The notes under the pieces: generated by a model | What the model was told of the DNA's origin: nothing | Databases searched by the model: none | What the model saw: only the letters and a program-made list of their open reading frames with translations | Position numbers and translations under genes: made by a program | Shown here: positions 1-38,201 of the stretch, piece after piece | Layout: the number at the start of each line of letters is the position of its first letter | Numbering within the stretch: position 1 is the first letter of the stretch | Virus record (IMG/VR): IMGVR_UViG_3300036985_000365 | Span: 1 to 38,201 of that record | Source: a virus | DNA: 38,201 bases | Reading direction: 5' to 3' (one strand)

Positions 1-62
1 AGATCCATCAGGCTGCACTTTTTCAACCTGTACCAGTTGAAAAAGTGCAGCCTGATGGATCT
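1..62. other. Contig-end fold-back hairpin (likely assembly artefact)
   Basis: Bases 1-27 are the exact reverse complement of bases 36-62, with 8 bases between. The second copy of this locus (38053 onward) reads differently upstream of 38076: the repeat with the window end holds from base 24 on and fails at base 23. The first 23 bases are therefore foreign to the genome unit and look like a chimeric inverted end made during amplification or assembly. A natural telomere-like hairpin is much less likely, because the other copy runs smoothly through the same gene. Confidence 0.8.
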
Positions 63-149
63 GTAAAAATAGTCTATGAGCAGCCTGTGCCAATTCCATC
101 ATCGTTTCCAAAACCAACTTATGCAGGTAAATTGCCGGCTGCGGCTGCA
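24..149. repeat. Terminal direct repeat, left copy (126 bp)
   Basis: Identical to 38076-38201 over 126 bases. The length is close to a common assembler k-mer, and the repeat sits inside one open reading frame that stays in frame across the join (both copies have codons starting at multiples of three). This supports a circular or circularly permuted genome of 38,052 bp rather than a T7-like fixed terminal repeat. Confidence 0.9.
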
Positions 150-791
150 CGCCCTCAACCCGCTGGAACTCAATCGCCGGCACTGCCAGGAACTCCGGCT
201 GATGGACGGGTAATCACGCAACCACAATTCCCAGCAAGACCTGTAACGCAAGCAGCAGATGGCCCCGTGGCGGCTCCATTACCACAGGGAGCAAAGGCAA
301 CGCCTATGGCTGCTAGACCTGAAGAGTATTCAAAAAACAGGGGCGAAATTATTGCGGCAGTAGACTTTGTGGCGGCCTTGAAAAAAATGGAGAATATGGT
401 CAGAGATCAAGGCATGCAACTTGGCGGTCTTGGAGAAAAAGGAGCCAGCCAGTCTGCCGTGTATGAAGACCTATTGACAAAAGCAAGGTTGGCAGCGCAA
501 CTTGGTGTTCTTAACAAAGAAGATTTGCCAAGGTTGCAGGCACAGCTAAGTGACCCAACTGCGCTGACTACTTACATCAGGGGGCTTGGCGGCCCTGATG
601 CATTTTTTGCTCAAATACGACAAATGGAAAAACGAATTGTTGAAGAAGCTAACCGCAAAAATTTACAGTTTGGGTCTCCGATAATGACCATGCCTAGCAA
701 TTTTGTTGTTGGTGGGGTAGCAGCGCCAAGCCCTTTAATGTCTCCGCAACTACTAGAAGCCTTGCGTAAGTATCCGGCAACTACGAGGTAA
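24..791 (+). CDS. Internal virion-like protein, C-terminal 255 residues (gene begins at 37158)
   Basis: This is the 3' part of a 561-codon gene that starts at 37158 and crosses the circular join. The Met at 45 is internal, not a start: there is no Shine-Dalgarno there, and the frame is open upstream through the right-hand copy of the repeat. The segment begins with a Pro/Ala-rich linker (roughly the first 70 residues) and then a predicted helical region rich in Lys, Glu and Leu, ending three bases before the next gene at 795. No enzymatic motif is seen. The N-terminal half (see 37158) resembles a common podovirus structural protein, so an internal or ejected virion protein is the inference. 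Confidence 0.75.
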   Translation, partial: QPVPVEKVQPDGSVKIVYEQPVPIPSSFPKPTYAGKLPAAAARPQPAGTQSPALPGTPADGRVITQPQFPARPVTQAADGPVAAPLPQGAKATPMAARPEEYSKNRGEIIAAVDFVAALKKMENMVRDQGMQLGGLGEKGASQSAVYEDLLTKARLAAQLGVLNKEDLPRLQAQLSDPTALTTYIRGLGGPDAFFAQIRQMEKRIVEEANRKNLQFGSPIMTMPSNFVVGGVAAPSPLMSPQLLEALRKYPATTR

Positions 792-794
792 AAA

Positions 795-2882
795 ATGGCT
801 GATCCAACAATTGATGAGTTATTGCAGTCGCTAAATGCAGCAGACGCTGCCGGTGATAAGCCGGCGGCCCAACAGATTGCCGACTACATTCGCATGCTTC
901 AAGCAATGCCACCTGGCGCTGACATCAACAAAACGACTGGCGCACCAATGGGTGTGCGTGCTGCTGTTGGTGCTGCATCAACTAGTGAAGACAAACTGTC
1001 AACGCTCAGGAAATTCTTTCCTGATGCACAGCAGTACGACAAAGACAATTTCATTTATACAGACCCAGCGACCAAGCGACCTACGCTGATGAATGAAAAC
1101 AACCCAAGATTTTTTGGCATCCCATTGCCGACAATGGGTGACATTGCCGGTGCTGGCCCAGAAATTTCAGAAATGGTTGGCTCTGGTCTTGGCGCTACTC
1201 TCATGGCTCCATTTGGGCCACCAGGCATGGTGGGCGGCGCAGCCACTGGTGGTGCTGCATTCAAAAAGCTGTACGAGATGGGCATGCAGTATGGCGGCCC
1301 GACAGTAGAGACTCGACCAGGATTGGAGCAGGCCGCTGGTGTAACAAAAGACATCACAGTCAATGCCGCTGGCCAAAGGTTTGGTCAGTTGATTGAGTCT
1401 GGTCTGCCAAGACTGTTGACCCCAATCCAAGAAAGGATTGCAGGCATTCGGCAAGGTATACCGCAAGCTGCTGCCCGTCAGAACATACCACTGCCTGCCG
1501 GTGTGGCCACGCAAAGCCCCGCCATTCAGCGGGTTGAGGCCGGTCTGTTACAGACTCCTGGCGGCGCTCAAGTCATTGCCCCCATGTACTCGAGGATGGC
1601 CGAGGCGATGGGTACACGCGCTACAGACATTGCTGAACGACTTTCCCGCGCAGTTCGGGGGCCAGGTGTTGAGCCTGGTGTGATGTTTACGGAAAAAGGC
1701 GGCTTGGGGAGTTTTGTACAACAAGGTGCAGACGCTGCAGGAAGGCGTTTTGCTCAAAGGCGCGAACAGCTAGACGATATTGTGTCCAACGCAGTCGGCC
1801 CACGAAACAGATTCCCAGCGACAAATACAGTTCAACTTATTGCTGATCTTGAAGCCCAAATTGCCAGAAGCCCAGAAACATACAGGCCAATGTTTGGGCC
1901 AGTTATTGAGCGTGCAAGGCGTGTGGTGACTGATGCACAGTCTGGTTTGGGCGGTATTGAATTTGACGCATTGCGTCAGGCAAGAACTGCTGTTGGTAGG
2001 GAATTGGAAAGACCAGACATTTCTGGTTTAACTCAGAGTCCAGCCCTAGCTCGACTGTATGACGCATTGCGAAGAGATGTGATCTCTGCGGCTGACCAGT
2101 CGGGCGACATAGCAAGTCGAGGAATTAGACTCCATGACCGATATGTGCGTTTCAACCGAACAGTCAATCTGCCTGCATTGCAGCGCATTGTTGATCAAGA
2201 CTTGGATGTGGCAGCGGCCAACATGGCGCTGTCAGGCACAAAGGACGGCATTGGCCGATTGCAACTGCTGCGCAGAAACTTTAGGCCCGAAGAGTGGGAC
2301 ACAGTTTCTGCATCAGTGTGGCAGCAACTGGGCAATGCCAAGGCCGGTGTAAAAGAAGGCGCGGAAGTTGGTGCAGACAGTTACCAATTCAGCCCCACAA
2401 CATTCTTGACCAACTGGATGAACTTGAGCGACAGCGCAAAAACTGTGCTGTTTGCTGGTGAGCGCTATCGCAATATCATTCCAGCCATGAACGACTTGGT
2501 CAGGGTGGCAACTGGTGCGCGTGAGGCTGGGAAGATGGTTAACACATCCAACACTGCTGGCGCTCAGATGGTGACATCAGCGCTGCTTGGCGGCGGCGGC
2601 TTGGCTGTTGGTGGTGCTGCCGGTCTAGACGCTACCAGCGCTTTGCTCGGTGGTGCGGCATCACTCAGTGGCTTGGTATTGACCAGCAACACGGCGGCCA
2701 GATTGTTGGAAAGCCCAAGGTTCATTCGCTGGGTGTCTGATACCAGCAGGGCTGTGGTCAATAATCCAAATTCGTTGAGTGCTCAAATTGGCAAGTTGTT
2801 GGCCATTGGTCAAGCAGAGCCAGGCATGAAAGACGCAATCGACACTTATTACAAGCAGATTAAATCTGTCACCGGCAAATAA
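795..2882 (+). CDS. Large internal virion / DNA-ejection-like protein (695 aa)
   Basis: A 695-residue protein starting three bases after the preceding stop (gap aaa) with little room for an independent promoter. It is Ala/Gly/Arg-rich with long helical stretches. Two hydrophobic Gly/Ala-rich segments are visible, one near residues 130-155 and a stronger one near 592-635 that could enter a membrane. There is no signal peptide and no catalytic motif. Its size, its place after the tail-hub and internal-protein genes, and the membrane-active segment fit a podovirus ejection protein (the role of T7 gp15/gp16 or P22 gp16/gp20), but no direct family assignment is possible by eye. Confidence 0.6.
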   Translation: MADPTIDELLQSLNAADAAGDKPAAQQIADYIRMLQAMPPGADINKTTGAPMGVRAAVGAASTSEDKLSTLRKFFPDAQQYDKDNFIYTDPATKRPTLMNENNPRFFGIPLPTMGDIAGAGPEISEMVGSGLGATLMAPFGPPGMVGGAATGGAAFKKLYEMGMQYGGPTVETRPGLEQAAGVTKDITVNAAGQRFGQLIESGLPRLLTPIQERIAGIRQGIPQAAARQNIPLPAGVATQSPAIQRVEAGLLQTPGGAQVIAPMYSRMAEAMGTRATDIAERLSRAVRGPGVEPGVMFTEKGGLGSFVQQGADAAGRRFAQRREQLDDIVSNAVGPRNRFPATNTVQLIADLEAQIARSPETYRPMFGPVIERARRVVTDAQSGLGGIEFDALRQARTAVGRELERPDISGLTQSPALARLYDALRRDVISAADQSGDIASRGIRLHDRYVRFNRTVNLPALQRIVDQDLDVAAANMALSGTKDGIGRLQLLRRNFRPEEWDTVSASVWQQLGNAKAGVKEGAEVGADSYQFSPTTFLTNWMNLSDSAKTVLFAGERYRNIIPAMNDLVRVATGAREAGKMVNTSNTAGAQMVTSALLGGGGLAVGGAAGLDATSALLGGAASLSGLVLTSNTAARLLESPRFIRWVSDTSRAVVNNPNSLSAQIGKLLAIGQAEPGMKDAIDTYYKQIKSVTGK

Positions 2883-2890
2883 GGAATATC

Positions 2891-4399
2891 ATGGCCCTGC
2901 TTGATGACGAAGAGTTGTTGCCATTCTTTGGCAACCCGAACATCCAGCGCCAAGGTGCAAGGGCCAGAGCCTTGGCCGCGCAGCGCGATGTCAACACGCT
3001 GCCTGACCCACGCACCTATGCCGCCGTCTCTGGCCTGCTGGGGCAAGCACCTGATGAGATGGGATTCAGTGTTCTGAATCCTCAGTATGAGTCAATCATG
3101 CAGACCGCCCGTCCGGCTTTTTATACCGGCACGGCACTGGGTGTGGCTCCATTGGCAAAGGTATTTCAAGCTCCAGCAATGGCCTTGGGCCGCGCTGGTG
3201 AGCGCATGGCTGAAAGGGTTGTCCCACAAATCATGCAGCGTGGCGGCTTGCCGGCTGAGTTATTGCAGGGCATGGCGCAGGGCAGCCGGTCAAATGTCTA
3301 TTTGCCAACAACGCCCAAAAATCCCAACCCCTTAGTCGGCACAAGGTACAAGACAGAGCAGTTGCCAGGCATTGTTCCAAGGCGGCCAGTTAATTGGAAT
3401 GAGCTTGAGGGCGGCAGCATCATGACATATCCAACGGATATTCTCAGCCGCAATACCAAGGTCACCAATGTCAGTGACATCCCCCTTGGGAGCAATTCAT
3501 TTGTTACCCCAGGCGGCCTGATGTACATGATGGATGAAGGCAATATCGCCAACAGAATTGGCTATGCATCCAACCAAGCCGCTGCGACTGCACAGAACAA
3601 CCGAGCATTACAAGCCATTGAGGAGAACTTGGCCCGTGGTGGCACTGGGCGCGTTTTTATGGCCCCACACACCATGCCGCCTGGTGGTGAGAATTTTTCA
3701 ACCGGCCCGACTTTGGGGTTGTTGTCGTTAATTGATGCGACAAATCCAAGCCCTCAATTGCTGGAGATGATTTCCAACCAGATGCGGCAAGCAACAGTTA
3801 AAGGTGTCAAAGGCAAGTACAAAGATTTTGCTGGCCTTAATGACCCAATGGCCAGAGAGCAGTTGCTTACTGGTGAAGGCTTAAAAGCTGGAAGTGCTGG
3901 TGACTTGAGGAAAATCTTTGTAGACAAGATGAGCAATGTCGCAGCAGAAAAGGGTTTGGGCTTCAACTACCCAGATTTGCAACGGGCGATGTTTGATCCC
4001 AATGTGATGAACAAGCAAAGTTTTTTGATGGGTGATGCGATCTATGAGGCATTACCAAAATTGGGTGTTCGACCTGGATCTCACGGCGCTTATGGATACG
4101 ACATGCCTGGTTTGTTTTTTGGCAATACCAGCGGCGCACCAGTGAGCCAATTCATGCAGCCCGTCTACAACAGAATCTTGCCGGAGCAAATGAACAAGCC
4201 TGGAGCCAGCTACAAAACATCTTCATTTGAAGATTTGTTTGGCCGACTTCAACAGCCTGGAGACATCCCCGCTGGAAACACATATGCCGACCCCAATCAA
4301 TTGACAAGGGGCCGGCTGTCCACTGGTGGCGAGAACATCTCCATGTTTATGGATGAGGCCGAGATCAAACGACTCAAGAAACTTCTTGGGGAAGAGTGA
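2891..4399 (+). CDS. Hypothetical virion-associated protein (502 aa)
   Basis: Starts 8 bases after the previous gene behind a weak AGGAAT site. The first ~150 residues contain Pro- and Ala-rich helices. From about residue 150 the sequence looks globular and enzyme-like, with many aromatic and Gly turns (for example the PGGLMYMMDEG stretch near residues 210-220 and a GGENF motif near 265). It resembles the globular domains of large phage proteins injected with DNA, but I do not recognise the fold and name no activity. It is the last gene of the rightward late operon and converges on the minus-strand cluster, its 3' end overlapping that cluster by 26 bp. Confidence 0.6.
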   Translation: MALLDDEELLPFFGNPNIQRQGARARALAAQRDVNTLPDPRTYAAVSGLLGQAPDEMGFSVLNPQYESIMQTARPAFYTGTALGVAPLAKVFQAPAMALGRAGERMAERVVPQIMQRGGLPAELLQGMAQGSRSNVYLPTTPKNPNPLVGTRYKTEQLPGIVPRRPVNWNELEGGSIMTYPTDILSRNTKVTNVSDIPLGSNSFVTPGGLMYMMDEGNIANRIGYASNQAAATAQNNRALQAIEENLARGGTGRVFMAPHTMPPGGENFSTGPTLGLLSLIDATNPSPQLLEMISNQMRQATVKGVKGKYKDFAGLNDPMAREQLLTGEGLKAGSAGDLRKIFVDKMSNVAAEKGLGFNYPDLQRAMFDPNVMNKQSFLMGDAIYEALPKLGVRPGSHGAYGYDMPGLFFGNTSGAPVSQFMQPVYNRILPEQMNKPGASYKTSSFEDLFGRLQQPGDIPAGNTYADPNQLTRGRLSTGGENISMFMDEAEIKRLKKLLGEE

Positions 4400-4550
4400 T
4401 CATGATGATGTAATGCTCAAGGGCGCGGATGGCCTCTTCAGCAATGGCTTGCTGTTCTGCGCCATTTAGTTTGCTCATTGACCGATCTGGCTGCACATCA
4501 ATGTTGATGCCGAAGCTAGGTATCAATTGGACATCTAAAGTTATTTTCAT
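4374..4550 (-). CDS. Small hypothetical protein (58 aa)
   Basis: A 58-codon frame on the minus strand. Its ATG (4550-4548) overlaps the TGA of the upstream gene (4549-4547) as ATGA, and a GGGGGATGAG purine run stands just before it. That tight coupling supports a real gene. The product starts MKITLDVQLIP, followed by an acidic, probably helical region (AEQQAIAEEAIRALEHYI). No family recognised. The 3' end overlaps tail-to-tail with the late gene ending at 4399. Confidence 0.6.
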   Translation of the reverse strand: MKITLDVQLIPSFGINIDVQPDRSMSKLNGAEQQAIAEEAIRALEHYIIMITLPQEVS

Positions 4551-4930
4551 CTCATCCCCCCAAAAAACGCTGCTATCAAAGGGTCGATCTTGATCTTTCG
4601 ATTCCTCTGACGGATGCGTGCATTTAAAAAGTCTCTATCGTCAGCGCTCATCTTGTGGCGCATCTTTCGCATGCGCTCGGCGGCCGTGAACGACTGCGGC
4701 TTGGGTGCATCCGGCTCACTGCCCAGCGTCATCAGGGCTGTGGTCATGTTGCCGGTCTTGGTATACCCATGCACCCGCACCACGCCAGCCTTGCGCAGTT
4801 CACGCACATTGTCGTAGGCCGTGGTCAAGGCGCAGGGCAGGCGCACAGCTATCTCGGCCACACTCAACGGGCCAATGCTCAAGAGCCGGACGATGGCCGG
4901 CCTATAAATTGGTTTTAGGCCGCGCTTCAT
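4547..4930 (-). CDS. Winged-helix-type regulator (127 aa)
   Basis: Read from ATG at 4930 (MKRGLKP) rather than the longer frame from 5023, because the extra N-terminus lies wholly over the upstream gene's reading frame and is Cys/Trp-rich nonsense. Residues ~8-55 have the pattern of a winged helix-turn-helix: RPAIVRLLSIGPLSVAEIA, then TTAYDNVRELRKAGVV with a wing after it. The C-terminal half is very basic (RMRKMRHK, RIRQRNRKIK). It could repress its own operon or a host or phage target. It overlaps the preceding gene by 29 bp and the following one by 4. Confidence 0.65.
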   Translation of the reverse strand: MKRGLKPIYRPAIVRLLSIGPLSVAEIAVRLPCALTTAYDNVRELRKAGVVRVHGYTKTGNMTTALMTLGSEPDAPKPQSFTAAERMRKMRHKMSADDRDFLNARIRQRNRKIKIDPLIAAFFGGMR

Positions 4931-5090
4931 TTCGGGCTTGCATCCGGCGGTTGTACTCACGCTTGAGCATGATGCGCACCACCAGCGCACGAGTGTGAGC
5001 GTCTGAAGGTATCGCATGGCCATAGCACTCAGGACTGAGCAGATCGTCCATGAACTCTATGGCCGCCTCAAGTGCTGGCTCATCACTCAT
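4902..5090 (-). CDS. Small acidic-to-basic hypothetical protein (62 aa)
   Basis: Start taken at ATG 5090 (MSDEPALEAAIEF), which overlaps the stop of the 34-residue membrane peptide as ATGA. The longer frame upstream is a shadow of that peptide and of the promoter region. The N-terminal half is acidic, while the C-terminal half is basic and helical (RIMLKREYNRRMQARNEARPK). Similar short phage proteins are common in early accessory operons, but no function is known from sequence. Confidence 0.55.
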   Translation of the reverse strand: MSDEPALEAAIEFMDDLLSPECYGHAIPSDAHTRALVVRIMLKREYNRRMQARNEARPKTNL

Positions 5091-5191
5091 GCTGACCACC
5101 AAGAGATCAGTGCCGCAGCCAAGCCGCAGCCAATGATCAGGCACAGCAGATAGTCCAGAGCTGCATCGGCGCGATTGCTTAATTTGTTCAT
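5087..5191 (-). CDS. 34-aa single-pass membrane peptide
   Basis: Too short for usual gene callers. ATG at 5191 is preceded by AAGGGGAACAAC (a Shine-Dalgarno at good distance), and its TGA overlaps the next ATG as ATGA. The product has a short charged N-terminus (NKLSNRADAALD) and then about 19 hydrophobic residues (YLLCLIIGCGLAAALISWW): a clear transmembrane helix with almost nothing after it. As first gene of the leftward operon it could be a superinfection-exclusion, inhibitor or lysis-control peptide. That function is inference only. Confidence 0.6.
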   Translation of the reverse strand: MNKLSNRADAALDYLLCLIIGCGLAAALISWWSA

Positions 5192-5243
5192 GTTGTTCCC
5201 CTTGAGTTAATGTGTGACGAAGTTTACGCCAAATAAAGAAACT

Positions 5244-5288
5244 TGCATAGTAGTCAATAAATGCAGGTGTTGCCGTTAAAATACACCT
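5244..5288. promoter_or_regulatory. Divergent control region with two dyads
   Basis: The leftward operon has a good -35 (TTGACT, rc of 5252-5257). A dyad TGCAT-N11-ATGCA (5245-5249/5261-5265) straddles it. A second dyad AGGTGT-N12-ACACCT (5265-5270/5283-5288) ends one base before the ATG of the 64-aa regulator. A rightward -10-like TAAAAT (5277-5282) lies so close to that ATG that the regulator message may be leaderless, as with lambda cI from PRM. The site assignments are inferred from symmetry alone. Confidence 0.45.
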
Positions 5289-5483
5289 ATGCAATCAGTA
5301 CAAGATATTCGGGATAAGGCCAGAGAACACGGGATCAGGATGAATGCCGTGTGCCGCGAGGCTGGCATCCAGCAGCCACAGGTGAGCCGCTGGATGTCAG
5401 GGTCTGTCAAACCCCTGTGGGATTCAGTCAACCAACTGGAGCAGGCTTTGCTCAAGTTGATTGAGCAGAAATCACCAGTCTGA
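5289..5483 (+). CDS. Cro/CI-like helix-turn-helix regulator (64 aa)
   Basis: A 64-residue protein dominated by one HTH of the XRE/Cro type: helix 2 around RMNAVCREAG, a turn, then recognition helix QQPQVSRWMSG, followed by a closing helix DSVNQLEQALLKLI. It is transcribed away from the four-gene minus operon and overlaps the 3' end of the SSB gene by 12 bp tail-to-tail. No Shine-Dalgarno precedes its ATG, consistent with leaderless or poorly translated mRNA. A role as operator-binding switch for the leftward operon is likely from position; whether the phage makes lysogens is unknown. Confidence 0.75.
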   Translation: MQSVQDIRDKAREHGIRMNAVCREAGIQQPQVSRWMSGSVKPLWDSVNQLEQALLKLIEQKSPV

Positions 5484-6035
5484 GGACTCAGCAGCGGCGG
5501 CTGGTGCAGCCGACTTGCCGATGCCGAAGTCATCAGCGGCGCTTGGCTTGGAGCCGCCCAGAGGCTGGCCCTTCCTGACCAGCAGGATGTTGTTCAAGCC
5601 AAACGAAACGCCAGAGTTGCCGGCTTGGCTGTAGGCATAGGCATTGAGCGAAACCTTGATGTAGTCCCCAGAAACAATATCGTCAGAGCCAATCAGGTCA
5701 TTGCCGTGGGCATCAATTGCACCTGGTCGGCTGGTGCTCTTGACATTGCAAAAGAAGTGGCCGGCGTACTCTTTGCCCAGTGGGCTGCCGTCTGTCTTGG
5801 TTTCAGTGTCTCCATCACGCAAAGGGTTGCGGATATTTTTCGGCACTTTGTCCCCAAACTTGGCGACCAACGCCTCTTTGGCTGCAGCCTTCAAAGCGGT
5901 CAGGGTTTCTTTGTCGGTCTTGGGAATGAGGATCTGGGTGCTGTACTCATCCTTACCATTCATTTCGTTTTTGCGAGATTGCAGGGCTGAGAAGTAGGAG
6001 GTGCGAACCTCGCCGGTGGTGACTCTAGTTGTCAT
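5472..6035 (-). CDS. DUF2815-type single-stranded DNA-binding protein
   Basis: 187 residues with the layout of the DUF2815 / T7 gp2.5-like OB-fold family: TSYFSALQSRKNEMNGKDEYSTQ near the N-terminus, the strand STQILIPKTDKE, the loop KSTSRPGAID, then YIKVSLNAYAYSQAGNSGVSFGLNNILLVRKG. The C-terminus is a Pro/Ala-rich linker ending in acidic ESSDW, the acidic tail with a terminal aromatic typical of phage SSBs that recruit partners. It lies on the minus strand, divergent from the SNF2 helicase and apart from the other rightward replication genes, so it is probably under separate control from the palindrome-bearing gap at 6036-6183. Confidence 0.85.
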   Translation of the reverse strand: MTTRVTTGEVRTSYFSALQSRKNEMNGKDEYSTQILIPKTDKETLTALKAAAKEALVAKFGDKVPKNIRNPLRDGDTETKTDGSPLGKEYAGHFFCNVKSTSRPGAIDAHGNDLIGSDDIVSGDYIKVSLNAYAYSQAGNSGVSFGLNNILLVRKGQPLGGSKPSAADDFGIGKSAAPAAAAESSDW

Positions 6036-6073
6036 TTGATCGTTCTTTCAGGTTGATCGTTTACAGGTTTTCA

Positions 6074-6094
6074 GCTTGACCAAGGCGGTCAAGC
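6074..6094. promoter_or_regulatory. Perfect 8-bp inverted repeat in the SSB/helicase divergent gap
   Basis: GCTTGACC (6074-6081), 5-base spacer aaggc, GGTCAAGC (6087-6094). Each arm carries TTGACC, a -35-like hexamer, one per strand, so the symmetry places a possible operator over both divergent promoters. No convincing -10 is found at the standard distance on the plus strand; a weak alternative is TTGCAT-N17-CACAAT (6120-6148). No T-run follows, so it is not a terminator. Confidence 0.45.
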
Positions 6095-6183
6095 ATTTGC
6101 ACTTTAGCACAAATTTTTCTTGCATGTTGTTTTTTTATCGGACACAATCAAGATTCCATAAACCGCTGAAAACGAGGAAAACG

Positions 6184-7407
6184 ATGAAACTGTTCCCACA
6201 CCAAGAAGAGGCCAAGCAATTCCTGCTGGCCAATAGGCGCTGCATCCTTGCCGACCAGCCTCGCGTGGGCAAGACCCTGCCGGCGGCTGCGGCGGCGCTC
6301 GAACACCTGCCGGCCATCGTGGTCTGCCCAGCCATTGCCAAGACAGTTTGGGAGTCGGCATTCAACAAGCTCGACCCGTCAGTGCCAGTGAAAGTCATCA
6401 CTGGAAAGAAGCAGGCCGGTGAGCTTATCGCCAGTGGCGTGACCATCGTGAACTACGACATCCTGAGCAGTGTTACGGCTTTTACAGGAATTAAAACTGT
6501 GGTGTTTGACGAGTGCCACAGGCTCAAAAACAACAAGGCCATCCGCACCAAGGCGGCGATGCTGATGATGAAAAAGATCGACAGGGTCTATGCCCTGTCC
6601 GGCACGCCCATCCCCAATCGGCCCATCGAACTCTGGCCGATCCTCCACGGGCTAGGTATCTACCGAGGCGGCTGGTTTGACTTTGCGGCGCGGTACGCCA
6701 AGATGTGGTCAGCCCCTTGGGGAATGGATGTCTCCGGTGCGTCCAACATCCCTGAACTCAAGGCATTGATGCGTCCCCATGTCCTGCGCAGGAAGAAGGA
6801 GGACATCTTCATGGACTACAAGCAGCCACAGGTCAGTCTGGTGACCTTTGACCTGCCCATAGACAAGCGCGAGCAGCAGTTTGATGCCGATGCCTTGGTG
6901 GCCAATCCAAACGCCCTGATGGCCTTTGAGGGTTTGGCCGAGATCATGCGCGAGGCAGGGATGCGCAAGATCAAGGCGGCATCCGAGTTCATCAGCGACC
7001 TGCTGCAATCCGGTGAGCCGATCGTGGTGTTCGCGCACCATAAGGATGTCGTGCATGGGCTGGTGGAAGAGCTCAAAGACCACAAGCCGGTGGTGGTGGT
7101 GGGCGACACGCCGAGTGCCAAGCGCACAGAGAACATTGCCGCATTCCAATCCGGACAGACCAAGGTGATCGTGGGCAATATCGCCGCCATGTCAGAGGGG
7201 GTTGACCTGAGTGCCGCCGACACGATTGTCTTTGTCGAATGCACCTGGTCAACCTCTGCGCTTGAGCAGGCATCCAGCAGGGTGGAGAACATCAACAAGT
7301 CAGGCGTCAAGCCGGTGATCTACTTGCTGACCATCAGGGCATCACTCGACCACAATGTGCTGGCCAAGGTGCTGAAAAAGCAGAACATCGTGAATCAGAT
7401 TATTTAA
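6184..7407 (+). CDS. SNF2-family helicase/translocase (407 aa)
   Basis: Start chosen at 6184 (MKLFPHQEEA), with GAGG 8-12 bases upstream. The longer frame from 6076 would cross the palindromic control region. Motifs: Q-like FPHQ at residue 4-7, Walker A ADQPRVGKT (23-31), DECH box (109-112), SGTP motif III (138-141), and the C-terminal RecA lobe with IVVFAHHKDV, SEGVDL and motif VI QASSRVENINK. The SMARCAL1-like compact size is typical of phage SNF2 proteins that act in recombination or replication-fork remodelling. Motif VI lacks the second Arg of the usual QxxxRxxRxGQ. Its neighbours, the DUF2800 nuclease and the divergent SSB, form a familiar phage module. Confidence 0.9.
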   Translation: MKLFPHQEEAKQFLLANRRCILADQPRVGKTLPAAAAALEHLPAIVVCPAIAKTVWESAFNKLDPSVPVKVITGKKQAGELIASGVTIVNYDILSSVTAFTGIKTVVFDECHRLKNNKAIRTKAAMLMMKKIDRVYALSGTPIPNRPIELWPILHGLGIYRGGWFDFAARYAKMWSAPWGMDVSGASNIPELKALMRPHVLRRKKEDIFMDYKQPQVSLVTFDLPIDKREQQFDADALVANPNALMAFEGLAEIMREAGMRKIKAASEFISDLLQSGEPIVVFAHHKDVVHGLVEELKDHKPVVVVGDTPSAKRTENIAAFQSGQTKVIVGNIAAMSEGVDLSAADTIVFVECTWSTSALEQASSRVENINKSGVKPVIYLLTIRASLDHNVLAKVLKKQNIVNQII

Positions 7408-7418
7408 AGGAGAAAACC

Positions 7419-8468
7419 ATGCAACACGAAACCCGCAAGCACGCCCGACTCTCAGCATCCCGCATTGACCGCGTGATGTCTTGTCCAGGCTCATATCGGC
7501 TTGAAGAAAAAATGCCGTACCAAGAGGCCGGTGAGGCCGCTGCCATCGGCACGGCTATCCATGAGCTATCCGAAAAAATCCTACGAGGCGAGGCCGTCAA
7601 CCCCAAAGACCACCCAGACGATCACTTTGACATGGCCAACGAATACGCTGTCTTTGTCAACACGCTGGTGGAAAACCCACGCAAGCGCATGATCGAAGTC
7701 AATGTGGACGCCGGCCTCAAGACGCTGCACCAAGCCCTTGGCGGGACTGCTGATGCCGTGCTGGTGGATGGTGACCACCTCCATGTCGTAGATCTCAAGA
7801 CGGGCCGAGTGCTGGTCGATGCCGAGAACAACAAGCAACTCTTGACCTACGCTCTGGGCGTTATGCGCATGTTGAATGCGCCTGCAACGATTAAATGCAC
7901 CATGCACATATTCCAGCCCCGAGCCGGCCACAGCAAGTGGACAGTCTCAGGCACTGACCTGATCTCCCACGGCCACGACCTGCTGGCTGCTGCCAACCTC
8001 GCGCTGACTGATGACGCACCGACCAACCCATCGACCAGCAATTGCAAGTACTGCAAGGCCAAGCCCATCTGCCCGTCCATGCGTCAGAAGGTGCAGGACA
8101 GCGCACGCAAAGAGTTTGCAGAGCTTGTCAAGCAAGCCGACAAGGATGACACCATTGCAGTGCCGCATGTCACCGGCGAAGAGATCGAACTGGCGCAGCT
8201 TGCAGCCATGTGGTCGGAGGCAGTGCTGGAGTCAGCCAAGCGTCAGATCACCAGCGGGTGCCACATCCAAGGCTGGACACTGCGACCAGGGCGCAAGACC
8301 AAGTTTTGGAAGAGTGACGCCTTGGCTTTTGAGGCTTTGAAGTCCTACCCGCAGGCATTCGATCTGAAGAGTCCATCGGCCATTGCCAAGCTGGACATCC
8401 AGATCAGCGAAGACCTTATCGGCGAGAAGCATGCTGCTGCCAGCCTGGTGAAGGAGAAGCAACAGTGA
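7419..8468 (+). CDS. DUF2800 Cas4/RecB-like PD-(D/E)XK nuclease (349 aa)
   Basis: Preceded by AAAGGAG. Nuclease core: GTAIHEL with H48, GGTADAV with D112, VVDLKTG with D125 and K127, and QLLTYAL (Q140, Y144), matching the RecB/Cas4 motifs. Four cysteines, C22 and C209/C212/C218 (CKYCKAKPIC), would hold a 4Fe-4S cluster as in Cas4 and AddB. Such proteins degrade or resect DNA ends and in phages travel with SNF2 helicase and DUF2815 SSB, as here. The stop overlaps the methyltransferase GTG by 4 bp. Confidence 0.9.
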   Translation: MQHETRKHARLSASRIDRVMSCPGSYRLEEKMPYQEAGEAAAIGTAIHELSEKILRGEAVNPKDHPDDHFDMANEYAVFVNTLVENPRKRMIEVNVDAGLKTLHQALGGTADAVLVDGDHLHVVDLKTGRVLVDAENNKQLLTYALGVMRMLNAPATIKCTMHIFQPRAGHSKWTVSGTDLISHGHDLLAAANLALTDDAPTNPSTSNCKYCKAKPICPSMRQKVQDSARKEFAELVKQADKDDTIAVPHVTGEEIELAQLAAMWSEAVLESAKRQITSGCHIQGWTLRPGRKTKFWKSDALAFEALKSYPQAFDLKSPSAIAKLDIQISEDLIGEKHAAASLVKEKQQ

Positions 8469-9394
8469 ACCGCATAGAGTTTGGCGACTGCCGCACAACA
8501 ATGCGCCAGTGGGCTGCTGCTGGCATCAAGGCGCAGACATGCGTCACCAGCCCCCCGTATTACGGGCTGCGCGACTACGGCCATGAAGGGCAGATTGGCC
8601 TTGAAGAAACGCCAGAGGAATACATCGCTGCAATGGTTGAGGTTTTCCGCTGTGTGTGGGATGTGCTGGAGGATGATGGGACGCTGTGGCTGAACATTGG
8701 GGACAGTTATGCACGGCAAGGTGGGCGTGAAAGTGACCAGCCCAGGCATTGGGATGGGCGTGAAAAAACATCAGGGTCAATGCACAACACTCGGATGGCG
8801 CAAGATATTGGCTTAAAACCCAAAGACCTTATCGGCATCCCGTGGATGTTGGCCTTTGCTCTCCGCGCCGATGGCTGGTATCTACGCCAAGACATCATTT
8901 GGCACAAGCCTAACCCGATGCCTGAGTCGGTGCAAGACCGTTGCACCAAGGCGCATGAATACATTTTTTTAATGAGCAAGTCGCAGAAGTACTACTACGA
9001 CATTGATGCCATCAAAGAAGATGCTGTGACTGCTGGTAATGTTGGTGGTTCTTTTCAAGGCAGGCAAGGTGGTGCTGATTACCATGCACAGGGTGGCGGC
9101 GTTGGAAGTGAAGCAAAAGAATATCTAAATAAGAACAAGCGCAGCGTTTGGACTGTCACCACTAAGCCCTACGCTGGCGCTCACTTTGCCGTATTCCCGT
9201 TTGACCTGATAGAGCCATGCATTCTTGCTGGCGCAGCGCTTGGCCAAGTGGTGCTTGATCCGTTCATGGGGTCAGGCACGACAGCACAGGTAGCGCAAAG
9301 CCTTGGACGGCAATATCTTGGGTGTGAACTCAATCCAGAGTACGAGGCGCTGCAAAACAAAAGACTGAGCCAGATGTCTTTGAGTCTTGTTTAA
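8465..9394 (+). CDS. Beta-class DNA methyltransferase (N4-cytosine or N6-adenine)
   Basis: Begins with GTG inside GTGA, coupled to the nuclease gene, with AGGAG upstream. The catalytic motif TSPPYYGLRDYG (28-39) precedes the SAM-binding motif DPFMGSGTT (265-273), the beta-class order. SPPY is usual for N4-cytosine enzymes but also occurs in some N6-adenine ones. A variable region with Gly-rich and Tyr-rich sequence (YYYDIDAIKE, GGSFQGRQGG) lies between and probably carries target recognition. No cognate restriction enzyme is adjacent, so self-protection against host restriction is the likely role. Confidence 0.92.
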   Translation: MNRIEFGDCRTTMRQWAAAGIKAQTCVTSPPYYGLRDYGHEGQIGLEETPEEYIAAMVEVFRCVWDVLEDDGTLWLNIGDSYARQGGRESDQPRHWDGREKTSGSMHNTRMAQDIGLKPKDLIGIPWMLAFALRADGWYLRQDIIWHKPNPMPESVQDRCTKAHEYIFLMSKSQKYYYDIDAIKEDAVTAGNVGGSFQGRQGGADYHAQGGGVGSEAKEYLNKNKRSVWTVTTKPYAGAHFAVFPFDLIEPCILAGAALGQVVLDPFMGSGTTAQVAQSLGRQYLGCELNPEYEALQNKRLSQMSLSLV

Positions 9395-9428
9395 CCCCAA
9401 GCACTAGAATCAACATCCCCAAAGAAAA

Positions 9429-9456
9429 ACCCCTGACGGCGTCAACCATCAGGGGT
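9429..9456 (-). terminator. Hairpin with T-run on the minus strand (leftward terminator)
   Basis: ACCCCTGA (9429-9436) pairs with TCAGGGGT (9449-9456) around a 12-base loop. On the plus strand no T-run follows. On the minus strand the stem is followed by TTTTTCTTT (rc of the A-rich 9421-9429), the form of a rho-independent terminator for leftward transcription. All genes to the right are rightward, so it would stop antisense transcription, or act as a roadblock or leader structure before the primase gene. Confidence 0.55.
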
Positions 9457-9470
9457 AACTAGCTCCAGCT

Positions 9471-9514
9471 AGAAGGAGAACAACTTGTCGTCAACCGCGA
9501 GATCAACAACATGA
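9471..9514 (+). promoter_or_regulatory. Possible 9-codon leader with strong Shine-Dalgarno before the PrimPol gene
   Basis: AGAAGGAG (9471-9478) is the best ribosome site here, yet it is 32 bases from the gene's ATG (9511). A TTG at 9485, correctly spaced from it, opens a 9-codon frame whose TGA (9512-9514) overlaps that ATG as ATGA. There is no in-frame ATG/GTG/TTG for the big gene near the Shine-Dalgarno. Coupled re-initiation from the short frame is a plausible reading; a weak GAG nine bases before the ATG is the alternative. A short inverted repeat (CTAGCT/AGCTAG, 9459-9472) lies just upstream. Confidence 0.35.
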
Positions 9515-11688
9515 GTATTTTACCCAAAATGGCCGCTGAGTTTTCAAACTCTCAGGCCATTGCTGTCAAGCTGATTGAGCAGCATCCGAGTGCAGTGTTC
9601 TGCACCTTTGCCACCACAGCAGACGGCAAGAAGATCCCATTTAAAAAGACCGGCCAAGGTGTAGCGCGTGACACTCCACCCGATCAGCTTTACTCTGCAT
9701 CCGAGGTGCTGACGATGGATGCCGCGCCAGCCGGAGACTATCTGGGCATCGTGATGCAGACCCCGTCCATGTCCAGTGGTGCTTACCTTGTCTGCCTCGA
9801 TGTGGACATGAAGCACTCGACATCAGCCACCAACATAGCCATCAAGCGCATGGCCGAGTGGGTCAAGCAGCAGGATCAACTCACGGAGGTAAGCGTCTCC
9901 GGACGGGGCCGGCATGTCTTCCTGTTCGTGGCTGATGAGGATCTGGACAAGATCAAACCAAAATACAAGTTGGGCGGCGGCCAAGAGATTGAGGTGTTCG
10001 GGCTGCCAACCTCACCAGGCAAGTCGGTGCTGCTGTCCGGCCAGAAGCTCAACGGCAAGCTCTCCAACGAAACCCATGACAATCTACTGTCACTCTTGAC
10101 CATGTGGGGCGTCATTGAGCAGGACAACTCCAACCAGCCAGCCGAAGTGCCACGGCCAAAGCTCGAGACGCCGGTCTACCAGCCAACCCTGTCAAGCTCC
10201 ACCGATGACTACAGCAAGGCCGCATCTGCCCTCCAGTTCATCAATCCAGACAGCGACTACACGACATGGATTGAGATTGGCCAAGCGCTGCACACGGCCT
10301 TCGGTGCGGATGGCCATCAACTCTGGGCCGGCTGGAGCAGCCAAGGCAGCAAGTACAAGTCAGAACAGGATATCGACACGCACTGGAAGAGCTTTCACCA
10401 AGGCAAGGGCGTCTCCATCGGCACGCTGTTCCACCACGCAAAACTTGGCGGGTACTCAGCGCCGAGCCGCGCCGAAGAGCGAAAGTCGGCAGTCGAGGAC
10501 TTCTCCACCTACATCCAAGCGCAGCAGGCTCAAGTCGCCAGTGAGCAGCCAACACCCACAGACCAGCCAGCCCCGTACTGGAAAGAACTCAACCTCGACC
10601 TGACCAAGCTCTACCCTGTCGAGTACCTAATAGACGGGTTTCTCGCCCATAGTTTCTCAGTGACAGCCGGCCAGCCTGGTGTCGGTAAGACCACAGCCCT
10701 TATCTCCGTCTGCCTGATTGCCGCTGGATTCACCTTATCAGACTCACCATTAAAAACAGAATCCCGTAGAAAGATTCTTTATGTCACCGAGGATGCCAAT
10801 CAAGTGCGGCAATCTCTTTATGCCTACATCAAGTATTGGAATCTCGACCCAATTGAAGTATCTAATTGGTTTATCGTCATTGAATCAAAACGATCTAAAG
10901 TGCCGGAGATATTATTATTGGCAGAGAATGTCATCAGACATACAACTACTGAACGGCCATTCTTGATAATAGATACTTCTAATGCAACATTAGAAATAGA
11001 CAACGAGAATGATAACTCTGAGGTCGGCAGTTACATGGCCGCCATCAAGCAGACTATCTACACTCAACTCGAAACCCCAATAAAGATCATCACCCACACC
11101 GCCAAGACCGCACAGACCAATGATGACAGCGCTCTGGCCCGTGGAGCCAGTGCCTTCACTGGTGACGCAACCCTGACCGCCATCCTGTTCATGGATGAGG
11201 AAAAGAACAGGTTTATGCGGCTCATCAAGACCCGATACGAGCCGATCCACAGAGAGATCAGCTTTCAGACCCACATCCACAACGAGGTGGTCATCACAAG
11301 GCACGGCAACATGCAGGATGTCCAGTGCATCACAGTGATCCCCTACCCGACATCCGAATCCAGCCGCAAGCAAGAAGCAGCGCAACGCATCGAAGAAAAC
11401 AAGTCACTGCGCACTATGGACAAGTGCGACACGGCGGCAGCTTTTGTTCAGTCCGTCATCAATGAGCATCCCGAAGGTGTCGTTATCCGCAAAGGATCAA
11501 ACGCTCCAAGGGATTGCCGTTTACACCCAAATGCCTACAAATTAGATTGGGCTGAGATCTACGCTGCCGTGCCTGGAGCGTCAAAAGGCGATGTAAAACG
11601 CTCAATTGGCCTGTCAGTTCTGCGCCGATTTGCGCCAGATGCAGAGAACAATGCATGGAATTTACTGGGCCAATGGGATGGCAATTAG
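9511..11688 (+). CDS. PrimPol-helicase fusion (725 aa)
   Basis: Three regions. Residues ~25-205 look like an archaeo-eukaryotic primase/PrimPol domain: the DVD acid pair in VCLDVDMK (95-101), the SGRGRHVF motif (130-137) and the third acidic strand QEIEVFG (158-164). Residues ~235-312 match PriCT-2 (YTTWIEIGQALH, LWAGWSSQ, FHHAKLGGY). Residues ~365-600 are a RecA/RepA-like ATPase (AAA_25), with Walker A GQPGVGKTT (387-395), ILYVTEDAN, Walker B LIIDTS (485-490) and an HTAK sensor. It would both prime and unwind at the origin immediately downstream. Codon use shifts to AT-rich codons over ~10730-11010, a possible mosaic segment. Confidence 0.87.
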   Translation: MSILPKMAAEFSNSQAIAVKLIEQHPSAVFCTFATTADGKKIPFKKTGQGVARDTPPDQLYSASEVLTMDAAPAGDYLGIVMQTPSMSSGAYLVCLDVDMKHSTSATNIAIKRMAEWVKQQDQLTEVSVSGRGRHVFLFVADEDLDKIKPKYKLGGGQEIEVFGLPTSPGKSVLLSGQKLNGKLSNETHDNLLSLLTMWGVIEQDNSNQPAEVPRPKLETPVYQPTLSSSTDDYSKAASALQFINPDSDYTTWIEIGQALHTAFGADGHQLWAGWSSQGSKYKSEQDIDTHWKSFHQGKGVSIGTLFHHAKLGGYSAPSRAEERKSAVEDFSTYIQAQQAQVASEQPTPTDQPAPYWKELNLDLTKLYPVEYLIDGFLAHSFSVTAGQPGVGKTTALISVCLIAAGFTLSDSPLKTESRRKILYVTEDANQVRQSLYAYIKYWNLDPIEVSNWFIVIESKRSKVPEILLLAENVIRHTTTERPFLIIDTSNATLEIDNENDNSEVGSYMAAIKQTIYTQLETPIKIITHTAKTAQTNDDSALARGASAFTGDATLTAILFMDEEKNRFMRLIKTRYEPIHREISFQTHIHNEVVITRHGNMQDVQCITVIPYPTSESSRKQEAAQRIEENKSLRTMDKCDTAAAFVQSVINEHPEGVVIRKGSNAPRDCRLHPNAYKLDWAEIYAAVPGASKGDVKRSIGLSVLRRFAPDAENNAWNLLGQWDGN

Positions 11689-11721
11689 GGCTGAAATTGG
11701 CTCTCCATCCAAGTCGGGTGG

Positions 11722-11754
11722 TCGAGGATACCTCGAGGATACCTCGAGGATACC
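11722..11754 (+). repeat. Three tandem 11-bp iterons (tcgaggatacc)
   Basis: Units at 11722-11732, 11733-11743 and 11744-11754 are identical. The 11-bp period puts each copy on the same helix face. A perfect inverted copy (ggtatcctcga) is at 11894-11904, a one-mismatch inverted copy at 11880-11890, a two-mismatch direct copy at 11850-11860 and a ten-of-eleven direct copy at 11995-12005. They are candidate binding sites for the PrimPol or another phage initiator. Confidence 0.85.
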
Positions 11755-11796
11755 GTCACCCCGACAAAGATGGAGCTGTTGGATAACCCTGTGGAG

Positions 11797-11816
11797 TTAT
11801 CCACAGGTTATCCACA
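11797..11816 (+). promoter_or_regulatory. Two consensus DnaA boxes
   Basis: TTATCCACA at 11797-11805 and again at 11808-11816, spaced 11 bp start to start. The first sits in a dyad CTGTGGA-GTTA-TCCACAG (11789-11806). Both match the high-affinity R1-type DnaA box TTATNCACA exactly. Confidence 0.8.
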
Positions 11817-11919
11817 GCCTAATCAGCGATTTTTGATGAGCTTGACAAGTCGGAGATACCTCGGTTTTTTTGTTTGGGGGGTATCTTCGACTTGGTATCC
11901 TCGACTAAGGAGCTTGACA

Positions 11920-12258
11920 GTGAAAAGTTATCCACAGGCAGATGATTGGAAAGATGATCAGCGCGTTTTGTGCAAAAACTGCTCAAATCTGGAGTCGAGG
12001 ATACAGCAGTGGAATTTCAGGGCAGAGGACTTTGAGAAGTTCAGGAGGGTCAACGAACAGGCTGGGCAGTGGATGTTCAGCGAGGTGCTGGTCAAGAACG
12101 GGTGGGCCAAGGTTTCATTCAGTCAGGACTTTTGTACAAAAACGGATTTGCACTGCATCCCAGAAAAAGTATTACACCATTGCCACATGTTCAGCGATGG
12201 GCTTACCGCAAAGCCTGCCGAGTCCGTAGAATCAGCAGCATGGTGGGAATTGACATAA
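11920..12258 (+). CDS. Small Cys-containing hypothetical protein (112 aa)
   Basis: The frame is open from 11770, but the supported start is GTG 11920 with AAGGAG (11907-11912) seven bases upstream. An earlier start would read through the origin repeats. The product (MKSYPQADDW) has a CKNC pair near residues 17-20 and further Cys/His residues (DFCTKTDLHC, HHCH) that could bind zinc. A DnaA box overlaps its first codons, so DnaA binding could affect its expression. No family recognised. It overlaps the VRR-NUC gene by 19 bp. Confidence 0.6.
   Translation: MKSYPQADDWKDDQRVLCKNCSNLESRIQQWNFRAEDFEKFRRVNEQAGQWMFSEVLVKNGWAKVSFSQDFCTKTDLHCIPEKVLHHCHMFSDGLTAKPAESVESAAWWELT
11928..11936 (+). promoter_or_regulatory. 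Third consensus DnaA box
   Basis: TTATCCACA, exact match, within the first codons of the gene starting at 11920. A TTGACA (11914-11919) lies just upstream without a good -10. Confidence 0.7.
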
Positions 12259-12617
12259 AGCGCAAGCGCAAAAGCATTGAGCACAAAGAACAGGTGCGGC
12301 TGGTGCAGCGGGTCAGAGCGTTTTATCCGGATGTGCTGATTGCAGCCATACCGAATGGGGGCGACAGAACGGCCTCAGAGCGCGTTAGGCTGCATGGCGA
12401 GGGGGTACTGGCTGGAATGCCGGATCTTTGCGTCCTGCGGCGATCCAAGGGCTTTGGCGGGTTGTTCGTGGAGATGAAGACCAAGGTAGGGGTTGTCAGC
12501 AAGGAGCAGGGTTGCATTGCAAAGCAATTGAACGGGGAAGGCTACCTGTGCGTTATCGCCAGATCAGCCGATGAGGGTTTCAAATTTATCGAGGAGTACT
12601 TGGATGACAAAGGGTAA
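12240..12617 (+). CDS. VRR-NUC domain nuclease (125 aa)
   Basis: Start at ATG 12240 (MVGIDIKRKRK). The longer frame from 12069 is an out-of-frame shadow of the preceding gene. VRR-NUC signature: IPNGGDR, RLHGEGVLAGMPDL (catalytic Asp), GGLFVEMKTK (the ExK of the PD-(D/E)XK core), then KEQ and GYLCVIARSADE. Single-domain phage VRR-NUC proteins are structure-selective or Holliday-junction nucleases that resolve branched DNA before packaging. It sits directly before the terminase small subunit and overlaps it by 14 bp. Confidence 0.9.
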   Translation: MVGIDIKRKRKSIEHKEQVRLVQRVRAFYPDVLIAAIPNGGDRTASERVRLHGEGVLAGMPDLCVLRRSKGFGGLFVEMKTKVGVVSKEQGCIAKQLNGEGYLCVIARSADEGFKFIEEYLDDKG

Positions 12618-13140
12618 GGAGCCAGCCCGAACACTGGCAGAGGTTGCTGACAACATTGCCACAAGGCAGATGGCACTCAAGGATCAGGCTGCACTCGCAC
12701 GCAAAGAATCCAGCGATGTCAACAAAAAGATACACGCAGCAGGTGGCGAGATCTCCATCCTAGAAAGGCTCTCCCAAGGTGAGACGATTCTCGGTGTGGC
12801 ACGCTCGCTGGGTGTGAGCCATACCGGTTTCTACGATTGGGTTGAGAGAGGGGGAGAGGCACGGGCTGCTGCTCTCGCACGCGCACGCACGCGAGGTGGG
12901 CAAAGTTTAGCAGAGCAAACCCTCGACATTGCAGACGCTGCGACACCGGCGATGGCGCAGGTGGCCAAGCTGCGGGTGGACACCAGGCGATGGCTGGCTG
13001 GCAAGCTCAATGACGAGTACAGCGACAAGGCTGCGCCTCTAGTGAACATCGATCTGGGCAGCTTGGCGCTGGACGCATTGCGGCATCGAAGTGTCACGCC
13101 CGTAAACGGGATTGACAAAGGCACGATTGACGAGGGATAA
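12604..13140 (+). CDS. terS: Terminase small subunit (Sf6-like)
   Basis: Start chosen at ATG 12604 (MTKGKEPART) inside the end of the nuclease gene. The longer frame from 12571 adds only shadow sequence. It has the Sf6 gp1-type pattern: an HTH in ISILERLSQGETILGVARSLGVSHTG, a Trp-containing turn (YDWVERG), an ARARTRGGQSLAEQTLDIADAA helix, then the hallmark KLRVDTRRWLAGKLNDEYSDKA. It would bind the pac site and load the large subunit. Unusually, the large subunit is not next: about 2.5 kb with a recombinase and seven mini-genes separates them. Confidence 0.85.
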   Translation: MTKGKEPARTLAEVADNIATRQMALKDQAALARKESSDVNKKIHAAGGEISILERLSQGETILGVARSLGVSHTGFYDWVERGGEARAAALARARTRGGQSLAEQTLDIADAATPAMAQVAKLRVDTRRWLAGKLNDEYSDKAAPLVNIDLGSLALDALRHRSVTPVNGIDKGTIDEG

Positions 13141-13285
13141 CCCTCGGAATCTGGGGCTGGCCGCCGCCGGCTGGCTGCCGCCGCGCCGCGACCCCCCCCC
13201 GTCCCGCGCCTTGGCGGGGGCGACTGATGCGGCACTCAACACCTACCAACCTACATCCCTAAAAAAAATTTTTTTTAAAAACCCC
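13141..13285. other. Non-coding GC-rich/homopolymer spacer
   Basis: After the terminase small subunit the base composition jumps: GCC/CCG repeats (13160-13190), a run of nine C (13192-13200), a GC hairpin CCCGC/GCGGG (about 13203-13218), then A8T8A5 (13263-13281). The hairpin could be a terminator without an adjacent T-run; the A/T tract is intrinsically bent and sits directly upstream of a strong -35. A TTG-started frame across it (13112-13312) has an improbable Pro/Arg-rich product and I do not call it. Confidence 0.5.
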
Positions 13286-13313
13286 TTGACAACCTGCCAA
13301 CCTCATTCATAAT
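13286..13313 (+). promoter_or_regulatory. Strong sigma70-type promoter for the recombinase operon
   Basis: TTGACA (13286-13291), 16-base spacer, CATAAT (13308-13313). An A/T tract just upstream could act as an UP element. A 15-bp dyad AGTTAA-AAA-TTAACT (13323-13337) lies at the expected transcript start, next to the AGGAG (13338-13342) of the recombinase, and is a good candidate operator for autoregulation. Confidence 0.7.
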
Positions 13314-13349
13314 TGCGCTAGAAGTTAAAAATTAACTAGGAGCGCAACT

Positions 13350-14018
13350 ATGACAGTGTTTGGATATGTGAGGGTATCAACCACAGAGCAGGTGGACAAC
13401 ACCTCGATGCAGGAGCAGAAGCGGCAAATCAGCGGCAACGCCATAACGCACAACCTGGTCATCAACCAGTTCATCGAGGATGGCGGCGTATCTGGCGCTG
13501 ACCCTTTCTTTGCACGGCTGGAAGCGAACGGCATCACCTTGGCAGAAGGCGACACTGTGATCGTGGCCAAGCTGGATCGGTTCAGCCGTGATCTGCTGGA
13601 TGCCTTGCAGTCTATAAAAAAATGCAAAGAGTTAAAAATAAAGCTCATCATCAACGGGCATGGCGATGTGACTGACAGCAGCAACATCTACGCGCAGTTG
13701 ATGCTGGAGATCTTGTGCAGCTTTGCCGGCCATGAGCGCAGAGTGATCAAGGAGAGGCAGAAGCAGGGGCAAGCCGCCAAGCGCAAGGCTGGTGGCCATC
13801 TGGGGGGTTCGGCCAAGTTCGGGTATGCCATCCAAGGCACTGGTCAAGCTGCCACGCTGGTGGCCAAGCCAGAGGAGCAGGCGGCACTGGCGTACGCGAA
13901 AGAGATGAGGGCGACAGGGATTAGTTTTCGGGGGATATCAAATATCTTAAAAACCAGCCACGGCGTGGTTGTCTCGCATGAGGCCATCCGCAGGGCATTA
14001 CAAGGAGAGACAGCATGA
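13350..14018 (+). CDS. Small serine recombinase (resolvase/invertase family, 222 aa)
   Basis: Starts behind TAGGAGCG. Catalytic-domain motifs: YVRVSTTEQ with nucleophile S10 and R8, an acidic strand INQFIEDGGVSG, AKLDRFSRDLLDAL with the active-site Arg77 region (73-86), then the long E-helix around MLEILCSFAGHERRVIKERQKQG. The C-terminal part carries GGHLGGSAKFGYA and an HTH-like SFRGISNILKTSHGVVVSHEAIRRAL. The length fits a resolvase or invertase rather than a large serine integrase. It could resolve multimers, invert a segment or mediate insertion. Its location between the terminase subunits is unusual. The stop overlaps the next ATG (ATGA). Confidence 0.9.
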   Translation: MTVFGYVRVSTTEQVDNTSMQEQKRQISGNAITHNLVINQFIEDGGVSGADPFFARLEANGITLAEGDTVIVAKLDRFSRDLLDALQSIKKCKELKIKLIINGHGDVTDSSNIYAQLMLEILCSFAGHERRVIKERQKQGQAAKRKAGGHLGGSAKFGYAIQGTGQAATLVAKPEEQAALAYAKEMRATGISFRGISNILKTSHGVVVSHEAIRRALQGETA

Positions 14019-14251
14019 AGTTGATGCATGAACATGTGACGGGGTTGTGCCGCCAGCCACTGGAGTGCTGGTACGAGTGGGAGCCGGCAGAGCCGGAGAT
14101 TAAAGAGGCCGGCGTGGTGATTGAGCCGGCTATCCCTGAACAGGTGATATTAGTAGAGGTATGGGTAAATGGCGCGGATATATTCGAGTTAATCAGCGAT
14201 GACATGAAGGAAGTAATTGAGATTGCGATTAAAGAGGATAGATATAAATGA
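14015..14251 (+). CDS. Acidic hypothetical protein (78 aa)
   Basis: ATG overlaps the recombinase stop. The product is acidic with a Pro/Glu-rich middle (EWEPAEPEIKEAG, IEPAIPEQ) and a C-terminal helix (DMKEVIEIAIKEDRYK). Codon use turns AT-rich in its last third, continuing into the next gene. No family recognised. Its coupling to the recombinase suggests an accessory role, unproven. Confidence 0.55.
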   Translation: MKLMHEHVTGLCRQPLECWYEWEPAEPEIKEAGVVIEPAIPEQVILVEVWVNGADIFELISDDMKEVIEIAIKEDRYK

Positions 14252-14421
14252 ACAGCGGTCATGGCGGCAAAAGAAAAGGCGCTGGCAGACCGAGAATTAA
14301 TATATCTATTGCCAGAGTATTAAAGTTATTCGAGCAGGGATTAACTAGAACAGAGATAGCCAAGAGATTTGAAGTTAGTGATATGACAATTGGTCGAATT
14401 ATTAAAAGGGAGAAACGATAA
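14248..14421 (+). CDS. Free-standing resolvase-type helix-turn-helix protein (57 aa)
   Basis: A short frame linked by ATGA to the gene before and TAATG to the gene after. The product is GRPRINISIARVLKLFEQGL followed by the HTH pattern TRTEIAKRFEV-SDMTIGRIIKRE, the same layout as the C-terminal HTH_7 domain of Hin-type recombinases (GRP...turn...helix). Arg is mostly AGA, and composition is clearly more AT-rich than the neighbours, a sign of separate origin. It could be a cut-off DNA-binding domain, a directionality factor or a small repressor for the dyad at 13323. Confidence 0.7.
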   Translation: MNSGHGGKRKGAGRPRINISIARVLKLFEQGLTRTEIAKRFEVSDMTIGRIIKREKR

Positions 14422-14630
14422 TGTGGAAATATATGTGGACTGAATTTAGGTCAACGCTCAGAATGTTGCCGCCAACACAAACCGCTGTGCATGAGTTGCT
14501 GCATGCGGAGCATGACCTGCTAAGGGCAGAGGCTGGGGTGGAGTACGCACAGGCTATGGTCACTTGCCAGAAACAGCGGATCAAGCGCTTGAAGGCGTAC
14601 TTGGGCAAGACTGAGGAGGCGGCAACATGA
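14421..14630 (+). CDS. Helical hypothetical protein (69 aa)
   Basis: Start overlaps the previous stop by one base, and the stop overlaps the next ATG. After an aromatic N-terminus (MWKYMWTEF) the sequence is a likely coiled coil (HELLHAEHDLLRAEAGVEYAQAMV...KQRIKRLKAYLGKTEEA). No family recognised. Confidence 0.55.
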   Translation: MWKYMWTEFRSTLRMLPPTQTAVHELLHAEHDLLRAEAGVEYAQAMVTCQKQRIKRLKAYLGKTEEAAT

Positions 14631-14863
14631 CTACAGAAACAGGTGGGCCAGCGTTTCCAGCCGAGGAGTGGATCAACAGTGATGACCCGTCAGCCGTGAA
14701 TCCTATTCGCCACCAAGGCATGAGCTTGCGCGATTACTTTGCTGCATCTTTTATTGCCTCTGGTGTTGTGTTCAAAAATCTGTCTTCAGGCAGCACAACG
14801 GATGAGGTGGCCGCGCAAGCATACGCACTGGCAGACGCCATGCTGAAAGCGAGGGCAAGATGA
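14627..14863 (+). CDS. Conserved phage protein with GMSLRDYFAA motif (78 aa)
   Basis: The pattern GGPAFP at residues 6-11, GMSLRDYFAASFIASG near 31-46 and a C-terminal AAQAYALADAMLKAR helix is shared by many short phage and prophage proteins of unknown function. It is coupled by ATGA at both ends within the mini-gene chain. It is soluble with one amphipathic helix, and no catalytic residues stand out. Confidence 0.65.
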   Translation: MTTETGGPAFPAEEWINSDDPSAVNPIRHQGMSLRDYFAASFIASGVVFKNLSSGSTTDEVAAQAYALADAMLKARAR

Positions 14864-15117
14864 CCAGGATGTGCGACACGGGCTACCGCGAATGCCCACG
14901 CCAGCCGACTTGCGGCATGGACTGCCACTTCACCACGGCAGAGTTGGAAACCCGCAAGGTCAAGCCCTATCCAATCGTGCCTGATGACATTGAGCCAGTT
15001 CCGGAAACATGGCAAGTGATCGGCAGCGTGATGGTGGGCGCTGTGCTGGTGGTGCTGATGGTGATTTGCTTGGGGCTGTTCTTTACTGGCCTTTGGGTTT
15101 GGAGTCTGCTGATATGA
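14860..15117 (+). CDS. Cys-rich protein with C-terminal membrane helix (85 aa)
   Basis: The N-terminal ~25 residues contain four Cys (CDTGYREC, CGMDC) and could bind metal or form disulfides. A hydrophobic C-terminal segment (residues ~52-84, IGSVMVGAVLVVLMVICLGL onward) is a clear transmembrane anchor with the tail at the membrane. There is no signal peptide. It is coupled by ATGA to both neighbours. Function unknown; tail-anchored in the inner membrane is the inference. Confidence 0.6.
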   Translation: MTRMCDTGYRECPRQPTCGMDCHFTTAELETRKVKPYPIVPDDIEPVPETWQVIGSVMVGAVLVVLMVICLGLFFTGLWVWSLLI

Positions 15118-15272
15118 CCGACCAAAAGAAACTTATAGACGGCTTGGTGGAAGACCTGCTTAGGGTGATTCACGAATACGATGACTCTCTGTACATGGCG
15201 ACTGTGATTGGCTGCTTGGAGTTTGTTAAACAGCAGCTTATTGACGAAGCAAATGAGGACGAGCATGACTAA
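15114..15272 (+). CDS. Small acidic hypothetical protein (52 aa)
   Basis: Start at ATG 15114 overlapping the membrane-protein stop. The longer frame from 15009 runs antiphase over that gene and is rejected. The product is acidic and helical (MTDQKKLIDGLVEDLLRVI, then GCLEFVKQQLIDEANEDEHD). No family recognised. Overlaps the next start by 8 bp. Confidence 0.55.
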   Translation: MTDQKKLIDGLVEDLLRVIHEYDDSLYMATVIGCLEFVKQQLIDEANEDEHD

Positions 15273-15615
15273 AGACGAAGCACTACAGATGTGCCTTGAG
15301 TACATTGAAACAAATGCACATGAGCGTAAGTGTGTTCGGTGGGCCATCAAAGAAGCCTTGGCACAGCCAGAGCAAGAGCCTGTGGCGCGGGTGATTGATA
15401 ACGGAACGCCTGAAGGTGCAACAGAGTGGATTCCGTTTACGAATCGAGTTGAGCCATTAAAGACAGGTGATCTTCTTTACACCCATGCAGAGGAACGCAA
15501 CTTCTGCCCAAGATGCGGCAAGCGCACTGCTGACCTGACCACAATTCACACATGCACACCGCCACAGATCGACCCCAACAAATGGGCCTTTGACAATGGG
15601 TTAGAGTCAACATGA
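15265..15615 (+). CDS. Phage protein with C-terminal zinc ribbon (116 aa)
   Basis: Start at ATG 15265 (MTKDEALQMC). An N-terminal helical region and the AQPEQEPVARVIDNG and DLLYTHAEE stretches resemble a common, uncharacterised phage family. A zinc-binding CPRCGKRTADLTTIHTC lies near residues 77-93. The stop overlaps the terminase ATG as ATGA, so it is translated with packaging genes. Function unknown. Confidence 0.65.
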   Translation: MTKDEALQMCLEYIETNAHERKCVRWAIKEALAQPEQEPVARVIDNGTPEGATEWIPFTNRVEPLKTGDLLYTHAEERNFCPRCGKRTADLTTIHTCTPPQIDPNKWAFDNGLEST

Positions 15616-17021
15616 TCAAAAACAATGTCTTTGCCGAGTGGGTTGCTAGGTATCACAACGACCCCGTGCTCTTTGTCAAGGAGGTGCTGGGTGTAGACCC
15701 AGACCCGTGGCAAGAGAAGTTTTTGAGGGCGATTGCCCGAGGGGATCGAAAAATATCGGTCAGGTCTGGCCACGGGGTGGGGAAGTCCACGGCAAGCTCA
15801 TGGGCAATGCTCTGGTACTTTATGACCCGCAGCCCCGTCAAGGTGGTGGTGACCGCGCCGACCAGCAGCCAGCTTTATGACGCGATGTTTGCGGAGTTAA
15901 AGCGCTGGATCAACGCGATGCCTGCGCCATTGCAGACACTGCTGACTGTCAAGCAGGAGAGGATTGAGTTCAACGCTGCACCGACAGAGATGTTTATTTC
16001 GGCCAGGACATCACGGGCAGAGCAGCCCGAGGCTTTGCAGGGCATTCACTCTGAGTATGTGATGCTGGTGGCCGATGAGGCGTCAGGTGTGCCGGAGCAG
16101 GTGTTCGAGGCGGCGGCTGGTTCGATGTCTGGCCACAACGCTGTGACTTTGTTGTTAGGCAATCCGGTGCGGAGCAGCGGGTTTTTCTACGACACGCACA
16201 CAAGGCTGGCCGGCGAGTGGACGACATTTCAGGTCGCGTGCAGCGACTCGCCACGGGTGTCGCAGGAGTACATCAACGAGATGGCCATGAGGTATGGCGA
16301 GGACAGCAATGTCTACCGGATTCGGGTGATTGGTGAGTTTCCCAAGGGTGACGATGACACTGTGATCCCGATGGATCTGCTGGAGAGTGCGCTACACAGG
16401 GATGTGGCGGCCAGCACATCAGCGCCGATGGTCTGGGGGCTGGATGTGGCGCGGTTTGGATCTGACAGGTCGGCGCTGTGCAAGCGGCAGGGCAATGTGG
16501 TGACCGAGAGCATCCGCACTTGGAAGAATCTAGATCTGATGCAGTTGACGGGGGCGGTGGTGGCCGAGTACCAAGTGCTGGCCCCGAGTGAGCAGCCCAA
16601 GGAGATTTTGGTGGACAGCATCGGTCTGGGGGCAGGGGTGGTGGATCGGCTGCGGGAGTTGGGTCTGCCGGCGCGGGGGATTAATGTGAGCGAAAGCCCA
16701 GCGATGGGCGGGACATACCGCAACCTCAAGGCCGAGCTTTGGTACAAGGCCAAGGCGTGGCTCGAGGCTCGAGACTGCAAGCTGGCCAAGGATGAGGTGC
16801 TGATCAGTGAGTTGGCGACTGTGCGCTACACCTTCACCAGCAATGGCAAAATTGCCATCGAGGGCAAGGACGAGATCAAAAAGAGGGGTCTGCCAAGTCC
16901 GGACAAGGCTGATGCCTTTGTTTTGACCTTTGCGAGTGACGCGATCACGGGCATGTACGGGTCAGCGGCCAGCAGCAAGTGGAGTCAACCCCTACGCCGG
17001 AACTTGGTGCGGGTTGCATAA
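15612..17021 (+). CDS. terL: Terminase large subunit
   Basis: 469 residues. ATPase domain: Walker A RSGHGVGKST (51-60), coupling motif region VVVTAPTSSQ (78-87), Walker B MLVADEAS with the catalytic Glu at 156, and motif III LLLGNPVRSSG. Nuclease domain: WGLDVARFGSD (D278), ILVDSIGLGAG (D335) and SPDKADAF (D434), the three metal-binding acids of the RNase H fold. It packages DNA into the prohead through the portal at 19362 and probably works by headful packaging, in line with the circularly closing assembly. Coupled by ATGA to the zinc-ribbon gene. Confidence 0.95.
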   Translation: MIKNNVFAEWVARYHNDPVLFVKEVLGVDPDPWQEKFLRAIARGDRKISVRSGHGVGKSTASSWAMLWYFMTRSPVKVVVTAPTSSQLYDAMFAELKRWINAMPAPLQTLLTVKQERIEFNAAPTEMFISARTSRAEQPEALQGIHSEYVMLVADEASGVPEQVFEAAAGSMSGHNAVTLLLGNPVRSSGFFYDTHTRLAGEWTTFQVACSDSPRVSQEYINEMAMRYGEDSNVYRIRVIGEFPKGDDDTVIPMDLLESALHRDVAASTSAPMVWGLDVARFGSDRSALCKRQGNVVTESIRTWKNLDLMQLTGAVVAEYQVLAPSEQPKEILVDSIGLGAGVVDRLRELGLPARGINVSESPAMGGTYRNLKAELWYKAKAWLEARDCKLAKDEVLISELATVRYTFTSNGKIAIEGKDEIKKRGLPSPDKADAFVLTFASDAITGMYGSAASSKWSQPLRRNLVRVA

Positions 17022-17052
17022 TTGGGCATGTTTTAAACCAATGGGGAAAGCC

Positions 17053-17241
17053 ATGAAAATGATGACTAAAGCGCAGAAAAAGGTCGGGAAGGTAATGGGC
17101 GAGTTTGGCTCTGGCAAGCTGCACAGCGGCAAGGGCGGCCCTGTCGTCAAGAATCCCAAACAGGCCATTGCCATTGCGATGTCCGAGGCCAAGCTGCCCA
17201 TGCGCGGCCAGCGCACGGCCAAGAACAAGGCGAGAAAATAA
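17053..17241 (+). CDS. DUF6496-like small basic protein (62 aa)
   Basis: ATG 17053 is preferred for its GGGGAAAG site; ATG 17041 in the same frame is possible and would add four residues. The core KVGKVMGEFGSGKLHSGKGG followed by PVVKNPKQAIAIAMSEA matches the DUF6496 pattern. Very basic C-terminus (RGQRTAKNKARK). Such proteins occur in both phages and bacteria; a nucleic-acid or virion role is a guess. The TAA overlaps the next ATG by one base. Confidence 0.75.
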   Translation: MKMMTKAQKKVGKVMGEFGSGKLHSGKGGPVVKNPKQAIAIAMSEAKLPMRGQRTAKNKARK

Positions 17242-17720
17242 TGGCCACACTACAGCGCACCATGAGCCAAGTCATGGACAAGGAAGAGGGCGAGGACATG
17301 AGCGCAGGAGAGAACTGCCCGATGCCCACGCAAGACATCACGCTCAACCTGAAGAATCGGGCCAAGGCGATCACCACAGCGGCCTACGGCCCTGAGAATC
17401 CCAAGCTGCCAAATACTGCCTTTTGGGCAAAGAAGGCCGACCAATGGGATGTGAGTGTTGATGACTCCAAGCAAAGCCTGTGCGGTAACTGCGCGGCATT
17501 CAATGTTTCTGACGAGATCAAGAAATGCATTGCCGAGGGCATCGGCATGGAGGCCGACCCGTGGGGAACGATCAAGCTGGCTGATCTGGGCTATTGCGAG
17601 ATTTTTGATTTCAAGTGCGCAGCCAGCCGGACATGCGATGCGTGGGTGGTGGGCGGCCCGAACACGGGCGAGCAAGAGGGTGAAGAATCTGAAACCTACG
17701 AAGAAGGAGATGAGGAATGA
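17241..17720 (+). CDS. Cys-rich protein, HiPIP-like cysteine pattern (159 aa)
   Basis: The middle holds LCGNCAAF (near residues 80-87), a Cys 13-14 residues on (KKCIAEG), then LGYCEIFDFKCAASRTCDAW: six cysteines with aromatic neighbours. The C-x2-C-x2-F...C...YC...W spacing recalls high-potential iron-sulfur proteins or a zinc knuckle, without allowing a choice. The C-terminus is strongly acidic (EQEGEESETYEEGDEE). It lies between small basic genes just after the terminase. Role unknown; metal binding is the supported part. Confidence 0.65.
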   Translation: MATLQRTMSQVMDKEEGEDMSAGENCPMPTQDITLNLKNRAKAITTAAYGPENPKLPNTAFWAKKADQWDVSVDDSKQSLCGNCAAFNVSDEIKKCIAEGIGMEADPWGTIKLADLGYCEIFDFKCAASRTCDAWVVGGPNTGEQEGEESETYEEGDEE

Positions 17721-17872
17721 AAGCTGGACTCTATGCCAACATCAACGCCAAACAGGCGCGTATCGCAGCCGGCAGCAAAGAAAAGATGCGCAAGCCTGGC
17801 AGCAAGGGCGCACCAAGCGCTGCCGACTTCAAGGCTGCGGCCAAGACCGCCAAGCCAGTGAAGAAGAAATGA
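17717..17872 (+). CDS. Small Lys/Ala-rich phage protein (51 aa)
   Basis: ATGA-coupled at both ends. The product MKAGLYANINAKQARIAAGS is followed by KEKMRKPGSKGAPSAADFK and a Lys-rich tail (KTAKPVKKK). This pattern is a recurrent short protein beside terminase/portal genes of marine and freshwater podoviruses. It is basic enough to bind nucleic acid. Function unknown. Confidence 0.7.
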   Translation: MKAGLYANINAKQARIAAGSKEKMRKPGSKGAPSAADFKAAAKTAKPVKKK

Positions 17873-18165
17873 AGACCCCAGCTTGGCAGCGCAAGGAGGG
17901 CAAAAGCCCATCCGGTGGTTTGAATGCCAAGGGCCGCGCCAGTGCGAAGGCCGAGGGTATGAACTTGAAAGCACCCGTCAAGGCCGGCGACAACCCGAGA
18001 CGGGCAAGTTTCTTGGCAAGGATGGGCAACATGCCTGGGCCTGAGATGAAGGGTGGCGAGCCGACAAGGCTGCTGCTGAGTCTGAAGGCGTGGGGCGCAA
18101 GCTCCAAGGCCGATGCCAAAAGTAAGGCGGCGGCGATCAGCGCCAGAAACAAGGCCAAGAAATGA
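17869..18165 (+). CDS. Conserved basic phage protein, DUF6321-like (98 aa)
   Basis: Read from ATG 17869 (MKTPAWQRKEG). The longer frame from 17455 shadows the Cys-rich gene. Signature stretches: SPSGGLNAKGRASAKAEGMN, GDNPRRASFLARMGNMPGPE, and RLLLSLKAWGASSKADAKSK. These are highly conserved in environmental podoviruses and match DUF6321. Strongly basic with few acidic residues. It lies within the same coupled run as its basic neighbours. Function unknown. Confidence 0.78.
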   Translation: MKTPAWQRKEGKSPSGGLNAKGRASAKAEGMNLKAPVKAGDNPRRASFLARMGNMPGPEMKGGEPTRLLLSLKAWGASSKADAKSKAAAISARNKAKK

Positions 18166-18857
18166 TCTGTCCCATTGTCATTGCCACAGTCAAAGGGCAT
18201 GGTCTGGCGGTGCTGCTGGAGTCGATCAAGCAGTACGCACCAGAGTGTCCGGTCTATTTGCGGGGGCCAGAGTCAGTGCTTGAGAACTTTGAGGCTGACC
18301 ACAAGATCTACGGCCAACCAAGAAACTTTGGCGATGACTACAACGAGGTGATCGAGGCTGCACTCAAGGATTGGTCATCTTGCATCGTGGCCAACGATGA
18401 CATTGTGCTGACGCCGACCAGCGTGAAGGTGCTGATGGAGGATGTGGCAATCATCAAAACGATGCACAGCGTCAAGGCCGGATGGGTTGCATCAAGGACT
18501 GATGCCGCACGGGCTTGTCAAAATGTGAGGATTACTGAGAAACCGGAGAGGCTGAACTTTTTTAAGTTTCCGTCTGAGGCCCACATCAAGATGGTGGAAG
18601 AGATCAGCCCGATCTTTGCGTGGCTCTCAAGCGATGCATTTGAGGAGGCAAAGTTTCCCCCTCTGAATTGGTACTCAGATGATGTGCATTGTAGGGATCT
18701 GATCGAAAAAGGCTACTCGCATTTTGTGAGTGCAAGCTATGTCCACCACATCGGCAGCAACACAATTGGCTTTGATGCCAACAAACTGCACAACGATGCG
18801 CTGCCGTGGATCAAAGAAAATCGTCCAACTTACGCAAAGGCATGGTTTGATTCTTAA
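18162..18857 (+). CDS. GT-A-type glycosyltransferase (231 aa)
   Basis: N-terminal nucleotide-sugar fold (ICPIVIATVKGHGLAVLLES), a DxD-like acid cluster VANDDIVL (76-83) for metal and sugar nucleotide, and later PIFAWLSSDAFEEAKF and WYSDDVHCRDLIEKGY, which resemble the GT2 catalytic-base and acceptor region. No membrane segment. It is followed at once by a methyltransferase and sits between terminase and portal. It could modify host surface glycans, virion proteins or DNA bases; no target is evident. Confidence 0.75.
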   Translation: MICPIVIATVKGHGLAVLLESIKQYAPECPVYLRGPESVLENFEADHKIYGQPRNFGDDYNEVIEAALKDWSSCIVANDDIVLTPTSVKVLMEDVAIIKTMHSVKAGWVASRTDAARACQNVRITEKPERLNFFKFPSEAHIKMVEEISPIFAWLSSDAFEEAKFPPLNWYSDDVHCRDLIEKGYSHFVSASYVHHIGSNTIGFDANKLHNDALPWIKENRPTYAKAWFDS

Positions 18858-19365
18858 TCTAGGTTCGGGCAAGGACTGGCGCGAGGACTGTTTGAATGCA
18901 GATATTCAGGCAAGGGTCAAGCCGGATTGGCTGCTGGACATTACAAAAGTCAATTGGGGTGAGGTACTCAAGACCCGCAAGGGACTGCTGACAATTGAGC
19001 GCGGCATGTTTGATGTGATCTTGGCCAATGACATCTTGGAGCATTTGCCAGATCTGGTTACTGCCATGACCAATTGCAAGGAATTGCTGAAGGTGGGCGG
19101 GGAGATGCGGATTCATGTGCCATACGAGTTGAGTCTTGGCGCGTGGCAAGATCCGACCCATGTCAGGGCATTTAACGAAAACTCTTGGCGCTACTACACC
19201 GATTGGCACTGGTACTTAGGCTGGCCAGACAGGTTTGAGTTGACCATGCTGGAAATGAGGCTCTCAAAGGTGGGAGAAGCACTAGAATTGCCACAAGACG
19301 AAATTATCCGCACCCCGAGGGCTGTGGACTCCATGTATGTGGTTCTAACAAAGGTCAAGCCATGA
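18847..19365 (+). CDS. SAM-dependent methyltransferase (172 aa)
   Basis: The long frame from 18730 reads antiphase over the glycosyltransferase. The fold begins at LILNLGSGKDW, and a TTG at 18847 with AAAGG six bases before it gives a neat start. Rossmann motif I LNLGSG, motif II with CLNADIQ, motif IV FDVILANDILEHL and a C-terminal beta hairpin (MRIHVPYE, MYVVLTKVK) match Methyltransf_11-type enzymes that act on small molecules, sugars or proteins. Paired with the glycosyltransferase it may methylate the same glycan. Its stop overlaps the portal ATG. Confidence 0.72.
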   Translation: MILNLGSGKDWREDCLNADIQARVKPDWLLDITKVNWGEVLKTRKGLLTIERGMFDVILANDILEHLPDLVTAMTNCKELLKVGGEMRIHVPYELSLGAWQDPTHVRAFNENSWRYYTDWHWYLGWPDRFELTMLEMRLSKVGEALELPQDEIIRTPRAVDSMYVVLTKVKP

Positions 19366-21581
19366 TTGAAAAAGTCACTGAAAATCTATCCACCGACATT
19401 GCAGCCACCGAGCCGATGGACGATGCGGAACTGCAAGCGATCATCACGCAAGACCTAGTTGATGCGGTGAGTTATGTGGATAGCGACCTGTCGCCCACAC
19501 GAGCCAAGGGGACTGAGTACTACCGAGGCGACCTGTTTGGCAACGAGGTCGAGGGCAACAGCAAGGTGGTGGCGATGGAGGTGCGCGACACTGTCAGCGC
19601 CATGCTGCCCAGCCTGATGCGGGTGTTTTTCAGTTCAGAAAGTGTTGTCGAGTTTGCGCCCCGTGGGCCTGAAGATGTCAAGATGGCGCAGCAGTCCACC
19701 GACTACGCCAACTATGTATTCCAGAACGACAACAACGGGTTTTTAACAACTTACGCTATTTTCAAAGATGCACTGGTGCGCAAGTGCGGCATTGCAAAAT
19801 TCTGGTGGGAAGACGAAGAAAAGGTGCGGATTGAGGAGTATTCCGGCCTTGATGACCAGACGCTAGAGATGCTGATGCAGGAGCCTGGTGCTGAGGTCAA
19901 GATCGTGGTGTCCTACCCAGACCCAGATATTGACGAGATGCAGATGTCAACGATTGACCCAATGACGGGTCAGCCGGTGACGATGCCAGCCCCGATGATT
20001 CACGATGTGCAGATCAAGCGCATCACCAAGGATGGCCGGATCAGGATCATGGCCGTGCCGCCAGAGGAATTGCTGCTTGACAGACGCGCCCGATCATTTG
20101 ACGATTGCACCATCATTGCCCACAGGCAGATGGCGACTGTGGCCGACCTGATTGCGATGGGCTACGACCAAGACGAGATTGAAGAGAATCTGTCAACGAC
20201 TGACTTGGACAGCAATGACGAGTACTTGGCGCGGCAGCCACTGAGCACCACATTTGGCACGAATGACGCTGCCAACCCGATGATGCGCAGGGTTTTGTAC
20301 ATTGAGGCGTATTCCCGTGTGGACTTTGACAATGACGGCATTGCCGAGTTGCGCAAGGTCTGCTGCATGGGCGGCGGCTACAAGGTGGTCAGAAATCTGC
20401 CGGCCAGTTACATTCCGTTTGCTGACTTCCCCTGCGATCCAGAGCCGCACACCAGCCCACTGGAAGCGATGTCAATTTTTGATATCACCCGCGACTTGCA
20501 AGAGATCAAGTCTGAGATTCTGCGCAATACGCTGGACAGCTTGGCTCAGTCGATTCACCCCCGCACAGCGGTGGTTGAGGGCCAAGTCAACATTGACGAT
20601 GTGCTGAACAACGAAACCGGTGCGATCATCCGTATGCGCGCGCCTGGGATGGTGCAACCCTTGACCACCCCATTTGTCGGTCAGGCCGCATTCCCGATGA
20701 TGGAATACATGGATCAGATCAAGGAAGACCGCACCGGCATGAGCAAGGCGGCGATGGGTCTGAACGCTGACGCGCTGCAATCGTCCACCAAGGCGGCGGT
20801 CAATGCAACGATTTCAGCCAGCCAAGGCCGCATTGAGTTGACGGCACGCATTCTGGCCGAGGGCATGAAAAAGCTGTTCAAGGGCATTTTGTTCTTGGCC
20901 ACCACGCATCAGGACAAGGCTCGCATGGTGCGGATGCGCAACGAGTGGGTGCAGATCGACCCAAGGTATTGGGACGCTAACATGGACGCCAATATCAACA
21001 TTGCTCTTGGTAATGGCGATACTAACGAGCGCTTGCAAGGCTTGATGATGATCATGGCCAAGCAAGAGCAGATCTTGCAGCAGCTTGGTACTCAAAACCC
21101 ACTGGTGACACCCCAGCAGTTTTCCAATACCTTGCGCAAGATCGTGGAGTTGTCTGGGTTCAAGGATGCGTCCAGCTACTTTCAGGACATCCCTGCCGAC
21201 TATGTGCCGCCAGCGCCACCAGCGCCCAAGGCCACGCCCGAGGAGTTGCTGGCACAGGTGCAGGCCGATTCGATCAAGGCCGACATCGAGAAGAAGGCGG
21301 CAGAACTCGAGCTAAAGCGCCAGCAAATGATGATGGATGACGATTTGAAGCGTGACCAGATGGCCCAAGATCTGTACCTCAAAAAGTATGAAATTGAGTT
21401 AAAGTACAACTCACAGATCAGTACGGCTGAGATCGATGCGGCTCAGAATATTGATCGTGAAACAATTCGTCAGCAGGCAGCGCTGGCCCAGCAGCAGGCG
21501 GCTCAGTTTATTGAGCAGCAGCAGCAGCCACCGATGCAGCCGATGATGCCCCCATCAACCTTTCAAGGAATGGCACAGTAA
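19362..21581 (+). CDS. Portal protein (P22/Sf6-like, 739 aa)
   Basis: Length and layout fit a podovirus portal: an acidic N-terminus, a clip/stem region (AMEVRDTVSAMLPSLMRVFF; ANYVFQNDNNGFLTTYAIFKDALVRKCGIAKFWW), wing sequences with DPDIDEM, RDLQEIKSEILRNTLDSLAQ, and the crown-like C-terminal coiled coil from ~620 (IKADIEKKAAELELKRQQMM) ending in a Gln-rich barrel (QQAAQFIEQQQQP). The Gln-rich helical C-terminus resembles the P22 portal barrel. It forms the dodecameric packaging channel working with TerL. Confidence 0.9.
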   Translation: MIEKVTENLSTDIAATEPMDDAELQAIITQDLVDAVSYVDSDLSPTRAKGTEYYRGDLFGNEVEGNSKVVAMEVRDTVSAMLPSLMRVFFSSESVVEFAPRGPEDVKMAQQSTDYANYVFQNDNNGFLTTYAIFKDALVRKCGIAKFWWEDEEKVRIEEYSGLDDQTLEMLMQEPGAEVKIVVSYPDPDIDEMQMSTIDPMTGQPVTMPAPMIHDVQIKRITKDGRIRIMAVPPEELLLDRRARSFDDCTIIAHRQMATVADLIAMGYDQDEIEENLSTTDLDSNDEYLARQPLSTTFGTNDAANPMMRRVLYIEAYSRVDFDNDGIAELRKVCCMGGGYKVVRNLPASYIPFADFPCDPEPHTSPLEAMSIFDITRDLQEIKSEILRNTLDSLAQSIHPRTAVVEGQVNIDDVLNNETGAIIRMRAPGMVQPLTTPFVGQAAFPMMEYMDQIKEDRTGMSKAAMGLNADALQSSTKAAVNATISASQGRIELTARILAEGMKKLFKGILFLATTHQDKARMVRMRNEWVQIDPRYWDANMDANINIALGNGDTNERLQGLMMIMAKQEQILQQLGTQNPLVTPQQFSNTLRKIVELSGFKDASSYFQDIPADYVPPAPPAPKATPEELLAQVQADSIKADIEKKAAELELKRQQMMMDDDLKRDQMAQDLYLKKYEIELKYNSQISTAEIDAAQNIDRETIRQQAALAQQQAAQFIEQQQQPPMQPMMPPSTFQGMAQ

Positions 21582-21845
21582 GTGACAAATGAAGACCAGG
21601 TAAACAAAGGCCGCAAGGCCAAGCAGCTACTTGAGGACGAAACCCTCAACACTGCGATTGCAAAATTGGAAAACGACCAACTTTGGGCATTTCGATCATC
21701 GAAACCCGAAGAGTCTGTGAAGAGAGAGACAGCGTGGTGCATGATGCAGGCCATTGATGGCTTGCGGCAAGAGTTGATCCGGATCATGGACAACGGCAAG
21801 ATTGCACAGAACGCTATCACCAAATCACAGAAAAATCTAATTTAA
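21582..21845 (+). CDS. Small portal-adjacent protein (87 aa)
   Basis: GTG start directly after the portal stop; an AAGG stands 12-15 bases before. The product is helical (KGRKAKQLLEDETLNTAIAK), has KRETAWCMMQAIDGLRQELI and ends basic (TKSQKNLI). Similar proteins sit between portal and scaffold in many podoviruses. Function unknown. Confidence 0.65.
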   Translation: MTNEDQVNKGRKAKQLLEDETLNTAIAKLENDQLWAFRSSKPEESVKRETAWCMMQAIDGLRQELIRIMDNGKIAQNAITKSQKNLI

Positions 21846-21854
21846 GAAAATACT

Positions 21855-22835
21855 ATGGCAGAAATACAAGCAACGAATTTGGCCGATGCGGCCAGTGCTA
21901 TCTCAGCAATGTTAGCCCCCGATGAGGGACAAGCAGAAGTTACTGAGACGCAGCCAGCCGAAGAGTCCGAAGAGGACTTAGAGGCAGCGGCCTCCGAGGA
22001 GGATGACTCTGGTGTGGAAGACGCGCTAGAGGACGAAACCTCGGAGGAACAGTCTGGAGGAGAGGAAGAGCCAGAGGAGCAAGAGCAGCCACAGACTTTC
22101 ACCGTCAAAGTTGACGGTAAGGAAGTCGCAGTGACGCTGGACGAGCTACAAAAAGGCTATTCAAGGACTCAGGACTACACCCGAAAAACGCAGCAGATTG
22201 CCGAAGTGCGAAAGCAAGTCGAGCAAGAAACGCAGGCAGTTCGGGCCGAGCGTGAGCAGTACGCTCAATTGTTGGGAGCATTGCAAGCCCAGCTTCAGTC
22301 TTCAGAGCCGCAGGTCGATTTGGATCGTCTTTACAACGAAGACCCAATCGAGTGGGTGCGGCAAAAAGAGGTTTTGCGGGATCGACAAGAGAAGGCATAC
22401 GCTATTCAGGCCGAGCAGCAGCGTCTTCTCCAGTTGAGTCAGCAAGAGCAGCAGCAATCTATTCAGCAGCATCTTGAGAGCCAGAAAGATGCGCTGTTGG
22501 CTGCGCTGCCAGAGTGGAAAGATCCAAAGAAAGCAAAGCTCGAAAAAGCGATGCTGATTGAATCTGCCAAGTCTGCCGGTTTTTCTGATGAAGATTTGAA
22601 GAGTGTTTACGATCACCGGCTGGTTTTACTGTTGCGTAAGGCAGCACTGTTTGACCAGATGGTAAGTAAGCGTCAAGGCATTAAGCCTGTGGTGAACAAT
22701 GGCCCACGACCAGCCAAGCCAGGTGCAGCGGGTCGGGTTTCGACAACGACTGAGAGTGTTCGCGCAAAGCAGCGTCTTGCAAAAACCGGCCGCATCGATG
22801 ATGCGGTATCTGCAATTGAACTTTTATTGAAATGA
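21855..22835 (+). CDS. Scaffolding protein (326 aa)
   Basis: The N-terminal 80 residues are extremely acidic (runs of Glu/Asp, e.g. AEESEEDLEAAASEED). A short folded segment follows (FTVKVDGKEVAVTLDELQKG), then a long Gln/Glu-rich coiled coil (residues ~115-225) and a basic C-terminal helical region that would bind capsid protein (RVSTTTESVRAKQRLAKTGR). This layout and the place between portal and capsid identify a capsid assembly scaffold. Confidence 0.85.
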   Translation: MAEIQATNLADAASAISAMLAPDEGQAEVTETQPAEESEEDLEAAASEEDDSGVEDALEDETSEEQSGGEEEPEEQEQPQTFTVKVDGKEVAVTLDELQKGYSRTQDYTRKTQQIAEVRKQVEQETQAVRAEREQYAQLLGALQAQLQSSEPQVDLDRLYNEDPIEWVRQKEVLRDRQEKAYAIQAEQQRLLQLSQQEQQQSIQQHLESQKDALLAALPEWKDPKKAKLEKAMLIESAKSAGFSDEDLKSVYDHRLVLLLRKAALFDQMVSKRQGIKPVVNNGPRPAKPGAAGRVSTTTESVRAKQRLAKTGRIDDAVSAIELLLK

Positions 22836-22842
22836 GGAAATT

Positions 22843-22929
22843 ATGGCTATCGTTAGCAATACATTCCTGACTTACTCTGCAAAGGGTATTCGGGAAGATC
22901 TTAGCAATGTGATCACCAACATTGCGCCT
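22843..22929 (+). CDS. Major capsid protein, exon 1 (29 codons)
   Basis: ATG 22843 is preceded by GAGGAAAT. It encodes MAIVSNTFLTYSAKG...NVITNIAP, the typical N-terminus of SU10/pelagiphage-type capsid proteins, and then hits TAA at 22930 in frame. Homologues continue NIAPxETPxMSxIG, which is exactly what exon 2 supplies. The last base of the exon is U (22929), as required for a group I 5' splice site. Without splicing, only this 29-residue peptide is made. Confidence 0.88.
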
Positions 22930-23189
22930 TAACTTGAGGGCCGTTGCAGAGTAATTTGCAATTGACACTAGGAGAATTGCTGGAAACCCCTAACGGATAG
23001 GCAGCCGAGGGCAATCAGCAGCCGAGCCTCGCAAGAGGAAGGTTCAACGACTAGATCGAAAGATCGTAGGGCCAAGTGGCCCGAAGCACCTAGCCCCACG
23101 AAAGTGGGTGAAGATATAGTCTGATCTGCATGGAAACATGCAGTCCCGAGAGGGAGGCAAGGTCTAACGAGCCTTGTTCAACACGGATG
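22930..23189 (+). ncRNA. Group I self-splicing intron (subgroup IA-like), 260 nt
   Basis: All four conserved boxes are present: P AATTGCTGGAAA (22975-22986), Q AATCAGCAGCC (23013-23023), R GTTCAACGACTA (23042-23053), S AAGATATAGTC (23111-23121). Pairings seen: P1 GCCU/GGGC (22926-22929/22938-22941, with the U.G at the splice site), P2 (22944-22948/22957-22961), P3 CUAGG/CCUAG (22968-22972/23089-23093), P4 (22977-22982/23016-23021), P6 with a GCAA loop, P7 GACUA/UAGUC (23049-23053/23117-23121), P8 CCCAC-GAAA-GUGGG (23095-23108), and P9 hairpins (23126-23143, 23144-23155). Two extra hairpins between P7 and P3' (23054-23065, 23069-23082) indicate subgroup IA. Ends in G (23189). No endonuclease ORF. 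Confidence 0.93.
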
Positions 23190-24065
23190 GAAGAGACGCC
23201 TTACATGTCGAACATTGGACGCGAGAATGTGTCCAATAGCTTGTTTGAGTGGCAGACTGACACATTGGCCGCAGCCGCTGCCAATGCACAGTTAGAGGGT
23301 GACGATGTTGCATCGTTTGACTCTGTAACTGCTACTGTGCGTCTGCAAAACTACGCACAGATTTCACGCAAGACGATCATCCTGTCTGCCACTGAAGAAG
23401 TGGTGAACAAGGCTGGCCGCCGCAGCGAACTGGCTTACCAGATCGCAAAGCGTGGTTCTGAGTTGAAGCGCGACCAAGAGTTTGTCATGCTGAACGGCGG
23501 TATCGCTGTTTCTGGTGACTCTACGACTGCCCGTGTGACTGCATCCCTCGGCGCGTTTGTGAAAACAAACACCGACAAGCAGACCAACGGTACTGATCCA
23601 TCGTATACAACGCTGCCAAACAGCGCCCGTACCGATGGCAATGTGCGTACCTTCACTGAAACCATTCTCAAGAATGTGATTCAGAAGGTGTGGACTGCTG
23701 GTGGTACACCGAAGATCCTGATGTGCGGCCCTGTGAACAAGCAGCGCGTATCTGGTTTCTCTGGTATTGCCTCCAGCCGTTTCAACATTGATGGAGGTGC
23801 AAAGCCTGCCACATTGATCGGTGCAGTTGACATTTATGTCTCTGACTTCGGCAATGTGTCTGTGATTGCCAACCGCTTCCAGCGTGAGCGTGATGCATGG
23901 GTGATCGATCCTGACTACGCCAAGATGACTGTGCTGCGTCCTTACCAGCAAGTCGAACTGGCCAAGACAGGTGACGCTGAGAAGCGCATGCTGATCGTTG
24001 AGTGGGGTCACAAAGTGCTGGCTGAAAATGCCCACGGCTTGGCCGCTGACTTGGTTACTTCTTAA
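23190..24065 (+). CDS. Major capsid protein, exon 2 (291 residues)
   Basis: Reading from 23190 (EETPYMSNIGREN) continues exon 1 in frame to a 320-residue HK97-fold-type capsid protein of the SU10/pelagiphage kind. The EWQTDTLAAAAANAQLEG region, the AQISRKTIILSATEEVVNKAG spine-helix region, QEFVMLNGG and the C-terminal KTGDAEKRMLIVEWGHKVLAEN are characteristic. An ATG formed by the last three intron bases (23187-23189) could start exon 2 alone on unspliced RNA, but no good ribosome site precedes it. A strong terminator follows the stop. Confidence 0.9.
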   Translation, partial: EETPYMSNIGRENVSNSLFEWQTDTLAAAAANAQLEGDDVASFDSVTATVRLQNYAQISRKTIILSATEEVVNKAGRRSELAYQIAKRGSELKRDQEFVMLNGGIAVSGDSTTARVTASLGAFVKTNTDKQTNGTDPSYTTLPNSARTDGNVRTFTETILKNVIQKVWTAGGTPKILMCGPVNKQRVSGFSGIASSRFNIDGGAKPATLIGAVDIYVSDFGNVSVIANRFQRERDAWVIDPDYAKMTVLRPYQQVELAKTGDAEKRMLIVEWGHKVLAENAHGLAADLVTS

Positions 24066-24080
24066 CAGTAAGCAACGGAA

Positions 24081-24107
24081 AGGGCCAGAGAAATCTGGCC
24101 CTTTTTT
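24081..24107 (+). terminator. Rho-independent terminator after the capsid gene
   Basis: AGGGCCAGA (24081-24089), loop gaaa, TCTGGCCCT (24094-24102), followed by a run of six T (24102-24107). A 9-bp GC-rich stem with a tetraloop and U-run makes a strong terminator 16 bases after the capsid stop and just before the next ATG at 24110. Late downstream genes need read-through or another promoter. Confidence 0.92.
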
Positions 24108-24109
24108 AA

Positions 24110-24427
24110 ATGATTCACAAAAGATTACTTAGCGAAAACAAAGATCAAGGCATCTCGCGGTACTGGCATCAAAATCCAGAAACTGGCGATGTGACGATCC
24201 AAACAGAACAAGATGTGACGGCGGTGATTGAGGCCAACAAGGCCATCTACAACGCTGTGGACGGCAAGGCCAACTGGACAGGCGAGTGGCACTTGGTGGC
24301 ATCCATCCCCGAAGCTCTCTATTACAAGATGAAGGCCGAGGGCAAGATCGATGATCAAGAGTACATGAAGCGCTGGCTCAACGACTCAGACAATCAATTT
24401 TTTAGAACACGACCTGGGAAAGTATGA
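24110..24427 (+). CDS. Virion-associated hypothetical protein (105 aa)
   Basis: Starts three bases after the terminator T-run. The product begins MIHKRLLSENKDQGISRYWH, has an acidic helix TEQDVTAVIEANKAIYN and a C-terminal YYKMKAEGKIDDQEYMKRWL that looks like a small helical bundle. This type is found next to capsid genes of environmental podoviruses. No Shine-Dalgarno is visible, since the terminator occupies its place. Function unknown. Coupled by ATGA to the glycosyltransferase. Confidence 0.65.
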   Translation: MIHKRLLSENKDQGISRYWHQNPETGDVTIQTEQDVTAVIEANKAIYNAVDGKANWTGEWHLVASIPEALYYKMKAEGKIDDQEYMKRWLNDSDNQFFRTRPGKV

Positions 24428-25074
24428 ACTACATTGCCGTTTGCACCCCTGCCCGTGATCAGGTTCACACCAATTACACCTACTGCATGGTGAACATGGT
24501 GGCCTATCACACGCTCAACACCACAGACGCAATCAGTCTGAAATTGATGCAAGGCACAATTATCCAAAACCAAAGGGCTGACCTTTGCTTGGATGCGATG
24601 GCTGAAGGATGCACGCACATCCTGTTTATTGACTCGGACATGACTTTCCCGCAGGACATGGTCGGCAAGCTGCTGGCTCACGACAAGCCCATCGTGGCCG
24701 CCAATTGCGCACGGCGCAGGATGCCCACTGGCCCGACTGCCCAGAACTATGACGCCGAAGGCAAGCGCAAATCTGTCTACACCATGCCAGAATCCACCGG
24801 ATTGGAAGAGGTGGGGAGCATTGGCACTGGCATAATGCTCATCAAGCGCGAGGTGTTTGAGGGCATGAGCGAGCCGTGGTTTGATATGCCGTGGCAGACT
24901 TCACGGGGCTACATGGGTGAGGATGTGTTCTTTTGTAAGAAAGCGCAAGAGCTTGGTTACAAGGTGTACATCGACCATGATGTCTCAAAGGAAATTGGCC
25001 ACATTGGCACATTTGAATTTCGCCATGAGCACACCTGGATCGTCAAAGAGGAAATGGAAAAAGAGGCTCAATAA
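24424..25074 (+). CDS. GT-A glycosyltransferase (216 aa)
   Basis: AVCTPARDQVHTNYT, the metal-binding DSD (residues 70-72 in HILFIDSDMTF), AANCARRR, GTGIMLIKREVFE, and the GED motif (165-167, GYMGEDVFFC) with a following HDVSKEIGH. This set defines the phage GT2-like family widespread in environmental phages. It is a second glycosyltransferase, placed after the capsid gene, so glycosylation of virion or host surface is suggested. Acceptor unknown. Confidence 0.82.
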   Translation: MNYIAVCTPARDQVHTNYTYCMVNMVAYHTLNTTDAISLKLMQGTIIQNQRADLCLDAMAEGCTHILFIDSDMTFPQDMVGKLLAHDKPIVAANCARRRMPTGPTAQNYDAEGKRKSVYTMPESTGLEEVGSIGTGIMLIKREVFEGMSEPWFDMPWQTSRGYMGEDVFFCKKAQELGYKVYIDHDVSKEIGHIGTFEFRHEHTWIVKEEMEKEAQ

Positions 25075-25697
25075 TGGCACTGACTACCTACACCGAGCTA
25101 AAGGCATCGATTGCAGATTGGCTGAATCGTTCTGATTTGACGGCCACCATTCCTGACTTTATCTCTCTGGCCGAGGCGCAAGTCGAGCGCACGCTGCGCA
25201 CAAGGCAGATGATCGTCAGGGCCAATGCATACTTTGACGCGCAGTATGGCGCTGTGCCTGATGACTTTCTTGAGACAAAGTCTCTGAAGCTGACCAGCAC
25301 CAATCCGCAGACCCCATTGGGTTTTTTGAGCATTGATGCGCTGGACAATGAGGCGGCCAACTACACGGCCAGCGGCAAGCCCAAGTTCTTTGGCGTGGTC
25401 GGTGGCCAGTTCCGGATCGTCCCGACACCGGATGCAAACTACACGATTGAGTTGACCTATTACGCCAAGCTGACAAAGCTGTCCGGCAGCGTGGCCAGCA
25501 ATTGGCTTTTGGCATCAAATCCCGACATTTATCTGTACGGATCTCTTTTGCAGGCTGCGCCATATCTGCAAGATGATGCGAGAATTCAGACATGGGCAAC
25601 GCTGTATGAGCGAGCCTTAAACGATTCACAAACCGCCGATGATCGAAGCGCGTCCTCTGGGGGTGCTTTGTTGACCCGTGCAAAGACTTTTGGGTAA
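25074..25697 (+). CDS. Head-tail connector / adaptor-like protein (207 aa)
   Basis: Coupled by one base (TAATG) to the preceding gene. The helical N-terminus TYTELKASIADWLNRSDLTA, then IPDFISLAEAQVERTLRTRQM, followed by beta segments (FRIVPTPDANYTIELTYYAK) and LYGSLLQAAPYLQDDARIQTWATLYERAL, matches the phage adaptor protein that binds below the portal. This role is also expected from its position between capsid and tail genes. Confidence 0.82.
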   Translation: MALTTYTELKASIADWLNRSDLTATIPDFISLAEAQVERTLRTRQMIVRANAYFDAQYGAVPDDFLETKSLKLTSTNPQTPLGFLSIDALDNEAANYTASGKPKFFGVVGGQFRIVPTPDANYTIELTYYAKLTKLSGSVASNWLLASNPDIYLYGSLLQAAPYLQDDARIQTWATLYERALNDSQTADDRSASSGGALLTRAKTFG

Positions 25698-25700
25698 ACC

Positions 25701-25889
25701 ATGCTGGTGACAACGACCAAGGGCGAGATGGACGATTCATTGCTTGAACGGCGTGATGGGTCTGTCGAGAACGACACCGAGACAACAAGCTGGGTAGAGT
25801 ACTGGTTAAACGGCGAGATGGTGCATCGTTCTGTTCACATGGCGCTAAAGCGCGGTGTTTTTGCTGATGGCATCAGCCAACAAATTTAG
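25701..25889 (+). CDS. Small hypothetical protein (62 aa)
   Basis: Three bases after the adaptor gene. It has MLVTTTKGEMDDSLLERRDG, an acidic stretch and an amphipathic C-terminus (WVEYWLNGEMVHRSVHMALK). Short proteins like this sit between adaptor and tail genes in related phages. No function known. Confidence 0.6.
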   Translation: MLVTTTKGEMDDSLLERRDGSVENDTETTSWVEYWLNGEMVHRSVHMALKRGVFADGISQQI

Positions 25890-25899
25890 GGAATAAATC

Positions 25900-26355
25900 A
25901 TGGCCAATACGCAAGCGATGTGTACAAGTTTCAAAGGTGAACTGCTGGTCGGTCACCACAACTTTGGCACGGGCGTCATCCGAGCCGCAACGACTGCCGA
26001 CACCTTCAAGGCTGCGCTGTACTTGGCCAGCGCCACTGTCAATGCGGCCACCACGGCCTACTCTGCGTCCGATGAGGTATCAGGCACTGGCTACACTGCC
26101 GGCGGCGTCACAGTGACTTTCGGCACTGCGCCAAGCACCAGCGGCACGACTGCCTTTGTGACCCCCAGCGCCAGCATCACTTATTCCTCGGTCACTCTGT
26201 CCACGGCGTTTGATGCTGTCCTGATCTATAACAGCACGCAAAGCAACAAGGCAGTCAGCGTCCACACCTTTGGCTCGCAGACAGTGACTGCTGGCACTTT
26301 TACATTGACCATGCCTGTCAATGACGCCAGCACCGGCCTGATCCGTATTGCTTAA
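25900..26355 (+). CDS. Beta-rich tail/structural protein (151 aa)
   Basis: GGGAA precedes the start. The product is dominated by Thr/Ser/Ala/Val strands (AALYLASATVNAATTAYSA; GGVTVTFGTAPSTSGTTAFV) without charged helices, typical of small phage decoration or tail proteins. No catalytic motif. Located upstream of the repeat protein and fibres. Confidence 0.6.
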   Translation: MANTQAMCTSFKGELLVGHHNFGTGVIRAATTADTFKAALYLASATVNAATTAYSASDEVSGTGYTAGGVTVTFGTAPSTSGTTAFVTPSASITYSSVTLSTAFDAVLIYNSTQSNKAVSVHTFGSQTVTAGTFTLTMPVNDASTGLIRIA

Positions 26356-26369
26356 ATAGGGGCAGCAAA

Positions 26370-27122
26370 ATGGCTGCTTATGGAACGGGGCTTTATGGGC
26401 GCGGGGCTTATCCAATTACGCCAGGGACATACGGGTCTGGCGGTTATGGATTAGGTGCTTACGGGAAGACAAATATCGGCATCAGCGGCAATCAAGCCGC
26501 TGGTGCTGTTGGCAACTTACTGGCCGATAGATCTGTCCAAGAAGACGGGACGATTGCCACTGGCAATGTCGGCACAGTCGGGTTATCTGTCTCCATTGCC
26601 ATCACCGGCAATGCGGCGGCAGGTGCTGTCGGATCTGTATCAATAGCATCAGCCAAGGCAGTCACTGGCAATGCAGCCACGGGTGCAGTTGACAGCGTTA
26701 CTGAATCTGTTTTTATTGCTGTATCAGGCAACACGGCCACAGGCTCTGTTGGCACTGTCAGCGCCACCAGCACGGCAGCGGTCACAGGCAATGTGGCTAC
26801 GGGTGCTGTGGAAACGATGCCTTCAGAGGTCATCACTTTCCAAGCGATCACAGGGGTTGATGGCTCTGGTGCTGTTGGCACTGTCAGCAACGCCATCACA
26901 ATTGCCTTGACAGGCAATGCAGCCACTGGATCAGTGGGGGTCATGTTTGGATTCGGATGGGGTGCGATACCCGACTCATCAGAAACTTACACGGCCATTG
27001 GCGACACGGCTGAAACTTACACGACAATCAGCGATACGGCAGAAACTTACACACCGATCAGCGACAGTGCAGAAAATTGGTCTGTAATCGCTGATAATTC
27101 AGAGACTTGGACACCTGTTTAG
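26370..27122 (+). CDS. Repeat-containing tail/fibre-type protein (250 aa)
   Basis: N-terminal Gly/Tyr-rich segment ([20 protein letters not shown]). Then a ~20-residue repeat built on [12 protein letters not shown], seen about seven times between residues ~35 and ~190 ([48 protein letters not shown] and others). Then a ~10-residue C-terminal repeat SAETYTxISD (five copies, from about residue 202). The regular beta-type repeat predicts a fibrous or solenoid stalk. Repeat number may change by recombination. Confidence 0.65.
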
Positions 27123-27132
27123 GAGCAACGCA

Positions 27133-27678
27133 ATGGCAGATACCACCACCACCAACCTACTGCTGACAAAGCCAGAGGTAGGCGCATCGACAGACACTTG
27201 GGGAACAAAGGTCAACACCGACCTGGACTTAATCGATGCGCTGTTTGATGCAGGGCCATTGCTCAAGGTTACGAAGGGCGGCACGGGTGTAGGAACAAGC
27301 ACAGGTAGTGGTGCAAATGTCTTAGGAACTAGCCCCACACTCAACAATCCAACAGTGACCAACTATGTGGAGACTGTGGTCGCCATCGGTAACTCTGGCA
27401 CATCACAAACCCTGTCATTGACCAACGGCACTGTGCAGACTGTGACGATGACGGGCAACTGCACATTCACCATGCCCACGGCTACGGCTGGCAAGTCTTT
27501 TATCCTGATCTGCACTCAGGACGGCACAGGGTCGCGCACGGCGGTGTTTACATCGGTCAAGTTCCCTGGCGGCACTGCCCCGACACTGACCACCACGGCC
27601 ACCACGGGGGTTGACATCCTGACCTTTGTGGCAAACGGCACATCTTGGTTTGGCACAGCGGCACAGGCGTTTGCATAA
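27133..27678 (+). CDS. Short tail fibre protein (181 aa)
   Basis: AGGAG precedes ATG. The N-terminal [20 protein letters not shown] followed by [12 protein letters not shown] is the conserved opening of many phage tail fibre or collar proteins, followed by [11 protein letters not shown] and beta strands ([20 protein letters not shown]; a terminal [11 protein letters not shown]). It likely forms a trimeric fibre base. Overlaps the next gene by one base. Confidence 0.75.
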
Positions 27679-30119
27679 TGTTTGCATCTAAAGACACTCT
27701 TCTGACCCGACCTAGCGGCTACCAGATTCAGCGGAGTCTGCGCTTTCGCTCTAGTGCGTCTGCTAATTTGAGCAAAACATTTAGTTCTGCACCAACAAGC
27801 AGAACAACTATCACGCAAAGTGCGTGGGTAAAACTCGGCGCTTTGTCAAATGCTTATAACATCATTGCCCTGTTTGGGACATTTAATAACTGGGAGCAAA
27901 TTTCTCTGACCAGCCCAAACAACACCAACGGGTGGGCTGGTAATGTCATTCGTATCACTGGCCCCGGTAGTGCCGGTGAACTTAGAACCACGCAAGTGTT
28001 TCGAGATCCTGCGGCTTGGTATCACATTGTTGTCGTATATGACACAACTAACGCTACATCGTCTGAGCGCATTCGCCTGTTCATCAATGGTGTCCGTGTC
28101 ACCTCGTTTTCAACCGCGACATACCCCCCTCAAAACCAAACAACAACGGAATGGCTTGTCTCTGGAGCGGAAAGTAATATTGCGACAACAGGCGCTAGCA
28201 CCACGCAAACCTTTGACGGCTACATGACCGAAATCAATGTCATTGACGGCCAAGCGCTAACCCCGTCCAGCTTTGGTGCAATTAACCCAGTGACCGGCGT
28301 ATGGTCTGCAACCAAGTACGCTGGCACATACGGCACAAACGGGTTCTACCTGAACTTCAGCGACAACAGCGCAGCGACTGCCACCACCATCGGCAAGGAC
28401 AACTCTGGCAACGGCAACAACTGGACACCGAACAACATCAGCGTGACTGCTGGTAGCACCTACGACTCCATGCTGGATGCGCCTCTGGGTGCTGGTGGTG
28501 GGGAGAGGGGGAACTACTGCGTGCTGAATCCGCTATCCAACACCGCCGGCACATGGTCAAACGCCAATCTGCGGTTTGTTGGCCCTTCTTCAACTCGCCG
28601 GAGCAACTCGACTGTCGCTGTCTCGACTGATAAGTGGTATTGGGAAGTGACTTTGGGTAATGCACCTGAGTCGCCAAGGGGCACATCAACAGGCTACAAC
28701 AGTTTTGGTTTTGGTCTTTCAACTGTTTTTGCAAGTACAACTGGGTCATCCACGCAAACAGACGCAGTTATTTTGGCAGACAATGGTTTTTATAAAAACT
28801 TTTCTGGCGCATGGACTGATGGCGGCACGGGTTTTTCTAGCGGTGATACGCTTGCAGTAGCGGTTGACTTAACTGCAAACACATTTACCTTCTACCGCAA
28901 CAACACCCAGATAACCACGGGAACTATCGGTGGAACGGCTGGGCGTGAATTAACGCCAGTCATCATTAGTTACAGCGGCGCGTTCGGCGTAATGGATTGC
29001 AACTTCGGCCAGCGCCCGTTCAGCTACACGCCACCGACTGGCTTCAAAGCCTTGCACACCGGCAACCTTGCAGCGCCAGTGATTGCGCTGCCAGCGCAGA
29101 ACATGGATATAAATCTGTGGACAGGTGATGGCACTAGCCCTCGCTCATTTACAAATACTGGTGGATTTCAACCCGACTTTGTTTGGGTTAAGTCTCGCGT
29201 AGGCCCTTATGACCATGTGCTTGTTGACTCTGTTCGTGGAGCTAGTAAAAAAATAGCGTCCAATACAACTGCTGCGGAAGTAACCAATGTCAATGGCGCT
29301 GTTAGCGCATTTAACTCTAGCGGTTTTAGCGTAGCAGCAGGGTCATCCACTATATTGGAAGTAAACAATTCTGGTGGCGCTACCTATGTAGGCTGGCAAT
29401 GGAAAGCAGGCGGCACTGCTGTCACCAACACAGCAGGAAGCATCACATCCTCTGTGAGTGCCAACACCACGGCTGGTTTTAGCGTGGTGACTTATACGGG
29501 TACTGGTGCAAATGCCACTGTGGGGCATGGGTTGGGTGTTGCGCCTCAAATGTTTATTGTTAAATCAAGAAGTGCGGCTACAAGTTGGAATGTGTACCAT
29601 GTTTCAACTGGAAACACAGGTGCGCTGTTTTTAGAAACAACAAATGCGTTTGCGGCTGATTCAACAAGATGGAACAACACCACACCAACATCTACTGTAT
29701 TTAGTTTGGGTAGTGGTGCTGGTGTAAATGCAAGTGCTGCAACATTTGTCGCCTACTGCTTTACACCAGTAGCAGGGTATTCAGCCTTTGGCAGTTACAC
29801 AGGCAACGGCAGTACTAATGGGCCTTTTGTGTTCCTTGGGTTTAGGCCAAGGTGGGTGATGATAAAACGGACTAGCGGGGCAGGTGAAGGTTGGTTTATG
29901 TACGACACCTCAAGAAACACATTTAATTATGCAGAGAATTATTTAGTTGCCAATGGAAGCGATGCAGAAATAGTTTATTTTGATGATGCAATAGATATTG
30001 TTTCAAACGGAATTAAAGTAAGGGCTGGTGGCACAAGAACTGCTGTAAACGACTCTGGGTCAACTTACATCTACATGGCCTTCGCAGAAAACCCATTCAA
30101 GAATTCTCTCGCACGATAA
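27678..30119 (+). CDS. Large receptor-binding tail fibre with jelly-roll domains (813 aa)
   Basis: Start at 27678 (TAATG) rather than the earlier frame from 27645. Residues ~15-210 look like a LamG/concanavalin jelly-roll (TQSAWVKLGALSNAYNIIAL, YHIVVVYDTTN, IRLFINGVRV). About 300-450 resembles SPRY (STDKWYWEVTLGN, NSFGFGLS, VDLTANTFTFYRNN, MDCNFGQRPF). About 470-810 carries two copies of a TGxG...FQPDFVWVKSR / FRPRWVMIKRT type module. AT-rich and GC-rich patches alternate, a sign of recombinational assembly. Most likely the host-recognition protein. Confidence 0.8.
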   Translation: MFASKDTLLTRPSGYQIQRSLRFRSSASANLSKTFSSAPTSRTTITQSAWVKLGALSNAYNIIALFGTFNNWEQISLTSPNNTNGWAGNVIRITGPGSAGELRTTQVFRDPAAWYHIVVVYDTTNATSSERIRLFINGVRVTSFSTATYPPQNQTTTEWLVSGAESNIATTGASTTQTFDGYMTEINVIDGQALTPSSFGAINPVTGVWSATKYAGTYGTNGFYLNFSDNSAATATTIGKDNSGNGNNWTPNNISVTAGSTYDSMLDAPLGAGGGERGNYCVLNPLSNTAGTWSNANLRFVGPSSTRRSNSTVAVSTDKWYWEVTLGNAPESPRGTSTGYNSFGFGLSTVFASTTGSSTQTDAVILADNGFYKNFSGAWTDGGTGFSSGDTLAVAVDLTANTFTFYRNNTQITTGTIGGTAGRELTPVIISYSGAFGVMDCNFGQRPFSYTPPTGFKALHTGNLAAPVIALPAQNMDINLWTGDGTSPRSFTNTGGFQPDFVWVKSRVGPYDHVLVDSVRGASKKIASNTTAAEVTNVNGAVSAFNSSGFSVAAGSSTILEVNNSGGATYVGWQWKAGGTAVTNTAGSITSSVSANTTAGFSVVTYTGTGANATVGHGLGVAPQMFIVKSRSAATSWNVYHVSTGNTGALFLETTNAFAADSTRWNNTTPTSTVFSLGSGAGVNASAATFVAYCFTPVAGYSAFGSYTGNGSTNGPFVFLGFRPRWVMIKRTSGAGEGWFMYDTSRNTFNYAENYLVANGSDAEIVYFDDAIDIVSNGIKVRAGGTRTAVNDSGSTYIYMAFAENPFKNSLAR

Positions 30120-30127
30120 GGACAATC

Positions 30128-30664
30128 ATGTTTCAACTTAACGGCAACCCCATCGGCCTCGACACAGGCTTCACAATTAACGGCACAAGCTACCCTGCCA
30201 ACTGGATACGCTTGGCCTCACCAGCAGAACGCGCTGCCATCGGCATCACTGAGGTGGCTGATCCGGTTCGTGCTGATGACCGGTTCTACTGGAACGGCGA
30301 CATCAGCAACCCCAAGCTGCTGGAAGATCGTGAGGAGTCTGACAAGGACGGCAACCCGCTGTTTGTCAAGACCCTTGGCACAGTGGACGGCAAGCCAGCA
30401 ATGGTGGACACGGCAGAGCGCTTGGTCACCAAAGGGCTAAAGTCTCAATTCATTGCACAGGTCAAGACCACTGCCGGTACATTGCTGGCCCAAAGCGATT
30501 GGATGGTGATTCGCAAGGTCGAGCGTGATGTGGCTATCCCTGCGGCAGTGGCAACCTACAGGGCTGCTGTGGTGGCTGCAAGCGCAACGAATGAGGCGGC
30601 GATCAGTGCGGTCACTACTGTGGCTCAACTGGCTGCGCTGGCGATTGAGTGGCCTGAGACATGA
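30128..30664 (+). CDS. Tail-fibre-associated protein, tip or assembly factor (178 aa)
   Basis: Follows the large fibre by 8 bases. The first half (MFQLNGNPIGLDTGFTINGT, SYPANWIRLASPAERAAIGI, VADPVRADDRFYWNGD) and the C-terminal helical half (SQFIAQVKTTAGTLLAQSDW, VRDVAIP-like, YRAAVVAASATNEAAISA) resemble the phage family of tail-fibre-associated proteins with an N-terminal beta domain and a helical DUF4376-like end. A role as assembly chaperone or tip is an inference. Confidence 0.65.
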   Translation: MFQLNGNPIGLDTGFTINGTSYPANWIRLASPAERAAIGITEVADPVRADDRFYWNGDISNPKLLEDREESDKDGNPLFVKTLGTVDGKPAMVDTAERLVTKGLKSQFIAQVKTTAGTLLAQSDWMVIRKVERDVAIPAAVATYRAAVVAASATNEAAISAVTTVAQLAALAIEWPET

Positions 30665-30861
30665 ATCAAATTGACGCCACAGACGCCAAGCTAGCCACGC
30701 ACGAAGAGATTTGTGCCATGAGGTACGCACAAATTCAAAAAGGCTTTGAGTCAGGCAGCAAACGCATGAGCCGCATTGAGTACATCCTGTACGCGCTGAT
30801 TGCGGTCACGCTGCTTGGCCCAGGCTTTGCCGCCGAGATGTTAAAGAAAATCCTGATGTAA
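30661..30861 (+). CDS. Small tail-anchored membrane protein (66 aa)
   Basis: Coupled by ATGA. The first 40 residues are a charged helix (EICAMRYAQIQKGFESGSKR), then one transmembrane segment (YILYALIAVTLLGPGFAAEM) and a short basic end. Located at the beginning of the lysis region. Possibly a holin-associated or spanin-like helper; not identified. Confidence 0.6.
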   Translation: MNQIDATDAKLATHEEICAMRYAQIQKGFESGSKRMSRIEYILYALIAVTLLGPGFAAEMLKKILM

Positions 30862-30863
30862 TC

Positions 30864-30992
30864 ATGGACGCCCTGCCGCCACCACCACCGGCAGCGCAAG
30901 CACCGGCTCCGGTCTTTGAGTGCGTGCGGTGGGGCTGGTCATCTGACCGGCTGCTGGTCTGGTGTCTGAAGTGGCGGGAGAAGAAATCGTGA
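30864..30992 (+). CDS. Possible Pro-rich mini-protein (42 aa)
   Basis: A 42-codon frame starting two bases after the preceding stop. It codes MDALPPPPPAAQAPAPVF and then a Trp-rich tail (RWGWSSDRLLVWCLKWREKK). Its TGA overlaps the GTG of the next gene as GTGA, a coupling pattern used all over this genome, but codon evidence is weak and the sequence could be non-coding. Pro-rich small genes near lysis can be Rz1-like, though no lipobox is visible. Confidence 0.4.
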   Translation: MDALPPPPPAAQAPAPVFECVRWGWSSDRLLVWCLKWREKKS

Positions 30993-31459
30993 TTGATCCG
31001 ATTACAGCCCTTGCAGGCATTCAGGCAGCAGTCGCGCTGATCAAGAAGGTCAGCAAGACTGTTGACGATGTATCGTCTCTCGGCCCTGTCCTTGGCAAAT
31101 ACTTTGATGCAAAGTCCACAGCCTCCAAGGCTGTTGTCCAAGCCAAGAAGTCGAAGTCCAGCATGGGCACGGCCATCCAAATTGAGATGGCGCTGGATCA
31201 AGCCAAGCGGTTTGAGGACGAGCTTCAATTGCTGTTCATGCAGTCCGGCAAGATCGATGTCTGGAACAAGATCAAGACCAGAGCAGCAGCGATGGATGTG
31301 GAGTCTGCCCATGATGCACGCAGAGAAAAAGAAGCTGCGGCCAAGCGCAAAGCAGAAATGGATGAGGCGATTGAACTGACGCTGATGGCACTTGTATTTT
31401 TCAGTTTGCTCGGCGTTATCATTTATTTCAGCCTTGGCATCCTTGAGCAGCAAAAATGA
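30989..31459 (+). CDS. Lysis-region helical protein with C-terminal membrane helix (156 aa)
   Basis: GTG 30989 has GGGAG at a good distance; an upstream GTG at 30962 in the same frame would add nine residues. It starts MIDPITALAGIQAAVALIKK, a long Lys/Ala-rich helix, LDQAKRFEDELQLLFMQSGK, DVWNKIKTRAA, then a coiled coil and a transmembrane segment (LTLMALVFFSLLGVIIYFSL). This type commonly precedes holin/endolysin in environmental phages. Function unknown. Couples to the next gene by ATGA. Confidence 0.65.
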   Translation: MIDPITALAGIQAAVALIKKVSKTVDDVSSLGPVLGKYFDAKSTASKAVVQAKKSKSSMGTAIQIEMALDQAKRFEDELQLLFMQSGKIDVWNKIKTRAAAMDVESAHDARREKEAAAKRKAEMDEAIELTLMALVFFSLLGVIIYFSLGILEQQK

Positions 31460-32064
31460 GTGATGAACGCCTTGCCTTGGTTGACAAAATTCTGGCCTAT
31501 GTGTCCAGCCCATTCCGGCTGTTCGCAATGGTGCTCATGGCCGTGCTCACCTTTGCTGGGTACTTTCTCTACGCAAACCAAGACCTGCTGATCGGCGCCT
31601 ACAAGGAGTCCAAGAAGATCCCCAGCATTGCAGAGGATCGGGTGGAGGACGCAGCAGCGCACCTGTTCAAGCAGTCCGGTGCGCTGGTGGTGGCGGTGTT
31701 CAAAGTAAATTCAATGTTTGGCACTCGCATCCTGTATCGGGCCTATGGAAAGAACGGCAGGGATAAGACAAACGATGGGCTGGATGTCGGTTTGTTTAGT
31801 GCCAACCAAAGTAACAATTCTGACATTGTTAAATTGCTTGCAAACGAGATTCCATGCGGCGAGTACAAGTCAGCGCAGAGTGAGATGGGGCTTTGGTATA
31901 TTGCCAAGGGCGTGGCCTACACATGCCGTATTTCAGTGCCACCAGAGCCTGGTCGCTTTGTTGGCCAGATCACAGTCGGCTGGGCAGCAGAGCCAGAAGA
32001 CATGGACAGCGCCCGTGCAATGCTGCAAATTGCCGCAACAATGCTTTCAAGGAGTAAACAGTAA
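31456..32064 (+). CDS. Conserved phage membrane-anchored protein (202 aa)
   Basis: One transmembrane segment near residues 20-40 (FRLFAMVLMAVLTFAGYFLY) followed by a soluble, probably exported domain with HLFKQSGALVVAVFKVNSM, RILYRAYGKNGRDK, NEIPCGEYKSAQSEMGLWYI and PPEPGRFVGQITVGW. The pattern is conserved in many environmental podoviruses. The soluble part looks like a sensor-type alpha/beta fold. A lysis-control role is only suggested by position before the holin. Confidence 0.65.
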   Translation: MSDERLALVDKILAYVSSPFRLFAMVLMAVLTFAGYFLYANQDLLIGAYKESKKIPSIAEDRVEDAAAHLFKQSGALVVAVFKVNSMFGTRILYRAYGKNGRDKTNDGLDVGLFSANQSNNSDIVKLLANEIPCGEYKSAQSEMGLWYIAKGVAYTCRISVPPEPGRFVGQITVGWAAEPEDMDSARAMLQIAATMLSRSKQ

Positions 32065-32561
32065 TGGATTGGCTAAAACAAATTGCGCCCACGATTGCCA
32101 CGGCAATGGGTGGCCCACTTGCAGGCATGGCAGTGTCGGCTATCTCCAAGGCCATTGGCGTTGACCCCGACAAGGTAGGCGACCTGATCTCCAACAACAA
32201 ACTGTCAGCAGAGCAGATTGCTCAAGTCAAAATTGCTGAGATTGAACTGCAAAAGCAAGCGCAAGAGCTTGGCCTTAACTTTGAAAAGCTGGAGGTTGAG
32301 GATAGGAAGTCAGCGCGTGAGATGCAGGCCACCACCAGATCAATCGTGCCCCCTGCGCTGGCTGCAATCATCACCGTTGGATTTTTTAGCATTCTAATTA
32401 TGATGATGATTGGAAAGGTGGACGGAAATAACCCAACCATCCTGATGATGCTGGGCAGTCTTTCCACCGCTTGGACAGGAATCGTTGCTTATTATTTTGG
32501 CAGCAGCGCTGGCTCACAAGCCAAGACCGATTTACTCTCTAAGGCAGGGCCAGTGAAATGA
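32064..32561 (+). CDS. 3TM-type holin (165 aa)
   Basis: Hydrophobic segment one in IATAMGGPLAGMAVSAISKA, a long charged central helix (IAQVKIAEIELQKQAQELGL, NFEKLEVEDRKSA), then two transmembrane segments (ALAAIITVGFFSILIMMMIG and ILMMLGSLSTAWTGIVAYYF) and the ending GSSAGSQAKTDLL. This matches the GTA_holin_3TM family. It would open the inner membrane for the endolysin, whose ATG overlaps its stop. Confidence 0.85.
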   Translation: MDWLKQIAPTIATAMGGPLAGMAVSAISKAIGVDPDKVGDLISNNKLSAEQIAQVKIAEIELQKQAQELGLNFEKLEVEDRKSAREMQATTRSIVPPALAAIITVGFFSILIMMMIGKVDGNNPTILMMLGSLSTAWTGIVAYYFGSSAGSQAKTDLLSKAGPVK

Positions 32562-33064
32562 AAGAAAACTTTGACTCCGCACTGGCTGCTGTCCTCCACC
32601 ACGAAGGCGGCTTTGTAAACCATCCGTCAGACCCTGGCGGCATGACCAACCTCGGCGTGACCAAGAAGGTCTGGGAGGAGTGGGTCGGGCATGAGGTGGA
32701 TGAAAAAACCATGCGTGGCCTGACCCCCGAGACTGTCGGCCCGATGTACAAATCCAAGTATTGGGACAAGGTCAAGGGCGATGAGCTACCGGCTGGCGTG
32801 GACTATGTGGTGTTCGATGCGGCGGTGAACAGCGGCCCAGGTCGGGCTGCCAAGTGGCTGCAAGCGTGCGTGGGGGTTGACCCTGATGGCGGCATCGGCC
32901 CAAAGACTTTGCAGGCTGTGGCGGCATTTCAGGGTGATCTGGTTGATGACTATGGCAAGCGCAGGCTGTCATTCCTCATGGATCTGCCACACTGGCCAAC
33001 CTTTGGCAAGGGATGGGGCCGTAGGGTTGCTGAAGTTGGCAAAGTAGGCGCAGACATGGCATAA
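32558..33064 (+). CDS. GH108 endolysin (168 aa)
   Basis: N-terminal catalytic signature HHEGGFVNHPSDPGGMTNLG with Glu16, as in GH108/zliS-type N-acetylmuramidases, then a helical domain containing DYVVFDAAVNSGPGRAAKWL, the peptidoglycan-binding-like DGGIGPKTLQAV and the end RRLSFLMDLPHWPTFGKGWG. No signal peptide, so it needs the holin. ATGA coupling to the holin makes a classical lysis cassette. Confidence 0.93.
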   Translation: MKENFDSALAAVLHHEGGFVNHPSDPGGMTNLGVTKKVWEEWVGHEVDEKTMRGLTPETVGPMYKSKYWDKVKGDELPAGVDYVVFDAAVNSGPGRAAKWLQACVGVDPDGGIGPKTLQAVAAFQGDLVDDYGKRRLSFLMDLPHWPTFGKGWGRRVAEVGKVGADMA

Positions 33065-33080
33065 GTGAAATAATCACCTC

Positions 33081-33737
33081 ATGGCCAATGTCAAGCAACA
33101 ATTAGAGACGCCTTCACTCTCACCTCTGGGTTATCCACCAGAGGTGTATGAACGCCGGAACTTGAACGAGAACAACGGCGCACTGAACATTTTTGCCAGA
33201 AAACTGACTTCCGTGCTTGGCTCACTGTTTGGGCCAAGGGGCGGCAAGTTTATGAACAACCCCCACGGGGCGTTTCAGGACTCAACCGACCAGACGGCGG
33301 CCAACACCACCACGGCCTATGCCGTCACATTCAACACGACAGATTTCAGCAATGGCGTGACAATAGCCAGCGGCAGTCGAATCACAGTGGCCGACAGTGG
33401 CATATGGAATTTGCAGTTTTCCATTCAGTTTAAAAACACAACAAACGATGGTCAAGATGTGGATGTTTGGTTTCGCAAGAATGGTACAAACATTGCAAAC
33501 TCAAACAGCAGATTTCACCCTCCTCAAAGAAAAAGCGCTGGCGACCCAAGCCATATCATTGCTGCATTGAATTTTTTTGTTGAAATGGCTGCTAATGATT
33601 ACATTGAGATTATGTGGAGAACTGAAAACACTGGTGTAAGTATTGAGCATTTTGGGACAAGCGCCAGCCCCACACGACCAGCAGTGCCATCGGCCATCGT
33701 CACGATGAGCTTTGTGTCCAACCTACCGACAATATAG
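33081..33737 (+). CDS. Jelly-roll tail spike / knob-like protein (218 aa)
   Basis: Residues 1-60 hold a linker/attachment region (EVYERRNLNENNGALNIFAR). The rest is a C1q/TNF-like beta sandwich (TTAYAVTFNTTDFSNGVTIA, SGIWNLQFSIQFKNT, VDVWFRKNGTNIANS, NDYIEIMWRTENTGVSIEHF). The stretch 33410-33650 is more AT-rich than its flanks, as in the fibre gene. Probably a receptor-facing trimeric head. Confidence 0.7.
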   Translation: MANVKQQLETPSLSPLGYPPEVYERRNLNENNGALNIFARKLTSVLGSLFGPRGGKFMNNPHGAFQDSTDQTAANTTTAYAVTFNTTDFSNGVTIASGSRITVADSGIWNLQFSIQFKNTTNDGQDVDVWFRKNGTNIANSNSRFHPPQRKSAGDPSHIIAALNFFVEMAANDYIEIMWRTENTGVSIEHFGTSASPTRPAVPSAIVTMSFVSNLPTI

Positions 33738-33739
33738 CC

Positions 33740-35218
33740 ATGTACATACCTCTCAAATTACCACCAGGCATTTACAGGAACGGCACGGAGTACCAAGCTG
33801 CGGGGCGCTGGTATGACGCGAATCTGGTGCGCTGGTACGAGAACACCCTGCGGCCAATGGGCGGCTGGAGGAAACGCTCGGCAAGCCAGATGACGGGTCT
33901 GTGCAGGGGTTTCATCACTTGGCGCAACAACAGCGGAGAGCGATTTATTGCCGCTGGTACGCAATCCAAGCTGTACGCCATGAACGAGGCGGGGACACTC
34001 AAGGAAATTACCCCTACCGGCATCACTGCCGGCATTGCCGATGCCACGATCAAGACCGGCTACGGATACAGCACCTATGGCACATATGCCTATGGTGTGG
34101 CCAGACCAGACTTAGGTGGGCTGATTCCAGCCACGACATGGAGCTTGGACACATGGGGCGAGTATCTGGTGGCGTGCTCAAGCGCTGACGGCAAGCTCTA
34201 CGAGTGGCAGCTTGGCTTCACCACCCCGACACTGGCAGCGGCCATCACCAATGCACCAACGGGCAACAAGGCTCTTTTGGTGACTGCCGAGCGCATCCTG
34301 TTTGCCCTTGGCGCTGGTGGCAATCCCCGCAAGGTGCAGTGGTGTGACCAAGAAGACAATACTGTCTGGACGCCACTGTCCACCAATCAGGCGGGTGACT
34401 TTGAGTTGGCCACAGTTGGAACATTGATTGCCGGCAAGCGCGTCAAGGGTATCAACCTGCTCTTTACAGATGTGGATGTACACACGGCGACCTATATCGG
34501 CGCCCCGTTTATTTATGGCTTTGAGAAGGCTGGCTCTGGCTGCGGCCTGATCTCGGCTCAAGCTGTGGCGGCCATTGACACGGCGGCGATCTGGATGAGC
34601 AAGTCTGGCTTCTGGACTTATGACGGATATGTCAAGCCGCTGCCCAGCGATGTGTCTGACTATGTGTTCAGCAACATGAACTTCAACCAAGCATCTAAGG
34701 TCTACGCTGTCCACAACAGCCAATTTGGTGAGATCTGGTGGTATTACCCAAGCAGCGGCAGCAATGAGAATGACAGCTATGTCACCTACAACTACCGCGA
34801 AAACCACTGGAATATCGGCTCATTGGCGCGTACTGCTGGCACTGATGCGGGTGTATTCACTAACCCGCTGCTGGTGTCAACCGATGGCTACATCTACGAG
34901 CATGAGGTGGGTTTTGCCTATGACAGCGCCAGTGTTTTTGCTGAGTCTGGGCCAGTTCAGCTTGGCAATGGCGACAACATCATGTCTGTGCGGCAAGTTG
35001 TGCCAGACGAGCAAACCTTGGGCGAGGCAGTGGTTTCATTCAAAACCCGCAATTACCCCACGGGTACTCAGTCCACATTCGGGCCATACACGGCGGCCAA
35101 CCCTACTGATGTCCGGTTTGCGGCGCGGCAGGTCAATGTCAAGGTGGCGGGGGCGGTGCTGGCCGATTGGCGCATTGGGGTGATGCGGCTGGAGGCAGTG
35201 GCCGGCGGCAAACGATGA
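33740..35218 (+). CDS. Tail hub, P22 gp10-like stabilisation protein (492 aa)
   Basis: Starts with MYIPLKLPPGIYRNGTEYQA and GRWYDANLVRWYENTLRPMG, the conserved opening of the phage stabilisation/hub family. Repeated blade-like strands follow (ERFIAAGTQSKLYAMN, GEYLVACSSADGKLYEWQ, ERILFALGAGG, AAIWMSKSGFWTYDGYV, GYIYEHEVGFAYDS), giving a beta-propeller. The C-terminus is a beta sandwich. It closes the portal channel after packaging. Confidence 0.85.
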   Translation: MYIPLKLPPGIYRNGTEYQAAGRWYDANLVRWYENTLRPMGGWRKRSASQMTGLCRGFITWRNNSGERFIAAGTQSKLYAMNEAGTLKEITPTGITAGIADATIKTGYGYSTYGTYAYGVARPDLGGLIPATTWSLDTWGEYLVACSSADGKLYEWQLGFTTPTLAAAITNAPTGNKALLVTAERILFALGAGGNPRKVQWCDQEDNTVWTPLSTNQAGDFELATVGTLIAGKRVKGINLLFTDVDVHTATYIGAPFIYGFEKAGSGCGLISAQAVAAIDTAAIWMSKSGFWTYDGYVKPLPSDVSDYVFSNMNFNQASKVYAVHNSQFGEIWWYYPSSGSNENDSYVTYNYRENHWNIGSLARTAGTDAGVFTNPLLVSTDGYIYEHEVGFAYDSASVFAESGPVQLGNGDNIMSVRQVVPDEQTLGEAVVSFKTRNYPTGTQSTFGPYTAANPTDVRFAARQVNVKVAGAVLADWRIGVMRLEAVAGGKR

Positions 35219-35583
35219 GCGATTCTGAGCACTTGAAGAGACTGCGCCATCATGTGGAGGCTGCTTTAGAATACTCTGGAGGCACACACAATTTTGACGA
35301 TGTTGCCGAGATGGTGAGGGATCACAGGTTGCAGTTGTGGCCAGCCTCAAACTCGGTGGTATTGACAGAGATCATTGTCTACCCGCGACTCAAGAACTTG
35401 CATTACTTCTTGGCTGGTGGCGACCTAGATGAACTCTCAAGGATGCGACCAATGATCGAATCCTGGGGCAAGTCGATTGGCTGCACCAGAGTGACTTTGG
35501 CAGGCCGCAAGGGCTGGGCAAAGACATTTTTAAAAGACGAAGGCTACAGGCCACAGTGGTCTGTACTTGCAAAGGAGTTGTAA
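35215..35583 (+). CDS. GNAT-like phage protein (122 aa)
   Basis: Start at ATG 35215 coupled by ATGA to the hub gene; the frame from 35167 is a shadow. VEAALEYSGGTHNFDDVAEM, LQLWPASNSVVLTEIIVYPR, LHYFLAGGDLDELSRMRPMI and SIGCTRVTLAGRKGWAKTFL match a family of short GNAT-fold proteins found among podovirus structural genes. The acetyl-CoA loop is weak, so activity is uncertain. Confidence 0.75.
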   Translation: MSDSEHLKRLRHHVEAALEYSGGTHNFDDVAEMVRDHRLQLWPASNSVVLTEIIVYPRLKNLHYFLAGGDLDELSRMRPMIESWGKSIGCTRVTLAGRKGWAKTFLKDEGYRPQWSVLAKEL

Positions 35584-36408
35584 ATGGCGACAATTGACGA
35601 GTTATATCAGCAGTCCCTACTGGGTAATTTGCCGACTACCCTCACCCCGTACCAGCGAATCATGGGGCAGATGACGCCGACCATGAATCCGTATACGGGC
35701 GCAGGTGTTGCCATAGGTGGCTACGACCCAGCACTGTACAGGCGCATGAGTGGATCAGGTTTGATTAACTTGGGCCAAGGTGGTGGTGGCGGCATGGGCG
35801 GCGGCGGCGGTGGTAGCGATTACAACGGCGGCCCCAATCAGTATGTTCAAAACGAGACTTTTGCGCAGCAAAGTGCGCGTAATCAGCAGCTCAACGACTT
35901 TCTAACGGGCCTCACAAAAATGAGTCCCACGGGCTTGCTTATGAGCAGCCTTAACACCCTTTTCGGATCGCAAGCCCCCGCACCTGTGGAAAACGCGGGA
36001 GGATATGGCGGGTATATAGGAACGCCAAGCTATGAATCAGGGATTGGCATTCCAGGAGAATCATTGGCCAATGAGGCTCGTGACCAGTTTGACGCAAACC
36101 AAGGCGCTGCTGTTGGAGGAGATGTAGGAAGCATTTCAGACCAGAACACTGGTGGAGACGGCGGCGGTTATGGTGGCTACAGTGATAGCGCTGGTGGCAG
36201 CTTTGGCGGCGGCGAGTACAACATGGGCGGCCCTGTTGACCGAGTCGGTGGCCCCAACCCACCAGGCCCAGATGACGGCACTGGCATGTTGCAGCTTGGC
36301 GAGTATGTCATCAAAAAATCAGCAGTCAAGAAGTACGGCCAAGGGCTGCTGGACATGATCAACGATGGCAAGATTCCTGCCAAAAAAATGAAATCTTTAC
36401 TCGGCTAA
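35584..36408 (+). CDS. Gly-rich internal virion protein (274 aa)
   Basis: AAGGAG precedes ATG. N-terminal helices (TIDELYQQSLLGNLPTTLTP), a long Gly-rich middle (GQGGGGGMGGGGGGSDYNGG; later DGGGYGGYSDSAGGSFGGGE) and a compact conserved end: VGGPNPPGPDDGTGMLQLGE then YVIKKSAVKKYGQGLLDMIN. The same end is common in podovirus internal or ejection proteins. Low-complexity Gly DNA near 35780-35815 may slip. Confidence 0.7.
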   Translation: MATIDELYQQSLLGNLPTTLTPYQRIMGQMTPTMNPYTGAGVAIGGYDPALYRRMSGSGLINLGQGGGGGMGGGGGGSDYNGGPNQYVQNETFAQQSARNQQLNDFLTGLTKMSPTGLLMSSLNTLFGSQAPAPVENAGGYGGYIGTPSYESGIGIPGESLANEARDQFDANQGAAVGGDVGSISDQNTGGDGGGYGGYSDSAGGSFGGGEYNMGGPVDRVGGPNPPGPDDGTGMLQLGEYVIKKSAVKKYGQGLLDMINDGKIPAKKMKSLLG

Positions 36409-36418
36409 GGGGAAAAAA

Positions 36419-37147
36419 ATGTCTAAAGGTGGAACTCAAACATCCTCAACCTCGATTGATCCTGACATCAAGAGTGCGTTTCTCACAAACTTTGCTCAGG
36501 CTCAAGGTGTTGCAGGAGCATTGCCCGTCCAGCAGTTTGCAGGCTACAACCCGCTGTACCAAGCTGGTGAAGAGCAGATCGTCAACCAGTCACTGACCCC
36601 GTTCACTGGTCAGGAAATCGGCGCGTTTATGAACCCGTACCAGCAGGAAGTCATTGACCGCAGCCTTGGCGATATTGAGTCGAGCCGGCAGATGCAAGAC
36701 CTAAGAGATCGTCAGGCCGCCACACAGGCCAGAGCCTTTGGTGGCTCACGCCAAGGTGTGCAGTCCTCACTGACCAATGCCGCTGCCCTCAAGCAAGCCG
36801 CTGACCTGTCAGCCAACCTGCGCAACCAAGGCTTTGGTCAGGCTGCACAGTTGGCTCAATATGCCCGTGGCCAAAACCTCCAAGGTGGCCAGAATGTGCT
36901 GGCCTTGGGCGGTGCGCGTCAGGCATTTGAGCAGCAGCAGCTTGATGCCATCCGCAACATCGGTTTGCAAAAACTTGGCATTGTGCAGTCCAGCTTGGGT
37001 GCAAGCCCTGCCAACTTAGGTGGCAGTGTGTCAACCCCTTACACCCGCAATGCCGCATCCGGTGCTTTGGGCGGGGCTTTGGCTGGCGGCCAAATGTTTG
37101 GCCCTTATGGCGCAATTGCTGGTGGTCTTTTGGGCGCAATAGGTTAA
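36419..37147 (+). CDS. Internal virion / ejection-type protein (242 aa)
   Basis: GGGGA precedes the ATG. MSKGGTQTSSTSIDPDIKSA, FMNPYQQEVIDRSLGDIESS, RQAATQARAFGGSRQGVQ, long Ala/Gln helices and a C-terminal Gly/Ala hydrophobic tail (GALGGALAGGQMFGPYGAIA followed by GGLLGAIG) that could insert into membrane. It belongs to a recognisable podovirus type whose function, DNA ejection, is inferred from the layout. Confidence 0.7.
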   Translation: MSKGGTQTSSTSIDPDIKSAFLTNFAQAQGVAGALPVQQFAGYNPLYQAGEEQIVNQSLTPFTGQEIGAFMNPYQQEVIDRSLGDIESSRQMQDLRDRQAATQARAFGGSRQGVQSSLTNAAALKQAADLSANLRNQGFGQAAQLAQYARGQNLQGGQNVLALGGARQAFEQQQLDAIRNIGLQKLGIVQSSLGASPANLGGSVSTPYTRNAASGALGGALAGGQMFGPYGAIAGGLLGAIG

Positions 37148-37157
37148 GGGGATAAAA

Positions 37158-38201
37158 ATGTCAACACCATTTGACTTTGCAAATTTTGGCAACATGTTTG
37201 GCGGCATGCAGGGTGGCACGCCAACGGGTCTTGATGCGCTGCTGAACGAAGACCAGCGCAAGCTGATGAATCGTAATGCAGCCCTGTCAGCGGCTGCTGC
37301 ACTGCTGCAAGCCAGTGGCCGCAGCACTACCCCCATCGGCCTTGGCCAAGCGCTTGGATCGGCCTTGCAAGCTGGCCAGCAGGGCTACCAACAGGCGCGT
37401 GCTGGGTCGGTGCAGGATCTGCTGCTGAATCAGAAATTGCAAGAGGCAAAGCGAGACGAAGAATTTAATAAACTAGTGAGAGATCAGCTTTATCCCAAAG
37501 CTGATGCTGGTGTTGTCCCACAAACACCAGGTCTCATTGCGGCCATTGGAGCGCCAACAGAAACGGCTGGCCCCTTTGGGCCAACGCTGGCGCGTCAAGC
37601 ACTGATCCCGCCACCTGACATGACTGCAGACCAGCCTGCAGCAGCAAGCGCTGGAAATATATTTTCTAATTTAAATCCTCAACAAAAAGCCATTGTTGCA
37701 TTCAATCCAAAAGCAATGCTGCCAAAAGTTTTTGAAGAATCATTGAAGACTGATTCTTTTAAAACAATGACGAAAGAACAAAAAGTCGCTATGGGTTTAA
37801 ACCCTCAAGGTGTTTATCAAATAAACACCAGAACTGGCGAGCCAAAACTTGTTCAAGGATCTGATGTTTTTGAAACAATGACGCTAGAACAGAAAGTCGC
37901 TATGGGTTTAGACCCAAGAGGCGTCTATCAAAGGAACACCATAACTGGTAAGCCAGAACTCATCAGAGCATACGAAGGTGCATTCGGTAGTGGACTGCAA
38001 GGCGCTGCTTACGATACCCTGCTAAACGAAGATTCAGGTACGGCCAAATATGCTTTGGCTTATCGCATATTGAACCAACCTGTACCAGTTGAAAAAGTGC
38101 AGCCTGATGGATCTGTAAAAATAGTCTATGAGCAGCCTGTGCCAATTCCATCATCGTTTCCAAAACCAACTTATGCAGGTAAATTGCCGGCTGCGGCTGC
38201 A
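37158..38201 (+). CDS. Internal virion-like protein, N-terminal part (continues at 24)
   Basis: AAGGGG precedes ATG 37158. The frame is open to the window end and continues in frame across the circular join to 791, giving 561 residues. The N-terminus (MSTPFDFANFGNMFGG, then LLNEDQRKLMNRNAALSAAA and TTPIGLGQALGSALQAGQQG) is a widespread podovirus structural motif. Residues ~201-275 are two copies of a 37-residue tandem repeat (F[K/E]TMTxEQKVAMGLxPxGVYQ...TGxP). Gene callers working on the linear contig would miss or truncate it. Confidence 0.85.
   Translation, partial: MSTPFDFANFGNMFGGMQGGTPTGLDALLNEDQRKLMNRNAALSAAAALLQASGRSTTPIGLGQALGSALQAGQQGYQQARAGSVQDLLLNQKLQEAKRDEEFNKLVRDQLYPKADAGVVPQTPGLIAAIGAPTETAGPFGPTLARQALIPPPDMTADQPAAASAGNIFSNLNPQQKAIVAFNPKAMLPKVFEESLKTDSFKTMTKEQKVAMGLNPQGVYQINTRTGEPKLVQGSDVFETMTLEQKVAMGLDPRGVYQRNTITGKPELIRAYEGAFGSGLQGAAYDTLLNEDSGTAKYALAYRILNQPVPVEKVQPDGSVKIVYEQPVPIPSSFPKPTYAGKLPAAAA
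37758..37979 (+). repeat. Two tandem 111-bp coding repeats
   Basis: Copies begin at 37758 and 37869 (111 bp = 37 codons apart). Both encode TMTxEQKVAMGLxPxGVYQ followed by NTxTGxPxL. The DNA is similar but clearly diverged, so this is an old in-frame duplication inside the gene rather than an assembly error. Confidence 0.85.
38076..38201. repeat. Terminal direct repeat, right copy (126 bp)
   Basis: Exact copy of 24-149. It marks the closure of the 38,052-bp circle. Upstream of 38076 the two copies differ only because bases 1-23 are a fold-back artefact. Confidence 0.9.

Follow-up and report, generated by a model that had tools for sequence, protein, structure and literature searches.

Group I introns in phage genes

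The td, nrdB and nrdD introns of phage T4 belong to subgroup IA2; they have the P7.1 and P7.2 hairpins, a U.G pair at the splice site and a stop codon at or near the intron start. The intron described here is located in the major capsid gene of a virus record of 38,201 nt (IMG/VR IMGVR_UViG_3300036985_000365), the whole of which was analysed and is referred to as the window. It resembles the T4 introns in its core layout, its P7.1 and P7.2 hairpins, its U.G splice site and the stop at its start, but it interrupts a capsid gene and not a gene of nucleotide metabolism, and it has no nuclease ORF.

Introns in virion genes have been described in Cluster J mycobacteriophages, where the splicing of the LittleE capsid intron and of the BAKA and Optimus tail intron was proven by RT-PCR; the BAKA intron is 265 bp long and nuclease-free, and the LittleE intron, of about 820 bp, includes a LAGLIDADG-like ORF (PMC3706429). 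Our locus shares with these phages the presence of introns in virion genes, in the capsid gene in the case of LittleE and free of a nuclease in that of BAKA; nevertheless, the phages are unrelated, and those of Cluster J have one intron per gene. The lactococcal phage Tuc2009, as cited in the same article, also has a group I intron in its capsid gene (PMC3706429). In the Delta and Zeta crAss-like phages, capsid-gene group I introns have been reported, several of them in one gene (OLRF01000054) (PMC7886860). These were found through their encoded intron domains and are spread over many genes, whereas the introns of the phages studied here are nuclease-free, occur in the capsid gene only, as far as searched, and are carried by contigs of 17-52 kb. 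Finally, the Bastillevirinae resemble our phages in the abundance of group I introns, many of IA2 type, within a single lineage; theirs differ in their location in DNA polymerase, ribonucleotide reductase and terminase genes, in an article in which the word "capsid" is absent, and in that many have nuclease ORFs (PMC11878797).

A preliminary description of the locus regarded introns in phage capsid genes as rare, which is overstated, given that those of LittleE and Tuc2009 (PMC3706429) and of crAss-like phages (PMC7886860) are already in print. In the open-access literature, we found no report of SU10-type phages with nuclease-free introns that are confined to the capsid gene and occupy three sites in it. 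Based on the analyses presented below, the intron is very probably a self-splicing group I intron of subgroup IA that has no nuclease gene of its own and represents one of three site-specific lineages that are gained and lost in this capsid gene; recombination between co-infecting phages, with a short tract of exon carried along, would be the simplest route.

A group I intron between codons 29 and 30 of the capsid gene

All features of the window given below are located on the plus strand. Exon 1 of the major capsid gene (22843-22929), preceded on its 5′ side by the Shine-Dalgarno-like sequence GAGGAAATT, opens with an ATG at 22843 and runs for 29 codons up to an in-frame UAA (22930-22932), the first codon of the intron. 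The reading frame reopens at 23190 as exon 2 (23190-24065) and ends at the stop codon 24063-24065. The predicted spliced protein, of 320 aa, matches the SU10 major capsid protein family (PF17236) over residues 5-317 (E = 3.9e-91) and is assigned by PHROG to the major head protein; the portal and scaffold genes are located upstream of the capsid gene. The sole match to the capsid in genome_contigs was a 53% identical capsid protein in a Desulfuromonadales MAG, too distant to name a host.

Using cmscan, we identified a single Rfam match in the window, to the group I intron family RF00028 (22920-23143, full model 1-253; score 79.4 bits, gathering threshold 50; E = 9.3e-19), with no second Rfam family and no second intron found. 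This match ends at P9, short of the 3′ splice site; the 3′ end was fixed at 23189 because the intronless homologues join codon 29 directly to codon 30. In 80 IMG/VR relatives, the same protein is uninterrupted and the exons are joined exactly as predicted. The closest of these homologues (L002/L163) has 319/320 identical residues and 96.7% identical bases, with codon 29 followed by codon 30. Thus, the 260-nt segment 22930-23189 is a group I intron that separates codon 29 from codon 30 in an SU10-type major capsid gene, from which its removal by splicing is predicted. The coordinates and the 80 uninterrupted homologues agree with the claim of the preliminary description that a 29-codon capsid start ends at a TAA and resumes in frame 260 bases later, and the covariance-model match bears out its assignment to group I. 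The U before and the G at the end of the intron, to which it had also pointed, are present in 82/82 delimited introns. Related introns score 69.5-92.3 bits against RF00028.

An intein or in-frame insert was rejected, since a stop is the first codon in 26/27 introns of this site, and an assembly artefact in the window was rejected because dozens of contigs from different data sets have the same intron at the same site between diverged exons. It is extremely improbable that there is no intron and that the capsid gene starts at an internal ATG (23130 or 23187), the upstream piece being a dead ORF or one of its own. The two ATGs do lie in frame, and this frame of the window stays open from 23130; nevertheless, neither is preceded by a Shine-Dalgarno sequence, a stop is present 6 nt before exon 2 in 18 of the 27 introns of this site, and exon 1 is fused to exon 2 in the intronless homologues, so this candidate was rejected. 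The preliminary description had raised homologues that start at 23187 and lack the exon-1 residues; the intronless homologues that reach the site encode these residues. The terminal AUG of most introns is better read as the 3′ side of P9.0 plus the terminal G because it is out of frame at the two other sites described below.

For the annotation of such genomes, we note that the in-frame ORF 23130-24065 (311 aa) begins in P9 and may be taken by a gene caller as the capsid gene, hiding exon 1. Elsewhere in the window, a serine recombinase (PF00239, Resolvase; 222 aa; 13350-14018), a possible integrase, is located between the terminase genes, and a weak Anp1/glycosyltransferase-like match (24424-25074) is located amid the head genes. 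In L004/L185, a capsid coding fragment is repeated at the contig start (positions 1-93) and fused to the end of the scaffold gene, a pattern that resembles misassembly.

RNA structure and covariation

We assigned the structure by hand, from P1 to P9.2 plus P9.0, and evaluated covariation by aligning 23 introns that represent three insertion sites. All 71 hand-assigned pairs are standard in the window. Across the alignment, 94.0% of the cells pair, and 46 pairs have two-sided changes; in controls in which the partners were slid by 1-3 columns, 31-45% of the cells pair, and 9-16 pairs have two-sided changes. The corresponding covariation scores are 0.497 and 0.05-0.11. Most of the helices are supported by two-sided changes.

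P1 (22926-22941) is formed by the exon end 22926-22930 with the guide 22937-22941, and includes the pair U22929.G22938 at the 5′ splice site; this U.G is present in 23/23 aligned introns, and the exon-guide helix covaries (GC to AU and GC to CG). It is followed by the P2 hairpin (22943-22962). P3 (22968-22972 with 23089-23093, plus 22974 with 23087) is pseudoknotted with P7, and P4 (22977-22982 with 23016-23021) encloses P5; in each of the two, four pairs have two-sided changes. P6 and P6a occupy 23022-23042. P7 (23049-23053 with 23117-23121), by homology the guanosine-binding helix, is present in all the introns. The P8 hairpin is located at 23095-23108, and P9 (23126-23143), P9.1 (23144-23155) and P9.2 (23156-23178) follow. 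The intron closes with the 3′ side of P9.0 (23187-23188, partner 23124-23125) and the terminal G (23189). The helices P3, P4, P6 and P7 are paired in 100% of the cells and P8 in 98%, with two-sided changes in P3, P4 and P8; P7 and two P6 pairs are invariant, and hence conserved but outside the reach of the covariation test. Pairing in P5 holds up poorly from one site to another, a few introns have an imperfect P9.0, and P10 is weak or absent at the site of the window intron.

Between P7 and the 3′ strand of P3, two hairpins, P7.1 (23054-23065) and P7.2 (23069-23082), are both present and both covary; their position indicates that the intron belongs to subgroup IA, as the preliminary description had proposed.

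In the mechanism that we propose, the transcribed RNA would fold into P1-P9, presumably with no need of a protein. A guanosine bound in P7 would attack the U.G-marked bond after 22929, the freed end of exon 1 would attack the bond that follows the terminal G (23189), and translation of the ligated mRNA would give the 320-aa capsid protein. Ribosomes on unspliced mRNA would halt at the UAA at the intron start, staying off the ribozyme core. The published view is that folding of the ribozyme benefits when ribosomes are stopped at the start of the intron (PMC3984707). The UAA as the first codon of the window intron, together with a first in-frame stop 0-23 nt into every intron of the three sites, fits this view.

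It had also been claimed that virion production is controlled by RNA splicing. This is overstated, as nothing that we found supports regulation. If the intron works as predicted, splicing would be no more than a necessity for virion production, and the existence of close relatives without the intron argues that a regulatory role is not essential and that the intron is dispensable.

Intron sites and their occupancy among relatives

A scan that combined the S box with the start of exon 2 identified 33 further contigs, most of which share the site of the window intron and have a 260-nt intron there. The extra breaks observed in exon 2 of some relatives proved to be RF00028 introns as well, and with two further scans, three sites were defined in the capsid gene: A, after codon 29; B, in codon 112; and C, in codon 246. 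In the window, site B (23436/23437, phase 1), where relatives have a group I intron of 301-320 nt, and site C (23839/23840, phase 2), where they have one of 264-268 nt, are empty. Considering 199 distinct sequences, in a set enriched in carriers by our searches, 124 have no intron, 20 have A, 8 B, 14 C, 7 AC, 5 BC, 1 AB and 2 ABC, and 18 are incompletely covered. Hence, all seven combinations occur, with up to three introns in one gene. Most complete cases are predicted to splice to proteins of 320-321 aa. In 18 contigs of 17-52 kb, the 24 RF00028 matches equal the number of capsid-gene introns. A search for the intron in named phages gave 869 records with partial matches to the core, none covering 80% of the query. 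A more distant case was observed in L090 (9511-9774, minus strand) and also in L112, where a capsid gene of 40% identity is interrupted, 3 nt downstream of site A, by an intron that has a matching guide of its own.

Spread of the introns

The introns group by site, with mean identities of 0.90-0.92 within sites and 0.63-0.68 between sites, and in 304/325, 120/120 and 324/325 of the same-site pairs at A, B and C, the introns are more similar to each other than the exons are. On the capsid-gene tree, the occupancy of sites A (26 carriers), B (16 carriers) and C (26 carriers) must have changed at least 21, 13 and 17 times, respectively; as the tree is that of one gene, itself recombining, the number of gains is rough. 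The distribution is therefore patchy, at fixed sites and out of step with the host gene, as is characteristic of mobile introns; the encoded homing endonuclease that also characterizes them is absent from an intron of 260 nt with no ORF. The exon identity of carriers is raised within 20-40 nt of the site. In the comparison of the window with L083, the introns are 98.1% identical and the first 90 nt of the gene are identical, with 81% identity over the exons as a whole and a strong divergence along much of exon 2. This pattern is compatible with a transfer by recombination that would have carried short flanks. The raised flank identity may partly mirror the need for exon 1 to match the guide and not co-conversion.

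These observations bear on how the lineages move. Plain homologous recombination between co-infecting phages, with neither a nuclease nor an RNA step and with the introns as near-neutral passengers, would account for the mosaic capsid genes and for the low prevalence, about 9 carriers of at least one intron among the 119 contigs listed in a sample not selected for introns. We rate it at somewhat below an even chance, given that the number of occupancy changes, at least 13-21 per site, and the far closer resemblance of the introns than of their exons suggest something beyond passive drift, and that a change of site in one contig, described below, is left unexplained.

The introns could also be remnants of a homing intron that a nuclease, encoded elsewhere in a co-infecting phage, spreads in trans (collaborative homing) by cutting intronless alleles at sites A, B and C. 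Site-specific clades and short flank tracts would be expected from this process, and collaborative homing of ORF-less phage introns is known (PMC3984707). In a distant relative, L084, a 199-aa ORF with an HNH-like pattern (CGMC...HH...CEKC; 2522-3121, minus strand) is located between exons 1 and 2 of a capsid gene of 28% identity, inside an intron a few codons upstream of site A (RF00028 match 2498-2734). Nevertheless, the window record has no match to the HNH, HNH_3 and GIY-YIG models, and the ORFs scanned in it include no nuclease; in the 18 carrier contigs, searched for HNH_3 and GIY-YIG, the former matched one contig, that of L104, and the latter none. The absence of nucleases refers to these three families and is not proven, in genomes with many genes of no known function. 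Moreover, trans homing alone would not explain the contig with the change of site, and we regard it as possible but on balance doubtful. The introns are apparently passed on by recombination, with homing enzymes almost undetected.

A displaced copy in L266

A scan for the 5′ end of A-type introns gave 27 contigs. In one of them, L266, site A is empty, and a 260-nt A-type intron (RF00028, 85.5 bits; reverse strand, about 3466-3725) is located in codon 60, at a position that we call site D and that is empty in the window (23280/23281, phase 1). This intron is 99.2% identical to the A introns of L087 and L105, with 2 differences in 260 positions, and L266 and L087 are otherwise collinear, at 94-97%. 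Sites D and A have only the 4-nt guide target GCCU in common. At the position of site D, L087 reads GCCG, which means that the required U either arrived together with the intron or preceded it. Positions at which L266 and L087 differ are clustered immediately downstream of the new site (nt 178-363). From this clustering, we infer that L266 probably received the intron together with flanking DNA from an unseen donor by recombination. The change of site itself would then be older than this acquisition and may have occurred by reverse splicing or illegitimate recombination. The displaced copy is one contig, and a scan for C-type introns gave no displaced copy.

Such a near-identical intron, at another site that shares only GCCU and in an otherwise collinear genome, is what transposition at the RNA level would produce, that is, reverse splicing at short guide targets in the capsid mRNA followed by reverse transcription and recombination; the restriction of group I introns to the capsid gene in the 18 contigs also fits. 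We consider this route unlikely: the evidence comes from a single contig, a guide match is needed for splicing whatever the route of arrival, no source of reverse transcriptase is known, and the clustered differences indicate that the L266 copy probably came by recombination with a donor. A review notes that no experiment directly supports the spread of group I introns through reverse splicing and that rDNA provides the best circumstantial evidence for it (PMC3984707). Even less probable is the broader proposal in which the capsid gene would be an arena of RNA-guided transposition, with nuclease-free introns that reverse-splice into capsid mRNA at guide targets of 4-5 nt, L266 as a caught displacement, and subsequent spread by recombination. 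In the explanation that we favor, an intron lineage would move by recombination between co-infecting phages, carrying a short exon tract along.

Biological significance

Capsid introns, even several per gene, were already published; what adds interest here is the population pattern and the displaced copy. In these small phages, three nuclease-free lineages are found at fixed sites of one essential gene, in all combinations, next to intronless sisters and with one near-identical intron at a new site. They offer a workable natural system for the study of the movement of nuclease-free introns and of their cost or benefit to the phage, and the copy at the new position in L266 could help to test how such elements move.
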